Shown in pieces: positions 1 to 57,434 of a stretch of DNA of 57,434 nucleotides. Numbering within the stretch: the stretch's first letter is position 1; the number at the start of each line of letters is the position of its first letter. A program made the translations under genes and the position numbers. The notes under the pieces were generated by a model that did not search any database, was not told the DNA's origin, and worked only from the letters and a program-made list of their open reading frames with translations. Origin of the DNA: Levilinea saccharolytica (GTDB taxonomy: Bacteria; Chloroflexota; Anaerolineae; Anaerolineales; Anaerolineaceae); assembly GCF_001306035.1 (NCBI RefSeq), contig NZ_LGCM01000021.1:1-57434 (forward strand), read 5' to 3'.

Positions 1-120
1 CTTGGATGGTTAGCCAAGCGCCGTAGCATCAAAATCCGGTGGTGCAAAAAACCGGAAAACTGGATGGCTTTTCTCAAACTCGCCTCGGCTCATATCCTCC
101 TCTGTCTAATTTTGGGATAG
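1..120 (+). CDS. C-terminal end of an IS5-like transposase (partial, cut by window edge)
   Basis: Frame 1 is open from the first base to a TAG at 118-120 and encodes 39 residues. The stretch WLAKRRSIKIRW followed by KKPENWMAFLKLASAHILL resembles the C-terminus of IS5/IS427-group transposases, which end with a W-L-x-K-x-R motif, a K-K-x-x-N-x-x-x-L segment and a hydrophobic helix. The 5' part lies outside the window, so it cannot be said whether the element is intact. The bases after the stop (about 112-140) may hold the right terminal repeat, but the other end is not visible. Family assignment is from remembered motifs. Confidence 0.55.
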   Translation, partial: LGWLAKRRSIKIRWCKKPENWMAFLKLASAHILLCLILG

Positions 121-300
121 GTTCTAAACCACTTCTACGCCGTCCACCAGCGGCCATGAAAGCCTCCTATTCTTGATTGTACATAGGACATCTCTAGCTA
201 ATTATACGGCAAAACCAGAATCGCACAAATGTTCCTGACTATATATTTTTGTAAGGATTGCAAGCAATATGCCATTTTCTCAATAAATTCGGAAAAAAAG

Positions 301-334
301 CAAAAGAAAAGACCCAACCAAGCGGCTGGGTCTT
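301..334 (-). terminator. Rho-independent terminator of the pilin gene
   Basis: On the minus strand an 8-bp stem (AAGACCCA/TGGGTCTT; 309-316 with 327-334) is followed by a T-rich run read from 310 down to 302. It lies 38 nt past the pilin stop codon. Confidence 0.8.
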
Positions 335-371
335 CATCTTTTACTCAAATGGTTTGGATACGGTAGCCGTA

Positions 372-518
372 CTAGACAGCGTTCACAATATTGGAGAAGA
401 TCTTACCGATCGCGGGGCCGAGGAGGGCGAGAATAACAATGACGACAACAGCCACCAAAACGAGAATCAACGCGTACTCAACCAGACCTTGACCTTTTTC
501 CTTCGGAGCGAACAACAT
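372..518 (-). CDS. Flp/Fap-type (type IVb) pilin, 48 aa
   Basis: This short gene encodes 48 residues. It starts MLFAPKEKGQGLVEYALILV, continues with a fully hydrophobic helix, and ends in KIFSNIVNAV. The G-x-x-x-V-E-Y-A motif is the prepilin peptidase site and N-terminal helix start of Flp pilins: cleavage after the Gly leaves E5 and Y6 of the mature subunit. The very short globular tail is normal for the family. A near-perfect Shine-Dalgarno (GGAGGTG, about 524-530) fixes the start. It has its own promoter and terminator, so it is monocistronic. No Tad assembly genes (CpaA, CpaF, TadB/C) lie in the window, so they would have to be elsewhere. The identification is strong; its use in adhesion is inferred. 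Confidence 0.9.
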   Translation of the reverse strand: MLFAPKEKGQGLVEYALILVLVAVVVIVILALLGPAIGKIFSNIVNAV

Positions 519-570
519 GTTTTTCACCTCCTTCCTGTTCATAAAGTCGTTCTTTTTTGAACTTGTCCAT

Positions 571-598
571 ATTATAAGTGGTTTGAAAAATATTACAA
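571..598 (-). promoter_or_regulatory. Sigma-70-type promoter of the Flp pilin gene
   Basis: Read on the minus strand there is a TTGTAA -35 (593-598), a 16-nt spacer and a perfect TATAAT -10 (571-576). The predicted transcript start is about 45 nt upstream of the pilin start codon. Confidence 0.65.
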
Positions 599-764
599 GA
601 TCTTTGACATTACAAACACCTTACAGGAACTATTCCGTTTTTTCCCTTTTCTGCCTCCAGCGGGGCGTGGGCAGGCTGGAGGTGCAACTTTTGGGGGCTG
701 TGAGCGTATATACATGCAGAGTGTGATCGTGAATTAGGGCCAAAAATCTACAAGGAGTGCGCTA

Positions 765-792
765 TTGTGCGGGTTTGGAATTAAGCTATAAT
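765..792 (+). promoter_or_regulatory. Promoter of the SPFH gene pair
   Basis: TTGTGC (765-770), a 16-nt spacer and TATAAT (787-792) precede the strong Shine-Dalgarno GGAGGAG at 806-812. Between the pilin promoter and this one (599-764) I see no gene. Confidence 0.55.
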
Positions 793-821
793 CAACTTAG
801 CAATTGGAGGAGACCCGAAGG

Positions 822-872
822 ATGGGTTTCTATACGGAAACAATTCTGAAAATGGAGGACGGAACAAAATGA
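822..872 (+). CDS. Possible 16-aa leader peptide coupled to the next gene
   Basis: The best ribosome-binding site of this transcript, GGAGGAG at 806-812, is not in front of the 177-aa gene. It is placed correctly for an ATG at 822. That frame reads MGFYTETILKMEDGTK and stops with a TGA that overlaps the ATG of the next gene (ATGA at 869-872), the usual geometry of translational coupling. A second site (GGAGG, 853-857) inside the small frame could serve the downstream gene directly. The peptide has no recognisable function and the frame could be chance. Confidence 0.35.
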   Translation: MGFYTETILKMEDGTK

Positions 873-1402
873 GCGATTTGTTCGAACGGGTGACTGGCGA
901 TCAAGATATCTTCAAGAAACTGCTGAGCAAGATCCCTGGCTTCAGCGGCTATATTGAACGCTCCAACCGGCGGCAGGCAGATCAGATTCTGCGCCAGGCT
1001 GTCGCGCAGCGTTACGAAGATCAATGGCAGCGCATTTCGGGCTTGCAGCGCGATTTGATCAGCACGGGCGGGATTGCCTATGTGGACGATATGGAAGCTG
1101 CGGCGATTAAGCTGCGCCAGTTCATTGACCGGGTGCGCACCGCCTCCTACGGATATTCCGGCTTTTTTGATGCGGTCAAGATCAATGAAGAGGAATTGGC
1201 CCAGGTCTATCAATATGATTTAGCTCTGTTGGACGCGGCCGATGAGGTGAAAAACGCGGTGGACAACGTGGAAACCTCGATGGGCACAGACGGCTTGCCG
1301 GCGGCCATCCGCCACCTGACCGCTATCGCCCAGCAAAGTGTGGACGCTTATAACCGCCGGTCGGAAGTGATGATCGGCGGGATCACGGGATCGGCCCAGT
1401 AA
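869..1402 (+). CDS. Conserved helical protein next to an SPFH protein, 177 aa
   Basis: I do not recognise a family. The protein is predominantly charged and helical, with no signal peptide, membrane segment or cysteine. Recognisable stretches are SKIPGFSGYIERSNRRQADQ near the N-terminus and YGYSGFFDAVKINEEEL in the middle. It lies 47 nt upstream of the SPFH gene in the same direction and behind a shared promoter, so a joint role is likely, for example as a binding partner of the SPFH assembly. That role is inferred only from context. The start is supported by GGAGG at 853-857 and by overlap with the leader frame. Confidence 0.7.
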   Translation: MSDLFERVTGDQDIFKKLLSKIPGFSGYIERSNRRQADQILRQAVAQRYEDQWQRISGLQRDLISTGGIAYVDDMEAAAIKLRQFIDRVRTASYGYSGFFDAVKINEEELAQVYQYDLALLDAADEVKNAVDNVETSMGTDGLPAAIRHLTAIAQQSVDAYNRRSEVMIGGITGSAQ

Positions 1403-1449
1403 TTTGGGCAGCCTGCTGACGACCGTATTTACAGAATTGGAGCGAAAAC

Positions 1450-2529
1450 ATGGCTAGAATTTTTGATGTCGTTGAGTATCCCAGTGAGATGGCTGATGAG
1501 CTGGTACACCGTTTTCCTGAAACCGGTGTGGCGGACCTGCGCATTGGCTCACAGGTGATTGTACGCGAATCGCAGCGGGTGGTCTTCTTCCGCGACGGCC
1601 AGGCGTTGGACAGCTTTGGCCCTGGCCGGCATACCATCGTCACGGCCAACATTCCCAAGCTGATTGACCTGGTGGGAAAGCTGTTTAACGACCGCACGCC
1701 TTTCACCGCGGAAGTGTATTACGTATCGGTCAAAGAATTTGCGGATCGCAAATGGGGCACCCCGCAGCCGATTATCGTGCGCAACCCCGGCATGGGCCTG
1801 GGCGTGGCGCTGCTGCAGGCGTTTGGCTCCTACAGCTTCCAGGTGAAGGATCCTCAGCAGTTCATCACCCAGATCGTGGGCGCGCAGGGCATTTACCGCA
1901 CTTCAGACATTGAGAACCGCCTGCGCACGATGCTGCTTTCCAAGCTGCAAGACCTGCTGGGCGAGACCGCTGCCAAGAGCAGCGTGGTGGAACTGATCGG
2001 TCTGACGGATGAACTGAGCGCGGGCGTGCGCGCCAAGGCGCAGGATGACTTCGCGGCCATCGGTTTGCTGCTGAAGAGCTTCTACATTGGCAACTTGAAG
2101 CCCTCCGAAAAGTCTGCCGAGGAACTGCGGGCGATGGGTATGCTGGACATGACTACCTATACCCAACTGCAGGCGGCGGATGCGCTGCGCGATGCGGCTC
2201 AGAACCCGGCCGGCGGCGCTGGCCTGACGGCTGGCATCGGCGCTGGGATGGGTATCGGCAACGTGCTCAGCCAGTCGCTTTCGGGCATGACCCCGGCGGC
2301 GGGTGCGGCGGCCACAGGGGCTGCGGTGGGCGCGGGCGCGACCGCAGGAGCGGCAGCCGGTGGGGCGAATATCCCTTCGGTGATGACCCCGGCAGAAGCT
2401 GCCCAGATCTTGCGGGTGTCGGAAGAAGATGTGGTCGCGGCGATCAACGCCGGTGACCTGAAGGCGCGCAAGATCGGCAGCGCTTTCCGCATCAGCAAAG
2501 AGGCCTTGGAAGAGTTCCTGAAGGGCTAA
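1450..2529 (+). CDS. SPFH-domain protein fused to a C-terminal excisionase-type HTH, 359 aa
   Basis: Residues about 20-215 form an SPFH/band-7 domain of the soluble 'virion core protein' type (VFFRDGQALDSFGPGRHTI, then FTAEVYYVSVKEF and FGSYSFQVKDPQQF), followed by a helical segment. No N-terminal membrane anchor is visible. A roughly 60-residue Ala/Gly-rich linker (about 245-305) leads to a C-terminal module, TPAEAAQILRVSEEDVVAAI followed by GDLKARKIGSAFRISKEALE. This has the pattern of excisionase/HTH_17 DNA-binding domains, with a winged GxxRI turn. Related bacterial SPFH proteins usually end in a zinc ribbon (family knowledge), so this tail is unusual. The domain calls are firm; DNA or peptide binding by the tail is inference. 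Confidence 0.85.
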   Translation: MARIFDVVEYPSEMADELVHRFPETGVADLRIGSQVIVRESQRVVFFRDGQALDSFGPGRHTIVTANIPKLIDLVGKLFNDRTPFTAEVYYVSVKEFADRKWGTPQPIIVRNPGMGLGVALLQAFGSYSFQVKDPQQFITQIVGAQGIYRTSDIENRLRTMLLSKLQDLLGETAAKSSVVELIGLTDELSAGVRAKAQDDFAAIGLLLKSFYIGNLKPSEKSAEELRAMGMLDMTTYTQLQAADALRDAAQNPAGGAGLTAGIGAGMGIGNVLSQSLSGMTPAAGAAATGAAVGAGATAGAAAGGANIPSVMTPAEAAQILRVSEEDVVAAINAGDLKARKIGSAFRISKEALEEFLKG

Positions 2530-2551
2530 TTGGCCCAGAAACGAATTTTAG

Positions 2552-2583
2552 CAACCCGGTCCACTGTGGCCGGGTTGTTTTTT
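2552..2583 (+). terminator. Terminator after the SPFH gene
   Basis: An 8-bp stem CAACCCGG/CCGGGTTG (2552-2559 with 2570-2577) is followed directly by six T residues. Confidence 0.9.
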
Positions 2584-2648
2584 CTGAGGACCTGGCCTGG
2601 CCGCGAAACCCCTGGGGATTGTCAAAACTTTGCAGGGGCCTTCCATGA

Positions 2649-2654
2649 TATAAT
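2649..2654 (+). promoter_or_regulatory. -10 element of the sucCD operon
   Basis: A perfect TATAAT followed by a T-rich stretch lies 50 nt upstream of the sucC start. I see no good -35 hexamer at 16-18 nt, so the promoter may depend on an activator. Confidence 0.45.
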
Positions 2655-2704
2655 TTTTTCGTAGGTGCTTGGACATCCTTCTTTAGGAAGCCTGGGGAGA
2701 CCGG

Positions 2705-3847
2705 ATGAAGCTTCACGAGTACCAATCCAAAACCATTTTTTCACGCTATAAAATACCGATACCGCGCGGCCGGGTAGCCGCCACGGCCAGCGAAGCCAAG
2801 CAGATTGCCGAAGAGCTGGGCGGCCGTGTGGTGATTAAGGCGCAGGTGTTGGTGGGCGGACGGGGGAAAGCCGGTGGAATTCGACTGGCCAAGAACTCAA
2901 AAGAGGCAGAGGAACTGGCCACGGTGATCCTGGGCATGGACATCAAAGGGCTGCCGGTGCGCAAGCTGCTGGTGGATGAGACCGTTCGCATTCAGAAAGA
3001 GATTTACCTGGGCATCACCAATGACCGCACAATGAACCGGCCAGTGATGATGGCTTCCTCGGAGGGGGGTGTTGAGATCGAGGAAGTGGCGCGGATCAGC
3101 CCGGACAAGATCATCAAGACTCATATTGATCCCCTGCTGGGCCTGCGGGACTATCAGGCGCGCGACCTGGCGGTTTCGATTGACTTGCCTCGCGATTTGT
3201 GGCGAGGGTTTCAGGAGATTTGCCACGGGCTGTGGAACGCGTACAGCCAGTCAGATGCGTCGTTGGCGGAAATTAACCCGCTGGTGATCACCGTGGAAAA
3301 CCGGCTGTTGGCTCTGGACGGCAAGATGGTAGTGGATGATAACGCCCTGTTCCGCCATCCTGACCTGGCGGATATGCGCGATTTGGATGTGGAGGCTGCA
3401 CCTGAAGTGGAGGCGCGCAAATACGGCCTGTCTTACATCCAGCTGGACGGGGAAATTGGCTGTATGGTGAACGGGGCCGGCCTGGCGATGGCCACGATGG
3501 ATATCATTCAACTGTACGGCGGGACCCCGGCCAACTTTTTGGACATCGGTGGGGGGGCCAGCGCCGAAAAGGTGGGGGCGGCTTTCCGCATTATTCTCAG
3601 CGATCCCAAAGTGAAGGTGGTGTTGATCAACATCTTTGGCGGCATCACCCGCTGTGATGAAGTGGCGCGGGGGATTTTGGGGGCGATCTCGGAAGTGAAG
3701 CCGAAGATCCCCATGGTGGTGCGCCTGGTGGGGACCAATGCGGCCGAAGGATTGCGGCTGTTGGGGGATGCACACATGGTCACGGCGGAAACCCTGGTGG
3801 ATGCAGCCCAGACCGCGGTTCGCATGGCGAAGGGAGAGGGACGATGA
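2705..3847 (+). CDS. sucC: Succinate-CoA ligase (ADP/GDP-forming), beta subunit
   Basis: This is the ATP-grasp subunit of succinyl-CoA synthetase. It forms succinate and NTP from succinyl-CoA in the TCA cycle, or the reverse when the cycle runs reductively. The protein has 380 residues, the usual length. It starts [20 protein letters not shown], shows the ATP-grasp signature [22 protein letters not shown] as a metal/phosphate contact, and the C-terminal CoA-ligase part GGGASAEKV and [21 protein letters not shown] Shine-Dalgarno precedes the ATG. The stop overlaps the sucD start by 4 nt (ATGA), so the subunits are translationally coupled. Confidence 0.97.
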
Positions 3848-4707
3848 GCATTCTAGTGGATAAAACCACGCGCTTATTGGTGCAAGGCGTCACCGGCCAT
3901 GAGGGCTTGTTCCACACCCAGCAGATGGTGGAGTACGGCACGCAGGTGGTGGCGGGGGTAACGCCTGGGCGCGGCGGCGAATGGGTGCTGGACGGCAAAG
4001 TTCCCGTGTTTGATTCGGTGCGGCTGGCGGCGGATTACACCGGCGCCAACACCAGTGTAATTTTCGTCCCAGCGCGGGCCGCGGCCGACGCCATGTTTGA
4101 GGCGGCGGACGCGGGGATTGAACTGGTGGTGTGCATCACCGAAGGCATTCCGGTGCGCGACATGATGGAAGTGCGGCGTTACTTTGACCAGAAGAATGTA
4201 CGTCTGATTGGGCCGAACTGCCCGGGGCTGCTGACGCCTGGGGGGGCCAAGGTGGGCATTATCCCGGGGAATATCGCGATACCAGGGAATATCGGCATTG
4301 TCTCACGCTCTGGGACGCTGACCTATGAGGTGCTGTACGCGCTGAAGATGGCGGGGATGGGAGCCAGCACCTGCGTGGGCATCGGCGGCGATCCGGTGAA
4401 CGGGACCAATTTTGTGGATGTGCTGCAGCTGTTTGAAAATGATCCTCACACCGAAAAAGTAGTACTGATCGGTGAAATTGGCGGCAGCGAAGAAGAAAAA
4501 GCCGCGGATTTCATCAGCCATCACATGACCAAGATGGCGGCGGCCTTCATCGCCGGCCAGGCGGCACCGCCTGGCAAACGCATGGGCCACGCCGGGGCGA
4601 TCATTGAATCGGGGTCGGGGACGGCAGCGGAGAAGATTCGGGCGCTGGAGGCAGTTGGCGTGCGTGTAGCCAGGCACCCTGAGGAAATTCCAGCGTTATT
4701 GGCGTAG
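3844..4707 (+). CDS. sucD: Succinate-CoA ligase, alpha subunit
   Basis: This 287-aa subunit has an N-terminal CoA-binding Rossmann fold ([18 protein letters not shown]), the segment [14 protein letters not shown], and the phosphorylated active-site histidine in [10 protein letters not shown]. The start codon overlaps the end of sucC, so both subunits come from one transcript. It carries no unusual insertions. With no other TCA genes nearby, the direction of flux cannot be told from the window. Confidence 0.97.
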
Positions 4708-4722
4708 AGTCAGCGGCACAGA

Positions 4723-4786
4723 CAGCCGTAAACCACAACCAGCCGGAGCAGATTGGGTCCACTTCTGGCTGGGCGGTTTACGGCTG
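4723..4786. terminator. Long inverted repeat between convergent sucD and acpP
   Basis: CAGCCGTAAACC (4723-4734) pairs exactly with GGTTTACGGCTG (4775-4786), and inner bases AACCAGCC/GGCTGGG can extend the structure. It lies in the gap between two convergent genes, as a bidirectional terminator would. No strong T-run follows on either strand, so the terminator function is only likely. Confidence 0.55.
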
Positions 4787-4806
4787 AATTGTGAAGTAAG
4801 CGCGGG

Positions 4807-5043
4807 TTAGTTTTTATGTGTACTGATATAGTTCACGGCGTCGCCGACGGACTTGATGGCGCGGGCATCATCGTCAGAAATATTCAGACCGAATTTTTCG
4901 CAAAAGCCGTCAATCAGGAAAAACTGATCCATCGAATCCGCTTTGAGATCCTCAATAAAGCGGGTTTCCATGTTGAGGTTGCTGGCATCGATTTTCAGGA
5001 CTTCGGCGATGACGGTTTTCACATCTTCAAAAGTATCACTCAT
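4807..5043 (-). CDS. Acyl carrier protein, 78 aa
   Basis: A small acidic four-helix carrier protein starting MSDTFEDVKTVIAEVLKID. The phosphopantetheine serine sits in DLKADSMDQFFLIDGFCEKF. The D-S-M/L-D core is conserved, but the following residues (QFFLID instead of the common TVELVM) differ from the ACP of type II fatty-acid synthesis. An in-frame start 75 nt upstream is possible, but ATG 5043 has a GGAGAA site 7 nt away and gives the usual ACP length. It is monocistronic with its own good promoter and no fatty-acid genes beside it, so it may be a dedicated carrier for another pathway (inference). Confidence 0.88.
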   Translation of the reverse strand: MSDTFEDVKTVIAEVLKIDASNLNMETRFIEDLKADSMDQFFLIDGFCEKFGLNISDDDARAIKSVGDAVNYISTHKN

Positions 5044-5090
5044 TTGTAGTTCTCCATTTACCAGGGATGGGTTGATCCATGTATGTATGA

Positions 5091-5118
5091 ATTGTATCTT
5101 CAGCGGAAGATCTGTCAA
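5091..5118 (-). promoter_or_regulatory. Promoter of the acyl carrier protein gene
   Basis: On the minus strand a perfect TTGACA (5113-5118), a 16-nt spacer and TACAAT (5091-5096) lie about 50 nt upstream of ATG 5043. Confidence 0.75.
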
Positions 5119-5255
5119 GTCCTCCGCGCCTTGTTCTGGTTAATGATAACCCCGTGATGGGCGCCGGGGTGCGCTGCCGCCGAAAGCTTCGACAGACCGC
5201 TCGGCCGGCGCGGCGTATTTTTGATACAATACTTCAAAAAACAGGGCAGGGAACC

Positions 5256-6287
5256 ATGCCAGATAACAGTCAAGTTGCGGGCCGTAAAGCGGATCACATC
5301 CGCATCAACCTGGAAGCAGACGTACAGTCGGGAGTCACCACCGGTTTGGAGCGCTATCGTTTTTTAAACGAGGCCCTGCCGGACCTGAATCTGGCCGAAA
5401 TTGACCTGAGCCAGGAATTATTTGGGCGAACCGTACGCGCGCCCATCCTGATTTCTTCGATGACGGGGGGCACACAGGAGGCGGGTGAGATTAACCGGCG
5501 GCTGGCCGAGGCAGCCCAATTTCACGGCATCGCCATGGGCTTGGGTTCCCAGCGGGCGGCGATTGAGCATCCGGAACTGGCGGACAGCTTTCAGGTGCGG
5601 AAATTTGCACCGGATATTTTGCTGCTGGCTAACCTGGGGGCGGTACAGTTAAATTACCGCTACGGCACGGCGGAATGTCAGCGGGCGGTGGAACTGGCTG
5701 AGGCCGACGCGCTGATTTTGCACCTGAACGCCTTGCAGGAGGCTCTGCAGCCGGAAGGCGAGACGCAGTTTAAAGGACTGCTGCACAAAATTGAGGCGGT
5801 GTGCAAGGCGCTGAGCGTGCCCGTAATTGTGAAAGAAGTGGGCTGGGGATTTTCGGCGGCTACGGCGCGGCGGCTGGCACAGGCCGGCGTGGCCGCGATT
5901 GACGTGGCGGGGGCAGGCGGCACCTCGTGGTCGCAGGTGGAGATGTACCGCATCGCCGATCCACGACAGGCGCGGGTGGCGGCAGCTTTTCGCCATTGGG
6001 GTGTGCCGACCGCGGATTCCATTTTAGAAGTAAAGAGCGGCGCACCGGACCTGCTGGTTTTTGCATCGGGCGGTCTGCGGGATGGGTTGGATATTGCCAA
6101 GTCCATCGCGTTGGGAGCCAGATTGGGGGGGATGGCTGGGCCGTTCTTAAAGGCGGCGGCGGTTTCCACCGAAGAGACCATCGGCGCGGTGGATGAAATT
6201 CGGCAGGAACTGCAAATCTGCATGTTCGCGGCGGGAGCTGGCAGCCTGGAGCAGTTGGCCCGGACGCGTTTGATTCGGACAGAATAA
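5256..6287 (+). CDS. fni: Isopentenyl-diphosphate delta-isomerase, type 2 (FMN-dependent)
   Basis: This TIM-barrel flavoprotein interconverts IPP and DMAPP at the start of isoprenoid synthesis. The 343-aa product shows the type 2 signature: [11 protein letters not shown] at the N-terminus, [11 protein letters not shown], the [10 protein letters not shown] flavin-site segment, [15 protein letters not shown] with the substrate/metal residues, VIVKEVGWG, and the phosphate-binding GGTSW near residue 220. The start at 5256 is preceded by GGGCAGGG and agrees with the family N-terminus; in-frame sequence upstream is not conserved-looking. A -10 (TACAAT, 5225-5230) precedes it. It is followed 32 nt later by a prenyl synthase, consistent with an isoprenoid unit. 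Confidence 0.95.
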
Positions 6288-6319
6288 GCCAGGCGGCCCT
6301 GGCATGGGAGGCAGACAAC

Positions 6320-7327
6320 ATGGCACTGCGTGAGATGATGACGGCGATGCGGCCCGATGTGGAAGCGCAATTGCAAAAGGTGGTCTACACCATTCAGCCC
6401 TACCCAGAACTGCTGAGCATGCTCACTTACCATATGGGTTGGCAGGGGGAAGGGGCCGGCCCCGAGGCACAGGGCAAGCGCATCCGCCCGATTTTGGTGC
6501 TGCTGAGCGCGGCGGCGGTGGGCGGCAATTGGCGGGCGGCGCTGCCCGCGGCGGCAAGTGTGGAGCTTCTGCACAATTTCTCGCTGATTCATGACGATAT
6601 TCAGGATCAGAGTGAGGTGCGGCGGGGACGCCCCACGGTTTGGAAGAAATGGGGTGTGGCTCAGGCGATCAACGCCGGGGATTTGATGTTCACCCTGGCC
6701 CAGCAGGCGATCTTGGAACTGGGCACCAGCGCAAACCCGGGTGTGGGGCTGGAGGGCGCGAGAATACTGAACCACACCTGTGTGGCGTTGACCGAGGGAC
6801 AGTATCTGGATATGGCCAACGAACAGGCGCGCAGCCTGCCGCTGAGCGATTACTGGCCGATGGTGGGTGGAAAAACCGCGGCGCTGCTTTCGGCCTGTGC
6901 CGAATTGGGCGGGTTGGCGGCGGGGGGCAGCGAGACTCAGCGCATGGCCCTGCGCACCTTTGGCTGGTCTTTGGGGTTGGCTTTTCAGGTGTTGGACGAT
7001 TGGCTGGGGATTTGGGGCAACGCCGACAAGATCGGCAAATCAACCAGCAGCGACCTGGTGACGGGCAAGAAAACCTTGCCGGTGGTGTATGCCTTGGCAC
7101 AGGGAGGTGCCTTTGCCCGCCGCTGGCTGAGCGGGCCGGTGAGCGCTGAAGAAGTGGGTGAGGTGGCGGCCATGTTGGCGGCAGAAGGTGCCGAAGCTTA
7201 CACCCTGGCCGAGGCTGAACGCCTGACGCGCCAGTCGCGCGAGGCGCTGGACAGCCTGGAAGGTGAGGCGGAAGCCTGCGCGGCGCTGCGCGAGCTGGCT
7301 GACGGCCTCTTGCAGCGCCAGGCGTAA
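6320..7327 (+). CDS. Polyprenyl (farnesyl/geranylgeranyl) diphosphate synthase
   Basis: A 335-aa trans-prenyltransferase that condenses IPP onto an allylic diphosphate. It contains GKRIRPILV, the first aspartate-rich motif DDIQD in a stretch with RRGRPTVWKKWG, and the second region LGLAFQVLDDWLGIWGN. The second motif is DDWLG rather than the more common DDxxD, a change seen in some bacterial long-chain synthases. GGAGG lies 8 nt before the ATG. Chain length cannot be read reliably here. It sits directly behind fni and probably shares its transcript. Confidence 0.92.
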   Translation: MALREMMTAMRPDVEAQLQKVVYTIQPYPELLSMLTYHMGWQGEGAGPEAQGKRIRPILVLLSAAAVGGNWRAALPAAASVELLHNFSLIHDDIQDQSEVRRGRPTVWKKWGVAQAINAGDLMFTLAQQAILELGTSANPGVGLEGARILNHTCVALTEGQYLDMANEQARSLPLSDYWPMVGGKTAALLSACAELGGLAAGGSETQRMALRTFGWSLGLAFQVLDDWLGIWGNADKIGKSTSSDLVTGKKTLPVVYALAQGGAFARRWLSGPVSAEEVGEVAAMLAAEGAEAYTLAEAERLTRQSREALDSLEGEAEACAALRELADGLLQRQA

Positions 7328-7360
7328 CCGTCCGCGCGTTCATTTTCTGTGTTTTCAGGG

Positions 7361-7366
7361 TATAAT
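7361..7366 (+). promoter_or_regulatory. -10 element upstream of folE
   Basis: TATAAT lies 118 nt upstream of the folE frame. A GC-rich inverted repeat (about 7385-7406, GCCCGGCTG/CGGCTGGGC type) follows in the predicted leader. The -35 region is weak. Confidence 0.35.
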
Positions 7367-7483
7367 CAGCCTGTCTGCAAAGCGCGCCCGGCTGTCGGCT
7401 GGGCGGCTTTATCATACGCGAGGATTATGAAGGGAGCCGCGCAGTTCGCCACGAGGAACGGGCGCGGGTAAACAGAGCACGAT

Positions 7484-8119
7484 ATGGCAGGAAAAAACGG
7501 TTCGCTGATTCAGGCCGCGGCCTTACTGGAAAGTCCCACGATGGACCATGACGCAATTCAAGATGCTGTCCGGAAGATTCTTTCGGCGGTGGGGGAAGAC
7601 CCCCAGCGCGAAGGCTTGCAGCGCACGCCCGAACGGGTGGCGCGGGCCTACGATGAATTGCTGGCGGGGTACCGTATGGACCCGGAAGCTTTGATCAACG
7701 GGGCGCTGTTTGAAGATTCGTACGATGAAATGGTCATTGTGCGGGACATTGAATTTTACAGTTTATGCGAACACCACATGCTGCCGTTTATCGGGCGGGC
7801 GCATGTGGCTTATATGCCCAATGGGCGCGTTTTGGGGCTTTCTAAGATTCCACGGGTGGTGGATCTTTTTGCGCGGCGCTTGCAGGTGCAGGAGCGCATG
7901 ACCCGCCAGATCGCGGACTTTTTGAACGAGCTGCTGAAACCGCGCGGGGTGGCAGTGGTGGTGGAAGCCCTGCACCTGTGTTCGATGATGCGCGGCGTGA
8001 AAAAGCACGACTCGCGCATGACCACCTCAGCCATGTTGGGCGCATTTCGCAATAATATGGCCACGCGCATGGAGTTTTTGGATAATATCTCGCGCAGTTC
8101 CATGCCCCTGCATTTTTAA
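7484..8119 (+). CDS. folE: GTP cyclohydrolase I
   Basis: This enzyme converts GTP to 7,8-dihydroneopterin triphosphate, the first step to folate and pterins. Zinc ligands are visible in the [10 protein letters not shown] segment and in LCSMMRGV; further family motifs are [19 protein letters not shown] and [11 protein letters not shown]. It acts as a cytoplasmic homodecamer in the family. Two starts are possible. The first ATG (7484) has no Shine-Dalgarno. ATG 7541 has GGAAAG 7 nt upstream and gives 192 aa, closer to typical length. I report the longer frame and consider the shorter equally likely. No other folate gene adjoins it. Confidence 0.95.
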
Positions 8120-8281
8120 ATTGCTCTCATTGTAGATCCTCTCCGGACGGCTGGCATCTTCGTGGGTGAAGGCTGGCAGCGTTGGAGATCATCGGCAGGC
8201 GAGCCAGGCGAATTATTGGACGGTAGATTATTCTCCGCCTGGGCAGCCTCATTGTTCCCTCGATTCATAGGAGAAACGCGC

Positions 8282-9460
8282 ATGGATATCTTCAAGAAGT
8301 GTTTTGAGTACACGGACGTCAAAGAAGCCATTGAACAAGGGTTTTACCCATTTTTCATCCCTTTGACTGACAACGAAGGCACAGAGGTGGTGTACCGCGG
8401 CCACCGGTTGATTATGTGCGGTTCGAACAATTATCTGGGTCTGACGACCCACCCCAAAGTGCGCGAGGCGGCCATTCAGGCCACGGCGCGTTACGGCACA
8501 AGCTGCACAGGTTCCCGCTTTTTGAATGGGACGCTGGAGATGCACGAGCAGCTGGAAAAAGAACTGGCAGAGTGGGTGGGCAAGGATGCCTCGCTGGTCT
8601 TCTCGACAGGGATGCAGGCCAATTTGGGGGCGGTGAGCGCGCTGGTGGGGCGCAGCGACGTGGTGATTTTGGACAAGGACGACCACGCCAGCATTGTGGA
8701 TGGGGCACGGCTGGGGTACGGCAAGATTGAGCGCTTCCGCCACAACGACATGGAGCACCTGGAACGGGTGATGGAATGTCTGCCGGAGAACGCCGGCCGA
8801 TTGATTGTGGTGGACGGGCTGTTCAGCATGGGCGGTGATTTGGCCCCGCTGCCGGAACTGGTGAAGGTGGCCCAGAAGTTCGGCGCGCGCCTGATGGTGG
8901 ACGACGCGCACGGCATGGGCGTAATGGGCGGCGGCCGGGGGACGGCGGCGCATTTTGGCCTGACCGAATCGGTGGATTTGATCATGTCCACCTTCAGCAA
9001 GTCCTTCGCTTCACTGGGCGGGTTTGTGGCGGGGGACGCGGATGTGATCAGCTACATTAAGCACCACGCGCGTTCGCTCATTTTCAGCGCCAGCATCCCG
9101 CCTGCCAACACGGCCGCGGCCCTGGCGGCCCTGGATGTGATGCGCACCGAGCCTGAGCGGGCGCAGCATGTCAACGAAATTGCGGAATACATGCGCAAGG
9201 GCTACCGCTCGATGGGGTTCAACGTGGGCGAGTCGGTGACGCCCATCATTCCGGTGATCATTGGGGATGACCAGAAGACTTTCGCTTTTTGGAAGCTGCT
9301 GTTTGACGCGGGTGTGTTTGTGAACCCGGTGATCAGCCCGGCGGTTCCGCCGGGAATGCAACTGCTGCGCACCAGCTATATGGCCACCCATACCTATGAA
9401 CAGATGGACCGCGTGTTGGAGATCTTCGGCCGGATTGGCAAAGAAATCGGCGTGATCTAA
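8282..9460 (+). CDS. Alpha-oxoamine synthase, serine palmitoyltransferase-like
   Basis: A 392-aa fold-type I PLP enzyme that condenses an amino acid with an acyl thioester. Seen directly: GSNNYLGLTTHPKV, GTSCTGSRFLNGTLEMHEQL, DKDDHASIVDG, VDDAHGMGVMG, and the PLP lysine in STFSKSFASLGG (Lys240). Family knowledge: BioF and glycine acetyltransferase carry T-L-G-K-A at that lysine, whereas bacterial serine palmitoyltransferases carry T-F-S-K-S. The N-terminus (QGFYPFFIPL) and IFSASIPPANTAA also recall the Bacteroides enzyme. Sphingoid-base synthesis is therefore a better guess than threonine or biotin metabolism, but unproven. ATG 8282 has an AGGAG site. A bidirectional terminator follows. Confidence 0.8.
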   Translation: MDIFKKCFEYTDVKEAIEQGFYPFFIPLTDNEGTEVVYRGHRLIMCGSNNYLGLTTHPKVREAAIQATARYGTSCTGSRFLNGTLEMHEQLEKELAEWVGKDASLVFSTGMQANLGAVSALVGRSDVVILDKDDHASIVDGARLGYGKIERFRHNDMEHLERVMECLPENAGRLIVVDGLFSMGGDLAPLPELVKVAQKFGARLMVDDAHGMGVMGGGRGTAAHFGLTESVDLIMSTFSKSFASLGGFVAGDADVISYIKHHARSLIFSASIPPANTAAALAALDVMRTEPERAQHVNEIAEYMRKGYRSMGFNVGESVTPIIPVIIGDDQKTFAFWKLLFDAGVFVNPVISPAVPPGMQLLRTSYMATHTYEQMDRVLEIFGRIGKEIGVI

Positions 9461-9474
9461 GCGATATCCAAAAA

Positions 9475-9515
9475 AAACGCGCGTGAGGGCCGGTTTCACT
9501 GCCTCACGCGCGTTT
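9475..9515. terminator. Bidirectional terminator
   Basis: A 14-bp perfect stem AAACGCGCGTGAGG/CCTCACGCGCGTTT (9475-9488 with 9502-9515), flanked by A-rich and T-rich sequence, sits between the convergent synthase and degV genes. Confidence 0.85.
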
Positions 9516-9535
9516 GATTTTAACCCGGGGAGGGC

Positions 9536-10372
9536 TTATTTTTCCAGGTAGATGATGCCCAGGGTATTGGGGCCGCAGTGGCTGGCCACGGTGGCTCCGG
9601 CATGCGTGATGCAAATCTCCTGGATGGGGGCCAGGGCAGCAATTTCTGCGGCAACAGCCTGAGCGTCTTCGTCACAGCCGGTGTGGGTAATGAACACGCG
9701 GTGCAGATCCATTTGCTCCAGATTTTTGCGGAAGGATTCCACCAGGCTGGCGAGGGCTTTTTTGCGCGTGCCGCGCACTTTGCTTTGGATGCCGAGGGTG
9801 CCGTCGGGGCGGCACTCAATGACGGGGCGAATTTGCAGCAGGCTGCTCATGACGTTCTGCATGGCCGAACAGCGCCCGCCCATGTAGAGATATTCAAGGG
9901 TGTCGATGATAAAAGCAGTGCGAATTTTGGGCGCGGTTTGGGTGATGTCCTGGACAATTTCATCCAGGCTTTTACCAGCGTCACGCAGCTCCGCGGCGCG
10001 CAGGGCCAACAGACCGATGCCGGTGGACAGATTGAGGGTGTCCACCACACGGATGGTGCGCTCGGGAAAGGATTGGCTGGCCAGGACGGCACTCTGGTAG
10101 GTGGCGGAAAGCTGGCTGCTGATGGTGAGCACCAACAAGTCGCCGTCCAGGGCCTGAAAGGCCGCTTCGAACCTGCCCTGGGGCACGGCGGAGGTTTTGG
10201 GCAGCTGGTTGTGGTGCTTAACCCCGGCGAACAGATCCGCCAGGCCAATTTCTTCACCGTCCAGGTAGGTTTGGCCGCCCAGGAATACGCTGAGGGGGAC
10301 TGTGTGGATATGATAGCGTTCTTTGAGGGCTGGGCTGAGGTCAGCGCAGCTATCGGTTATAATGTGAATCAT
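9536..10372 (-). CDS. DegV-family fatty-acid-binding protein
   Basis: A 278-aa DegV/EDD protein, two-domain and cytoplasmic. Family members bind a single fatty acid and can present it to fatty-acid kinase (FakA/FakB type). The signatures are MIHIITDSCADLSPALKERY at the start, SAVPQGRFEAAF, VLTISSQLSATYQSA, the D-T-L/G-I-G-L-L-A-L segment after VVDTLNLS, and the C-terminal HAGATVASHCGPNTLGIIY. ATG 10372 is preferred over an in-frame codon 45 nt upstream because it gives the family N-terminus. A TATAAT on the minus strand (10416-10421) precedes it. No FakA gene is adjacent. Confidence 0.9.
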   Translation of the reverse strand: MIHIITDSCADLSPALKERYHIHTVPLSVFLGGQTYLDGEEIGLADLFAGVKHHNQLPKTSAVPQGRFEAAFQALDGDLLVLTISSQLSATYQSAVLASQSFPERTIRVVDTLNLSTGIGLLALRAAELRDAGKSLDEIVQDITQTAPKIRTAFIIDTLEYLYMGGRCSAMQNVMSSLLQIRPVIECRPDGTLGIQSKVRGTRKKALASLVESFRKNLEQMDLHRVFITHTGCDEDAQAVAAEIAALAPIQEICITHAGATVASHCGPNTLGIIYLEK

Positions 10373-10451
10373 AATGGGCACCTTTGTATGATTTTCGGAT
10401 GAAAACAATGGCAACATTATAGCAGGCTTTCTGCTGTCTGCGCGCAGGCTG

Positions 10452-10480
10452 AACGGCTGAGAGAAAGCTCAGCCGTTTTT
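10452..10480 (+). terminator. Terminator-like hairpin just upstream of the HAD gene
   Basis: A perfect 10-bp stem AACGGCTGAG/CTCAGCCGTT (10452-10461 with 10468-10477) is continued by further T residues to 10480. It points along the plus strand and ends 23 nt before the TTG start of the next gene, where no upstream plus-strand gene needs terminating. It may be an attenuator or an insulating element. Confidence 0.6.
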
Positions 10481-10503
10481 ATTCCATCACGGCGAGGTGT
10501 GTT

Positions 10504-11685
10504 TTGAAGCGTATTTTGCTCTTTGATCTGGACGGTGTGTTGATTCTGCCGCGCGGCTACCGGGCTGCTGTTCACGACACGCTGACGTATTTTCTGGAAG
10601 ATCTACACCTGAGCCATTTGGCGGTGGATGACGGCCTGCCGCCGCTGTTTGAATCCCTGGGGGTGACCTCCGAATGGGATATGATCGCCGTTTCGTTGGC
10701 GGTGGCGTTGGACGCGGCGGCGGGAGCCTTTCCGCACCTGGCGCAGGTGGGCACACTGGTGCAGATGAAGACCGCGATGGAGAATTTGGACCTGCACGAG
10801 CTGCGGGTGGAATGGCGGGAGCGCGTGCGCGCGCTGGGGCCTTTTATGAAGCGCGAGCCTTCGCCTTCAGAGGCGCTGCTGGCGGCTTGCCGCGGGAACG
10901 GTACGCATTTGCTGCCAAACCTGAGCGGGCGGGAGATTTTGGAAGATTTGCTGGGGCGCACGCGGGCGCTGTGGAGCTGCCCTACCACGCGCTTTTTCCA
11001 GAATCTGGCGCTGGGGGCGGAGATGTTCCGCGAGTATTACGACCAAGAGCCGTATTTGGAGGTGCCCTCTTACCTGCTGGCGATGGATGAGCCGCTGGCG
11101 ACGCCGGAAACCTCGGCGCGCATCTTGGCGGGGATGCGCAGCGGGGCGCATTTTGCTGCGGCGCTGACTGCCCGGCCCAGCCTGCCGCCGCGTGGGGTGA
11201 CCAACGAGCCGCGCGAGGAATATTCACCGGAGGCCGAGCTGGCGCTGCAGGCTGTGGGACTGAGCGAGCTGCCCTCGGTGGCCTGGGGGCGGCTGGTGTA
11301 TCAGGGGAAGAAACTGGGAAAATCACCGGATTTGCTGTTGAAGCCCGCGCCTACGCAGGCCCTGGCGGGCATGGCGGCGGCCCTCACCGGCGACGAGGTG
11401 GGCGCGCTGGATTGGGCGGCGGAGATGTTGACCAGCCCGACCCCAGCAGAGACAGCCAAACGGATGCTGCCGGAGAGCCTGGAAGTGCATGTGTTTGAAG
11501 ATTCGCCGGTGGGGATCCTGGCGGTGCAGCGGGCGGCGGACTTGTTAGCTCAGGCGGCCGTTGCTGTGCAGGTGCGGGGCTGGGGGATTGCCTCGGGGCA
11601 CCCCGAGAAAACGGAAGCGCTGCGCGCTTTGGGCGCGGAGATCTGCGAGGATGTGAACCAGGCGGTTGCCAGGGCTTTGGGCTAA
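10504..11685 (+). CDS. HAD-like hydrolase, 393 aa
   Basis: The N-terminus KRILLFDLDGVLILPRGY is a HAD motif I with the nucleophile and acid/base aspartates. Motif IV appears late as HVFEDSPVGILAV near residue 330. Between them is an unusually long, mostly helical insert of about 300 residues that I cannot assign. The substrate is unknown. Translation probably starts at TTG 10504 after GCGAGGTG; no ATG is available nearby. The 3' end overlaps the convergent corA by 4 nt. The HAD fold is supported by both motifs; motif III lysine is uncertain. Confidence 0.75.
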   Translation: MKRILLFDLDGVLILPRGYRAAVHDTLTYFLEDLHLSHLAVDDGLPPLFESLGVTSEWDMIAVSLAVALDAAAGAFPHLAQVGTLVQMKTAMENLDLHELRVEWRERVRALGPFMKREPSPSEALLAACRGNGTHLLPNLSGREILEDLLGRTRALWSCPTTRFFQNLALGAEMFREYYDQEPYLEVPSYLLAMDEPLATPETSARILAGMRSGAHFAAALTARPSLPPRGVTNEPREEYSPEAELALQAVGLSELPSVAWGRLVYQGKKLGKSPDLLLKPAPTQALAGMAAALTGDEVGALDWAAEMLTSPTPAETAKRMLPESLEVHVFEDSPVGILAVQRAADLLAQAAVAVQVRGWGIASGHPEKTEALRALGAEICEDVNQAVARALG

Positions 11686-12659
11686 AACCAACCGCGCTTT
11701 TTGAAGAAAAGGACCATTCCACCCGCGATGAGGGCAAACACAACCCACACCAGGGGATATCCCCAGGGGTGGGTTAATTCTGGCATGAAATGAAAATTCA
11801 TACCGTAGACTCCGGCCACGAAGGACAGCGGCAGGAAGATGGTGGAAACGATGGTGAGGGCCTTCATGACTTCGTTCAGGCGCAAGGAGGTTGAATTCAG
11901 GTAGATATCCAGGGCGCTGGTGGCGATATCGCGCAGGGTTTCGGTGAGGTCCTGGATGCGCACCAGATGATCGTAAATGTCGCGGAAGTAGATCTGGCTT
12001 TGCTTGTCCACCATGGGGAATTCATCACGGGTGAGGCGGTTGATGATTTCTCGCTGGGGGCTGAGGATGCGGCGCAGGGTCATCAGGCTGTGCTTGATGG
12101 ACAGGATGCGTTGGAGAGTGATGGGGTGGGGTTTTTGCAGCACGGCGTCTTCCAGGTCATCCAATTCATCATCGAGCTGATCCACCAGGGGCATGTAATC
12201 GTCCACCAGGGCGTCGATGATCGCATGACAAAGGAAATCAGAGCCGTTGAGATAGACGCGTTGGTCGCGGGCCAGGCGCTGAATGACGCGTTCGACGGGC
12301 GGCATGCTCTCTTCGGCGTAGCAGGTGACCACAAAGTTCTCACCCAGATAGAGGTTTAGTTCGAAGGTTTCCAGGGTATCCAGGCGGTGATCAGGGTGTA
12401 AGGCGTGAACGATGAGGAAAAGGTAGCTGCCGAAGTCGTCAATTTTGGGGGGTTGGTAGCCGACGGAGAGGCAGTCTTCAATGGTCAGCGGGTGAAAATT
12501 GAATAGGTCTCCCAACACATATTGCGTTTCCTGGGGGGTGGCATTGGCCAGATTAACCCACAATAAATGATCCGGATTCGGCAGACTGATGCGGATTTGG
12601 TCAAGGGTGAGGTCTTTATGGCAGTTCTTTTCTTCGTCAAACAGAAAAATTTGGATCAT
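11682..12659 (-). CDS. corA: CorA-family divalent cation transporter
   Basis: A 325-aa inner-membrane Mg2+/Co2+ channel. It has an N-terminal cytoplasmic domain (QYVLGDLFNFHPLTIEDCLS, with VTCYAEESMPPVERV), a long coiled stalk, and two C-terminal membrane helices. The first ends with the selectivity signature YGMNF (VAGVYGMNFHFMPELTHP). The second (PLVWVVFALIAGGMVLFFKK) is followed by positive residues at the end. Length and topology match the family. A minus-strand TATAAT (12742-12747) shares its bases with a plus-strand -10 for the SCP2 gene. It is monocistronic, and its 3' end overlaps the HAD gene tail to tail. Confidence 0.95.
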   Translation of the reverse strand: MIQIFLFDEEKNCHKDLTLDQIRISLPNPDHLLWVNLANATPQETQYVLGDLFNFHPLTIEDCLSVGYQPPKIDDFGSYLFLIVHALHPDHRLDTLETFELNLYLGENFVVTCYAEESMPPVERVIQRLARDQRVYLNGSDFLCHAIIDALVDDYMPLVDQLDDELDDLEDAVLQKPHPITLQRILSIKHSLMTLRRILSPQREIINRLTRDEFPMVDKQSQIYFRDIYDHLVRIQDLTETLRDIATSALDIYLNSTSLRLNEVMKALTIVSTIFLPLSFVAGVYGMNFHFMPELTHPWGYPLVWVVFALIAGGMVLFFKKRGWF

Positions 12660-12737
12660 GGCCGAGTTTCCTATCCCATCGCCGTATGAAGTGCACGAAT
12701 TTGCGGGATGAGTCCGTGAGTTTGGGGTGATAACCGT

Positions 12738-12747
12738 TATAATTATA
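12738..12747. promoter_or_regulatory. Overlapping divergent -10 elements (corA / SCP2 gene)
   Basis: The palindrome TATAATTATA contains TATAAT on the plus strand (12738-12743) and on the minus strand (12742-12747). The two divergent transcripts would start from opposite sides of it and cannot be opened simultaneously. -35 boxes are weak on both sides. Confidence 0.4.
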
Positions 12748-12832
12748 CTGGTAGATAAGGAATTTCTGACGGCTTGCCGGTGGGTGGGCTTCTTTTACCG
12801 CCCTTGTGAAAGGGTGTTTTCTGGGAGAAAAA

Positions 12833-13171
12833 ATGAGCGAATATACCATTGCGGAACTGTTGGAACGAATGCCGGAAGCCTTTGTGCCGGAACGCGCGGC
12901 AGGGGTGAATGCCACCGTGCAGCTGCATTTGAGCGGGCCGGGCGGCGGGGATTGGGTGATCACCATCGCCAATCAGCAATGTAAGACGGAAGTGGGCACG
13001 ATCCCCAACCCGAATTTGACCTTTTTAGCGTCGGCACAGGATTGCCTGGATATTTTTACAGGCAAACTGGATGGAATGAAGGCGTTTATGCTGGGCAAGC
13101 TTCAGCTCCGGGGGGATATGAGCCTGGCGATGAAACTGGTGAGTTACTTCAACGTCAACCGCAGTTTCTAG
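12833..13171 (+). CDS. SCP2 sterol/lipid-binding domain protein, 112 aa
   Basis: This is a stand-alone SCP2 domain: an N-terminal helix (TIAELLERMPEAFVPERAAG), a beta-sheet region (ATVQLHLSGPGGGDWVITIANQQ), and the typical C-terminal DCLDIFTGKLDGMKAFMLGK followed by LRGDMSLAMKL. The family forms a hydrophobic tunnel binding lipids or acyl groups; in bacteria the ligand is usually unknown. ATG 12833 follows GGGAGAA. It is divergent from corA and has no obvious functional partner. Confidence 0.9.
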   Translation: MSEYTIAELLERMPEAFVPERAAGVNATVQLHLSGPGGGDWVITIANQQCKTEVGTIPNPNLTFLASAQDCLDIFTGKLDGMKAFMLGKLQLRGDMSLAMKLVSYFNVNRSF

Positions 13172-13191
13172 GCAGCACCTGGTGAACAAAA

Positions 13192-13226
13192 ACCGCCGTG
13201 GGAAGGCTCAGCCATCTCACGGCGGT
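13192..13226. terminator. Hairpin between convergent SCP2 and DUF59 genes
   Basis: ACCGCCGTG (13192-13200) pairs with CACGGCGGT (13218-13226), with internal GGCTCAGCC also self-complementary. It is preceded by an A-run (a T-run for the minus strand), so it fits best as terminator of the minus-strand unit. Confidence 0.7.
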
Positions 13227-13252
13227 GATGTTTCTTGCGGATGAAGGCAGAC

Positions 13253-13606
13253 TTAGAACAAACCCCAATCGTCGGCCAGCCCTTCTTCCATCATCGAAAA
13301 ATCCCACACATCCAGACCCAGGTCCACATGGGTGGGGCGCTCTAAAATCGATTCAGCCTTTTGGCGGGTGCTTTCGATCATGGCTGGGCCGTAAGGGCAA
13401 AAGGGGGTGGTGAGGATCATGCGAATCAGGGCGTGATCGGCTTCGATAGTGACATCGCGAATAAGGCCAAGCTGAATGATATTGAGGCCAATTTCGGGAT
13501 CAATCACTTCCCGCAGTCCATCGCGCAGAGCGGCGCAAAGTTCGGGATGTTCACTTTCAGCCTGCCAAACAGGCTGGTTGGATCCTGGGGGGGTGGGGGT
13601 GGTCAT
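13253..13606 (-). CDS. MIP18/DUF59 (PaaD-like) iron-sulfur assembly factor, 117 aa
   Basis: The core LREVIDPEIGLNIIQLGLIRDV is the DPE-x-G-x-N-x-x-x-L-G signature of MIP18/SufT-type proteins. TTPFCPYGPAM carries the reactive cysteine (usually TxxxCP). The C-terminus DLGLDVWDFSMMEEGLADDW is acidic. Such proteins help deliver or mature Fe-S clusters. The start ATG (13604-13606) overlaps the stop of the upstream SufR-like gene (ATGA), so the two are translationally coupled. Co-transcription with a Fe-S-sensing repressor and the neighbouring suf operon supports this role. Confidence 0.88.
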   Translation of the reverse strand: MTTPTPPGSNQPVWQAESEHPELCAALRDGLREVIDPEIGLNIIQLGLIRDVTIEADHALIRMILTTPFCPYGPAMIESTRQKAESILERPTHVDLGLDVWDFSMMEEGLADDWGLF

Positions 13607-14262
13607 GCGGGTTGATCCTCCGAGGGAGCAAGATCTGAAACGATATAGGTGCAGTGCTGGTCGCCGCGCAGCAGGCATTGGACCTTGGCGGTGGGGATGG
13701 CCAGGACGGTGGAGATGAGGGTTTGATCCAGGGAGCAGACTTCGGGGTGCTGTTGGCCCACCTGGTAGTAGGGGCAGCTAATTTCGTGGATCAAATAATG
13801 ATCGCCTTGTTTTTCCCATTCCACGGAAAAACCTTCTTGAGAAAGCACTTCTTTGATCACTTCCAATTTCTCTTCAATGGGCAGGGCCTGCACTTTTTGG
13901 GCGATATCTGTGCCCAGGTCGGTGGCCATCTGGACGAAGAGGCGGTCCACCACCTCGGACGGCAGGGTTTCTTTGAGCTGATCCAGCAAACGGTTGGTGA
14001 GGCGAAGGTAGCGGGTGGGGAAGCGCTCCATGCCTTTTTCGGTGAGAGAGTACACCAGGCGAGGGCGGCCCACACCGTGGCGTTCTTCTTCAACGGCAAT
14101 CAGCCCATCGCCCTGCAAATTGCTGAGGTGGTGGCGGACGGAAATACCGTTAATGCCCACCGCATCAGCCAATTCGTTGATGCTGCAGCGCGGGTGATTA
14201 AGCAGGGTGTGTAAGATTCGGTCTCGGGTGCTTTTCATCGGGACATCACGTATGCTATCCAT
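13603..14262 (-). CDS. SufR-like winged-helix iron-sulfur sensing repressor
   Basis: The N-terminal winged helix (KSTRDRILHTLLNHPRCSIN, ADAVGINGISVRHHLSNLQ) is of the DeoR/ArsR-like SufR type. The C-terminal half has the cysteine set expected for a [4Fe-4S] sensor: CPYYQVGQQHPEVC and CLLRGDQHC. In cyanobacteria and actinobacteria SufR represses its own gene and suf when its cluster is intact. Two starts are plausible, MDSIRDVP (14262, with AGAAGG upstream) and MKSTRD (14238). The gene has a strong promoter overlapped by an inverted repeat that reappears in front of sufC, so autoregulation and suf control are likely (inference from sequence). Confidence 0.88.
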   Translation of the reverse strand: MDSIRDVPMKSTRDRILHTLLNHPRCSINELADAVGINGISVRHHLSNLQGDGLIAVEEERHGVGRPRLVYSLTEKGMERFPTRYLRLTNRLLDQLKETLPSEVVDRLFVQMATDLGTDIAQKVQALPIEEKLEVIKEVLSQEGFSVEWEKQGDHYLIHEISCPYYQVGQQHPEVCSLDQTLISTVLAIPTAKVQCLLRGDQHCTYIVSDLAPSEDQPA

Positions 14263-14325
14263 AAAAGGGTACAGCCTTCTCTCTGCGCGGGGCGAAGAGA
14301 GATGCGGAACGTACCGCATGTGGGC

Positions 14326-14355
14326 AGTATATCACAGGCGTTTCAATAATGTCAA
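14326..14355 (-). promoter_or_regulatory. Promoter of the SufR-like gene
   Basis: On the minus strand there is a perfect TTGACA (14350-14355), an 18-nt spacer and TATACT (14326-14331). The operator-like inverted repeat abuts and overlaps the -35 box. Confidence 0.8.
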
Positions 14356-14381
14356 TATATAAGATTTATATCCTAAATATT
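14354..14381. promoter_or_regulatory. Predicted SufR-type operator, site A
   Basis: The imperfect inverted repeat AATATATA-N12-TAAATATT overlaps the -35 box of the SufR-like promoter. The same half-sites and the same 12-nt spacing occur at 18620-18647. It differs from the cyanobacterial CAAC-N6-GTTG box, so it would be a lineage-specific operator. Confidence 0.65.
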
Positions 14382-14435
14382 CGCTGAGCGGGAGAGTGGG
14401 TACAGCTGCACGGAATCAATTTGGATATCTCACGT

Positions 14436-14441
14436 TATAAT
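14436..14441 (+). promoter_or_regulatory. -10 element of the large surface-protein gene
   Basis: TATAAT lies 38 nt upstream of the GTG start at 14479. It is the only recognisable promoter element there. Confidence 0.4.
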
Positions 14442-14478
14442 ACGTACAGGTGCAATTCTTTCGAAGGTTCAAAGGCAG

Positions 14479-17400
14479 GTGGATTTGAATTCGATTGGGC
14501 GAATTTTACTGGCGGCTGCCGCGGCGTTGGGGGGACTGTGGTTTCAGGGGGCGACCCGCGGGCTAACCCAAACCAAAGCGGTGAGCTGGGTGGTTTACGC
14601 GGCGGAAAACGCCGGAGGCACAGATCTGTATTGGGCGCGCTCCGACGGGGGGACAGCTGTGGCCCTGACAGATACCCCGGCGCGTGAAGATTTGCCGCGC
14701 TTTTCACCGGACGGTACGCGCCTGGCCTTTTTGGAGGGGCAAGGGGAGGCCGCTGGGCTGGTAGTGATGGACGCCGGAGGTCAAAACCGGCTGCGGCTGA
14801 GCCCCGACACATTAACGGTGCGGGATTTGGCCTGGTCGCCGGACGGCCAGCAGCTGGCCTTTTCAGCGGCGCCTATTGCGGGCGGTAAGCTGCGCGTTTA
14901 CACCGCTGCGGCGGACGGCAGCGGCAGTCTGAAGGCCCACAGCGCGGAAAATGAGGCCTGTTGGCAGCCGGTTTGGTCGCCGAGGGGAGACCAACTGGCG
15001 GCGATCTGCGCTCCGTTTGGCCCTTCTGAAACCCCTTACCCTGAAAGTCAGGTGGTGCTGATCCAAACGCAAAGCGGTGAACGCCGCGCGCTGATTTCGC
15101 AGCTAGGGACGGCCCAGTTTTCACCCGCCTGGTCGCCGGACGGGAAACGCATCGCTTATGCGGCTGCGGGCGGCGGGCAAAGCGGCATCCATGTAGTGGA
15201 GACGGCGGAAGGCAGCGCGGATCTGGCTTTGAGCGCGCACGAGGGGGATCATTCGCCGCAGTGGTCACCGGATGGAAGCTGGATTGCCTTTGCCTCAGAC
15301 CCCGCTATGGGTCAGCGGGCTTTGTTTACCCCGCAGCCCGACGCTCAAGCTGAGATCTATTTGGTGCGGCCGGACGGCAGCGGGCTGCTGCTGCTGGTTT
15401 CAGGTTTGCCGTTTGCAGATTTCTGCTGGACAGCGGAGGGAGATCGGATTGTTTTCACGCAGCGGCCTGACGCTCAGACGGGCAATGCGGGATTAAACCT
15501 GGCTTCGGTGCGCACTGACGGATCGCAGATGCAGTGGATCACCTCGGTGGAGGGGGCGGCCTTTAGCCCCAGCGCTGCGGCGGGCGGAGGGCTGGAGCCG
15601 AGCCTGACTCTGGAGGGGGTGGTGCGAACAGCGGATGGGCAGCCCCTGGCGGGAGTGAGCGTGCATTTGGCGGATTCTGAGCCGGCCCTGACCGGTGCGG
15701 ACGGACGTTTCAGCTTCCAGCATTTGAGCGCGGGCAGCTACGCGCTGCGGCCGGTGTTGAGCGGGTATCAATTTCAACCGTCAGAGCAGCAGGTGAATTT
15801 GCGCCAGGGGGGTGAGGCGGTGGTGTTTGAGGCTGCCCAGGCGGACGGGCTGTTTATCTCTCATATTCAAGCGATTCAAGCGGTGGACGGAGAAGGGCAG
15901 CTGACGGCGGGCAAGCCCACTGTGGTGCGCGTGTATGTGGACTGCGGCGAGGGCTGTACCGAGCTGGCGGGGGTCACAGGGACGCTGCGGGGGGTGAGCG
16001 GAGAAGGACGCGATTTGGGGATGCTGATGCCGGAACCGGTCAGCATCACGGCTTTCCATGAAGATTGGACGCAGCAGCAGGGCGACCCGCAGCGCAGTCT
16101 GAATTTCCTGCTGCCTGAGGAGTGGCTGAGCGGTACCCTGCGGCTGACTGCGGACGTGGGGGGCACACAGCGCGAAACGAGCCTGACCTTTGCGCCGGGG
16201 ATCCGACTGCGGCTGGCCTGGTTTGATCTGGGATACCGCCCAGCGGCGGGAGCCGGCACGCCGGAACCCGCGCAACAGACCCTGCTGCCAGACCGCAGCG
16301 CAGCTCAAGAGGCTGTGCGCGATTTGTGGGATATGCTGCCGTTGGCTCCGGATGGGTTGACCTATGTGTACCAGCCGGGGATTTTTCAGACCTTTGAAAG
16401 CACCCTGGATTGCCCGGCTTTGAGCGGCGGCAGCGGCTGCCCGGCGGTGACGGATTATCTGCTGACCCTGCGGCTGCTGTATGAGCGCACGGCCCGTGAA
16501 GGACGGTGGGCAGGTGGGGAAGCCCCCGGTCGGGTGATGGCCTGGACGCACCCGGATACACAAAACGACGGGCAGTGCAGCCTGGCGGATACGGGCTGGT
16601 CGCACGGCGATACGCTGCCTTCGATCGGAAGAGTGGCTGTGGGCGCTTCCACCTGCACCTTTAACCTGAAAACGATGGATTCCGGCCAGACGCTGACGCG
16701 CGAAATGGGCCATTTGCTGAACGCGAACGGGCTGCGCCCAACGGCTGCCAAAAACCGTCTGGCTTGCTGGTGGGGCGAGGCGAACACCACAGGTACCCTG
16801 GGAGGCTGGGGAGCGCGGGTGAGCGCATCGGGCTTTGAGCTGTTTGACCCGGCGGCCACTTTTGATGTGTTGTCGTACTGCACACCGGCCTGGGTTTCTC
16901 CGGCGACGGCGCAGGCTTTTGGTACCGGCTTTGCCAATCAGGATGTGTTCCTTTCGGGCGGAGATCTTCCCGTAGGCGGGCGGCTGGCGGCGGGGCTGCC
17001 GCGAGACATGCGCGCGCCCGCGGAAGGGCAGCTGCTGACGGCTGCGGTGATCCGACAATCGGGGCAAGCGGAGATTCTGCCGGCTTTCCGCATCGCCTCA
17101 CGCATGCCGCCGCTGGTGGGGGGTGAAACGGGGACCTGCCTGCAGGTGCGCGACGCAGAAGAAAACGTGCTGGAGCAGATGTGCCAGGAATTGGATTACC
17201 TGCATCCCACCCTGGGGCAAAACATCGGCGTGGATTTTATCACGGCCAGTTTTACCGCGGACACAGAGCTGGCGGCTTCTTTGGTGGTGGTGCGGGGTGA
17301 AACGGAATTGGCCCGGCGGACGGCTTCGGCTAACCCGCCGATGCTGACCCTGCTGGAACCAGCAGGCGGAGAAGCCTGGGCGGACGGGCAAACGGCCTGG

Positions 17401-18558
17401 GTGCGCTGGCAGGCTTCGGACGCGGATGGGGACGCCCTGAGCTACACGGTTTCGTATAGCCAGGATGAAGGACAGACATGGAACCCCATGTCGACGGGGA
17501 TCCGCGCCAGTGAACTGGCTGTGGACCCCGCCCGGCTGCCGGGGGGAAAGCCGCTTTGGCTGCGGGTGGACGCCAGCGACGGCTTCTACAGTACCTCGGC
17601 CCAGTCGGCTGGAGCGGTGACGGTGACGGATCACGCGCCGGTAGCTGTCATTCTTTCGCCGTTGGATGGGGGCGGCGCCTCAACTCAGGGGGTCTGGCTG
17701 CGCGGGTACGCATACGACCTGGAGGATGGGGCCATCACCGGCGAACGGATGGAATGGAATTCCAATCTGGACGGTGTGCTGGGCAGCGGGCCGCAAGTTT
17801 TTGCGCGACTGAGCGAAGGGGTGCATGATATTTCGCTGACGGCATCTGACGCAGCGGGAACCTACCGCGGGGTGAGCGTGCGCGTGGACGTGCGCCAGGC
17901 GGCCGCGGCTCCCACCGAAGATGCGCCGGCTGGTGCGGTAGGTGAGCCGACTCCGGCTACTGCCCCTGGCATTGTGCTGCCGGGGCTGCCGAATTTGAAT
18001 ATGAATACGCCGGTGTTGTGGTTGGTTCTGGTCGGGCTGATTTTGCTGCTGTTGGTGCTGCTGTTGTGGGTGCTGATTCGGCGGGGGATTCGCCGCCGCG
18101 AACGCGAGACGGAAGCCCGCCTGGAGGCTGCCGCGGCCACTGAAAGCCAGCCGGAAGGGTTGGAAGGACGACAAGCGCAGTTTGCTCCCACGCCAGAGCC
18201 TGCACCGGAGCAGGCTGCGGTGGTGACCCCGGCGCCCGCGCCGCCCGCAGCGCCAAAGACGGAAGAACGTATGGCGGCGCGTCCGCCGCAGGTGGTGCCG
18301 CGCGAGCGCGTGGATGGGGTGGATCTGTTGGCACAGGGGATTCAGCAGGTGAAGGGCGGCAACATCCGCCAGGGGTACGCAATTTTACGCAAGGTACTGG
18401 AACAGCAGCCGGACAACGCGGATGCGTGGCTGTGGCTGGGGTGGGCGGCTGCCCGCCAGGGGGATCGGGCGACGGCGCAGCGCTGCTTCTTACGGGCGGC
18501 AAAGCTGGGGCACGGCGCAGCAGAGCAGGCCCTGGCCTGGCTGGAACGACAGGCTTAA
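14479..18558 (+). CDS. Large membrane-anchored protein: TolB-like repeats, decayed metallopeptidase domain, Ig-like domains, TPR
   Basis: A 1359-aa mosaic. After a hydrophobic N-terminus (about 8-25) come five or more TolB/PD40 repeats, each with a W/F-S-P-D-G motif (residues about 70-300). Then a carboxypeptidase-regulatory-like domain (SLTLEGVVRTADGQPLAGVS), a region resembling surface metallopeptidases, and Ig/cadherin-like domains (DADGDALSYTVSYSQDEGQTW). A membrane helix (about 1175-1200, VLWLVLVGLILLLLVLLLWV) is followed by RRGIRRRER, a Pro/Ala linker and a cytoplasmic TPR pair (GYAILRKVLEQQPDNADAWL). The expected zinc motif HExxH is replaced by TREMGHLLN, so catalysis is unlikely. Start GTG, weak Shine-Dalgarno. 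Function unknown. Confidence 0.85.
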   Translation: MDLNSIGRILLAAAAALGGLWFQGATRGLTQTKAVSWVVYAAENAGGTDLYWARSDGGTAVALTDTPAREDLPRFSPDGTRLAFLEGQGEAAGLVVMDAGGQNRLRLSPDTLTVRDLAWSPDGQQLAFSAAPIAGGKLRVYTAAADGSGSLKAHSAENEACWQPVWSPRGDQLAAICAPFGPSETPYPESQVVLIQTQSGERRALISQLGTAQFSPAWSPDGKRIAYAAAGGGQSGIHVVETAEGSADLALSAHEGDHSPQWSPDGSWIAFASDPAMGQRALFTPQPDAQAEIYLVRPDGSGLLLLVSGLPFADFCWTAEGDRIVFTQRPDAQTGNAGLNLASVRTDGSQMQWITSVEGAAFSPSAAAGGGLEPSLTLEGVVRTADGQPLAGVSVHLADSEPALTGADGRFSFQHLSAGSYALRPVLSGYQFQPSEQQVNLRQGGEAVVFEAAQADGLFISHIQAIQAVDGEGQLTAGKPTVVRVYVDCGEGCTELAGVTGTLRGVSGEGRDLGMLMPEPVSITAFHEDWTQQQGDPQRSLNFLLPEEWLSGTLRLTADVGGTQRETSLTFAPGIRLRLAWFDLGYRPAAGAGTPEPAQQTLLPDRSAAQEAVRDLWDMLPLAPDGLTYVYQPGIFQTFESTLDCPALSGGSGCPAVTDYLLTLRLLYERTAREGRWAGGEAPGRVMAWTHPDTQNDGQCSLADTGWSHGDTLPSIGRVAVGASTCTFNLKTMDSGQTLTREMGHLLNANGLRPTAAKNRLACWWGEANTTGTLGGWGARVSASGFELFDPAATFDVLSYCTPAWVSPATAQAFGTGFANQDVFLSGGDLPVGGRLAAGLPRDMRAPAEGQLLTAAVIRQSGQAEILPAFRIASRMPPLVGGETGTCLQVRDAEENVLEQMCQELDYLHPTLGQNIGVDFITASFTADTELAASLVVVRGETELARRTASANPPMLTLLEPAGGEAWADGQTAWVRWQASDADGDALSYTVSYSQDEGQTWNPMSTGIRASELAVDPARLPGGKPLWLRVDASDGFYSTSAQSAGAVTVTDHAPVAVILSPLDGGGASTQGVWLRGYAYDLEDGAITGERMEWNSNLDGVLGSGPQVFARLSEGVHDISLTASDAAGTYRGVSVRVDVRQAAAAPTEDAPAGAVGEPTPATAPGIVLPGLPNLNMNTPVLWLVLVGLILLLLVLLLWVLIRRGIRRRERETEARLEAAAATESQPEGLEGRQAQFAPTPEPAPEQAAVVTPAPAPPAAPKTEERMAARPPQVVPRERVDGVDLLAQGIQQVKGGNIRQGYAILRKVLEQQPDNADAWLWLGWAAARQGDRATAQRCFLRAAKLGHGAAEQALAWLERQA

Positions 18559-18573
18559 CCGCTGATTTTTACA

Positions 18574-18608
18574 CCAACCGCCGCAGAAGACCGCGGCGGT
18601 TGGTTCTT
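18574..18608 (+). terminator. Terminator after the surface-protein gene
   Basis: An 11-bp stem CCAACCGCCGC/GCGGCGGTTGG (18574-18584 with 18593-18603) is followed by TTCTTT. It separates this gene from the suf promoter. Confidence 0.85.
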
Positions 18609-18619
18609 TAAGATATTAG

Positions 18620-18647
18620 AATATATAAGAATATTATAATAAATATT
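18620..18647. promoter_or_regulatory. Predicted SufR-type operator, site B
   Basis: AATATATA-N12-TAAATATT, the same half-sites and spacing as at 14354-14381, ends inside the -35 box of the sufC promoter. Relative to transcription it holds exactly the same position as site A does at the regulator's promoter. Confidence 0.68.
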
Positions 18648-18675
18648 GACCGAATTACCTCTATTATGATATAAT
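18646..18675 (+). promoter_or_regulatory. Promoter of the suf operon
   Basis: TTGACC (18646-18651), an 18-nt spacer and a perfect TATAAT (18670-18675) give a strong promoter about 65 nt upstream of sufC. Confidence 0.82.
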
Positions 18676-18748
18676 CCGGCCAGATTTCATACATCAACTG
18701 CATTTCGGTTCGCCGAAATGAAATTGTGCAAAAAGGAGCAGCGCTTCC

Positions 18749-19528
18749 ATGTCCGTTCTGGAGATTCGCAATTTACATGTCAGCATCGAAGGAAAAGAAA
18801 TCCTCAAGGGATTGGATTTAACTGTAAAATCCGGCGAGGTGCATGCCATCATGGGCCCCAACGGCACGGGGAAATCCACGCTTTCGTACACGATCATGGG
18901 CCATCCGGCCTATGAGGTGACAGACGGCGAGATTTTGTTTAACGGCCAGAACATTCTAGAGATGGAAACGGACGAACGCTCTCGGCTGGGGCTTTTCCTG
19001 GCGTTCCAGTACCCGGTGGCGATCCCGGGGGTGACGCTGGCGAACTTCCTGCGCACCGCCCTGAACGCGCGCCGTAAGGCAGTTAACCCGGAAGATAAGG
19101 GCATGCCTATTCCCGAATTCCGCAAGATGCTCAAAGAAAAGATGGATATGCTGCGGATGGATCACGCCTTTGCCGGACGTTACTTAAACGACGGCTTTTC
19201 GGGCGGTGAGAAGAAGCGCGCCGAAATTTTGCAGATGGCGACACTGAAGCCGGAAATCGCCGTGTTGGATGAGACCGACTCAGGGCTGGATATTGACGCG
19301 CTGCGGATTGTCTCCGAAGGCGTGAACACGCTTCGCGGAAAAGACCTGGGCGTGATGGTGATCACCCATTACCAGCGCATCCTGAATTACATCCAGCCGG
19401 ATTTTGTGCACGTGATGTTGGGCGGGCGCATTGTGGAATCGGGCGGCCCGGAACTGGCCCTGAGCCTGGAAGAGCACGGCTACGAATGGGTGCGTGAAAA
19501 GTACGAAGGCGAAGCGGTTAACGGCTAA
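18749..19528 (+). CDS. sufC: Fe-S cluster assembly ATPase SufC
   Basis: The cytoplasmic ABC-type ATPase of the SufBCD scaffold. 259 residues with Walker [10 protein letters not shown], the SufC-specific [14 protein letters not shown]-loop region, signature [13 protein letters not shown] and Walker [17 protein letters not shown], plus switch histidine in VITHYQRIL. The SufC-typical E-K-K-R after the signature motif separates it from transport ATPases. AAAAGGAG precedes the ATG. It is the first gene of the suf operon and directly behind the predicted SufR-controlled promoter. Confidence 0.98.
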
Positions 19529-19564
19529 ATTACTGGTATGTGACCTGACTGCCTGGAGGCGATG

Positions 19565-20977
19565 ATGAGTTCAAACCCGCAAGCCGAATATTTAGAGAAG
19601 CTGGGTGAGTATAAATACGGGTTCAGCAACCCCGACACCTCGGTGTTTAACACCGGCAAAGGCCTGAATGCGGAAGTTGTGGCGCAGATTTCGGCCATGA
19701 AGGGCGAGCCGCAGTGGATGTTGGATTTTCGCCTGAAGGCCCTGGCCCATTTTCAGGCGCGGCCCATTCCCACCTGGGGGCCAGATTTATCGAGCCTGAA
19801 TCTGGACGATTTGATTTATTATGTGAAGCCCTCGGACAAGGAAGGCCGTTCCTGGGACGATGTGCCGGATGATATTAAGAAGACCTTTGACCGCCTGGGC
19901 ATCCCCGAAGCCGAGCAGCACTTCTTGGCTGGGCTGGGGGCGCAGTACGAGTCGGAGATGGTGTATCACCGCGTGCAGGAGCACCTGGAAAAAGCGGGCG
20001 TGATCTTTGTGAGCATTGAGGACGGCCTGCGCCAGTATCCTGACCTGTTCCGCGAACATTTTGGCACGATCATCCCCATTGAGGACAACAAATTTGCGGC
20101 CTTGAACAGCGCGGTATGGTCGGGCGGTTCGTTCGTGTATGTGCCCAAGGGGGTCAAGGTGGATTTGCCGCTGCAGGCATATTTCCGCCTGAACGTGGCC
20201 AACATCGGGCAGTTTGAGCGCACCCTGATCATCGCGGATGAAGGCGCGCAGCTGCACTATGTGGAAGGCTGCACGGCCCCGCAGTACACCACCGATTCAT
20301 TCCACAGCGGTGTGATTGAAATTGTGGTGAAGAAGGGCGCGCGCGTGCGCTACTCCACCATTCAGAACTGGTCGACCAACGTTTATAACCTGGTGACCCA
20401 GCGCGCCATCGTCCACGAAGAAGGCACGATGGAATGGGTGGACGCCAACCTGGGTTCGAAGGTGACGATGAAATACCCCTCCTGCTACCTGGTGGGGCGC
20501 GGCGCGCACGGGGAAATCCTTTCGATGGCCTTTGCTGGGCCGGGTCAGCAGCAGGACGCGGGCGGTAAAATGGTGCATCTGGCACCCGATACGAGCAGCA
20601 AAATCACCTCGAAATCCATCAGCCGCGGCGGCGGGCGGTCTTCGTACCGCGGGCTGCTGAAAGTACACCGCGATGCGGTCAATTCGCGTTCGAATGTGGT
20701 CTGCGATGCGCTGCTGTTGGATCCACAGTCGCGTTCGGATACCTATCCGTATATTGAGATTGATCAAGAGCGGGTCAATATTGGGCACGAAGCGTCTGTG
20801 TCGAAGGTAGGCGAGGAACAGCTCTTTTACCTGATGAGCCGCGGGTTGAGCGAGGAAGAAGCGACCACGATGGTGGTTTCTGGTTTTATTGAACCGCTGG
20901 TCAAGGAACTGCCCATGGAATATGCCGTGGAAATGAACCGCCTGATCCAGCTCCAAATGGAAGGCTCCATCGGTTGA
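19565..20977 (+). CDS. sufB: Fe-S cluster scaffold protein SufB
   Basis: 470-aa scaffold subunit with a right-handed beta-helix. Seen: [24 protein letters not shown]-like [56 protein letters not shown] with the conserved Cys, and the C-terminal [20 protein letters not shown]. Two ATG codons lie in tandem (19562, 19565). GGAGGCG ends at the first, so the second has the better spacing. Follows sufC by 36 nt and precedes sufD by 18 nt. Confidence 0.97.
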
Positions 20978-20995
20978 GGAAGGACAGCGAACACT

Positions 20996-22345
20996 ATGGC
21001 AGACACCCCTAAAATTGTTCGAGGCGTGCGCCGCAGCGCGGCCGCCCAAGATTTTGTTTTTACAGAAAAAGACCTTCCTGCTGGCGGGCCGAACTTTCTG
21101 CAAGCCTTCCGGCAAAACGCCTGGACGGCGTACCAATCCCTGCCCATTCCAACCGTCTCTGAAGAGGCCTGGCGCCGCACGGATTTGAAAGCCTTGCAGC
21201 CGCAGCAGTTCCGCATTCCCGCGGAAAACGCGTATCTGGACCTGGAGCCGGCCCCGGCGGAGCTTTTGCGCCCGTTGACAGCCAACCAACACGGCGGTCA
21301 GGTGATGCTGATGGCGGGCGGGTCGCATGTGACGCTGGACCCGGAGGTGGCAGCGCAAGGCGTGATCTTCACCGATCTGCGCACGGCCCAGGCGCAGCAC
21401 CCTGAGCTGTTGGAAAAAGTCATCGGCAAGGTTGTGCGCCCGGGCGAAGGCAAATTCGCGGCGATGGCCGCGGCGCTGGCGCAGAACGGCCTGCTGCTGT
21501 ATGTGCCGCGCGGCGTGCGTGTGGAACAGCCGCTGCACAGCCTGCTGTGGGGCGCGGGCGAAGGTCTGGCGCATTTCTCACACCTGCTGGTGCACCTGGA
21601 AGAAGGCGCTGCGGTGACGTATGTGCACGAGGCAGCTTCCCCCGAGGGCAGCCTCCAGGCGGCCATGCACGCCGGTATTGTGGAACTGTATGTGGGGCCG
21701 GGCGCATCGCTGACCTTTGTGGAGCTGCAATCCTGGGGCGAGAATATCTACAATTTCAGCCATGAGCGCGCGCGGGTGGACCGCGACGGCACGCTGGACT
21801 GGGTTTTCGGCGCGGTGGGCAGCCATCTGACCAAGAATTTCTCCGACCTGGAACTGGCTGGGCCGGGGAGTGTGGGCAAGATGTCGGGCTTCTACTTCAC
21901 CGACCATGATCAGCATCTCGATCACGATACCCAGCAGAACCATCTGGCTCCGCATACCACCAGCGACCTGCTCTTCAAGGGCGCGCTGCTGGATCGCAGC
22001 CGCTCGGTGTGGCAAGGCATGATTTATGTGGCCCCGGGAGCGGCCAAGACCGACGGGTATCAGGCGAACCGCAATCTGGTGCTGAGTGAGCACGCCCGCG
22101 CCGATTCGATCCCTGGTCTGGAGATTTTGGCGGACGACGTGCGCTGCACGCACGGCGCCACGGTGGGCCGGTTGGATGAAGAGCCCGTGTTCTATCTGCT
22201 CAGCCGCGGTATCCCCCGACGGATGGCTGAACGGCTGATTGTGGAAGGCTTTTTTGACCCGATTATGCAGCGGATTCCTTTTGAGGGTGTGCGCGCCCGG
22301 TTCCAGGCGGCCATTCAAAAGAAGATGCAGGCGATGGGTGACTGA
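20996..22345 (+). CDS. sufD: Fe-S cluster assembly protein SufD
   Basis: 449-aa paralogue of SufB that completes the SufBC2D complex. Typical segments are LLYVPRGVRVEQPLHSLLWG, RARVDRDGTLDWVFGAVGSH, FYFTDHDQHLDHDTQQNHLA, LSEHARADSIPGLEILADDVRCTHGAT with the conserved Cys/His near the SufB interface, and FYLLSRGIPRRMAERLIVEG. An AAGGACAG site lies upstream of the ATG. A strong hairpin follows. Confidence 0.95.
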   Translation: MADTPKIVRGVRRSAAAQDFVFTEKDLPAGGPNFLQAFRQNAWTAYQSLPIPTVSEEAWRRTDLKALQPQQFRIPAENAYLDLEPAPAELLRPLTANQHGGQVMLMAGGSHVTLDPEVAAQGVIFTDLRTAQAQHPELLEKVIGKVVRPGEGKFAAMAAALAQNGLLLYVPRGVRVEQPLHSLLWGAGEGLAHFSHLLVHLEEGAAVTYVHEAASPEGSLQAAMHAGIVELYVGPGASLTFVELQSWGENIYNFSHERARVDRDGTLDWVFGAVGSHLTKNFSDLELAGPGSVGKMSGFYFTDHDQHLDHDTQQNHLAPHTTSDLLFKGALLDRSRSVWQGMIYVAPGAAKTDGYQANRNLVLSEHARADSIPGLEILADDVRCTHGATVGRLDEEPVFYLLSRGIPRRMAERLIVEGFFDPIMQRIPFEGVRARFQAAIQKKMQAMGD

Positions 22346-22358
22346 CCTTCGATGATTT

Positions 22359-22392
22359 ACCCAGGCTGCGGCCGTGCGGCCACAGCCTGGGT
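22359..22392 (+). terminator. Intra-operon hairpin after sufD
   Basis: ACCCAGGCTG (22359-22368) pairs with CAGCCTGGGT (22383-22392), and the inner CGGCCGTGCGGCC can fold too. No T-run follows. Instead GATACAAT (about 22395-22402), a possible -10, comes straight after it. It may attenuate read-through and give the distal suf genes a second promoter. Confidence 0.5.
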
Positions 22393-22434
22393 ATGATACA
22401 ATATTCCGTTAAATCTGAACGGCGGAGAAATTAA

Positions 22435-22725
22435 ATGGCACCGGTTCCTTTCATGCGTCCCCCTGATTCTGAATATGTGTTTGATGTGGGTGATATTGTT
22501 GAGGTGTTTTGCGACCACGAAAAAGGCGGCCAGCGCATTCGCGGATGGCTCAAGGGGATTGTGGTGCAGGTGGACTCCAAAATGGCGGCTGTGCAGTTTC
22601 GCAGCAACGTGTATTTGACCGACGGCTGGATGGTGCCGGACCATATTCTATGGTATCCGGTGAATTCAACCAATATTCGCCTGCCCCGCAAACCAGCCAA
22701 ACCCAACCTACCGCGGGCGGAGTAA
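22435..22725 (+). CDS. Small unknown protein inside the suf operon, 96 aa
   Basis: I do not recognise a family. It is a soluble beta-rich protein with FDVGDIVEVFCDHEKGGQRI, RGWLKGIVVQVDSKMAAVQF and GWMVPDHILWYP, a pattern resembling small SH3-like barrels (for example KOW or Tudor folds), and a basic proline-rich tail. It has one cysteine. The ATG has GGCGGAGAAATT upstream. Its place between sufD and sufS in the same direction suggests a role in Fe-S assembly or simply transcript hitch-hiking. Confidence 0.75.
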   Translation: MAPVPFMRPPDSEYVFDVGDIVEVFCDHEKGGQRIRGWLKGIVVQVDSKMAAVQFRSNVYLTDGWMVPDHILWYPVNSTNIRLPRKPAKPNLPRAE

Positions 22726-22764
22726 TCTCTTTTACCGCATTTGAGTCAACAGTCGAGGATTTCG

Positions 22765-24003
22765 GTGAACTCTTCCATCCCCTTTGATTTGCAGCGCATT
22801 CGCTCCGATTTCCCAACCCTTCAGCGCCAGATTCACAACGGCGTGCCCTTGATCTATCTGGATTCAACCGCGACCGCCCAAAAACCGCAGTCCGTGCTGA
22901 CGGCGATGGATGAGTATTACCGCCGTTCGAATGCCAATATTCACCGCGGAGTGCACACCCTGGCGGAGGAAGCCACGGCGGCCTATGAAGGCGCACGCCA
23001 AAGCATCGCCCAGTTCATTGGAGCGCGTACCGCGCGCGAGGTGATCTTTGTGCGCAACACCACAGAGGCGATCAACCTGGTGGCGATGACCTGGGGGCGG
23101 ACGCAGCTTCAGACGGGTGATCTGGTGATTTTAACTGAGATGGAGCACCACTCCAACCTGGTTCCGTGGCAGATGTTGGCGGCGGAGCGGGGTTTGCGCC
23201 TGGAATTCATCCCGGTGACGGACGACGGCCTGCTGGATCTGGCGGTGTACCAGCAGCTGCTGGAGCAGGGGCCCAAACTGGTGGCTTTTACGCACATGTC
23301 CAACGTGCTGGGGACGATTAACCCGGCCAAAGAGATGATCGCGGCGGCACATCAGGCGGGGGCATTGGCTTTGGTGGACGGGGCGCAGAGCGTGCCGCAT
23401 TTACCGGTGGATGTGCGCGACCTGGACGCGGACTTTTTGGCCTTCTCAGCGCACAAGATGGTGGGGCCGACCGGTATCGGTGTGCTGTACGGCAAAGAAG
23501 CTTTGTTGAACGCCATGCCGCCGTTCATGGGCGGTGGGGACATGATCAAGAAAGTGACCCTGCGCACGTTTGCGGCTAACACCCTGCCGCATAAATTCGA
23601 GGCGGGGACGCCCGCCATCGCCGAAGGGATTGGCTTTGGGGCGGCGGTGGATTATCTCAAAACCGTGGGCATGCAGGCGGTGGAAGAACACGAACAAACC
23701 ATCATCCGCTACGCCCTGGAGCGCTTTGCCGAAATCAGCGGGGTGACGGTGATCGGCCCGGCGGCGGAACACAAAGGGGCGGTGTTGGCCTTCACCATGC
23801 AGGAAGCGCACCCTCACGACGTGGCGCAATTATTAGACCGCGAAGGCATCGCCGTGCGGGCGGGACATCACTGCGCCATGCCGCTGCACGAACGCTTTAA
23901 GCTCCCGGCCACCACACGCGCCAGTTTTTACCTGTATAACACGATCGAAGAAGTGGACCGCCTGGCAGAAGGGGTAGAGAAGGTTAAGCGCATGTTTGCG
24001 TAG
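22765..24003 (+). CDS. sufS: Cysteine desulfurase, SufS type
   Basis: PLP enzyme that extracts sulfur from cysteine as a persulfide for SufBCD. 412 residues from GTG 22765, which has GAGGATTT upstream; an in-frame TTG 24 nt earlier has no site. Family features: YLDSTATAQKPQSVL, NIHRGVHTLAEEAT, EMEHHSNLVPWQ, the PLP lysine in FSAHKMVGPTGIGVLYGK, and the catalytic cysteine in RAGHHCAMPLH. The latter is the class II (SufS/CsdA) form, expected to work with SufU or SufE. SufU follows immediately. Confidence 0.97.
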   Translation: MNSSIPFDLQRIRSDFPTLQRQIHNGVPLIYLDSTATAQKPQSVLTAMDEYYRRSNANIHRGVHTLAEEATAAYEGARQSIAQFIGARTAREVIFVRNTTEAINLVAMTWGRTQLQTGDLVILTEMEHHSNLVPWQMLAAERGLRLEFIPVTDDGLLDLAVYQQLLEQGPKLVAFTHMSNVLGTINPAKEMIAAAHQAGALALVDGAQSVPHLPVDVRDLDADFLAFSAHKMVGPTGIGVLYGKEALLNAMPPFMGGGDMIKKVTLRTFAANTLPHKFEAGTPAIAEGIGFGAAVDYLKTVGMQAVEEHEQTIIRYALERFAEISGVTVIGPAAEHKGAVLAFTMQEAHPHDVAQLLDREGIAVRAGHHCAMPLHERFKLPATTRASFYLYNTIEEVDRLAEGVEKVKRMFA

Positions 24004-24020
24004 GGGCAAAGGAGTTGGTT

Positions 24021-24431
24021 ATGGACGACATGTACCGCGAAATCATCATCGAACGCTATAAAGACCCCCATTACCGCGGGACCCTCGATCCGCATGATTA
24101 CACCTTTGAGGATGAAAATCCCCTGTGCGGCGACCAGATTCGGGTGGATGTGCGCGCGGACGAGGCAGGCATGATCACCGAGGCGGCTTTCAGCGGGCAC
24201 GGCTGCGCCATTTCTCAGGCATCGGCAGACCTTTTGATCGAGTCCATCCTGGGCAAAAACGTAGAAGACGTGAAGAAAATGACCAAGCAGGATATTCTAG
24301 ACCTGCTGGGGATTGAATTGGGGCCGGTGCGCCTGAAATGTGCGCTGCTTTCCCTGAAGGTGGTGAAGGCGGGACTGTACGGCCTGGGTGAAGCCAGCGA
24401 TGCTCTGGTGGACGACGACGAGGAGTTTTAA
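24021..24431 (+). CDS. sufU: SufU-type zinc-dependent sulfurtransferase
   Basis: A 136-aa IscU-fold protein. Cysteines lie in PLCGDQI, GHGCAISQAS and RLKCALL, the three ligand positions of SufU. The insertion between the second and third cysteines (LLGIELGPVR...) is also typical of SufU, as opposed to IscU. In Gram-positive systems SufU accepts persulfide from SufS in a Zn-ligand swap rather than acting as scaffold. GGAG 6 nt before ATG 24021 makes that start better than the upstream in-frame TTG. Confidence 0.94.
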   Translation: MDDMYREIIIERYKDPHYRGTLDPHDYTFEDENPLCGDQIRVDVRADEAGMITEAAFSGHGCAISQASADLLIESILGKNVEDVKKMTKQDILDLLGIELGPVRLKCALLSLKVVKAGLYGLGEASDALVDDDEEF

Positions 24432-24433
24432 GC

Positions 24434-24772
24434 ATGGCGGATGAGCACAAAGCGGAGTACACGTTCTACGGCGTGGCAGATGTGGACGAATTACCCAATG
24501 GGGAGCGGCTGTATCTGGAAATTGACGGCCAGCCGGTGGTGGTGTTTAACATCGCGGGGTACTTTTACGCGATTTCGGATGTGTGTACGCACGATATGGG
24601 CCCGCTGGGGGACGGCGAGGTGGAAGGGCATGAGATTGTTTGCCCGCGGCATGGAGCGCGCTTTGATATCCGCACCGGGGAGGTGAAGAAACTTCCGGCG
24701 GTGGGGGATATTGCGGCCTATCCAGTGCAGGTGGTGGAGGGCGAGATCCAGATCGGAATTCGTCACAGTTAA
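24434..24772 (+). CDS. Rieske-type [2Fe-2S] ferredoxin, 112 aa
   Basis: A small soluble Rieske protein with ligands in DVCTHDMGPLGDG (C-x-H) and VCPRHGARFDIRTG (C-x2-H). It resembles ferredoxin subunits of non-heme oxygenases and the Rieske proteins often found as the last gene of suf operons in Gram-positives and Chloroflexota (remembered). It starts 2 nt after the sufU stop, so it is certainly co-transcribed. It could donate electrons during cluster assembly or report cluster status; neither is shown. Confidence 0.93.
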   Translation: MADEHKAEYTFYGVADVDELPNGERLYLEIDGQPVVVFNIAGYFYAISDVCTHDMGPLGDGEVEGHEIVCPRHGARFDIRTGEVKKLPAVGDIAAYPVQVVEGEIQIGIRHS

Positions 24773-24824
24773 GTTGTTTTTGTCAGGGGGCAATTTCTGC
24801 GATGATGGGCAGAATCAATAAAAA

Positions 24825-24868
24825 GTTTGTACAAACCCTATAACGATTATCGCGATCGAGCGTATAAT
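24825..24868 (+). promoter_or_regulatory. Activator-type promoter of a near-leaderless peroxiredoxin mRNA
   Basis: A perfect TATAAT (24863-24868) lies 7 nt upstream of the ATG at 24876, so the transcript should start at or within a base or two of the start codon. No Shine-Dalgarno is present. The -35 position (about ATAACG) is poor, but the perfect 12-bp palindrome GTTTGTACAAAC (24825-24836) sits about 44 nt upstream of the predicted start, a typical activator position. Confidence 0.5.
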
Positions 24869-24875
24869 CATAGGT

Positions 24876-25493
24876 ATGAAGCCCAAATCCCAACTCCGTT
24901 TTGATCAAATTGCCCCTGACGCCGACGTGGTCACCGGTGAAGGACGCAGCTTGCGGCTTTCAGACTTGTGGCAAGCCCGTCCTATTGTGCTCGCATTCAT
25001 TCGTCATTTTGGCTGTCCGCAGTGCAAGACTCTTTTGGATAATTTATCTCAACTGCGCCCGATAATGGAAGAAAATAACCTGGGACTGGTGGTGGTGACC
25101 CAGGGTACGCAGGAAGAAACCGCGGTTTTTTGCGCGGAGCGCATCCCCGGCACGCTGTGCCTGGCGGACCCCACGCGGAGCCTGTATCGGGCCTATGGGG
25201 TGGGGCGCGGCGGGCTGCGCGAGACCTTCCTTTCAGCTGAGGTGTGGCGGGCGAACGCGCGCGCGGCGAAGAAAGGATTTAAGGCAGAGCTGCCGCCCAA
25301 GGGGCAAGATGCTATGCTGATGTCAGCGCTGTTTGTAATTGGGCCGGATGGGCGCATCCGCCTGCCGTACTACTATGACCACATCGCCGATCATCCGCCG
25401 GTGGAGGTTTTATTAAGCGGGTTCTTGGGCACGCGCTGGGAGCAGCCTTTTAACGGGGCGATTCATTCAGAGGGAGGCGCGCATGGCGACTAA
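24876..25493 (+). CDS. Peroxiredoxin-like (AhpC/TSA-2) protein, 205 aa
   Basis: Thioredoxin-fold protein with FDQIAPDADVVTGEGRSLRL, IVLAFIRHFGCPQCKTLLDN containing the C-x2-C centre, and CLADPTRSLYRAYGVGRGG. This matches the AhpC/TSA-2 'peroxiredoxin-like' group, which reduces peroxides or acts as a disulfide reductase; the substrate is unknown. The following FtsX-type permease gene starts inside its last codons (11-nt overlap), so the peroxiredoxin and the ABC pair form one unit. The mRNA appears nearly leaderless. Confidence 0.85.
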   Translation: MKPKSQLRFDQIAPDADVVTGEGRSLRLSDLWQARPIVLAFIRHFGCPQCKTLLDNLSQLRPIMEENNLGLVVVTQGTQEETAVFCAERIPGTLCLADPTRSLYRAYGVGRGGLRETFLSAEVWRANARAAKKGFKAELPPKGQDAMLMSALFVIGPDGRIRLPYYYDHIADHPPVEVLLSGFLGTRWEQPFNGAIHSEGGAHGD

Positions 25494-26670
25494 GGTTTCG
25501 AATCCCTCGGCAGACCTGCCAGTTTTTCTGTCTTTCAAAGAAGTATGGCGCAACCGCGGGCGGTTTTTGCTGTTCAGCCTGGTGATCGCCCTGATCACTT
25601 TGTTGGTGCTGTTCATTGCGGCGTTGGGTGAGGGGTTGGGCAACGGCAACCGTGAATATTTGGCCAAGCTGGATGCACAGCTGTTGGTGTATTCGGAGAA
25701 ATCCGATTTCTTGATCGCCGCCAGCCGCGTGGACCCGGCACTGAGCACCTCCATCCGGCGCGTGCCGGGGGTTGAGAACGCCGGCCCGCTGGGGACCTCC
25801 TCGGTGAACCTGGTGTCGCGTGAAAGCGGCCAGACTTTGAAGATCTCGCTGATTGGGGCTGAGCCGGGGCGCCCGGGGCTGCCGCCGGTGATTTCTGGGC
25901 AGCCGCTGCGTGCCAGCAAAGCCAACGAGATGATCATTGATTCGAATGTGGCTGAGCGCTCGGACATCAAGGTGGGCGATACGGTGGTGGTGCAGTCCAC
26001 CCAGGGGACGGATACGGAAGAATACCGCCTGCGGGTGATTGGGCTGACTGACAGCCGCCAGTATTCGCTGGCCCCCACGGCGTTTGTGCCTTTTCAGACC
26101 TGGGATAAGGTGCGGCCCAAGTCACAGGCGGAGGTGAACAGCAACAACCCCACCGCCAACGTCATCGCGGTGCGGGTGAGCAACCCGGCGGAGATGGAAG
26201 TGGTGGAAGCGCGTATTTTTGAGAACATTCAGAATGTGGAGACCGCCACGATTGAAAAGGCCATTCAAAACGTGCCCGGGTACAGCGCCCAGCAAAGCAC
26301 CATTCAGACCCAGGGCGTGTTCACCCTGTTTATCGGTTTGCTGGTGATTGGCGGCTTTTTCCAAATTCAGGTGCTGCAAAAAGTACCGCAGATTGGGGTG
26401 CTGAAGGCGATTGGCGCGCCCAACCCGGTGATCGCGGCAGCTTCGGTGCTGCAAATCTTGATCGTGACGGCTTTGGGCGTGGCCATTGGCGGGCTGCTGA
26501 CCTTTCTGTTCTCTTTGAGCTTTCCGCCCACGGTGCCGATTGTGTTCAACGGTCAGCGTACGCTGCTTGCCCTGGGGCTGCTGCTGCTGATTGGCCCTGT
26601 CGGCGGGCTGGTTTCAATCCGCTACGCAGTTCGCATCGAGCCTTTGAAGGCTTTGGGCTTATCCAGTTAG
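25483..26670 (+). CDS. ABC transporter permease, MacB/DevC (FtsX) type
   Basis: 395 residues. One N-terminal membrane helix (FLLFSLVIALITLLVLFIAA), a large MacB-type extracytoplasmic domain (about 50-270), then three helices near the C-terminus (TLFIGLLVIGGFFQI, AASVLQILIVTALGVAIGGL, LLALGLLLLIGPVGGLVSI). That is the four-helix FtsX/MacB topology. The C-terminal RYAVRIEPLKAL is conserved in DevC/LolE-like proteins. It overlaps the peroxiredoxin gene and is followed after 12 nt by its ATPase. The family exports lipids, peptides or glycolipids, or transmits mechanical force; substrate unknown. Confidence 0.92.
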   Translation: MATKVSNPSADLPVFLSFKEVWRNRGRFLLFSLVIALITLLVLFIAALGEGLGNGNREYLAKLDAQLLVYSEKSDFLIAASRVDPALSTSIRRVPGVENAGPLGTSSVNLVSRESGQTLKISLIGAEPGRPGLPPVISGQPLRASKANEMIIDSNVAERSDIKVGDTVVVQSTQGTDTEEYRLRVIGLTDSRQYSLAPTAFVPFQTWDKVRPKSQAEVNSNNPTANVIAVRVSNPAEMEVVEARIFENIQNVETATIEKAIQNVPGYSAQQSTIQTQGVFTLFIGLLVIGGFFQIQVLQKVPQIGVLKAIGAPNPVIAAASVLQILIVTALGVAIGGLLTFLFSLSFPPTVPIVFNGQRTLLALGLLLLIGPVGGLVSIRYAVRIEPLKALGLSS

Positions 26671-26682
26671 AGGAAAACAAGC

Positions 26683-27462
26683 ATGGACGCGCAAATTATG
26701 GAAGCAGCAACAGCATACGAGATCAAGCCCAGGCAAGCAGTGGCGCTGGAGACGAGACGGGTGGCCAAAACTTACCCCAGCGATTTGGGGCTGATCCGGG
26801 CTGTGGATGATGTTTCGTTTGAGGTGCGGCAGGGTGAGTTTGTGGCACTGGTGGGGCCGAGCGGCTCGGGCAAAACCACCATGCTGGCCATGTTGGCTGC
26901 CCTGCTATCGCCCAGCTCAGGCCAACTGCTCTTGGATGGGATGGATCTGGCGCAGATGTCGGATATCGAACGGGTTCGGCTGCGGCGGGAGAAGATCGGT
27001 TTCACCTTTCAGGCCAACAACCTGGTGCCGTATTTGACCGCGTTGGAGAATGTGGAGCTGATGCTGCGCCTCAACGGGCGGCTGGATAAGGCCGGGCGGG
27101 TGCGCTCGCAGGAGCTTTTGGCGCGGCTGGGGCTGGGTGAACGCATGGCCAATTTGCCTTCGCAGATGTCCGGCGGGCAGCAGCAGCGCGTGGCGATTGC
27201 ACGGGCGCTGATCCACAACCCCAGCCTGGTGCTGGCGGACGAACCCACGGCCAGCCTGGACACGGAACGGGCGTATCAGGTGGTGGAAACCTTTGCCAAC
27301 TTGATTCACGAGAACAATCGGGCGGGGATCATGGTGACGCACGACCTGCGCATGGTGACCTACACAGACCGCGTGCTGCAAATGCGCGACGGCAAGCTGG
27401 TAAAGCAGTACGTGACCCGCGAAGAGATTGAAGGGCTGGCGGGCGGCCGACTGGAGCATTAG
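26683..27462 (+). CDS. ABC transporter ATPase, LolD/MacB/DevA type
   Basis: 259 residues. Walker A GPSGSGKTTMLAM, Q-loop GFTFQANNLVPYLTALENVEL, signature MSGGQQQRVAIARAL, Walker B LVLADEPTASLD, switch region MVTHDLRM. The family-specific LADEPTASLD and the FQ-x-x-N-L-V-P motif mark the LolD/MacB group that pairs with FtsX-type permeases, here the gene just upstream. No HlyD-type adaptor is present in the window. A terminator ends the unit. Confidence 0.94.
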   Translation: MDAQIMEAATAYEIKPRQAVALETRRVAKTYPSDLGLIRAVDDVSFEVRQGEFVALVGPSGSGKTTMLAMLAALLSPSSGQLLLDGMDLAQMSDIERVRLRREKIGFTFQANNLVPYLTALENVELMLRLNGRLDKAGRVRSQELLARLGLGERMANLPSQMSGGQQQRVAIARALIHNPSLVLADEPTASLDTERAYQVVETFANLIHENNRAGIMVTHDLRMVTYTDRVLQMRDGKLVKQYVTREEIEGLAGGRLEH

Positions 27463-27488
27463 GCTTAATCATCGTTTGGCATCACGAG

Positions 27489-27514
27489 AGGGACGGCGGC
27501 CGCTGTCCCTTTTT
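27489..27514 (+). terminator. Terminator after the ABC exporter genes
   Basis: AGGGAC-GGCGGCCGCT-GTCCCT stem (27489-27494 with 27505-27510), strengthened by the inner GCGGCCGC palindrome, followed by TTTT. Confidence 0.88.
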
Positions 27515-27549
27515 GATTCTCTTTGCCGTTTTTCCATTTAAGAATTCAG

Positions 27550-27578
27550 TTGACTTTTGCGATCAAGTTCTATACAAT
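27550..27578 (+). promoter_or_regulatory. Promoter of the binding-lipoprotein gene
   Basis: TTGACT (27550-27555), a 17-nt spacer and TACAAT (27573-27578). It leaves an untranslated leader of about 170 nt with G-rich and C-rich tracts that I cannot assign to a known riboswitch. Confidence 0.65.
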
Positions 27579-27755
27579 CATCATGCACCTGAGGGGGGTG
27601 ACGGTGATATTTTCCAGAATCATCGGAACTTAAAATGCAATTGATCGGAGGATGACCAGGGAGACCCCCATTCCCCTCATTATTCTATTCATTCCCTTGT
27701 TTTATTCTGTCGCGGACAGAGTAAGAACCCACCCAACCCAACAGGAGAAAGTGTC

Positions 27756-28928
27756 ATGAAGAGAAACGCTGGATGGATTACTTTGTTGTTGTTGGTCACG
27801 CTCTTATCTGGCATTCTTAGCGGCTGCCAGCAGGAGAAAGTGGTCAAAATCGGCCTGAATGCGCAGTTGACTGGCCCTGATTCGTATGTGGGGCAGGCAG
27901 CCCAGCTGGCGCTGCAGGACCGCGTGGACGAGATTAACGCCAACGGCGGCATCAAGGGTTACAAGGTGCAGCTGGTGGTGTACGACAGCCGTTCCGAAGT
28001 GACGGATGCGGTGGCGGTGGCCAAGCGCTTGATGGAGCAGGACCGCGTGGCAGCCATCATTGGGCCGGAATGGTCGGGCGCAGCCATCCCGATTGCAGAA
28101 ATTGCCAACACCAACAAAGTGCCGGTCGTGGCGACCACGGCTTCCAATATCAACGTGACCGTGACGGAAGACGGCAAGCTGAATCCGTACATGTTCCGCG
28201 TGTGCTTCATCGACCCCTATCAGGGTTATGCTCTGGCTGATTTCGCCTACAAGGAATTGGGAATGCGCAAGGCCGCCTTTATTTATGACGTGTCGGCTCC
28301 CTATTCCGTGGGCATCATGAACTTCTTCGAAGAACACTTTGTGGAATTGGGCGGTGTGATGGCCACCAAGGAAGGCTATATGGCCAACGATACCGAATTC
28401 CGCGCACAATTGGCCAAGGTGCAGGATTCGGGTGCGGATCTGCTGGTGGTGCCGACTGGAACCTACCGCGATATCGCTCTGATCGCCCAGCAGGCGGCGG
28501 CTTTGGGCTTGAAGATCCAGTTCCTGGGCGGCGACGGCTGGGTGGCGGATGAGCTTTTGAGCATGGCCGGCAAGGAATTGGAAGGCGCGTACCTGAGCAG
28601 CGGCATTTCTTCGGATGCGCCGGAATTCGCCGATTTCAACGCAGCCTTCGAAGCCAAGCACAAGACTGCGGCGAATGTGTACGCTTACTACGCTCTGGAT
28701 GCGCTGTATTCGATCGAATATGCTGTGGGTGTTGCCATTGATAAGACCGGCAAGCCCGATCCGGCAGCGGTGCGGGATGCGTTGGAGACGATGAAGGATG
28801 TGCCGGTGTTCACGGGCAAGATGACCATGGAACCCGACACGCATAACCCCCACAACAAGCCTATCCTGCTGATGCGGATCACCGACAGCAAATGGGAAAT
28901 TGTGAAGATTTTTACCCCGGGAGAGTAA
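27756..28928 (+). CDS. Branched-chain amino-acid-type ABC substrate-binding lipoprotein
   Basis: 390 residues, periplasmic-binding-protein type I. A lipoprotein signal peptide (MKRNAGWITLLLLVTLLSGI, lipobox LSGC at about residue 23) anchors it. KIGLNAQLTGPDSYVGQAAQ, NGGIKGYKVQLVVYDSRS and AIIGPEWSGAAIPIAEIAN match LivK/LivJ. No LivH, M, G or F genes lie nearby, so the permease partner must be elsewhere, or the protein feeds a sensor. The ligand could be an amino acid, amide or aromatic acid. AGGAG lies 9 nt before the ATG. Confidence 0.92.
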   Translation: MKRNAGWITLLLLVTLLSGILSGCQQEKVVKIGLNAQLTGPDSYVGQAAQLALQDRVDEINANGGIKGYKVQLVVYDSRSEVTDAVAVAKRLMEQDRVAAIIGPEWSGAAIPIAEIANTNKVPVVATTASNINVTVTEDGKLNPYMFRVCFIDPYQGYALADFAYKELGMRKAAFIYDVSAPYSVGIMNFFEEHFVELGGVMATKEGYMANDTEFRAQLAKVQDSGADLLVVPTGTYRDIALIAQQAAALGLKIQFLGGDGWVADELLSMAGKELEGAYLSSGISSDAPEFADFNAAFEAKHKTAANVYAYYALDALYSIEYAVGVAIDKTGKPDPAAVRDALETMKDVPVFTGKMTMEPDTHNPHNKPILLMRITDSKWEIVKIFTPGE

Positions 28929-28951
28929 TTCTCGCAGGGCAAATGTTTTGT

Positions 28952-28983
28952 GGCGGGCTGTCCAACGGGCGGCCCGCCCTTTT
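28952..28983. terminator. Bidirectional terminator
   Basis: GGCGGGC (28952-28958) pairs with GCCCGCC (28972-28978), followed by CTTTTG on the plus strand. It separates the lipoprotein gene from the convergent oxidoreductase. Confidence 0.82.
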
Positions 28984-28986
28984 GAT

Positions 28987-30066
28987 TCACGCAGGGATTT
29001 CTTCCACGGTGATTTCGCGACCCAACTGCTGAGAGAGATAGATGCCGTCGGAGATGCGCTGGGTGTTGAGGGCGATCTCGGCGGTGGGGAGGGGCGGCAC
29101 CTCGCCGCGCAGGGCGGCGATGAAATGCTGCTGGGGGCCGTCGTAAGCCGTGCCCTGCTGGCGCACGGTGTGCTGGCGGTAGGCGAAGGCGTCCAGATCG
29201 GCTGCGGAAGAGAGGGACAGATCGCCGAAGGATTGGAAGAGGCCAAAGGGCTCCAGGCGTAAGCCGCCGCGCGAACCGAGGATGTAAGATCCGCCAAAGG
29301 TATCGAGATGCGCGGCCCAGGCCTCGATGATGTGCAGGGTGAGGCCGCCTTGCAGGCGCACAAAGCCAGAAGCAAATTCCTCCACATCGTAGCCGCTGAC
29401 GCGTTGGCGGGCGGCGTCCATCTCGGTTTCCTGGGCGGTGATGCCGCTGATGCGCAGGGGGGCGGGGTTGCCGAGCAAGTAGAGTAGGGCGGCAATGTGA
29501 TAGACGCCCATATCCAGCAAGGCTCCCCCGGCGGCCTGACTCTTCTGCACAAAGGCGGGCGTGCCGTAGCCGTCCACATAGGGGCGGCCCTGGCGGCGGA
29601 AGCCGGTGGAGGCGGCGTAATAAGGATGCCCCAGCCAGCCCTGGTCCACGGCATGCCGAGCGGCTTTGATTTCGGGGCTGAAGAGGGTAGAAAGCTGGAC
29701 GGCGAGGTGCTTCCCGGCCGCCTGGGCCGCGGCGAGCATGGCCAGACCGTCTGCATAGGTTCCGGCGATGGGTTTTTCACAGTAGACGTGCTTGCCCGCG
29801 CGCAGGGCGGCCTCAGCGGCGGGGCGGTGCAGGTGGTTATGCAGGCAGATGCTGACAGCGTCGATGTCCTCACGGGCGAGGAGCTGGTGATAATCGGTGG
29901 TCCACCAGGCTACACCGGTTTCTTGGGCGGCCTGGGCGGTGCGCTGCGGGTCGCGGCCTGCCACGGCAACCACCTCGACGCCGGGGATGGTGCGGTAGGT
30001 TTTCAGATGGTGGCGCCCGATTTGGCCGATGCCGATGATGCCGATGCGGATGGGAGAAGGGGGCAT
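28987..30066 (-). CDS. Gfo/Idh/MocA-family oxidoreductase, 359 aa
   Basis: NAD(P)-binding Rossmann N-terminus IRIGIIGIGQIGRHHLKTYR, the family catalytic lysine in HVYCEKPIAGTYADG, and GALLDMGVYHIAALLYLLGN with the conserved histidine of the substrate domain. Members act on sugars, inositols, sugar nucleotides or biliverdin; the substrate is not readable. ATG 30066 with AAGGAG upstream is preferred to an in-frame extension of 54 codons that is Arg/Pro-rich and not family-like. It is the last gene in the direction of the hyp operon but is separated from the PIG-L gene by a terminator. Confidence 0.9.
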   Translation of the reverse strand: MPPSPIRIGIIGIGQIGRHHLKTYRTIPGVEVVAVAGRDPQRTAQAAQETGVAWWTTDYHQLLAREDIDAVSICLHNHLHRPAAEAALRAGKHVYCEKPIAGTYADGLAMLAAAQAAGKHLAVQLSTLFSPEIKAARHAVDQGWLGHPYYAASTGFRRQGRPYVDGYGTPAFVQKSQAAGGALLDMGVYHIAALLYLLGNPAPLRISGITAQETEMDAARQRVSGYDVEEFASGFVRLQGGLTLHIIEAWAAHLDTFGGSYILGSRGGLRLEPFGLFQSFGDLSLSSAADLDAFAYRQHTVRQQGTAYDGPQQHFIAALRGEVPPLPTAEIALNTQRISDGIYLSQQLGREITVEEIPA

Positions 30067-30104
30067 GGGATGCTCCTTATTTGCAAAAAGTGGGTAGGAG
30101 GTAC

Positions 30105-30134
30105 AAAACCGCCCGAAAGTGAGAACCTTCGGGC
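30105..30134 (-). terminator. Terminator after the PIG-L gene
   Basis: On the minus strand GCCCGAA/TTCGGGC (30128-30134 with 30111-30117) is followed by GGTTTTG. It lies between the deacetylase and oxidoreductase genes and probably ends the hyp-side transcript. Confidence 0.72.
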
Positions 30135-30151
30135 GGCGGGGAAAGCAGGGG

Positions 30152-30823
30152 TCAGGAGGCGGTCTGCGGCGCTTCCGGCGGGCGGCCAAAGACGCTGACG
30201 ATGCGAAGGATGTCGAAGCCTTCGGCATAGGGGCGTTCAGCCAGGGCGCCGTGACGGATGAGGGTGGAACGGGTGATTTCGGGACTGAAATAGTAGCGGT
30301 TGGTGTAGGTCTTATATTCTGCTAAGGCCGCGATTTTCTTCTCCACGTCCTCTTCGCTGACTTCCACCAAGAAGTTGGGGAAGAAGCCGTAGCTGGAGCG
30401 CAGCACGTCAAAACCCAAGACGGTGGCCCCGCGAAAAGCGCGCAGGGCTTCTTCCATGACGGTGTTGTGATCCTGGTGAATGTCGTTGCGGGTGTGGGTA
30501 AGCACAATTTCTGGCCGGAACTTGCGGCGGATGTCCAGAATGTATTCCAGGATTTCCTGGCGGGCGTGGGGGAAGCGGCGGGTTTCGAAGGGGCCGAGGA
30601 TGACTTTTTCGGACGGCATGCCGAGCACACCCATGCTGGCGTAATGTTCTCCTACCAGATGATTCAGCTCAGGATTCTTCTGGTTATCCGAGAGGGTGAC
30701 GCAAAGAACATCCGAAACGGCGGCCATTTGATGCAGCAGGGCGCCGCAGCCGAGTTCGATGTCATCAGGATGGGCGCCAAGGCACAGAATGCGGCGTCCG
30801 GTGAAAATCATGGCCTCATTCAT
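30152..30823 (-). CDS. PIG-L (LmbE)-family zinc deacetylase, 223 aa
   Basis: The zinc motif ILCLGAHPDDIELGCGALLH (A-H-P-D-D) and the later HTRNDIHQDH identify the PIG-L fold. Members deacetylate N-acetylglucosamine in GPI, mycothiol, bacillithiol, antibiotics and diacetylchitobiose. FRGATVLGFDVLRSSYGFFPNFLVEV is typical of the group linked to sugar biosynthesis clusters. It starts 6 nt after the methyltransferase gene (transcription order), so they are co-transcribed. The substrate is unknown. Confidence 0.92.
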   Translation of the reverse strand: MNEAMIFTGRRILCLGAHPDDIELGCGALLHQMAAVSDVLCVTLSDNQKNPELNHLVGEHYASMGVLGMPSEKVILGPFETRRFPHARQEILEYILDIRRKFRPEIVLTHTRNDIHQDHNTVMEEALRAFRGATVLGFDVLRSSYGFFPNFLVEVSEEDVEKKIAALAEYKTYTNRYYFSPEITRSTLIRHGALAERPYAEGFDILRIVSVFGRPPEAPQTAS

Positions 30824-30829
30824 GGCGGG

Positions 30830-31633
30830 CTACTTGGTGGCGAGGAAACCGCCAACCACCTTGGTCATCACCAGCTTGCCGTCACGTTCCAGGCGGGCGG
30901 CTGCCACGCGCTGAATTTCGGTCATAACGCGTTCAAAATCATCCTTGCCAGAGAAGAAAGACGACCAAATTTTGCGGTCTTCGTTGAGGGAGGCGCGGGT
31001 GTAGGCCACGAAGGGTTCCACTTCGGTGAAGGTCAGGGGGTTTTCGAAGAGGTGAACCTCGACCTTGGAGAACATGGCGCGGATGACCGGCAGGAACTGG
31101 CTTTCATAGCGCGAAGAGCCGGGCATGGGCGGGATGGGCTTATTGTTGGTGGCCTCGCGGATCACGTCGTAGAAAAGCTGCTTGTTGGCAGGCATGGGGC
31201 CGGTGAGGAACATGCGGCCGCCGGGCTTGAGCACGCGGTGCATCTGGCCCATGGTGAAGGGCACATCTTCGGCATAGTAGATGGCAAAGCAGCAGGAGGT
31301 GAGATCGAAGCGGTTGTCTTCGAAGGGGAAGGCTTTGTTGAAATCCAGGTCGATAAAGGGGATACCGGTGCCGCGTTTGGCGTCTTCGGCGCGGGCCTGA
31401 GCCAGCAGTTCCTGGTTCACATCACCGCCGGTGATGGTGGCGCGGCCTTTGAGGTAGGTATGATACGAGAAGCACTGTTTGCCTGCACCGCAGCCGACAT
31501 CCAGGATATCCATGCCGGGCTGAAGTTTAAGCAGATCGAGCATCCAGGCGTCAATGTCACGCCCGCCGAATTGATTGTGGATGTTAATGCGGGTGGCCAG
31601 ATCGCTGGTGGTTTCCTGATAGTTAATTTTCAT
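30830..31633 (-). CDS. Class I SAM-dependent methyltransferase, 267 aa
   Basis: Motif I LDVGCGAGKQCFSYHTYLKG, motif II-like FDLTSCCFAIYYAEDV and HRVLKPGGRMFLTGPMP are those of a UbiE/Methyltransf_11 fold. The C-terminal third (SQFLPVIRAMFSKVEVHLFE) suggests a larger, specific substrate domain. It follows hypE after a 63-nt gap and precedes the PIG-L gene. Whether it has anything to do with hydrogenase maturation is unclear; sugar or small-molecule methylation is a reasonable alternative. Confidence 0.9.
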   Translation of the reverse strand: MKINYQETTSDLATRINIHNQFGGRDIDAWMLDLLKLQPGMDILDVGCGAGKQCFSYHTYLKGRATITGGDVNQELLAQARAEDAKRGTGIPFIDLDFNKAFPFEDNRFDLTSCCFAIYYAEDVPFTMGQMHRVLKPGGRMFLTGPMPANKQLFYDVIREATNNKPIPPMPGSSRYESQFLPVIRAMFSKVEVHLFENPLTFTEVEPFVAYTRASLNEDRKIWSSFFSGKDDFERVMTEIQRVAAARLERDGKLVMTKVVGGFLATK

Positions 31634-31696
31634 AGGTCCTCACATGAAAGGATCGAATTGGGTACAGCGCAGCAATTATACCGGATTTACCCGCGG

Positions 31697-32758
31697 CTAA
31701 CAAATACGGGGGAGCATCTCACCAGCCAGTTTGTCCAGCAGGCGCGTGCCGCCGATTTGGGTGCGCAGCAGGACGCGCCCAGGGTCCTGGGACTGCACGG
31801 TGCCGATATGGGCTGCCTGAGCGCCGTAGGGGTGGGCGCGCAGGGCGCTGAGGGCGGCGGGAAGCTCTTCGGGGGGGACGATGGCGATGAGTTTGCCTTC
31901 GTTGGCCACGTAGAGCGGGTCGAAGCCCAGCATTTCACACACGGTGCGTACGGTGGGCAGGATGGGCACGGCGGTTTCGTCAATGCGGATGGACACCTGA
32001 GACTGAACGGCAATTTCGTTCAGCGTGGTGGCCAGACCGCCGCGGGTGGGATCGCGCAGCACATGGGTGTGAGGGGCGGCGGCTAACAGCTCCTGGATGA
32101 GACCGTTGAGGGGGGCGACATCAGAGGTAATTTCTGCCTGAAAGCCAAGCTCGCCGCGGGCGGCCAGAACGGCCATACCGTGCTGACCGACGGGGCCGGA
32201 GAGCAGAACCTGATCTCCGGCAGCGGCCAGCTCCCCACCGATTTGGCGGCCTTCAGGCAACCAGCCCACGCCCGCGGTGGTGATGAACAGTCCGTCGGCT
32301 TTGCCTTTTTCGACCACTTTGGTATCGCCCGCCACGATTTGAATGCCAGCTTCCTGGGCGGCGGCCTGCATGGAGGCGACCACGCGCTCGAGGACGGCGA
32401 TGGGCAGACCCTCTTCGAGGATAAAGCCCGCCGTCAGGTACAGGGGAACCGCGCCGGACATGGCCACATCGTTAACCGTGCCGCACACCGCCAGACGGCC
32501 GATATCACCGCCGGGGAAGAAAAGGGGGGCAACGATGTGACAATCGGTGGATACCGCGATGCGGCCAGAGGGCAGGGTGAGCCGGGCGGAATCGTTGGCC
32601 TGGTTAAGGGCTGGGTTGGAAAACGCGGCAGAGAACACGCGCTGGATGAGGTCGTGGGACATGCGGCCGCCGCTGCCGTGCCCCATGACGATTTGATCCT
32701 GGTGATCGAGGGGGCGGGGGCAAACAGGGCCTTCAAAAGCGGGTGTGGCTGGGTTCAT
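31697..32758 (-). CDS. hypE: Hydrogenase maturation factor HypE (carbamoyl dehydratase)
   Basis: 353-aa PurM-like ATPase that turns the carbamoyl group on its C-terminal cysteine into thiocyanate, the source of CN ligands of the [NiFe] centre. The N-terminus has MGHGSGGRMSHDLIQRVF, the middle CGTVNDVAMSGAVPLYLTAG and VAGDTKVVEKGKADGLFI, and the protein ends exactly with the required P-R-I-C. Last of the six hyp genes in transcription order. Spacing of 27 nt to hypD. Confidence 0.98.
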   Translation of the reverse strand: MNPATPAFEGPVCPRPLDHQDQIVMGHGSGGRMSHDLIQRVFSAAFSNPALNQANDSARLTLPSGRIAVSTDCHIVAPLFFPGGDIGRLAVCGTVNDVAMSGAVPLYLTAGFILEEGLPIAVLERVVASMQAAAQEAGIQIVAGDTKVVEKGKADGLFITTAGVGWLPEGRQIGGELAAAGDQVLLSGPVGQHGMAVLAARGELGFQAEITSDVAPLNGLIQELLAAAPHTHVLRDPTRGGLATTLNEIAVQSQVSIRIDETAVPILPTVRTVCEMLGFDPLYVANEGKLIAIVPPEELPAALSALRAHPYGAQAAHIGTVQSQDPGRVLLRTQIGGTRLLDKLAGEMLPRIC

Positions 32759-32785
32759 AGCACCTCATCAACACGGCTCAGCCGG

Positions 32786-33874
32786 TCAGCGGCTGCGGCC
32801 GTAGCGGTAGTAGGCGGCGCAGGCGCCTTCGGAAGAGACCATGGTGGCGCCGAGCGGGGTTTCGGGGGTACATTGCTGGCCAAAGGCGGGACATTGAGGC
32901 GGTTTTTTCAGCCCTTGTAGAATTTGACCGGCGATGCAGATGGGGGATTCCTGGGTCTGGATGTGCGCGACCGAGAAGCGCTGCTCGGCGTCGTAGGCGG
33001 CCCATTCGGGGCGCAGACCCCAGCCCGACATGGGGATGGGGCCGATGCCGCGCCAATTGCGGTCGCAGGGCTGGAACACGCGTGAGATGATGGCCTGAGC
33101 GCCCAGGTTGCCTTGCAGGGTGACGGCGCGGGAGTAGGCGTTTTGCACTTCGTGGGTCCCGGCTTCCAACTGGCGCACGGTGAGCAGGATGCCCTGCACC
33201 AGATCCAGCGGTTCAAACCCGGTGACGCTCATGGGGACGCGGTACTGCTCGGCGATGGGCAGGTATTCCTGATAACCCATAACGGCGCAGACATGCCCGG
33301 CGGCCAGGAAGCCCTGCACGCGGCAGGTGGGGCTGCCCAGGATGGCGTGCATGGCGGGGGGGACGCACACATGCGAGACCAGCAGGGAATAGTTTTTCAG
33401 GCCCAAGGCGTGCGCCTGGAGCAGGCTGGCGGCGTTGGCGGGGGCGGTGGTTTCAAAACCGATGGCAAAAAAGACCACCTGATGGTCGGGGTTTTCGCGG
33501 GCAATGCGCACGGCATCCAGCGGGGAATAGACCACGCGCACCTGCGCCCCGCGGGCGCGCAGCGAGAACAGATCCTCGTGCGAGCCGGGAACACGCAGCA
33601 TGTCGCCGTAGGAGGTGAAGATAACGTTAGGCTGGGCGGCGATGGCCAGGGCCTTATCAATTAGCTCCAGCGATGTGACGCACACGGGGCAGCCAGGGCC
33701 GTGCACCAGCTCAATTTCGGGCGGGAGCATTTCATCCAGGCCGGTGTTGAGCAGGGCATGGGTTTGCCCGCCGCAAATTTCCATCAGCGTCCAGGGGCGG
33801 GTGACGGTGCGGCGAATTTCTTCAATGCCCTTGTGAACCAGGGCTGCATCGCGGAATTCGGCGGTGAACTGCAT
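32786..33874 (-). CDS. hypD: Hydrogenase maturation factor HypD
   Basis: 362-aa iron-sulfur protein that with HypC assembles the Fe(CN)2CO moiety. [52 protein letters not shown] and [17 protein letters not shown] carry the catalytic and structural cysteines. The C-terminal cluster region includes [13 protein letters not shown] and [11 protein letters not shown]. Gap of 5 nt to hypC. Confidence 0.98.
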
Positions 33875-33879
33875 GGCGG

Positions 33880-34146
33880 TCAGCTTTGCGCCGGGGGCGC
33901 GGGTAGGTCAAGCTCGTCGTTGAGCAGCTCAATTTCGCGCAGGCAGTCCAGGGTGGCCTGAGCTTCTTCTTCAGAGAGGATACTGAGGGCAAAACCGGCA
34001 TGGATGATGGTCCATTCGCCGGGCTGAATTTCGGGCAGGGCTTCTACGCACACTTCGCGGATGACGCCGCCAAAATCTACTTTGGCCATGTGCATGCCGC
34101 TGTCTTGATACACTTCGATGATCTTACCGGGGACACCCAGACACAT
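33880..34146 (-). CDS. hypC: Hydrogenase maturation chaperone HypC
   Basis: An 88-aa protein beginning [14 protein letters not shown]. Cys2 carries the iron centre during transfer from HypD to the hydrogenase large subunit. [20 protein letters not shown] and [20 protein letters not shown] follow the family pattern. A GGAGG site precedes the ATG, which lies 1 nt after the hypF stop. Only one HypC/HupF copy is present in the window. Confidence 0.97.
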
Positions 34147-34147
34147 G

Positions 34148-36466
34148 TTAAACCTCCGAAGGCAAAAGCACGTTTTCATTCCGGCTGTGGGCGGCGATGA
34201 GGGCCTGACCCAGGGCGATGCCGCCGTCATTGGCGGGCACACGGCGGTGGATGAGGACGGTGAAGTTCGCGGCGCGCAGACCGGAGAGGGTTTTGGTGAG
34301 TAAGGTACGATTCTGCCACACTCCGCCGCTGAGCGCAACCGTGCGGGCGGAGCTTTGCTGGCGAATGTTCAGGCACATCTGTACGGCAAGAGCGGCCAGG
34401 CTGTTGTGGAAGCGGGCGGATAAGACCGGTGCGGGCGTTCCGGCGCGCCAATCGGCCAACAGAGCCTGCCAGAGCGGCCCAGGGTCAATTTGTACGCCGT
34501 GCAGGTCAAATTCATAGTACCCAGTCTCCTGCGGGTCTGCCAGGGCTTCCAGTTCAATGGCGGCCTGTCCTTCGTAGGTGGCTTCGGCGCGCACGCCGAT
34601 GAGAGCGGCGGCGGCGTCAAACAGGCGGCCGGCGCTGGAGGTGAGCGGAGCGTTGATGGACTTCTCTAACTGAATGCGAATCAGGGTGCGCTCTTCGTAG
34701 CACAGGGCCTGGACCGGCGGCAGGTCGGGTTCCCAATCGAGACCGGACTGCCACAGGTGAGCCAGGGCCATGCGCGCAGGTTTGCGCACAGACTGGTCGC
34801 CGCCGGGGAGGGGGGTATAGGCCAGATGATAGAGACGCTGGCAGTTGGCGTAGTGGCCCAGCAGAAATTCGCCCCCCCAGATGGCCCCATCCGGCCCCAG
34901 ACCAGTGCCGTCAAAGGACAGGCCGATGACCGGATCGGGGTTGAGCCAATCGTTATCGGCCAGGCAGGCGGCCAGGTGGGCGTGGTGATGCTGCACCTGC
35001 AAAATGGGCAGGCCGCTTTCGGCGGCGCGCTGCTGGGCGTAGCGGGTGGAGAGATAATCGGGGTGCAGGTCACAGACAAGGGTGTGGGGCTGCACGCGGA
35101 AGAGGCGTTCGTAATGGGCAACGGCTTCTTCGTAGGAGCGCAGGGTTTCGTAGTTTTCCAAATCGCCGATGTGATGGCTTAGAAAGGCGTAGCGGTCCTG
35201 GGTGAGGCAGAAGGTGTTCTTCAGCTCGGCGCCCGCGGCGAAAATGGGCGGCAGGGCGGGGCCGGAGAGGCGGACGGGATCGGGCGCGTAACCGCGGGCG
35301 CGGCGGATGGGGTAGGGCTGACCATCGGCCAGGGCGAGGACTGAATCATCCACGCGCATGTGAATGGGGCGGTCGTGCAGCAGGAAGGCGTCGGCCAGGG
35401 AGGAGAGGCGTTCCTGGGCTTCACCGTCCACATACGCGATGGGCTCTTCTGAAAGGTTGCCGGAGGTCATCACCCACAGATCGGGGTAGCCCGGCTCTGG
35501 TTCCAGCAGCAGCAGGTGCAGGGGGGTGTAGGCCAGCATGACCCCCAAAGTCACCTGGCCGGGGGCCACCTGGGGGGCGACGGACGCGCCCGGCAGGCGG
35601 TTGAGGAGCAGGATGGGGCGCTGGGGGGCGGTGAGGAGGGCCTCGGCGGCAGGGTCTAGCTGACAGTGGCGGGCCACAGCGGCGGTGTCGAAGGCCATGA
35701 GGGCGAAGGGCTTATCGGAGCGCTTCTTGCGGCGGCGCAGCTCGGCCACGGCCTGGGGGTTGGCGGCGTCGCAAGCCAGGTTGTACCCGCCCAGGCCCTT
35801 GACGGCCAGGATGGCGCCTTCTTTGAGCATTTTGCGGGCCAGGCGCACCGCTTCGTCCCGCTCGGCCAGGCGCGTGCCGTCGGCGGCTTGCAGCCAGACC
35901 TGGGGGCCGCAGACCGGGCAAGCCACCGGTTGGGCGTGAAAACGGCGGTCGAGGGGGTTTTGATACTCTCGCAAACAGTCGGGGCACATGGGGAACCCGG
36001 CCATGCTGGTGAGGGGGCGGTCATAGGGGATGTCGCGGATGATGGAAAAACGCGGGCCGCAGTGGGTGCAGTTGAGGAAGGGATAGCGGAAGCGGCGGTC
36101 GGCGGGGTCGAAAAGCTCGCGCTGACAATCGGGGCAGATGGACATATCCGGCGAGACCGGAATGAACGCGCCGGGTTCGGGGTGACTTTCCAGGATGACA
36201 AAGGCGCTGCCCGCGGCGGGGGGGATGGACTCGGTGACGACCGAATCAATTTGCGCCAGGGGGGGTGGGTTGTCTTTCAGCGCGGTGAGGAATGACTGCA
36301 CCCCGGTAGGTTGGCCGGTGATTTCGATTTCGACGCCGCTGGAGGTGTTGCGCACCCAGCCGGTGAGCTGGTGGGTGACGGCTTGCGTATAGACAAAGGG
36401 GCGAAAGCCAACGCCCTGAACGATGCCGCGCACCCAAATTTTGCAACCGATATTGCCGTCCGTCAT
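34148..36466 (-). CDS. hypF: Carbamoyltransferase HypF
   Basis: 772 residues with the full domain order. Acylphosphatase (VRGIVQGVGFRPFVYTQA), two zinc fingers of the C-x2-C-x18-C-x2-C kind (ICPDCQREL, NCTHCGPRF, MCPDCLREY, ACPVCGPQV), a YrdC-like domain (AVKGLGGYNLACDAANPQ), and a Kae1-like ATPase (VQHHHAHLAACLADN; GLSFDGTGLGPDGAIWGGEF). It makes carbamoyl-AMP from carbamoyl phosphate and loads HypE. The start at 36466 is supported by the acylphosphatase N-terminus. Gap of 7 nt to hypB. Confidence 0.97.
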   Translation of the reverse strand: MTDGNIGCKIWVRGIVQGVGFRPFVYTQAVTHQLTGWVRNTSSGVEIEITGQPTGVQSFLTALKDNPPPLAQIDSVVTESIPPAAGSAFVILESHPEPGAFIPVSPDMSICPDCQRELFDPADRRFRYPFLNCTHCGPRFSIIRDIPYDRPLTSMAGFPMCPDCLREYQNPLDRRFHAQPVACPVCGPQVWLQAADGTRLAERDEAVRLARKMLKEGAILAVKGLGGYNLACDAANPQAVAELRRRKKRSDKPFALMAFDTAAVARHCQLDPAAEALLTAPQRPILLLNRLPGASVAPQVAPGQVTLGVMLAYTPLHLLLLEPEPGYPDLWVMTSGNLSEEPIAYVDGEAQERLSSLADAFLLHDRPIHMRVDDSVLALADGQPYPIRRARGYAPDPVRLSGPALPPIFAAGAELKNTFCLTQDRYAFLSHHIGDLENYETLRSYEEAVAHYERLFRVQPHTLVCDLHPDYLSTRYAQQRAAESGLPILQVQHHHAHLAACLADNDWLNPDPVIGLSFDGTGLGPDGAIWGGEFLLGHYANCQRLYHLAYTPLPGGDQSVRKPARMALAHLWQSGLDWEPDLPPVQALCYEERTLIRIQLEKSINAPLTSSAGRLFDAAAALIGVRAEATYEGQAAIELEALADPQETGYYEFDLHGVQIDPGPLWQALLADWRAGTPAPVLSARFHNSLAALAVQMCLNIRQQSSARTVALSGGVWQNRTLLTKTLSGLRAANFTVLIHRRVPANDGGIALGQALIAAHSRNENVLLPSEV

Positions 36467-36473
36467 AAAGGTA

Positions 36474-37145
36474 TCAGGCTTTCTTCTTCGCGGCGACCTG
36501 CTCTTGCAGCCATTGGATCCAGGCGTCCATGCCGTCCCCGCGCAAAGCGGCCACGGGGAAATGCACCAACCCTGGGTTGAGGGCTTCGACGCCTTTCAGG
36601 AAATAGTCCATATTGAACTGGATGTAGGGGAGCAGATCGGTCTTGCTGACGATGAGGGCCTGCAAGCCGCGGTAGATGTTGGGATACTTATAGGGTTTGT
36701 CGTCACCTTCGGGAATGCTGGCGATGAGGACGTTGGCGTGCGTGCCCAGATTAAAGGCGGCGGGGCAGATGAGATTGCCGACGTTTTCGACAATCACCAG
36801 ATCAAGGCTTTCCAAGGGGAGCTGATCCATGCCGCGGCTCATCATCATGCCGTCCAGATGGCAGTCGCCGCCGGTGTTGATTTGCACGGCGGGCATACCC
36901 GCTGCGGTGACTTTATCCGCGTCAATGGTCACGGGGGCGGTGTCGCCCTCGATGACGCCGATGCGCAGGCGGGGCGCCAGGCGGTGGATGGTTTCGAGGA
37001 TGAGGGTGGTCTTGCCCGCACCCGGGGAGGCCATGAGATTGACGGCAAAGACGCCGGCACGGTCAAAGCGGGCGCGGTTGAGGGCGGCGATTTGATCGTT
37101 GGCATCCATGATTTTTTCGACGATGGTGACGCGTTCTGGGCTCAT
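36474..37145 (-). CDS. hypB: Nickel-insertion GTPase HypB
   Basis: 223 aa. P-loop NLMASPGAGKTTLILETIH, switch regions VIEGDTAPVTIDADK and QINTGGDCHLDG (Ni/Zn site), VIVENVGNLICPAAFNLG, and the base-specificity motif VSKTDLLPY. It lacks the N-terminal histidine-rich stretch and the C-x-x-C-G-C nickel site of some HypB proteins, so it does not store nickel. It follows hypA by 1 nt. Confidence 0.97.
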   Translation of the reverse strand: MSPERVTIVEKIMDANDQIAALNRARFDRAGVFAVNLMASPGAGKTTLILETIHRLAPRLRIGVIEGDTAPVTIDADKVTAAGMPAVQINTGGDCHLDGMMMSRGMDQLPLESLDLVIVENVGNLICPAAFNLGTHANVLIASIPEGDDKPYKYPNIYRGLQALIVSKTDLLPYIQFNMDYFLKGVEALNPGLVHFPVAALRGDGMDAWIQWLQEQVAAKKKA

Positions 37146-37146
37146 G

Positions 37147-37515
37147 TTAAGGCTCCTGGTCGGGTTGGTCGCGTTCGATTTCGATACTGTCGAGGAAGAA
37201 CTCTTCGCCGGAGACGATGCGAAGGTCCATGGAACTGCACTCGGGGCAGGGGATCAGCTCTCCGCGGATGAGGGTGAAGGTGTGCTGGCAGGCACGGCAG
37301 TGCATTTGGGCGGGTTTGCGGCTGAAATGCAATTTGGCCCCGGTGCACAAGGTGCCTTCGGAGATCATATCCCAATAGAATTGGACCGAATCGTCCACGA
37401 TGGAGGAAAGCTGGCCGATAACGATGTGGATGTCGGTGACGCGCGTTGCGCCGGCTTTGCGGGCGTGCTTCTCGGCGATGGCGAGGATATTTTCGGTGAC
37501 GGATAGCTCATGCAT
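37147..37515 (-). CDS. hypA: Nickel metallochaperone HypA
   Basis: 122 aa starting MHELSVTENILAIAEKHARK with the nickel-binding His2. The zinc finger is made by MHCRACQHTF and PCPECSSMDL. It is the first gene of hypA-B-F-C-D-E, and all following gaps up to hypE are under 30 nt. A TATAAT lies only 7 nt upstream of the ATG, and no Shine-Dalgarno is seen, so the transcript may be leaderless. Confidence 0.96.
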   Translation of the reverse strand: MHELSVTENILAIAEKHARKAGATRVTDIHIVIGQLSSIVDDSVQFYWDMISEGTLCTGAKLHFSRKPAQMHCRACQHTFTLIRGELIPCPECSSMDLRIVSGEEFFLDSIEIERDQPDQEP

Positions 37516-37522
37516 GGGCGTA

Positions 37523-37528
37523 ATTATA
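37523..37528 (-). promoter_or_regulatory. -10 element of the hyp operon (leaderless transcript)
   Basis: TATAAT on the minus strand ends 7 nt before the hypA ATG, putting the transcript start at about 37516, directly at the start codon. No clear -35 is visible. Confidence 0.45.
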
Positions 37529-37604
37529 AACCAAAACAGGCAAAAATCTCCGGAACACCGGCAGCTGTTGACTGCGGGAAGCCAGCAAAACAGGCGCTCT
37601 TGAT

Positions 37605-38090
37605 TTAGGGATGGGGCAGAGGCTGCTGCAGGATCAAATCGTAGAGCTGAAGCCGCGTGGCAAGCAGGCGGCTGGCAACGATGTTGGAGATGCGGCGCAT
37701 GAAGATGTATCCGAGGTCGTGGTCGGCTTCACATAAGGCGCGCAGCCCGTCGCCGTCCAGCGCAAGGAGGATGGAATCTTTGAGGGCAACAGCCGAGGCG
37801 GTGCGTTGGCGCACAATGGGGGTCAGGGCAGACCAGCCGATGATATCCAAAGGTTCCGCGGTGAAAACATCAAATTCGCCGTGATTGGGGATGTGGGCGG
37901 TGATCTGAACCTGACCTTCCAGAAGAATGTAGAGTTCGGTTTCTCGGTCGCCTTCTTGAAAGAGGATCTCCCCCGCAGGGACCAGGCGCAGTTGACTGAT
38001 CTCCACCAGCGGTTCTAAAGAGCGCGGAGATAGTTCTAAAAAGAAGGGGATGCTGCGCAGCATCGTGTTGAGGTCGGGTTGTTCAAACAT
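37605..38090 (-). CDS. Orphan cyclic-nucleotide-binding (Crp-like) domain protein, 161 aa
   Basis: A complete cNMP-binding beta-barrel (IPFFLELSPRSLEPLVEISQ, GEILFQEGDRETELYILLEG, DIIGWSALTPIVRQRTASAV) followed by one dimerisation-type helix (YIFMRRISNIVASRLLATRL). It ends before any helix-turn-helix, so it is not a transcription factor by itself. The phosphate-binding R of cAMP-binding members is replaced by W-S-A-L, so cAMP binding is doubtful. ATG 38090 has AGGATT upstream; an earlier ATG has no site. It sits between the formate dehydrogenase and hyp genes, so a regulatory role in this pathway is possible. Confidence 0.85.
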   Translation of the reverse strand: MFEQPDLNTMLRSIPFFLELSPRSLEPLVEISQLRLVPAGEILFQEGDRETELYILLEGQVQITAHIPNHGEFDVFTAEPLDIIGWSALTPIVRQRTASAVALKDSILLALDGDGLRALCEADHDLGYIFMRRISNIVASRLLATRLQLYDLILQQPLPHP

Positions 38091-38321
38091 GGCGGTAATC
38101 CTATCAATGCTTCCCATCTTGTTTTATCACTGATGGGGAGGTGTTTTACAGTGTGTACTGTCACCGCGGGAGGGGTGAATTGTCACCATCTTGGTTGACT
38201 TTTCGTGACGCAAATTGGGTTTGAAATGTGCAAGAGAGTGACAAATGGGGGGATAAATGTCGCCGCGGCGGGTTTTGCAACCTGCCGCGGCGTTGGTTCT
38301 TGAAATGTGTTTGGGTGAAGC
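38091..38321. other. Intergenic region with inverted repeats
   Basis: No gene is seen. A 9-bp stem CGCCGCGGC/GCCGCGGCG (38261-38269 with 38284-38292) follows fdhA and probably terminates it, although its T-run is poor. Upstream of the cNMP gene is GGTGA-ATTG-TCACC (38174-38187), with further TGTCACC at 38159-38165 and GTGAC motifs near 38205 and 38238, resembling binding sites of Crp/Fnr-type regulators. Confidence 0.45.
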
Positions 38322-41081
38322 TTACTTGACCAATTCGACTTTGACCGCGCAGATCTTGTATTCAGGGATCTTGGCGATGGGATCAAGAGCAGCGATGGTC
38401 AGCTGATTGGCGTTGACCTCAGGGAAGTGGAAATTGGCGTAGACCATGCCCGGCGGGACGCGGTCGGTGACCCAGGCTTCGGCTTCGATGACGCCGCGGC
38501 GAGAGGCCACACGCACCCGCTTGTTGCCGTTGACGCCCAGACGGCGGGCATCATCGGGGTTGAGTTCCACCAGCGACTGGCCGTAGACTTCCATCAGGCC
38601 TTCGGCGCGGCGGGTCATTTCGCCGCCGTGCCAGTGGTACAGGACGCGGCCGGTGGAGAGCAGCATGGGGTAGTCGTTATCGGGCATTTCCACCGGCGGG
38701 ACATGAACGGTGGCCGCGAATTTGCCCAACCCGCGGGCGAATTTGCCCACGTGCAGGATGGGGGTGCCGCCGTGTTCCGCGTCTTTGACGGGCCAGTGCA
38801 GGCGCTCACCGCGGTCGAGGCGTTCATAGCTGATGCCGGCGTAGGAGGGGGCCAGCGCGTTGATTTCGGCCATGATGTCGGCCGGGCTGGTGAAATTCCA
38901 GGCGGCATGCGGGGCGTCGCTGGGTTTGCGGCTGCCGAGTTCGATGACGCGGCGGGCAATTTCCTGGGTGATTTCCCAATCCTGGCGGGCGTTCCCGATG
39001 GGCTGGATGGCCTGATGGACTCGCTGAACGCGGCGCTCGGTGTTGGTGAAGGTGCCTTCTTTTTCCGCAAAGCTGACGCCCGGAAGCAATACATCAGCGT
39101 ATTCCGCGGTTTCCGAGGGGAAGATCTCCTGGAGGACCATGAAGTCGAGGGTGTCCAGGGCGTGGCGGATGTGATTGGTGTCCGGATCGGACATGATGGG
39201 GTTTTCGCCCAGGATGTAGAGCGCCTTGAGCTTGCCGTTGGCCGCCGCGGGCATCATTTCGGTGACGGTCATGCCGATATTGGCGGGCAGGGAGACGCCC
39301 CAGGCCGCTTCGAATTTCTTCTGGTTCGGTTCCTGGTTGACCCACTGGTAGGCAGGGTAGAAATTGGGCAGGCCGCCCATGTCGCAAGCACCCTGCACGT
39401 TGTTCTGACCGCGGAGCGGGTTGACGCCGCCGCCGGGAACACCCATGTTACCGAGCAGCATTTGGAAGTTGGCGCAGGTCATCACGTTTTGGACGCCAAC
39501 GGTGTGCTGGGTAATGCCCATGGCCCACATGATCGAGGCGGGTTTGGTGGTCGCCAGGATTTCGGCGGCTTCGTAGAGCTGTTCCACAGGGATGCCAGTC
39601 GTTTCAGAGACGGCATCCGGCGGGTAATTCATGATATTGGCTTTGAATTCGTCGAAGTTTTCGGTGCGCTCGGCAATGTAGGCCTTATCTTCCCAACCTT
39701 TTTCCAGGATGATATACATCAGGCCGTTGAGCAGGGCGATGTCTGTGCCGGGTTTGAGGCGCAGATGGAGGGTGGCGAATTCGGTGAGATCAATTTTGCG
39801 CGGATCGGCAACGATGAGCTTGGCATGGCGCTTTAATACCGCCTGCCGCAGCATGGTGCCGAAGACGGGATGCTGTTCGGTGGTGTTGGAGCCGATCACG
39901 AGCATCGCCTGAGAATGGGCGGCAACGTCGTCCATAGGGTTGGTCATTGCGCCGGAACCGAAGGAAGTGGCCAGACCGGCCACAGTGCTGGAGTGTCAAA
40001 GACGGGCGCAGTGATCGATGCTGTTTGTCCCGACCACCTGGCGGGCAAACTTGTTCATCACATAGTTTTCTTCGTTGGTGCATTTGGCCGAGGTGAGGAC
40101 GCCGACGCTGTCTGCGCCGAAGGTATCGCGCGCAGCGGCGATCTTGCGGGCGGTCAAATTGAGGGCGGTGTCCCAATCCACCTGAACCCAGGGCCCGCGG
40201 TCTCCGTGGGGGCGCTCTTTGCCCTGAAGGAGGTATTCACGCACCAGCGGCTCGGTGAGGCGCTCTTCATGATGCACGAAGTCGTAACCATAGCGGCCTT
40301 TGACGCACAGGCGCATGCCGTTGACGGGGGCGCTGGGGTTCGAGGTGACGCGCACGATGTGGTTGTCGCGCACATTGAGATCAAATTGGCAGCCGACTCC
40401 GCAGTAGGTGCAGGTGGTGGTGACTTTCTTTTCAGCTGCGCCAGCACCCACAGACATTTTATTATCGAGCGCGCCGGTGGGGCAGTAGGCAACGCAGGCG
40501 CCGCAGGATTCGCAGCGAGCTTCCAGCATGGTTACACCGGAACCGGCGACGACGTGCGAGTCGAAACCGCGATTCTCCAGACCCCAAACGAAGCGGCCCT
40601 GCACTTCGGCGCAGGCGCGAACGCAGCGCGAGCACAGGATGCACTTATTCATGTCCACCCATACAAAGGGGTTGGGGTCGCTGTTGACCGGGTAGCGGGG
40701 TTCTTTGGCGGCGAACTCGCTGTACGAGACACCGTAGAACTCGGCCCAGTGGAGAAGTTCATTTTCGCGGCCGTCATCCTTGTTGTCCCCGCGGTCATAA
40801 TAGGCAGACAGCAGGAGCTTGAGGATCATGCGGCGGTGTTCGATGACTGCGGGGCTTTCGGTGACGACCTGCATGCCCTCGGTCGCGGGGGTTGTGCAGG
40901 AGGTTAACGGCCCGCGAGCACCGGCGACCTCAACGATGCACATACGGCAGCCGCCGTGCGGCGAGAGGTCTTTATGATAACAGAGGGTCGGGATGGTAAT
41001 CCCGGCCTCCTGCGCGGCTTCCAGGATGGTTTGCCCTGGGTGAGCCTGGACGGGTTGACCGTTGATCGTGAAGTTAACCAT
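38322..41081 (-). CDS. fdhA: Formate dehydrogenase catalytic subunit, selenocysteine-containing
   Basis: One 919-aa selenoprotein that ordinary gene calling splits in two at an in-frame TGA (39996-39998). Sec362 lies in SIDHCARL-U-HSSTVAGLA, the exact place of the Sec/Cys that binds Mo or W. The frame is unbroken on both sides. The N-terminus has a [2Fe-2S] domain (LCYHKDLSPHGGCRMCIVEV), then C-I-L-C-S-R-C-V-R-A-C and CESCGACVAYCPTGAL for two [4Fe-4S] clusters, then CTYCGVGCQFDL for the cluster by the bis-MGD site. This is the cytoplasmic clostridial type that joins NAD- or hydrogenase-linked complexes. GGAG precedes the ATG. It follows focA. Confidence 0.95.
39967..39998 (-). promoter_or_regulatory. 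UGA selenocysteine codon and bacterial SECIS hairpin
   Basis: Read on the minus strand, UGA (39998-39996) is followed after 12 nt by a perfect hairpin GUGGCC-GGUCU-GGCCAC (39983-39967). The GGUCU apical loop with a short GC stem is the SelB-binding part of the E. coli fdhF SECIS (remembered), and the loop begins 18 nt after the UGA, within the usual range. Confidence 0.9.
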
Positions 41082-41153
41082 TGTTTCTCCAGTCTAGTTC
41101 AGCCGTGCACCAAAGATCAGGCGAGGCTGCGAATGATGACGTAAGCTGGGTGG

Positions 41154-42005
41154 TTATTTCTTTTTTCCGTTGAAGATGAACCAGTACATCAGGCCGACCA
41201 TCACGGCGCCGCCGATAATATTGCCAATGGTGACGGGCAAAAGGTTCGCCAGGAAGAAGTTACCCCAGGTGAGGTTAGAAAAATCAGCCGCGGTTTTACC
41301 GATGCTTTCAAAGAAGGCAGGGGAGCCCCAGGATTTGATGAACAGACCCATGGGGATGAAATACATGTTGGCAATGCTGTGTTCGAAGCCGGCGGCCACG
41401 AAGGCGCTGATGGGGGGGATGATGGCCAGGATTTTATCGGTGGTGGAGCGGGCCGAGAAGCAAAGCCAAACCGCCATGCAGACCAGGGCGTTGCACATGA
41501 TGCCCAGGGCGATGGCCTGGAAGAAGCCCAGACCGCACTTGGCATTGGCGGTGTTGAGCGCAGCCAAACCGACGGCGCCTTTACCAAAGGTGTACTGCGC
41601 GGAGACGAACATCAGCAGGGCGGTTCCAATGGAACCCAGGAAGTTTCCGAAATACACAATGCCCCAGTTGCGCATGAGCTGGGCGAAGGTCACTTTGCCC
41701 GAGGTGAAGGCCATGATGATCAGGTTATTGCCAGTGAACAGCTCGGCGCCGCCCACGATGACCAGGATGAGGCCCAGGGTAAAGGAGAGGCCTACGGCAA
41801 ATTTGGCCAGGCCGAAGGGGACGTCGGCAGTGCCAGCACCCACGGTGGTGGCAAAAATCGCACCGGCGGAAATGAATGCGCCGGCCAGGACTGCCAGGCC
41901 CAGCATGGGGAGAGTGGCCATGTTGGCCTTCTTAACACCGACGGCTTCGGCTTTTTGAGCCATTTCAGCGGGCATGAGAGCATCAATATTGAATTCAGCG
42001 GACAT
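41154..42005 (-). CDS. focA: Formate/nitrite transporter family channel (FocA-like)
   Basis: 283 aa with six hydrophobic membrane segments. Family signatures: VIVGGAELFTGNNLIIMAF, the second-helix region MCNALVCMAVWLCFSA, and AAGFEHSIANMYFIPMGLFI with the FNT histidine. In this family formate or a related small anion crosses as a pentamer. Its position between the hydrogenase genes and the formate dehydrogenase gene makes formate the likely substrate. It has its own promoter with two palindromes, and fdhA follows after 72 nt. Confidence 0.95.
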   Translation of the reverse strand: MSAEFNIDALMPAEMAQKAEAVGVKKANMATLPMLGLAVLAGAFISAGAIFATTVGAGTADVPFGLAKFAVGLSFTLGLILVIVGGAELFTGNNLIIMAFTSGKVTFAQLMRNWGIVYFGNFLGSIGTALLMFVSAQYTFGKGAVGLAALNTANAKCGLGFFQAIALGIMCNALVCMAVWLCFSARSTTDKILAIIPPISAFVAAGFEHSIANMYFIPMGLFIKSWGSPAFFESIGKTAADFSNLTWGNFFLANLLPVTIGNIIGGAVMVGLMYWFIFNGKKK

Positions 42006-42043
42006 GTCTGGGTGACCCTTTTCTGGTTGAGATAGAATGAGTG

Positions 42044-42096
42044 ACTATACTGAGTTTAACGGTTTGTGGACAATTGTCCAGGTTATGAATGTAACC
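42044..42096 (-). promoter_or_regulatory. focA-fdhA promoter with two palindromes
   Basis: On the minus strand TATAGT (42044-42049) and, 18 nt upstream, TTGTCC (42068-42073) form a moderate promoter. The -35 lies inside the perfect 14-bp palindrome TGGACAATTGTCCA (42067-42080). Directly upstream is GGTTA-TGAATG-TAACC (42081-42096), a perfect 5-bp inverted repeat. The pair suggests a repressor site over the -35 and a second regulator site behind it. Confidence 0.55.
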
Positions 42097-42228
42097 AATA
42101 CAACTGCAAAATCTCCAAATGTCAGCGATAATGAATCCTCCTGTCTGATAAAAGTTTTTTGTCATTTTTTGTAAGCAGATCTTTATTGTTCTGATATATG
42201 GTGAATAGTTGGGCGCGGGCAGTTTATT
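42097..42228. other. Gap between the focA promoter palindromes and the hoxW stop codon
   Basis: AT-rich, no coding frame and no convincing terminator stem seen. It should contain the end of the hydrogenase transcript. Confidence 0.3.
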
Positions 42229-42729
42229 TTAGACGGAATCCACGGCCAGCAGCCATTGGCAAACGGTTTCCACAGCCTGCTCAGCCAGTTTGGCGGTGGG
42301 TTCAGAAAGCGAATTGGTGAAATTGAAACTGAACCCGCGCACCGAGACGAGCAGGGCTTCGGTTTGTGCATTGTAGAGGCTGTGGGCTAAAGCCAGGCAG
42401 GTCTGCGGGGTCATATGGTGAGTGAAGGGGGATTGCTGAAAATTGGGGGCCAGGTGTTCGATATTGAGATCGTTGGGGACGCGGCCTGTGTGGGCATCTA
42501 CAAAACAGACACGCTCATATTGCGCGAGGGTTTCAGCCAATTCTGGATACAGCTGTAGGGTAAACTGCACGTGCGGGTAGGTATCTGTGGGATGGGGTTC
42601 AAACACCTCTTCAGGGGATGAAGGCACCTCTCGTCCCAGAGCATCCAGGACGCCGACCAGGATATGCCATCCAACACCGTCATCTTCGCGATCGATGTTT
42701 CCATATGCAATGATCAATGTTGATTTCAT
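42229..42729 (-). CDS. hoxW: [NiFe]-hydrogenase C-terminal endopeptidase (HoxW-like)
   Basis: 166 aa starting MKSTLIIAYGNIDREDDGVG, the HupD/HycI/HoxW-type protease signature G-N-x-x-x-x-D-D-G-V/I, where the acidic residues bind Ni of the precursor. VCFVDAHTGR gives the second ligand region; HHMTPQTCLALAHSLYNAQT matches the H-x-x-x-P motif. It removes the C-terminal peptide of HoxH after nickel insertion. An in-frame extension upstream is discarded because it runs through a hairpin and hoxH. A strong hairpin separates it from hoxH. Confidence 0.88.
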   Translation of the reverse strand: MKSTLIIAYGNIDREDDGVGWHILVGVLDALGREVPSSPEEVFEPHPTDTYPHVQFTLQLYPELAETLAQYERVCFVDAHTGRVPNDLNIEHLAPNFQQSPFTHHMTPQTCLALAHSLYNAQTEALLVSVRGFSFNFTNSLSEPTAKLAEQAVETVCQWLLAVDSV

Positions 42730-42760
42730 GCATTCCCTTACAGAGCCTGGGTTTATTTTC

Positions 42761-42794
42761 CCGAAGGGGGGCAGTATTAACTGCCCCCCTTCGG
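42761..42794 (-). terminator. 15-bp perfect hairpin between hoxH and hoxW
   Basis: CCGAAGGGGGGCAGT (42761-42775) pairs perfectly with ACTGCCCCCCTTCGG (42780-42794) around a 4-nt loop. No T-run follows on the minus strand, so it is better read as an mRNA-stabilising or partial-termination element than a full terminator. Confidence 0.7.
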
Positions 42795-42802
42795 CAGCGT
42801 AA

Positions 42803-44239
42803 CTAATCCATGTTGCGGCTGAGGGTTTGAATGAGCTGTCCCTCAGGATCGAGGATTTCGATTTCCATCGGCATTTGGCCCACGGCATGGGTGGAGCAGG
42901 AAAGGCAGGGGTCGTGGGCGCGGATGGCAGCCTCGACGCGGTTGAGCAGGCCTTCGCGGATGGGGTTGCCGTTGATGTAGGTTTTGGCCACCGAATCCAC
43001 CGATTCGCTCATGGCCCAGTTGTTGTGGCCGGTGGCAACGATGAGGTTGACTTTGGTGATCTGACCCGTTTCATTGGCCCAGTAGTGATGGAAGAGCGTG
43101 CCGCGCGGGGCTTCGATGACGCCCACACCTTCGCCGCGGAAATCGTGGCGCGTGTTGAGGATGTCTTTGCCGAGCAGGTCGGGATCATCCAATAAGATGC
43201 GTACGCGTTCGAGAGCAAACAGGGTTTCGATCAAGCGGGCGTAGTGGTAATAGAGGGTATTTTCCACCGGCAGACCGCCGTTGAGCGACTTCCAGATTTT
43301 CATCTCTTCGCCGGCCAGCGGGGTTTCGATGGTGTCCGCGGCGTTGAGGCGGCCCAGCGGACCCACGCGGTACACGCCGTTGGGCCAGCCCATCTTCTTG
43401 TAATAGGGGAACTTGAGGTAGGACCAGGATTCGACGTGTTCGGCGATGTAATCCAGATAGTTGCGGCCGTCAAAATGCTCCAGCTGCTGGCCTTTTTGAT
43501 CCAGGAGGCGAATCTGGCCGTCGTAGAGTTCCAGGCCGTTGCCAGGGGTGACCATACCAAAGTAACCAGTCTTGAGAACGGCGAACTTTTCGATATCTTC
43601 GCGGTTCTTTTCGGCCCAGCCTTTCATAATGCTGATACCGAGCTGGGTGGTGGCGACGGCTTCATCCAAACCAGCGAGGATGCCGTTGCGGTCTTCGACG
43701 GAGAGAGCCTTGTTGACGCCGCCAGGGACGGCAAAGGTGGGGTGAATGCGGCGGCCGCCGACGCGGAAGATGATATCCTGCCCAAACTTGCGCAGGTTGA
43801 TGGCTTTGAGTGTGAGGGCGGGGTCGGCCTGGAGCAGACCGACAACGTTACGCACGGCGGGGTCGGCATCGAATCCCAGGATCAGGTCAGGCCCGGCCAG
43901 CTCAAAGAAGTGCATGCCGTGGCTTTGGATAATCTGACCCATGTGCATCAGGTCGCGCAGCAGGGTGGCCGTGCGAGGGGGCGGGCAGCCCAGGACCTCA
44001 TCACCGGTTTTGGCGGCAGCCAGGTGGTGGCTGACGGGGCAAATGCCGCAGATGCGCGGGGTGATGTAAGGCATTTCAAAAACCATGCGCCCTTCGCAGA
44101 ATTTTTCAAAGCCGCGGAATTCATTCACATGGAAATAGGCGTGGTTGACCGTGCCGTCATCATTCATGCGAATGGTAATTTTGGCGTGGCCTTCGATACG
44201 GGTTACGGGTTCAATGGTAATTTTTTCAGTAGTCATCAT
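42803..44239 (-). CDS. hoxH: NAD-linked [NiFe] hydrogenase large subunit HoxH
   Basis: 478 aa carrying the Ni-Fe active site. L1 motif [20 protein letters not shown] and L2 motif [15 protein letters not shown] (C446 and C449 if numbered from the first ATG). The 27 residues after H451 form the peptide removed by the maturation protease encoded next to it. The pattern HxH-like [20 protein letters not shown] and the L2 sequence place it with soluble bidirectional (group 3d) hydrogenases. Two ATG codons are in tandem (44239, 44236). GGAGGGC is so close that the second has better spacing. Confidence 0.96.
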
Positions 44240-44245
44240 GCCCTC

Positions 44246-44788
44246 CTAATGCCAGTGCAGGAGGTCGCCCTTGAGGTCGGGTTTGCGACCCTGGGCTAAC
44301 TCGGAGAGCACATGGAAAATGACGTCTGCATCCGGCGGGCAGCCGGGGACATGGTAGTCCACGGGGACCACTTCGTGGATCGCGCGCACAGGGGTCATGC
44401 GGGCCAATTCCGGATCGTCGGGGATTTTGCCCTCGGAATCGGTGGATTCGGTCTCGACATAGGCACGCTGCAGGGCAGCTTCTTCACCCACAAAATTGCG
44501 CATGGCAGGTACACCGCCGAAGACGGCGCAGTCGCCCAGGGCCACTAAGATTTTGCAACGTTTGCGGAAATAATGGGCAACCTCTTCATTGGCAGTATTG
44601 TTGATGCCGCCTTCGAGGACGCCCACATCTACACCACTTTCATCGGGTTCTTTGAGGTCGGTGATGGGGGTGGAGCGGAGGTCTACCAGTTCAATGACCT
44701 GTGCCAGGCGTTCATCCATGTCCAGGAGGGACATGTGGCAGCCTGCGCAGCCGCACATCCAATCACTTGAGACTTTTGGTTTAGCCAT
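44246..44788 (-). CDS. hoxY: NAD-linked [NiFe] hydrogenase small subunit HoxY
   Basis: 180 aa. SDWMCGCAGCHMSLLDMDER is the HoxY form of the C-x-x-C ligand pair for the proximal [4Fe-4S] cluster; GDCAVFGGVPAMRN and VPGCPPDADVI supply the rest. There is no Tat signal and no C-terminal anchor, so the enzyme is cytoplasmic, as in group 3. ATG 44788 gives the conserved N-terminus MAKPKVSSDW; an in-frame start 21 nt upstream is less likely. It is 6 nt upstream of hoxH. Confidence 0.95.
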   Translation of the reverse strand: MAKPKVSSDWMCGCAGCHMSLLDMDERLAQVIELVDLRSTPITDLKEPDESGVDVGVLEGGINNTANEEVAHYFRKRCKILVALGDCAVFGGVPAMRNFVGEEAALQRAYVETESTDSEGKIPDDPELARMTPVRAIHEVVPVDYHVPGCPPDADVIFHVLSELAQGRKPDLKGDLLHWH

Positions 44789-44809
44789 TTGTGCGTATCC
44801 TTTCAACAA

Positions 44810-46741
44810 TTAAAGAACCAGAGCAACCGGAGAAGCTGCGGTGTTGAGTTCGGCGCTCCAGGAGTTAAGGTTTATGGCCGCCCCGAGGTGCGCAGCCAAC
44901 GCTTGGAGGATCTCCAGGTTGGCACGAACATCCTCCGTGCACTGCAGGGCAGCTTCGGATTTCTGCAAACGGCCGTCCAAATTGAGGTACGATCCGGCCT
45001 GTTCAAAAGCGGTCTGGGCAGGCAAAACCACGTGAGCCATGCCGGAAAGCTGTGAAGTATAAGCGGCCTGCACAACCAGGAAGGGGGCTTTTTCGAGCTG
45101 CTGGGTGAGCTTGCGCGAGGGTTCTTCATCTCCCAGAGCCACATAGACAGCCTTGATGTCCTGCAGATTCAGGGGTGCGCTGAGACCAAAGAGGGCGGCG
45201 GTGAGGCTGTTGGCCTGTCCCTTGGTGCTGAGCAGGGATGCATGCGCGGCCTCGGCCAGCTCGATGACTGCTTGCACCAGGGCTTCACCCTGGCTGACCA
45301 GGTTCTTCCCGAAGACGATCACGGGTTTTTCGGCCTCAGACAGTTTTTGGGCGGCCTGGAGGAAGGTGTCGGCGGCAATGCCGGTTTGAGCGGCGGCATC
45401 CGACACAGCGGTGTGATTCTGCGCTAAAGCAGCGCGCAGACCCTGGATGACAGCGGCGAGGGTGCCCTTCTTGAATTTCAGGTTGGCGTCGGCGTTCAGA
45501 TCCAGCGGGTGTGCGCCTTCATTGACCAGCACAAGGCTGGCGCCCAGGGGCAGGCTGCGTTTGATGAAGAAGCCAGCGACTTCGTGATCGGCGACGATGT
45601 CTTCATCCAGCAGGAGGAAGCAATCTGCGGTGTGCAGGTCTTCCAATTTGCCTTCGAAGGCGTGCCCTAAAGCTGCGGCAGTTTTGACCAGGTTGGCGGT
45701 GGCGGCGCATTCATCGGTGGTGGTGACGGTTGAGGCAGCCAGGTGATCTTTGAAGATCTGTTTGAAGGCGTGCAGGCTTTCGGCAGAGAGACGCGGGGAA
45801 GCCAGCGCGGCCACTTTGCTGCCCTGTGCTTTCATTTCCGCGGCGACCGCGTCCAGAGCTTGTTCCCAGGTGGCGGCCACCAGCTTGCCGTCGCGGCGCA
45901 CCAGCGGGGTGACAATGCGGGTGCGGTCTTCCACGGTGGGAAGGAAACGCCCGGTCTTGCAGATGACGCCGCCGTTCAGCTCGGATGTCCAATCGCCTTC
46001 GATGCGCATCATGTTGTTATCGCGCACGAGGACATCCAGGGTGCAGCCGACAGAACAGCCGGTGCAGATGGAGGGATGACGCTCTACCTGAGTTTCACGG
46101 CCGCGGTAGGCGCTGGAGCGGTCAATGAGGGCACCGGTGGGGCAGATTTGAACACAGGTACCGCAGGAGATGCAGCTGCTTTCACCCAGGGGAACGCCCA
46201 GATCAGCGACCAGGAAGCTTTTGGCGCCGCGTTCTTCAAACCCGAGGGTGAAATTGCCCGCGAGCTCGCCGCAGGCGCGCACGCAGCGGCGGCAGAGGAT
46301 GCAGCGGTTATGATCCAGAACGAAGTAGGGATGGGAGGCGTCCACTGGGTAGGTTGTCCAGGCGGGCTGGATGGGCCAGTGGGTCATTTCTTGCTCGTAA
46401 GCGGCATTTTGCAGCTCGCAGTCGCCGCCAGAGACCTGGCAGAAGGGGCAGAAATGGTTGCGCTCGCTGAAGATCATGGTGAGGACGAACTTACGAGCGG
46501 AGCGAATCCGCTCGTTGTCCGTGAATACGACCATATTATTGGTCGCCGGCAGGGTGCAGGAGGGCTGCAAGGTGCGGGCACCTTCGACCTCTACCAGGCA
46601 CAATCGGCAACCACCGTAAGGGGTCAGGTTGGGATGATCGCAGAGGGTAGGGATGTTAAGTCCATTGGCTTGGGCTGCGCGGAGAACGGTGGTTCCTTCG
46701 GTTACTTCTATTTTTTTGCCATCAATGGTTAACGTGATCAT
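44810..46741 (-). CDS. NuoG/HoxU-like iron-sulfur subunit with remnant molybdopterin-type domain, 643 aa
   Basis: N-terminal [2Fe-2S] domain (LCDHPNLTPYGGCRLCLVEV), His-Cys cluster (HFCPFCQVSGGDCELQ), two [4Fe-4S] clusters (CILCRRCVRACGE; CISCGTCVQICPTGAL), then CTGCSVGCTLDVLVRDNNMM. From about residue 270 on it is a molybdopterin-oxidoreductase-like domain lacking recognisable cofactor contacts, as in NuoG. HoxU of simple bidirectional hydrogenases ends after the clusters (about 240 aa), so this subunit is of the longer kind. It should carry electrons between the flavin subunits and HoxYH or FdhA. Confidence 0.92.
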   Translation of the reverse strand: MITLTIDGKKIEVTEGTTVLRAAQANGLNIPTLCDHPNLTPYGGCRLCLVEVEGARTLQPSCTLPATNNMVVFTDNERIRSARKFVLTMIFSERNHFCPFCQVSGGDCELQNAAYEQEMTHWPIQPAWTTYPVDASHPYFVLDHNRCILCRRCVRACGELAGNFTLGFEERGAKSFLVADLGVPLGESSCISCGTCVQICPTGALIDRSSAYRGRETQVERHPSICTGCSVGCTLDVLVRDNNMMRIEGDWTSELNGGVICKTGRFLPTVEDRTRIVTPLVRRDGKLVAATWEQALDAVAAEMKAQGSKVAALASPRLSAESLHAFKQIFKDHLAASTVTTTDECAATANLVKTAAALGHAFEGKLEDLHTADCFLLLDEDIVADHEVAGFFIKRSLPLGASLVLVNEGAHPLDLNADANLKFKKGTLAAVIQGLRAALAQNHTAVSDAAAQTGIAADTFLQAAQKLSEAEKPVIVFGKNLVSQGEALVQAVIELAEAAHASLLSTKGQANSLTAALFGLSAPLNLQDIKAVYVALGDEEPSRKLTQQLEKAPFLVVQAAYTSQLSGMAHVVLPAQTAFEQAGSYLNLDGRLQKSEAALQCTEDVRANLEILQALAAHLGAAINLNSWSAELNTAASPVALVL

Positions 46742-46780
46742 CGTTTTCTTCTTTACGAGAAAGGAAATGGGTCTATCTGC

Positions 46781-48415
46781 TTAATTCTTGTGCCCAGACA
46801 TGGGGCAGACTCCGGACGGGCAGACTTTGAGGCGGATATGAGCTTCCACTTCGGCGCGGAAATGGTTGAGCACATCGCGCAGCGGCGTTCCGGCCGTTTG
46901 GCCCAGGCCGCAATTGGAAAGCTGGGTGAGGCTGTCGTTCAGCGTGCGCAATTCTTCCAGGTCTTCCAGTTTGCCCACGCCGTTGGCGATGTTGGTGAGA
47001 AGGGTGTAGGCGCGCTGGTTGCCGATGCGGCAAGGGGTACATTTACCGCAGGATTCGACTCGGAAGAAGTTCACAAGAACCTTGGCCAGGTCTACCACGC
47101 AGGTATCTTCATCGCAGATGAGCAAAGCCCCCGAACCCAGGGCGACGCCGGCTTTGGCGAAGCTGTCGAAGTCCATGGGCGTGTCTTGAAGGCTGGCGGG
47201 AATGATGGAGCCGCTGGAGCCGCCGGTTTGGGCCAGCTTGAAGGTGCGGCCGGGTTTCATGCCTTTGGCGTAGATGGCGATGACTTCGCGCAGGGTGATA
47301 CCCATGGGCACTTCGATGAGGCCGGTGACGTTGACATGGCCCATGATGGTGTACACTTTGGTGCCGGGGCTGGAGGGGGTTCCGATGGCCTTATACCAGG
47401 CGGCGCCTTTGCGGAGGATGGGCGGGATGTTGGCCAGGGTCTCCACATTATTGACCAGGGTGGGCATGCCCCACAGGCCGTTGGTGGTGGGGTAGGGCGG
47501 GCGCGAACGGGGTTCGCCGCGTTTGCCTTCGATGGATTCGATGAGGGCGGTTTCTTCGCCGCAGATGTAGGCCCCGGCGCCGGAATGTACATGTAAATGG
47601 AAGCTGAAACCGGAGCCGAAGATGTTATCGCCCAGGAAGCCCATTTCTTCGGCCTGGTGAATGGCGGTGCGCAGGCGCTCTTGGGCCAAAACGTACTCGC
47701 CGCGGACGTAAATGTAGCCTTCGCTGGCGCCGACGGCATAGGCGGCGATGAGCATGGCTTCGATGATGGAATGCGGGTCACCTTCGAGCACCACGCGGTC
47801 TTTGAAGGTGCCGGGTTCGCTTTCATCGGCGTTGCAGACCACGTATTTCTTGGCGCCTTCGGCTTTGGCCACAAAGCCCCATTTCATGCCGGTGGGGAAG
47901 CCCGCGCCGCCGCGACCGCGCAAGCCAGAGGCTTTGACTTCGTCAATCACCTGGGCGGGGGTCATTTCGGAGAGCACTTTGCCGAGGGCTTCGTAACCAT
48001 TGTGGAGCAGGTAATCTTCAATGTTGGTGGGGTCGATGATGCCGGCGCGTTCGAGGACGATGCGGTTTTCGGCGGGGAGGGTGCCCTTGCGGGCGGAGAG
48101 CCAGGCGATGCGGCCGGAAAGCTCACGGGAGGAGGCTTGCAGTTCAGGAACCACGCGGCCTTTGTACAGATGTTCTTCTACGATGCGCTGAACATCTCCG
48201 GGCTTGACGGGGCCGTAGATGACGGCTTCGGGATAGACGATGACCAGGGGGACGGCGTCGTGGCGGCCTACATCACCCACCATCGAAAGGGAAATTTCAT
48301 CGGCGATGCCGAGGGCGCGAGTTTGTTCTTGGAGGTTGCGAAAAACATCCTGTGCGCCGGATTCAAGACTTTTGGTGTCGCTGGATACCAGAACCATTGA
48401 GCGATAGGGTTTCAT
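46781..48415 (-). CDS. NuoF/HoxF-like FMN- and NAD-binding subunit, copy 2, 544 aa
   Basis: NAD/FMN domain GLRGRGGAGFPTGMKWGFVA, YVVCNADESEPGTFKDRV and CGEETALIESIEGKRGEPR, with the SLBB domain and the cluster motif ESCGKCTPCRIGNQR plus a downstream Cys (LSNCGLGQ). The thioredoxin-like N-terminal domain is present (MVLVSSDTKSLESGAQDVFR) but the cysteines that bind [2Fe-2S] in HydB are missing. Unlike copy 1 it has no C-terminal 2x[4Fe-4S] ferredoxin domain. It is preceded by its own NuoE-like partner gene at a 9-nt gap, suggesting a second diaphorase module. Confidence 0.93.
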   Translation of the reverse strand: MKPYRSMVLVSSDTKSLESGAQDVFRNLQEQTRALGIADEISLSMVGDVGRHDAVPLVIVYPEAVIYGPVKPGDVQRIVEEHLYKGRVVPELQASSRELSGRIAWLSARKGTLPAENRIVLERAGIIDPTNIEDYLLHNGYEALGKVLSEMTPAQVIDEVKASGLRGRGGAGFPTGMKWGFVAKAEGAKKYVVCNADESEPGTFKDRVVLEGDPHSIIEAMLIAAYAVGASEGYIYVRGEYVLAQERLRTAIHQAEEMGFLGDNIFGSGFSFHLHVHSGAGAYICGEETALIESIEGKRGEPRSRPPYPTTNGLWGMPTLVNNVETLANIPPILRKGAAWYKAIGTPSSPGTKVYTIMGHVNVTGLIEVPMGITLREVIAIYAKGMKPGRTFKLAQTGGSSGSIIPASLQDTPMDFDSFAKAGVALGSGALLICDEDTCVVDLAKVLVNFFRVESCGKCTPCRIGNQRAYTLLTNIANGVGKLEDLEELRTLNDSLTQLSNCGLGQTAGTPLRDVLNHFRAEVEAHIRLKVCPSGVCPMSGHKN

Positions 48416-48424
48416 ATGGATCTC

Positions 48425-48904
48425 CTAATTGTAGCGCGCCAGAATGTCGGGGATTTGCTGCGGGGTGACATTGCCGAAGATTTCATTGTCAATGATGAGG
48501 ACTGGACCGACCCCACAAACACCCAGGCAGCTAACGGTGATCAGGCTCCATTTTCCGTCCGGCGTGGTTTCGCCGCCGCTGATTTTGAGCTCATCTTGTA
48601 AGGCCTGCCAGACTTCCCTGCCGCCCACCACATGGCAGGGGGCGCTTTCACAAAACTGGATCACGTGGCGGCCGAGGGGCTTGGTGGAGAGCATTTGGTA
48701 GAAGGTGGCCACGGAGTGGACACGGCTTTGGGGCATTTTCAGCCGTTTACTCACTTCTTCCAGTGCTTCTGGAGGGAGGTAGCCAAAAGACCGATTGACT
48801 TGATTCAGGATGGGGATCAGCTCATCCGGGTTTGAATCAAACTGCTCTACGGCGGTTTGAACAGCGTCGAGCAAACGAGAGTGGCGATCTGCTTCCATCG
48901 TCAT
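48425..48904 (-). CDS. NuoE/HoxE-like [2Fe-2S] subunit, copy 2, 159 aa
   Basis: Helical N-terminus LLDAVQTAVEQFDSNPDELI then a thioredoxin-like [2Fe-2S] domain with all four ligands: CESAPCHVVGG and TVSCLGVCGVGPVL (C-x4-C and C-x3-C). It is the small partner of the flavin subunit. The first ATG (48904) has GGAGG at a good distance, so I prefer it to the ATG two codons later. It differs clearly from copy 1 (for instance CESAPCHV against CMGTACYV), so the two are not recent duplicates. Confidence 0.94.
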   Translation of the reverse strand: MTMEADRHSRLLDAVQTAVEQFDSNPDELIPILNQVNRSFGYLPPEALEEVSKRLKMPQSRVHSVATFYQMLSTKPLGRHVIQFCESAPCHVVGGREVWQALQDELKISGGETTPDGKWSLITVSCLGVCGVGPVLIIDNEIFGNVTPQQIPDILARYN

Positions 48905-48944
48905 GCGTATCCTCCAAGGCTTGGGAAAAGGGAGAGCGTTTTTC

Positions 48945-48978
48945 CGCAGCCGGAGCCTTTGGGGGGCATCCGGCTGCG
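48945..48978 (-). terminator. Hairpin between NuoF copy 1 and NuoE copy 2
   Basis: A 10-bp perfect stem CGCAGCCGGA/TCCGGCTGCG (48945-48954 with 48969-48978) lies in the only sizeable gap between the two diaphorase modules. On the minus strand it is followed by GAAAAACG, without a T-run. Confidence 0.6.
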
Positions 48979-48995
48979 TTCATTTTGCTGGTGAT

Positions 48996-50780
48996 CTAGT
49001 GAATTTCGATGGCGTTGAAATTACACACCTGCATGCAGATACCGCAGCGAATGCAGATGTCGGAGTCGATGTGGTGGACGCTGCGGCGCTCGCCGGTGAT
49101 GGCGTTGACGGGGCAGTTGCGGGCGCAAACGGTGCAGCCGGTGCAGGCATCGGGCTTGATGACGTACTCGATGAGGGCCTTGCAGACCTTGGCGGGGCAG
49201 CGCTTTTCCTTGATGTGGGCTTCATACTCATCGCGGAAATATTTCAGCGTGGTGGCGACGGGGTTGGGCGCACCCTGACCGAGACCGCACAGGCTGGTGG
49301 AACCCACTTCGCGGCACAGCTCTTCGAGGGTGTCAATGTCGCTTTCCTGACCTTTGCCGTCACAGATGCGTTCCAAAATGTCCAGCATGCGGCGGGTGCC
49401 GACGCGGCAGGGGACGCATTTGCCGCAGCTTTCGTCCTGGATGAAGTCCATGAAGAAGCGGGCGATATCCACCATACAGGTTTCGTCATCCATGACGACC
49501 AGACCGCCAGAGCCCATCATGGCTCCCGCGGAGCGCAGGGATTCGTAATCAATGGGGTAGTCGAGGTATTGGGTGGGCAAACAGCCGCCCGCCGGACCGC
49601 CGATCTGCACGGCCTTGAAGCCTTTGCCGTCCTTGATGCCGCCGCCCACATCGTAGACCACTTCGCGGATGGTGATGCCGAGGGGAACTTCGATGAGGCC
49701 GGTGTTAACCACATCGCCGGCCAGGGCGAAAGTTTTGGTGCCTTTGCTGGTTTCGGTGCCGAGGCTGCTGTACCATTCGGCTCCGCGCAGGACGATGCGC
49801 GGGACGTTGGCATAGGTCTCAACGTTATTGATATTGGAGGGCTTGCCCCACAAGCCGCGCACCGCCGGGAAAGGCGGACGAGGGCGGGGTTCGCCGCGGC
49901 GACCTTCAATGGAATTCATCAGGGCGGTTTCTTCGCCGCACACAAAGGCGCCAGCGCCCATGCGCACTTCAAGATCAAAGGAGAAGTCGCTGCCAAGGAT
50001 GTTCTTACCCAGGAAGCCAAATTCGCGGGCCTGCTGGATGGCGACATTGAGGGTTTTAACCGCCAGGGGGTATTCGGCGCGGCAGTAGATGTACCCCTGC
50101 GTTGCGCCAATGGCGTAGGCGGCGATGGTCATGCCTTCCACGACGGCATGGGGGTCGCTTTCCAGCACGCGGCGGTTCATGAACGCCCCCGGGTCGCCTT
50201 CATCGGCGTTGCAGATGACGTACTTCACTTCGCCGGGATTCTGACGAGCGAACTGCCATTTTTTGCCGGTGGGGAAGCCCGCACCGCCGCGACCACGCAG
50301 ACCGGATTGAAGGACTTCATCAATGACGCCTTCGGGAGTCATTTCGGAGACGACTTTTGCCAGAGCCATATAGCCGTCTTCGGCGATGTAATCTTCGATG
50401 TTGAAGGGATCAATTTTGCCGCAGTTGGACAGCACCACGCGCATTTCTTTGGGCTTGGGGGCGCCAAGCTCTTCATCCACGACGGCGCGCTTGGTTGACT
50501 GGAATTTCTCGACAACGCGGCCTTTGAGGAAGTGTTCTTCAACCAGGAAGGGGATGTCGTCGGCATTGAGGTTGATATAGTGAACCCCTTCAGGGTAGAC
50601 CATCAAATCGGGGCCTTCAGAAGCGGGGTCGCCGAGGCGAGAGGTTTCCAGAACCTGGATTTCATCGATCAGGCCTTGATAGACCAGTTCGTCGTGCAGT
50701 GAGTCAATGATATCATGCGCACCTTTGGCAAGGCACTGCGGGTCCACGGATACCAATATATGCGATCTATAAAAAGCCAT
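48996..50780 (-). CDS. NuoF/HydB-like FMN- and NAD-binding subunit with C-terminal ferredoxin domain, copy 1, 594 aa
   Basis: Domain order: thioredoxin-like N-terminus (about 1-100), NAD/FMN domain (GLRGRGGAGFPTGKKWQFAR, VICNADEGDPGAFMNRRV, CGEETALMNSIEGRRGEPRP), SLBB, cluster DESCGKCVPCRVGTRR, and a 2x[4Fe-4S] ferredoxin domain (CTGCTVCARNCPVNAI; CIRCGICMQVCNFNAI). That layout matches HydB of electron-bifurcating hydrogenases. The N-terminal domain has lost the usual [2Fe-2S] cysteines (VSVDPQCLAKGAHDI; ETSRLGDPASEGPDLMVYPE). ATG 50780 fits the family start better than one 33 nt upstream. Confidence 0.94.
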   Translation of the reverse strand: MAFYRSHILVSVDPQCLAKGAHDIIDSLHDELVYQGLIDEIQVLETSRLGDPASEGPDLMVYPEGVHYINLNADDIPFLVEEHFLKGRVVEKFQSTKRAVVDEELGAPKPKEMRVVLSNCGKIDPFNIEDYIAEDGYMALAKVVSEMTPEGVIDEVLQSGLRGRGGAGFPTGKKWQFARQNPGEVKYVICNADEGDPGAFMNRRVLESDPHAVVEGMTIAAYAIGATQGYIYCRAEYPLAVKTLNVAIQQAREFGFLGKNILGSDFSFDLEVRMGAGAFVCGEETALMNSIEGRRGEPRPRPPFPAVRGLWGKPSNINNVETYANVPRIVLRGAEWYSSLGTETSKGTKTFALAGDVVNTGLIEVPLGITIREVVYDVGGGIKDGKGFKAVQIGGPAGGCLPTQYLDYPIDYESLRSAGAMMGSGGLVVMDDETCMVDIARFFMDFIQDESCGKCVPCRVGTRRMLDILERICDGKGQESDIDTLEELCREVGSTSLCGLGQGAPNPVATTLKYFRDEYEAHIKEKRCPAKVCKALIEYVIKPDACTGCTVCARNCPVNAITGERRSVHHIDSDICIRCGICMQVCNFNAIEIH

Positions 50781-50810
50781 AGAAGCACCTTTTCTTTTGT
50801 AGAGTGAAAC

Positions 50811-50846
50811 CACCCGGCCCCGCAGGCAAATGCCGCGGGCGGGGTG
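50811..50846 (-). terminator. GC-rich hairpin between the ferredoxin-like gene and NuoF copy 1
   Basis: CACCC (50811-50815) pairs with GGGTG (50842-50846), with GCCC/GGGC and GGC/GCC pairs inside. No T-run follows. It fills the gap directly after the upstream stop codon. Confidence 0.5.
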
Positions 50847-50847
50847 A

Positions 50848-51216
50848 TTAGCTTTGGACGACGAACGCCTTCACGACGGAACCGCCGACGACGTGTTCGG
50901 CCATGATCTGGCGGGCAATTTCGGGGGTGACTTTGCCGTAGGTAACTTTTTCGCCTTCGCCCAGCGAAACCTGGACGATGGGTTCCATCGAATCCAGGCC
51001 GATGTTGCCGGTTTGGCGGACAACGATATCGGTGAGGTTGTGCTCTTCGATGTATTCAAGGATGGCTTTGAGGGTTTGGCGCGCGCCAGCGGCGATGCCG
51101 ACGGTGCCCATGCCGACGACGATCTCTTTTTGCCCAGAGACGTTCTTGGCCTGGCGTTTCTTGAGCGCTTCTTCGCGGATGCGCTTCAAATCTTCGAGGG
51201 ATTTCACTTTATCCAT
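50848..51216 (-). CDS. Thioredoxin-like ferredoxin-fold protein without cysteines, 122 aa
   Basis: A stand-alone version of the [2Fe-2S] thioredoxin-like domain found in NuoE/HydB, of the type that accompanies electron-bifurcating hydrogenases (HndB-like). The fold pattern is clear: EIVVGMGTVGIAAGARQTLK, VVRQTGNIGLDSMEPIVQVS, VTYGKVTPEIARQIMAEHVV. The usual ligands, C in M-G-T-C-G and both C in T-G-C-x-G-x-C, are replaced by V, N and S. The whole protein has no cysteine at all, so it cannot bind an iron-sulfur cluster. A structural or regulatory role is more likely. Confidence 0.85.
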   Translation of the reverse strand: MDKVKSLEDLKRIREEALKKRQAKNVSGQKEIVVGMGTVGIAAGARQTLKAILEYIEEHNLTDIVVRQTGNIGLDSMEPIVQVSLGEGEKVTYGKVTPEIARQIMAEHVVGGSVVKAFVVQS

Positions 51217-51254
51217 GATTTTCTCTCCATTTTGATGGTAGGCAAGTTCTTTTA

Positions 51255-51806
51255 TTAGGCTTGGTTAATGTGGACCTGGCGCAGCCCTTCTTCGAGATAT
51301 TCACGGACGAAACGCAGGACATCCGGTTCGGTGAGGGGAACGCCGTCCAACTCTTGTTTGATGGGCTGGTCGTCGAATACAAAGCCGTCTTGATCCACCT
51401 GCACATCGAACACCCAATGGACATGGGGGGAGCCGATGAGCAGGCTGAGGAAGGTTTCGGCCAGGCTGCCCAGGGGCATGCGGTCAATGTGGCTGAGCTG
51501 AAACTCAACCTCAATTGTGGTTCCGACCCCAGGGGCAGAGGTGATGGTGAGACCGCCGTTGCAGGCTTCGGCGGCTGCCTTGAGGAGGGGGATGCCCAGG
51601 CCCACCTTGCGGGTGGTGCGGCTGGTGACGAAGGGGTCAATGACGCGCGCGACCATTTCAGGATCCATGCCCTTGCCGTCGTCTATCACTGCCATGAACA
51701 GACGATCCGCGGCCCGGTCTTCGCGCACCTGAATGGTGATGTTGGAAGCCTGGGCGGAGATGCTGTTTTCAGCGATATCCAACAGGTGAAGGGCTAATTC
51801 TCTCAA
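51255..51806 (-). CDS. Histidine-kinase-like ATPase domain protein, 183 aa
   Basis: Stand-alone HATPase_c domain: N-box LLDIAENSISAQASNITIQV, G1 VIDDGKGMDPEM, and G2-like KVGLGIPLLKAAAEACNGGL. It lacks a phospho-acceptor histidine region, so it resembles anti-sigma/SpoIIAB-like or accessory ATPases rather than complete kinases. Such a gene is known beside the nuoE-like gene of bifurcating [FeFe]-hydrogenase operons (remembered). It overlaps the stop of NuoE copy 1 by 4 nt, so their synthesis is coupled. The C-terminal 60 residues (SLLIGSPHVHWVFDVQVDQD) are unassigned. Confidence 0.88.
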   Translation of the reverse strand: MRELALHLLDIAENSISAQASNITIQVREDRAADRLFMAVIDDGKGMDPEMVARVIDPFVTSRTTRKVGLGIPLLKAAAEACNGGLTITSAPGVGTTIEVEFQLSHIDRMPLGSLAETFLSLLIGSPHVHWVFDVQVDQDGFVFDDQPIKQELDGVPLTEPDVLRFVREYLEEGLRQVHINQA

Positions 51807-52324
51807 TTGTTCTCAGCCTTTTTTTGCAGCGGGTGGACGATTTGAGGGAATTTATTGGGGCGAATGCGGCCGACAACTTCTTCGTCCACGGTGATGACCG
51901 GGGCCTGGCTGCAGGCACCCACACAGCGGCACAGCTCCAGGGTGATCTGACCGTCGGGGGTGGTTTGACCGGGGTTGATGCCCAGCACTTGCTTGGCCTT
52001 TTCGATGATTTGGGGGACGCCGCCCACGTAGCAGGCCGTTCCCATGCAGAATTTGATGGTGTGGGCGCCGCGGGGGGTGGTGGTGAAGAAGGAATAGAAG
52101 GATACAACACCGTGCACGGTGCTGGGGGGGATTTGCATCCGGTTGGCGACGTAGAGCTGGATGGGCTCAGAGACGTACCCAACCTGCCCCTGAATTTCAT
52201 TCAAGACGACCATCAAACCGCCGGGGCGGTCGCGGTTTTCATCCAGAATTCGATCAATTACCTCTTTGATTTCCGGTTTGGCGAGGGGATTGTTCCCCGT
52301 CTTCGGTTCAGCAGTATTCAACAT
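51803..52324 (-). CDS. NuoE/HydC-like [2Fe-2S] subunit, copy 1, 173 aa
   Basis: First structural gene of the hydrogenase operon. ELDR-type helical start EIKEVIDRILDENRDRPGGL, then VHGVVSFYSFFTTTPRGAHT and cluster ligands CMGTACYVGGV and ELCRCVGACSQAPVI (C-x4-C and C-x3-C, complete). The sequence is close to HydC of trimeric bifurcating hydrogenases and to NuoE. It probably pairs with NuoF copy 1, encoded three genes downstream. A promoter with a 14-bp inverted repeat lies about 100 nt upstream. Confidence 0.94.
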   Translation of the reverse strand: MLNTAEPKTGNNPLAKPEIKEVIDRILDENRDRPGGLMVVLNEIQGQVGYVSEPIQLYVANRMQIPPSTVHGVVSFYSFFTTTPRGAHTIKFCMGTACYVGGVPQIIEKAKQVLGINPGQTTPDGQITLELCRCVGACSQAPVITVDEEVVGRIRPNKFPQIVHPLQKKAENN

Positions 52325-52434
52325 GGTGTAACTCCGTTTCCCGTATTCAGGTAATATTTGTATAAAAATGGCACAGTACTACTTTACAGAGTCTAACGGT
52401 GACCTGTAGTTTGGGTCAATTATCAAATGTCACT

Positions 52435-52473
52435 ATTATAACAGTCCTTTGTCTGTGTAGTGAAAATTGTCAC
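52435..52473 (-). promoter_or_regulatory. Hydrogenase operon promoter with a GTGA-N6-TCAC site
   Basis: On the minus strand a perfect TATAAT (52435-52440) has only a poor -35 (TCACTA, 52458-52463). Over that -35 lies the inverted repeat GTGA-N6-TCAC (52460-52473), wider TTGTGA-N6-TCACTA, which matches the Rex consensus TTGTGA-N6-TCACAA and the CRP consensus TGTGA-N6-TCACA almost fully. Its centre is about 39 nt before the predicted start. Confidence 0.65.
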
Positions 52474-52536
52474 AAATTAAAAATAAAGGTTCAAGCGAGC
52501 GGGAAAGGCATCAGCGGCTGCGGTTTTGGACTGTGC

Positions 52537-53283
52537 CTACGGGATGGGGGCGATTCTGACGCTGCGTCCTTCCAAATTTTGAACGGCTTTGCGGATTTCG
52601 GCGATGGTGGGGGCGGCAAGGGTGTAATGGGATGTGCCCAAAAAGCCATCCAGGCCGTGGACGTCGCCATTTTGGATAAGGGGATAGGCGGCGATTTGGG
52701 GGAAGGTCTCGCGGGCTTTTTGGGGGGTGATGTGGCGCGATATTTCGAGGGCGTCCACGGGCACTTCCACGGGGACAAAGCCCAAGATTTCCAGCAGGCC
52801 GAAGCTTTTGCGGTTCACATGGGCGGGGATTAAGATGCCGCCCAACTGATCTACCTGGGCCCAGGCTTGTTCGAAACTGAGGTCAGCAGAAGAAAGCAGC
52901 AGACGTTCTTCGCTGCGGATGAAGTCTCCGGTTTCATCCACCACGAACTGCTCGCCGAAGAAATCAGGGTTGTTGGGGATGTTGGGCAGGTGGGCGTCGA
53001 CGATGGTCTGGAAGGCGAAGGTCTGATCAAGGGTGTCGAACAGGCAGAGGAGGTGCACCTCTTCGCGGGTTTGCAGCTCCATGCCGGGAAGGACGATCAG
53101 CTCGGTATCTTGAGCAGCTTTCATGACCGCCTGAATGTTGGCGGTGGCGTTGTGATCGGTGACGGCGATGAGCTGAATGCCCAGATCCAGGGCTTCCCGC
53201 ACGATTAACGGCGGAATCATCTCAACTTGAGCGCAGGGAGAGAGAACGGTATGGACGTGGAGGTCAGCGCGGTAGGTTTTCAC
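52537..53283 (-). CDS. PHP-domain metal-dependent phosphoesterase, 248 aa
   Basis: PHP-fold hydrolase with ADLHVHTVLSPCAQVEMIPP (H-x-H), AVTDHNATANIQAV, LPGMELQTREEVHLLCLF, PAHVNRKSFG and QNGDVHGLDGFLGTSHY; all usual metal ligands are present. The natural substrate is unknown. Starting at GTG 53283 gives the normal PHP N-terminus; open sequence further upstream is His/Arg-rich, runs through the DRTGG gene and is rejected. PHP genes of this kind occur in [FeFe]-hydrogenase operons (remembered), here it is linked to a [NiFe] enzyme. Confidence 0.88.
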   Translation of the reverse strand: MKTYRADLHVHTVLSPCAQVEMIPPLIVREALDLGIQLIAVTDHNATANIQAVMKAAQDTELIVLPGMELQTREEVHLLCLFDTLDQTFAFQTIVDAHLPNIPNNPDFFGEQFVVDETGDFIRSEERLLLSSADLSFEQAWAQVDQLGGILIPAHVNRKSFGLLEILGFVPVEVPVDALEISRHITPQKARETFPQIAAYPLIQNGDVHGLDGFLGTSHYTLAAPTIAEIRKAVQNLEGRSVRIAPIP

Positions 53284-53303
53284 AGGCGCTGTCTTTGGGC
53301 AGG

Positions 53304-53648
53304 TTATCCGGCGCGCAAGCCGAGGTCCCACAACCGGCCGATGACATGGAAGCTGGGGTCGGTGGTAGCCAGCAAGGTGATGCCTTCCTGGTTGGCTTTG
53401 GCGATGGTGGCGGGGTCGGGCATGGCGCCTTCGGTGATGATGATGGCGGTGAGCTCCAGCAGGGCAGCCACGGCGACGATGTTGGAATGGGCTTGAAGGG
53501 TGACCCACACAGAATGTTTGGCGGCGCCGGACATGACGCAGCTGAGGAGGTCTGAGGTGTAGCCGCTGGAGGGTTCAACGGCGGCAAAATCCTGGGGTTC
53601 GGTGAGGACTGTGAGATGGAGTTCTTGGATGATTTGGGCGAGGTTCAT
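53304..53648 (-). CDS. DRTGG-domain protein, copy 2, 114 aa
   Basis: A small DRTGG-fold protein (LAQIIQELHLTVLTEPQDFA, SGYTSDLLSCVMSGAAKHSV, AIIITEGAMPDPATIAKANQ, GITLLATTDPSFHVIGRLWD). In the family this domain binds nucleotides or regulates attached CBS or kinase parts; it has no catalytic residues. It overlaps the CBS-HATPase gene by 4 nt at the start. It is similar in pattern but not near-identical to copy 1. Confidence 0.85.
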   Translation of the reverse strand: MNLAQIIQELHLTVLTEPQDFAAVEPSSGYTSDLLSCVMSGAAKHSVWVTLQAHSNIVAVAALLELTAIIITEGAMPDPATIAKANQEGITLLATTDPSFHVIGRLWDLGLRAG

Positions 53649-54649
53649 GCGGCATCTCCTTGCTTGCTGGCATAGCCTTCACCAACGGTTTCGGCTTTAT
53701 CGAGGAATAGTTTCATGCGGAGGCGGGTGCCTTTATCCAATGAGGATTCGAGCACCATGCTGTCGACACAACGGGCGATGTTGACCAGACCCATGCCGGC
53801 GCCAAAACCCAGTTCACGAATTTCTTCGCTGGCGGTGGAGTAGCCGGGTTTCATGGCCAGTTCAATATCTTTAATGCCGGGTCCGTCATCATAGGCATCA
53901 ATGGAAATGCGATGGGGTTCAATTTCAACCCGCAGCACGCCGCCGTTGGTGGTGTGGATGATGAGGTTCATCTCGGCTTCGTAAATGGCGATGCCGCAGC
54001 GGCGGGCGATTTGGGGGCTGGCACCCAAACGGAGGAGGGCGCGTTTGATGTTGCCAGAAGCTTCGCCGCCGTGGTTGAAATCGCGGTGGCGGATGGTATA
54101 GCGCAGGATGAGGCTGGTGCGGTCGGAGATGATATCTTCGAACAGGTGGCTGGCGCGGTAGCGGCGGACTTCTTCGGCCTGGTAGTCGTGCTGCAAGGCG
54201 CGCAGCAGGCCGCGGGTGATATCTCCTTTGGTGAGGATACCCACCAGATGCTCGTTTTCGTCTAGAACGGGTAAGCGGCCGACTTGGGAATTGACAAAAA
54301 CCTTGAGGGCCTCGATGACCGGATCGCCGGCTTTGACGGTGAGCGGGCTGGGGGTCATATATTTGCTGATATTGGCCGCCAGATCGGATGTGACCAGACA
54401 GCGGATCAGGTCTTCCATGCTGATGATGCCGACCAGCTGGTTGTTTAAAACAACCGGCGCGCCAGAAATGCGCGCCTGCCGGAAGAGATCTACCACGTCC
54501 TGCATAGTTTGATCCGGGGAGATCTTATGCATGTTGCTGGTCATCACTTCGCTGATCTTGAGCTCATAAGCCAGCTCTTCGGCACGGGTGATGGTCTCAG
54601 CGACTTCGTCGTTGATCAGGCGCCCTTTGTGGGGAGAGGTTTCTTCCAT
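53645..54649 (-). CDS. CBS-pair protein fused to an RsbW-like HATPase domain, 334 aa
   Basis: Two CBS motifs (KISEVMTSNMHKISPDQTMQ ... LVGIISMEDLIRCL, and ISKYMTPSPLTVKAGDPVIE ... LVGILTKGDITRGLL) form an adenylate-sensing Bateman module at about 30-160. The second half is an anti-sigma-type ATPase (RRCGIAIYEAEMNLIIHTTN, ISIDAYDDGPGIKDIELAMK, GFGAGMGLVNIARCVD), with the N, G1 and G2 boxes. Joined together they suggest a kinase or ATPase controlled by AMP/ATP or another nucleotide. Gaps to both DRTGG genes are under 20 nt, so the three form one cassette. Confidence 0.9.
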   Translation of the reverse strand: MEETSPHKGRLINDEVAETITRAEELAYELKISEVMTSNMHKISPDQTMQDVVDLFRQARISGAPVVLNNQLVGIISMEDLIRCLVTSDLAANISKYMTPSPLTVKAGDPVIEALKVFVNSQVGRLPVLDENEHLVGILTKGDITRGLLRALQHDYQAEEVRRYRASHLFEDIISDRTSLILRYTIRHRDFNHGGEASGNIKRALLRLGASPQIARRCGIAIYEAEMNLIIHTTNGGVLRVEIEPHRISIDAYDDGPGIKDIELAMKPGYSTASEEIRELGFGAGMGLVNIARCVDSMVLESSLDKGTRLRMKLFLDKAETVGEGYASKQGDAA

Positions 54650-54664
54650 TATGCCTTTTTGCGT

Positions 54665-55042
54665 TTACTCAAGTTCTGAGGGACCGTCCGAAACGGAACG
54701 CTCCAACGAAGGAAGCCCTGCTCGGTGCAGCCGGCCGCAGAGTTCGAACATCCCAAAGGGGGAAGTGATGAGGGCGATGTTCTCTTCCTCGGCGAGATCA
54801 ATGGTGACCTGGGGTGGATTTTTGCCGCGAACCAAAACGATGGCGGCGACGTCGGCCATAACCGAGGTGCGCACCACCTGGGGATTGCAGAGACCCGTCA
54901 GCAGCACCGCTTCAGGCTGAATGGAGGCGAGCACATCGCTCATCAAATCCGCGCCGCACCCCCCTTTGACTTCGCGGGAGAGATCGGCAGAGGTATTGAT
55001 CAGATGGCCGTCAACAAGTTCGATAAGCTCTTGAACATTCAT
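54665..55042 (-). CDS. DRTGG-domain protein, copy 1, 125 aa
   Basis: Begins MNVQELIELVDGHLINTSAD and continues VKGGCGADLMSDVLASIQPE, VLLTGLCNPQVVRTSVMADV and AIVLVRGKNPPQVTIDLAEE, the DRTGG pattern. ATG 55042 with AGGTG upstream is preferred to the in-frame GTG two codons earlier. It is the first gene of the regulatory cassette, transcribed divergently from hisS. Its acidic tail of about 15 residues (SLERSVSDGPSELE) is unusual and absent from copy 2. Confidence 0.85.
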   Translation of the reverse strand: MNVQELIELVDGHLINTSADLSREVKGGCGADLMSDVLASIQPEAVLLTGLCNPQVVRTSVMADVAAIVLVRGKNPPQVTIDLAEEENIALITSPFGMFELCGRLHRAGLPSLERSVSDGPSELE

Positions 55043-55264
55043 AATCACCTGTGAATGCAGCTAAACCGGTTTTCGCGGAATAATCCAACATAATCTTTAT
55101 CATTTTACCTTAATTCCTGACGTGCGTGCTACTTAAACAGGGGTGCCTTTTGTCATACAATCGCCTGATTCTTGAGTCAATTGAAATCTGACACCCTACG
55201 GGCTTCCGAATTTTGGGTGGAAGTATGTTAAAATTCACGAAAACTGGCACGGGTGAGGTGTTTC
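55043..55264. promoter_or_regulatory. Divergent intergenic region, DRTGG cassette / hisS
   Basis: No gene. It must contain both promoters. Candidates are weak: TACAAT at about 55156-55161 and TATGTT-type sequence near 55224 on the plus strand. I see no T-box structure in front of hisS. Confidence 0.3.
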
Positions 55265-56545
55265 ATGAAAGCGATCATTCCCAGCGTGAAAGGTACCCGA
55301 GATTTTTACCCGGCGGATATGGCGGTGCGCAATTATTTGTACCGAACGCTGCGCACGGTGTCGGAGCAGTATGGGTATCAAGAATACGACGGTCCATTCT
55401 TAGAGCGAATTGATCTTTACGCCGCTAAATCAGGTGAAGAACTGGTGAAAGAACAGGCCTTTGTCTTCCCCGACCGCGGTGGGGATGAAATTACTCTGCG
55501 GCCGGAGCTGACGCCTACCCTGGCGCGCATGGTGGCTCAGCGGCAAGGTGAGCTGACCGTTCCGCTGCGTTGGTGGTCCTTTGGCCCGTTCTGGCGCTAC
55601 GAACGCCCGCAGAAGGGACGCACTCGCGAATTTTTTCAATGGAATATTGACCTGATCGGTGTCAGTTCCCCTGAGGCAGATGCGGAATTGGTGGCGATTT
55701 GCGCTGAATTCTTTCGTGCGGTGGGGTTGAAACCCAGCCAGGTGCAAATTATGGTCAACAACCGCAAGCTGATGGATCAATCGCTGGCGGATTTGGGGGT
55801 GGGGGCAGAGCTTCGCCCGCGGGTGTTCCGTCTGGTGGACCGGCGCGATAAGATGAGCGCGGCAGATTGGGACGGCTACGCCCTGGAGATGGGGCTGGGC
55901 GCAGAGCAGTTGGCGGGTTTGAAGGCGCTCTTGGCTGACGGTGAGCTTTGGCGTAAGTCGGAGGACTTCTTGCGGTTCTTCGCGGTGTTAGACGCCCTGG
56001 GTGTGCGCGAATACGTGCGCTTTGACGCTCAGATCATCCGCGGCCTGGATTATTACACCGGCACGGTGTTTGAGGCGCGCGACGTGGACGGCGGTCGGGC
56101 GGTTTTGGGTGGGGGACACTACGATAATTTGGTGTCTGATGTAGGCGGAGACCCGCTGCCGGGAGTGGGTTTTGCGATGGGGGACGTGATGATCGGCGTG
56201 GTGTTGGAAAAATACGGGCTGCTGCCTCACAGCGGTGCATTGGAGGGGGCGGCGTTGGTGACGGTGTTTGACGGTGAGCGGCTGATTGATTCGTTCCGGT
56301 TGGCGGGCGAGCTTCGTCAGGCGGGGCTGCGGGTGGTGTGTTACCCAGAGCCAGCCAAGCTGCCCAAGCAGTTGAAGTTTGCCGATAAGATGGGCATCCG
56401 CTTTGCTCTGATCGTTGGTCCGGATGAGGCCGCGCAGGGACTGGTGACGATTAAAGATCTGGCCACCCGCACCCAGGAGACCACCGCGCAGGAAAAAGCA
56501 GCGGAGAAAATTGCCGAAATGCTTGCGAAGCCCGCGGCTGTGTGA
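55265..56545 (+). CDS. hisS: Histidyl-tRNA synthetase
   Basis: Class II synthetase, 426 aa. Motif 1 region KGTRDFYPADMAVRNYLYRT, LRPELTPTLARMVAQRQGEL, motif 2 FGPFWRYERPQKGRTREFFQ (with the ATP-binding R), RGLDYYTGTVFEARD, and motif 3-like GGGHYDNLVSDVGGDPLPGV. A C-terminal anticodon domain follows (residues about 330-420). ATG 55265 with GAGGTG is better than the GTG four codons upstream. The gene is immediately followed by tRNA-His. Confidence 0.97.
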   Translation: MKAIIPSVKGTRDFYPADMAVRNYLYRTLRTVSEQYGYQEYDGPFLERIDLYAAKSGEELVKEQAFVFPDRGGDEITLRPELTPTLARMVAQRQGELTVPLRWWSFGPFWRYERPQKGRTREFFQWNIDLIGVSSPEADAELVAICAEFFRAVGLKPSQVQIMVNNRKLMDQSLADLGVGAELRPRVFRLVDRRDKMSAADWDGYALEMGLGAEQLAGLKALLADGELWRKSEDFLRFFAVLDALGVREYVRFDAQIIRGLDYYTGTVFEARDVDGGRAVLGGGHYDNLVSDVGGDPLPGVGFAMGDVMIGVVLEKYGLLPHSGALEGAALVTVFDGERLIDSFRLAGELRQAGLRVVCYPEPAKLPKQLKFADKMGIRFALIVGPDEAAQGLVTIKDLATRTQETTAQEKAAEKIAEMLAKPAAV

Positions 56546-56563
56546 TAAAATCGCTCTTGTTGT

Positions 56564-56636
56564 GGTGGCTGTAGCTCAATGGCAGAGCATCGCACTGTGG
56601 ATGCGAGGGTTGTGGGTTCGACCCCCATCAGCCACC
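56564..56636 (+). tRNA. tRNA-His (GTG anticodon)
   Basis: Acceptor stem GTGGCTG/CAGCCAC (56565-56571 with 56629-56635), anticodon stem TCGCA/TGCGA with loop CTGTGGA and anticodon GTG at 56597-56599, T arm with GGTTCGAC. The extra G at position -1 (56564) faces C73 (56636), the tRNA-His identity element. CCA is not encoded. It lies 18 nt behind hisS. Confidence 0.95.
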
Positions 56637-56674
56637 CCTTTCTAATCAACTGGCGAGCAGTATTCGCCCAACTG

Positions 56675-56699
56675 CGCTCATGGTCACCATGAGCGTTTT
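56675..56699 (+). terminator. Terminator after tRNA-His (first)
   Basis: 9-bp stem CGCTCATGG/CCATGAGCG (56675-56683 with 56687-56695), TCA loop, followed by TTTTG. Confidence 0.88.
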
Positions 56700-56704
56700 G
56701 TGTT

Positions 56705-56742
56705 AAACCGGGGTGGGTGATGCACCCGGTTTGGCTTGTTTT
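56705..56742 (+). terminator. Second terminator in tandem
   Basis: AAACCGGG/CCCGGTTT stem (56705-56712 with 56725-56732), then GGCTTGTTTTT. It gives a double stop between the hisS-tRNA unit and the response regulator gene. Confidence 0.75.
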
Positions 56743-56770
56743 TATCTTTTAGCCAGGGTATCATTAACGC

Positions 56771-57328
56771 ATGTTCATGGATCCGAATCTTCCGTCCGTC
56801 TCATCCAACCCTATTGAACACGCTGCGGGTGTGCCGCAGCCCAGGGTGCGCATTTTGGTGGTGGATGATAACCTTCTGGATGTGCGCTTGTGCCAGCATA
56901 TCCTGCAGCGGGCGGGGTTTGAGGTTCACAGCGTGACGGATCCGCGCATTGCCCTGGAGTTGATGACGCAGATGCCGTTTGATTTGCTCCTGGCGGATAT
57001 TTACATGCCGGAGATGGACGGGTTTGAGTTGATATTGGAAGCGAAAAAGCGCCAATCTGAGCTGGCTGTGCTGGTGATGACCGGATCGAGCATGGTGGAA
57101 GACGCTATTCGTGCGCTGGAGCGCGGTGTAGATGGGTTGATCCTGAAGCCTTTTGAGGAAGGCCATCAGTTGGTTTCGGCGGTACAGCACGCCATCGTGG
57201 AAAGCCGCCAGCGCAAAGATGCAGCCAGGCTGCAAGTACTGCGGCCTTTGTTCTCGGCTACCGAGGCTTTGAATTCCGAATCCCATTTGGAAACCTTGAG
57301 CCGGTTAACTAGCCACCTGACAGTTTGA
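56771..57328 (+). CDS. Response regulator receiver protein, 185 aa, possibly truncated
   Basis: Receiver domain from about residue 27: RILVVDDNLLDVRLCQHILQ, phospho-acceptor Asp76 in LLADIYMPEMDGFEL, MTGSSMVEDAIRALERGVDG and the conserved lysine in LILKPFEEG. After it comes a linker helix RLQVLRPLFSATEALNSESH. In related proteins such a linker leads into a GAF or kinase domain (remembered pattern), but here the frame stops a few residues later (SRLTSHLTV). It may be a natural single-domain regulator or a truncated hybrid gene. The remaining 106 nt to the window end show no coding frame. Confidence 0.85.
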   Translation: MFMDPNLPSVSSNPIEHAAGVPQPRVRILVVDDNLLDVRLCQHILQRAGFEVHSVTDPRIALELMTQMPFDLLLADIYMPEMDGFELILEAKKRQSELAVLVMTGSSMVEDAIRALERGVDGLILKPFEEGHQLVSAVQHAIVESRQRKDAARLQVLRPLFSATEALNSESHLETLSRLTSHLTV

Positions 57329-57434
57329 AAAATCAACAGTAAGAACATAGCAAAATCCGAAATGGAAGCGAGTTGAGAAGTTGACGATCAATATAACGCA
57401 ATCCAATTTGAAAGATACTCAGATCACGACGATC

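Follow-up and report, generated by a model that had tools for sequence, protein, structure and literature searches.

At this locus in Levilinea, a genus of the Anaerolineae within the Chloroflexota, two promoters that stand on opposite sides of a long gene carry the same inverted repeat, which raises the question of what the repeat does and how it came to be present twice. By the window we mean the whole stretch of DNA analyzed, 57,434 nt in length. In it, sufR and sufT lie on the minus strand and sufC, sufB, sufD, sufS, sufU and a Rieske-type gene follow one another on the plus strand. We consider it highly likely that the repeat, which spans 28 bp, is the operator through which the neighboring SufR-like regulator silences sufR and sufCBDSU, and that this operator was duplicated in the window's genus. 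The features concerned are these:

13253-13606, minus strand: SufT-like (FeS_assembly_P) gene, its start codon overlapping the sufR stop as ATGA
13603-14238, minus strand: sufR-like regulator gene, 211 aa, with a winged helix-turn-helix (wHTH) and cysteines 155/168/188/196
14326-14331, minus strand: sufR promoter -10, TATACT, TG-extended, spacer 18
14350-14355, minus strand: sufR promoter -35, TTGACA, overlapping the operator end by TT
14354-14381, plus-strand sequence AATATATAAGATTTATATCCTAAATATT: operator copy 1, at the sufR promoter (own-genome profile E 8.3e-4)
14479-18558, plus strand: 1359-aa gene between sufR and sufC (PD40 propeller, CarboxypepD_reg, TPR), also present in congener G001
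18620-18647, plus-strand sequence AATATATAAGAATATTATAATAAATATT: operator copy 2, at the sufC promoter (own-genome profile E 0.085)
18646-18651, plus strand: sufC promoter -35, TTGACC
18670-18675, plus strand: sufC promoter -10, TATAAT, TG-extended, spacer 18
18749-19528, plus strand: sufC (TIGR01978, 367 bits, cut-off 212.8)
19562-20977, plus strand: sufB (TIGR01980, 722 bits, cut-off 346.4)
20996-22345, plus strand: sufD (TIGR01981, 265 bits, cut-off 222)
22741-24003, plus strand: sufS (TIGR01979, 594 bits, cut-off 475.1)
24015-24431, plus strand: sufU (TIGR01994, 107 bits, cut-off 92.5)
24434-24772, plus strand: Rieske-type ferredoxin gene (PF00355, 72 bits)

Read along the minus strand from 14381 to 14326, the sufR-like promoter runs AATATTTA-N12-TATATATTGACA-18 nt-TATACT, and the sufC promoter, on the plus strand at 18620-18675, runs AATATATA-N12-TAAATATTGACC-18 nt-TATAAT. 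As the initial annotation of this DNA had described, both copies of the repeat terminate in the TT of a TTGAC, and the spacer is 18 nt at both promoters. These two -35/-10 pairs ranked highest among the six sigma-70-like matches between 14200 and 18800, each with 11 of 12 letters and a TG ahead of the -10 (shuffles gave a mean of 1.2 matches). The ATGA at 13603-13606 joins the sufR stop to the sufT start, and so the two genes would probably be repressed together. The repeat is A+T-rich throughout, in a window whose G+C content is 56-65% in 4-kb steps. With up to one mismatch allowed, AATATNTA-N12-TANATATT matched the window twice, both times exactly, where 100 shuffles led us to expect 0.00 matches. 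Across the 4.23-Mb genome, up to two mismatches gave eight places (two exact, none with one mismatch and six with two); as the reversed pattern found six places in the same scan, only the two exact sites stand out.

In a plus-strand comparison, the two 28-mers share 23 of 28 letters, and all differences fall within the N12, as had been proposed. They thus have one polarity on the chromosome and opposite polarities relative to their own promoters. The likeness in layout described earlier is therefore not simply that of a copied promoter.

The protein encoded beside the first copy was matched by the SufR equivalog profile TIGR02702 over profile positions 1-208 of 208, at 87.9 bits (E 7.5e-25), about half of the curated cut-off of 178.8 bits. 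HTH_24 and HTH_5 exceeded their cut-offs in its N-terminal region, and an AlphaFold model (pLDDT 86.6, pTM 0.62) likewise has a wHTH at the N-terminus. Besides two RNA polymerase entries, PDB searches by sequence and by fold (best 50 matches for the latter) returned only wHTH-type matches, and the nearest chains to the model, from the PadR-DNA entry 5x11 and from 2p4w, reached a TM by query length of at most 0.33 among those 50. Among homologues, C155 and C168 are present in 53 of 53, C196 in 52 of 53 and C188 in 47 of 53. The spacing CX12CX27C of cysteines 155, 168 and 196 is that of cysteines 203, 216 and 244 in the mycobacterial SufR, Rv1460 (PMC6034842). Cyanobacterial SufR cysteines are printed in two ways, as C-X12-C-X13-C-X14-C and as C164/C171/C206, and the CX12CX19CX7C of the window protein fully matches neither. 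The regulator gene adjoins suf genes in relatives, and is parted from them by a single gene in the window; the SufR of 'Levilinea sp.' JARKPO010000035.1 is 96% identical to that of the window. We write 'SufR-like' because two features of the family, the TIGR02702 cut-off and the CAAC-N6-GTTG operator, are lacking; the protein very probably works like SufR.

If the repeat is an operator, then it should accompany sufR in related genomes. Of 61 genomes, namely the window's own and others from its genus, family and order, 55 have a SufR homologue, and in most of these relatives sufR and sufC are head-to-head neighbors. The best SufR locus was taken from each of the 54 genomes besides the window's own. 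When the regions upstream of sufR at 52 order-level loci were searched de novo for a palindromic motif (the set excludes the window, the congener and a stub of 54 nt, and includes the wrongly bounded L096, nearly a whole contig), the result was AATATTTAAGATAATTATCTTAAATATT, with a likelihood of 866 from 40 starts, compared with 84-96 in three shuffles of 15 starts each. This motif is the repeat of the initial annotation, with further letters conserved inside the N12. Across 39 aligned sites, A11 and T18 never vary, A17 is kept in 38 and G10 in 31; the N12 is where the window copies differ but is not free to vary. Symmetric positions showed no covariation within sites beyond column make-up (9.36 of 14 compared with 9.42).

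A score of at least 15 was reached in 50 of 55 rows, that is, in 50 of the 53 readable order-level regions. The rows below that score are the readable L079, L087 and L100, with scores among them of 7.9, -5.6 and -10.7, and the cut contigs L092 and L096. All 13 order-level genomes outside the training set scored at least 24.8 (L107-L111, L135, L136, L167-L171, L173), 10 of them belonging to f12, a family represented in the training set by G047 and G060. By comparison, of 2253 control windows of 300 bp drawn from the window and the order-level loci, one scored at least 15, and it adjoins a distant sufR relative (L101); none of the 147 control windows with at least 60% AT did so. The motif is thus neither scattered at random through AT-rich DNA nor absent upstream of sufR in relatives, the two outcomes against which the initial annotation had set its proposal. 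The operator is real, is widespread in the order and has a clear candidate regulator.

Beyond the order the motif fades. Elsewhere in the class, 12 of 22 sufR upstream regions scored at least 15, the 22 being those of the closest SufR among 87 class-level genomes matched, and a profile search of 21 class-level genomes gave three matches at E<=0.5, of which a single one, in G110, lies at sufR. Beyond the class, seven loci of one family, f69 (L175-L179, L184, L185), in which sufR is followed by sufC and a sufB/D homologue, have another 28-bp palindrome before sufR, AATAAA...TTTATTgac (for example, AATAAAAAAGG...CTTTTTTATT); it runs into a TTGACA -35, so that the footprint is the same and the letters are different. 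Neither palindrome was found at the remaining phylum-level loci read (L180-L183).

Where sufR and sufC share one site, its layout is gtcAATATT...AATATTgac. Both of its ends contribute the TT of a TTGAC that faces outward, and the site is thus a core that the two back-to-back promoters have in common. GAC follows 37 of 50 sufR-side and 40 of 46 sufC-side sites, and a -10 lies 16-19 nt away at 41 of 50 and 41 of 46, respectively, most commonly TATACT (35) or TATAAT (32). Automatic scoring gave 34 genomes with a shared site, 21 of which have GAC on both sides, and 12 with two sites; it called G005, G013 and G055 single, which are two-copy by eye, and G006 double. A single bound dimer could in principle block both divergent promoters.

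Two sites, one per promoter, are present in the window, its congener G001 and 12 other genomes, parted by a gene or merely by a longer gap. We compared the copies in 13 genomes chosen by eye (the window and the 12, with G001 dropped as a near copy), which are not 13 separate events, as L093 and L095 represent one genus. The GAC that serves the copy's own gene is present in 25 of 26 copies and that on the unused side in none of 26, whereas the letters of the operator arm are kept at 115 of 130 positions on the unused side and 126 of 130 on the promoter side. Motif polarity, which was regained in 25 of 29 single sites in a leave-one-out analysis, holds for all 13 sufC copies and for all but one of the 13 sufR copies. 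The copies thus face opposite ways relative to their own promoters, as expected from a duplicated shared operator, and this pattern in the sequences points to such a duplication behind the two-copy state.

Alternatively, the two copies in the window may be independent operators that converged, with no split of a shared one. Consistent with this, copies within one genome are barely closer to each other than copies from different genomes (mean agreement 21.5 compared with 20.0 of 28, and 23 for the window pair), and the sufC copy of the window matches that of L049 at 27 of 28 positions. The low within-genome agreement implies either that most splits are old or that copies drift fast. Convergence does not predict the opposite orientation kept in 25 of 26 copies, nor the two copies of L095 (6670-6697 and 7993-8020), which are identical over 28 of 28 positions although they lie 1.3 kb apart in unlike flanks, and we regard it as unlikely. 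One genome, G035, was set aside as ambiguous, since its first site has retained the GAC at either end and another site lies behind it; there, at L062:6225-6320, tandem operator-bearing promoters appear to read toward sufC, and the one nearer sufR keeps a sufR-facing -35.

How often did the shared operator split? On a SufR+SufC+SufB tree of 46 genomes, with 14 double, 29 single and the ambiguous G035, G010 and G006 left uncounted, the single and double states need at least 10 changes, four of which are forced by the starred branches. Shuffled labels needed about 12, and 57 of 500 shuffles were as low as observed, so the label is hardly clustered. The tree, which carries no direction of gain or loss, thus supports four independent changes and no more. 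The single shared site would be the older state. On balance, we favor a reading in which the Anaerolineae SufR lineage has a 28-bp operator of its own that also forms the shared core of a bidirectional promoter, and in which operator duplication has split this unit time and again, with each daughter promoter keeping its copy in the old orientation and losing the -35 it no longer needs.

To ask what else the operator may control, we used a 28-position profile built from 39 sites; as all of these come from suf/sufR loci, its informative part is the absence of matches elsewhere. Run on the window's own genome, it returned the two window sites and no others at E<=10 (150 of 475 first-pass candidates were scored, so weak sites may escape). 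At E<=0.05 it gave 28 rows, or 27 places, in 26 of the 61 genomes, all at suf; the profile is insensitive, with 35 of 61 genomes giving no row at this threshold though most have a site by the upstream scan. At these thresholds, it found no targets beyond sufR and the suf operon. The exact pattern occurs at 15 places in the 61 genomes, 10 at suf and five elsewhere (L102-L106), and since the reversed pattern occurs at four, we take these five as chance. One of the five, an operator-like site at L106:7063-7090 (G019) with a score of 29.3, lies away from suf with no Fe-S gene recognized nearby, and may be chance or an extra target.

These matches also bear on the identity of the regulator, as the palindrome could be bound by another iron or Fe-S regulator, of the Fur or Rrf2/IscR type, with sufR adjacent through synteny. 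Some class-level sites look Fur-box-like by eye, such as L123 (TATGATAATAATGATAATAATA), and an Rrf2 gene adjoins sufC in G045. The genomes without SufR that we examined number 26, comprising all six from the order-level set and the 20 listed of 55 from the class-level set. Eight of the 26 have sufC at E<=1e-60, seven with a readable upstream region, and no site scoring at least 15 was found at sufC in these seven (best scores -20.8 to 10.5). Three of the seven (G018, G045 and G050) are from the order, and the other four are from class groups in which SufR-bearing genomes are themselves often without a strong site. Weak TIGR02702 matches occur in G020 (28.3 bits) and G050 (26.5 bits), and at the G050 sufC a poor palindrome-like stretch (score -5.5) runs into TTGAC. 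In G045, a match of 16.4 lies 1.2 kb from sufC, beyond sufT (L160). There, the sufR slot between sufT and sufC is taken by an Rrf2-family gene (L160:894-1358, plus strand; PF02082, 124 bits), whose start carries the palindrome AAAAGATGTATAATTTATGCATCTTTT; regulator and operator have apparently been swapped. A Fur or Rrf2 regulator is hard to square with the lack of any profile match outside suf in 61 genomes and with a site missing at sufC in the seven SufR-less genomes read, three of them from the order, even in G045 with its Rrf2 gene, and we judge it distinctly improbable. Less likely still is the notion that the repeat, with ends that form the TT of the -35s and an A+T-rich make-up, is a mere promoter feature (an AT-rich UP element with two back-to-back -35s), as the promoterless sides in the two-copy genomes have no GAC yet keep their arm letters (0 of 26 and 115 of 130), the AT-rich controls contain no site, and none was found at the seven SufR-less sufC promoters.

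The preferred reading, an operator of the SufR-like protein, can be set beside systems already described. The known SufR operator is CAAC-N6-GTTG (PMC8593673, PMC11995493, PMC13421787). It was found at none of 47 sufC upstream regions and at one of 101 sufR upstream regions, that of the wrongly bounded L096; the window contains it once, at 43036, where 1.09 copies are expected, and at neither promoter. The earlier statement that the motif is unlike the cyanobacterial SufR box is thus borne out. Like the system proposed here, Synechocystis SufR combines a DNA-binding domain with Fe-S cysteines, is encoded divergently from sufBCDS, and acts as repressor and autoregulator through two sites, one per promoter (PMC6034842, PMC8593673, PMC13421787). 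Its operator is CAAC-N6-GTTG, whereas here a 28-bp A+T-rich palindrome is merged with the -35s and most relatives have a single shared site. In Mycobacterium, unlike here, sufR opens the suf operon, and in S. avermitilis the CAAC-N6-GTTG operator overlaps the -10 (PMC11995493). RisR of Myxococcus is similar in that one repressor controls suf (and isc) from a palindromic promoter site, but it belongs to the Rrf2 family and its motif is GAC-N7-GTC (PMC9973013). The letters and geometry of the operator are new, and its kind is familiar. Among the literature matches listed, we found no published Chloroflexi SufR operator; the RegPrecise Chloroflexi collection, of five genomes (PMC3840689), may hold a suf regulog. 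Nothing relevant to operator duplication was among the literature matches listed.

Binding by SufR, the repression it would exert, the sensing of a cluster and the course of the split are inferred. A SufR dimer in its Fe-S-cluster form would bind the 28 bp and cover the -35 hexamers that begin in the operator's outermost TT, keeping RNA polymerase off both sufR, as autoregulation, and sufCBDSU. Loss of the cluster, through iron or sulfur shortage or oxidation, would free the operator. In most relatives in the order, a single operator would act on both divergent promoters together. In the genus of the window, it would have been duplicated and the promoters parted, so that the 1359-aa gene now lies between and each promoter has one copy.

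With this finding, suf control in another phylum gains an operator that can be tested, and it seems that the SufR box is not used universally. The genomes form a comparative series in which evolution has separated the constraint on the operator from that on the promoter and, if the repeated splitting is true, a natural series from a shared operator to a two-site regulon. Pairs of site and regulator from about 50 genomes could be used to map residues of SufR onto the bases that they read.
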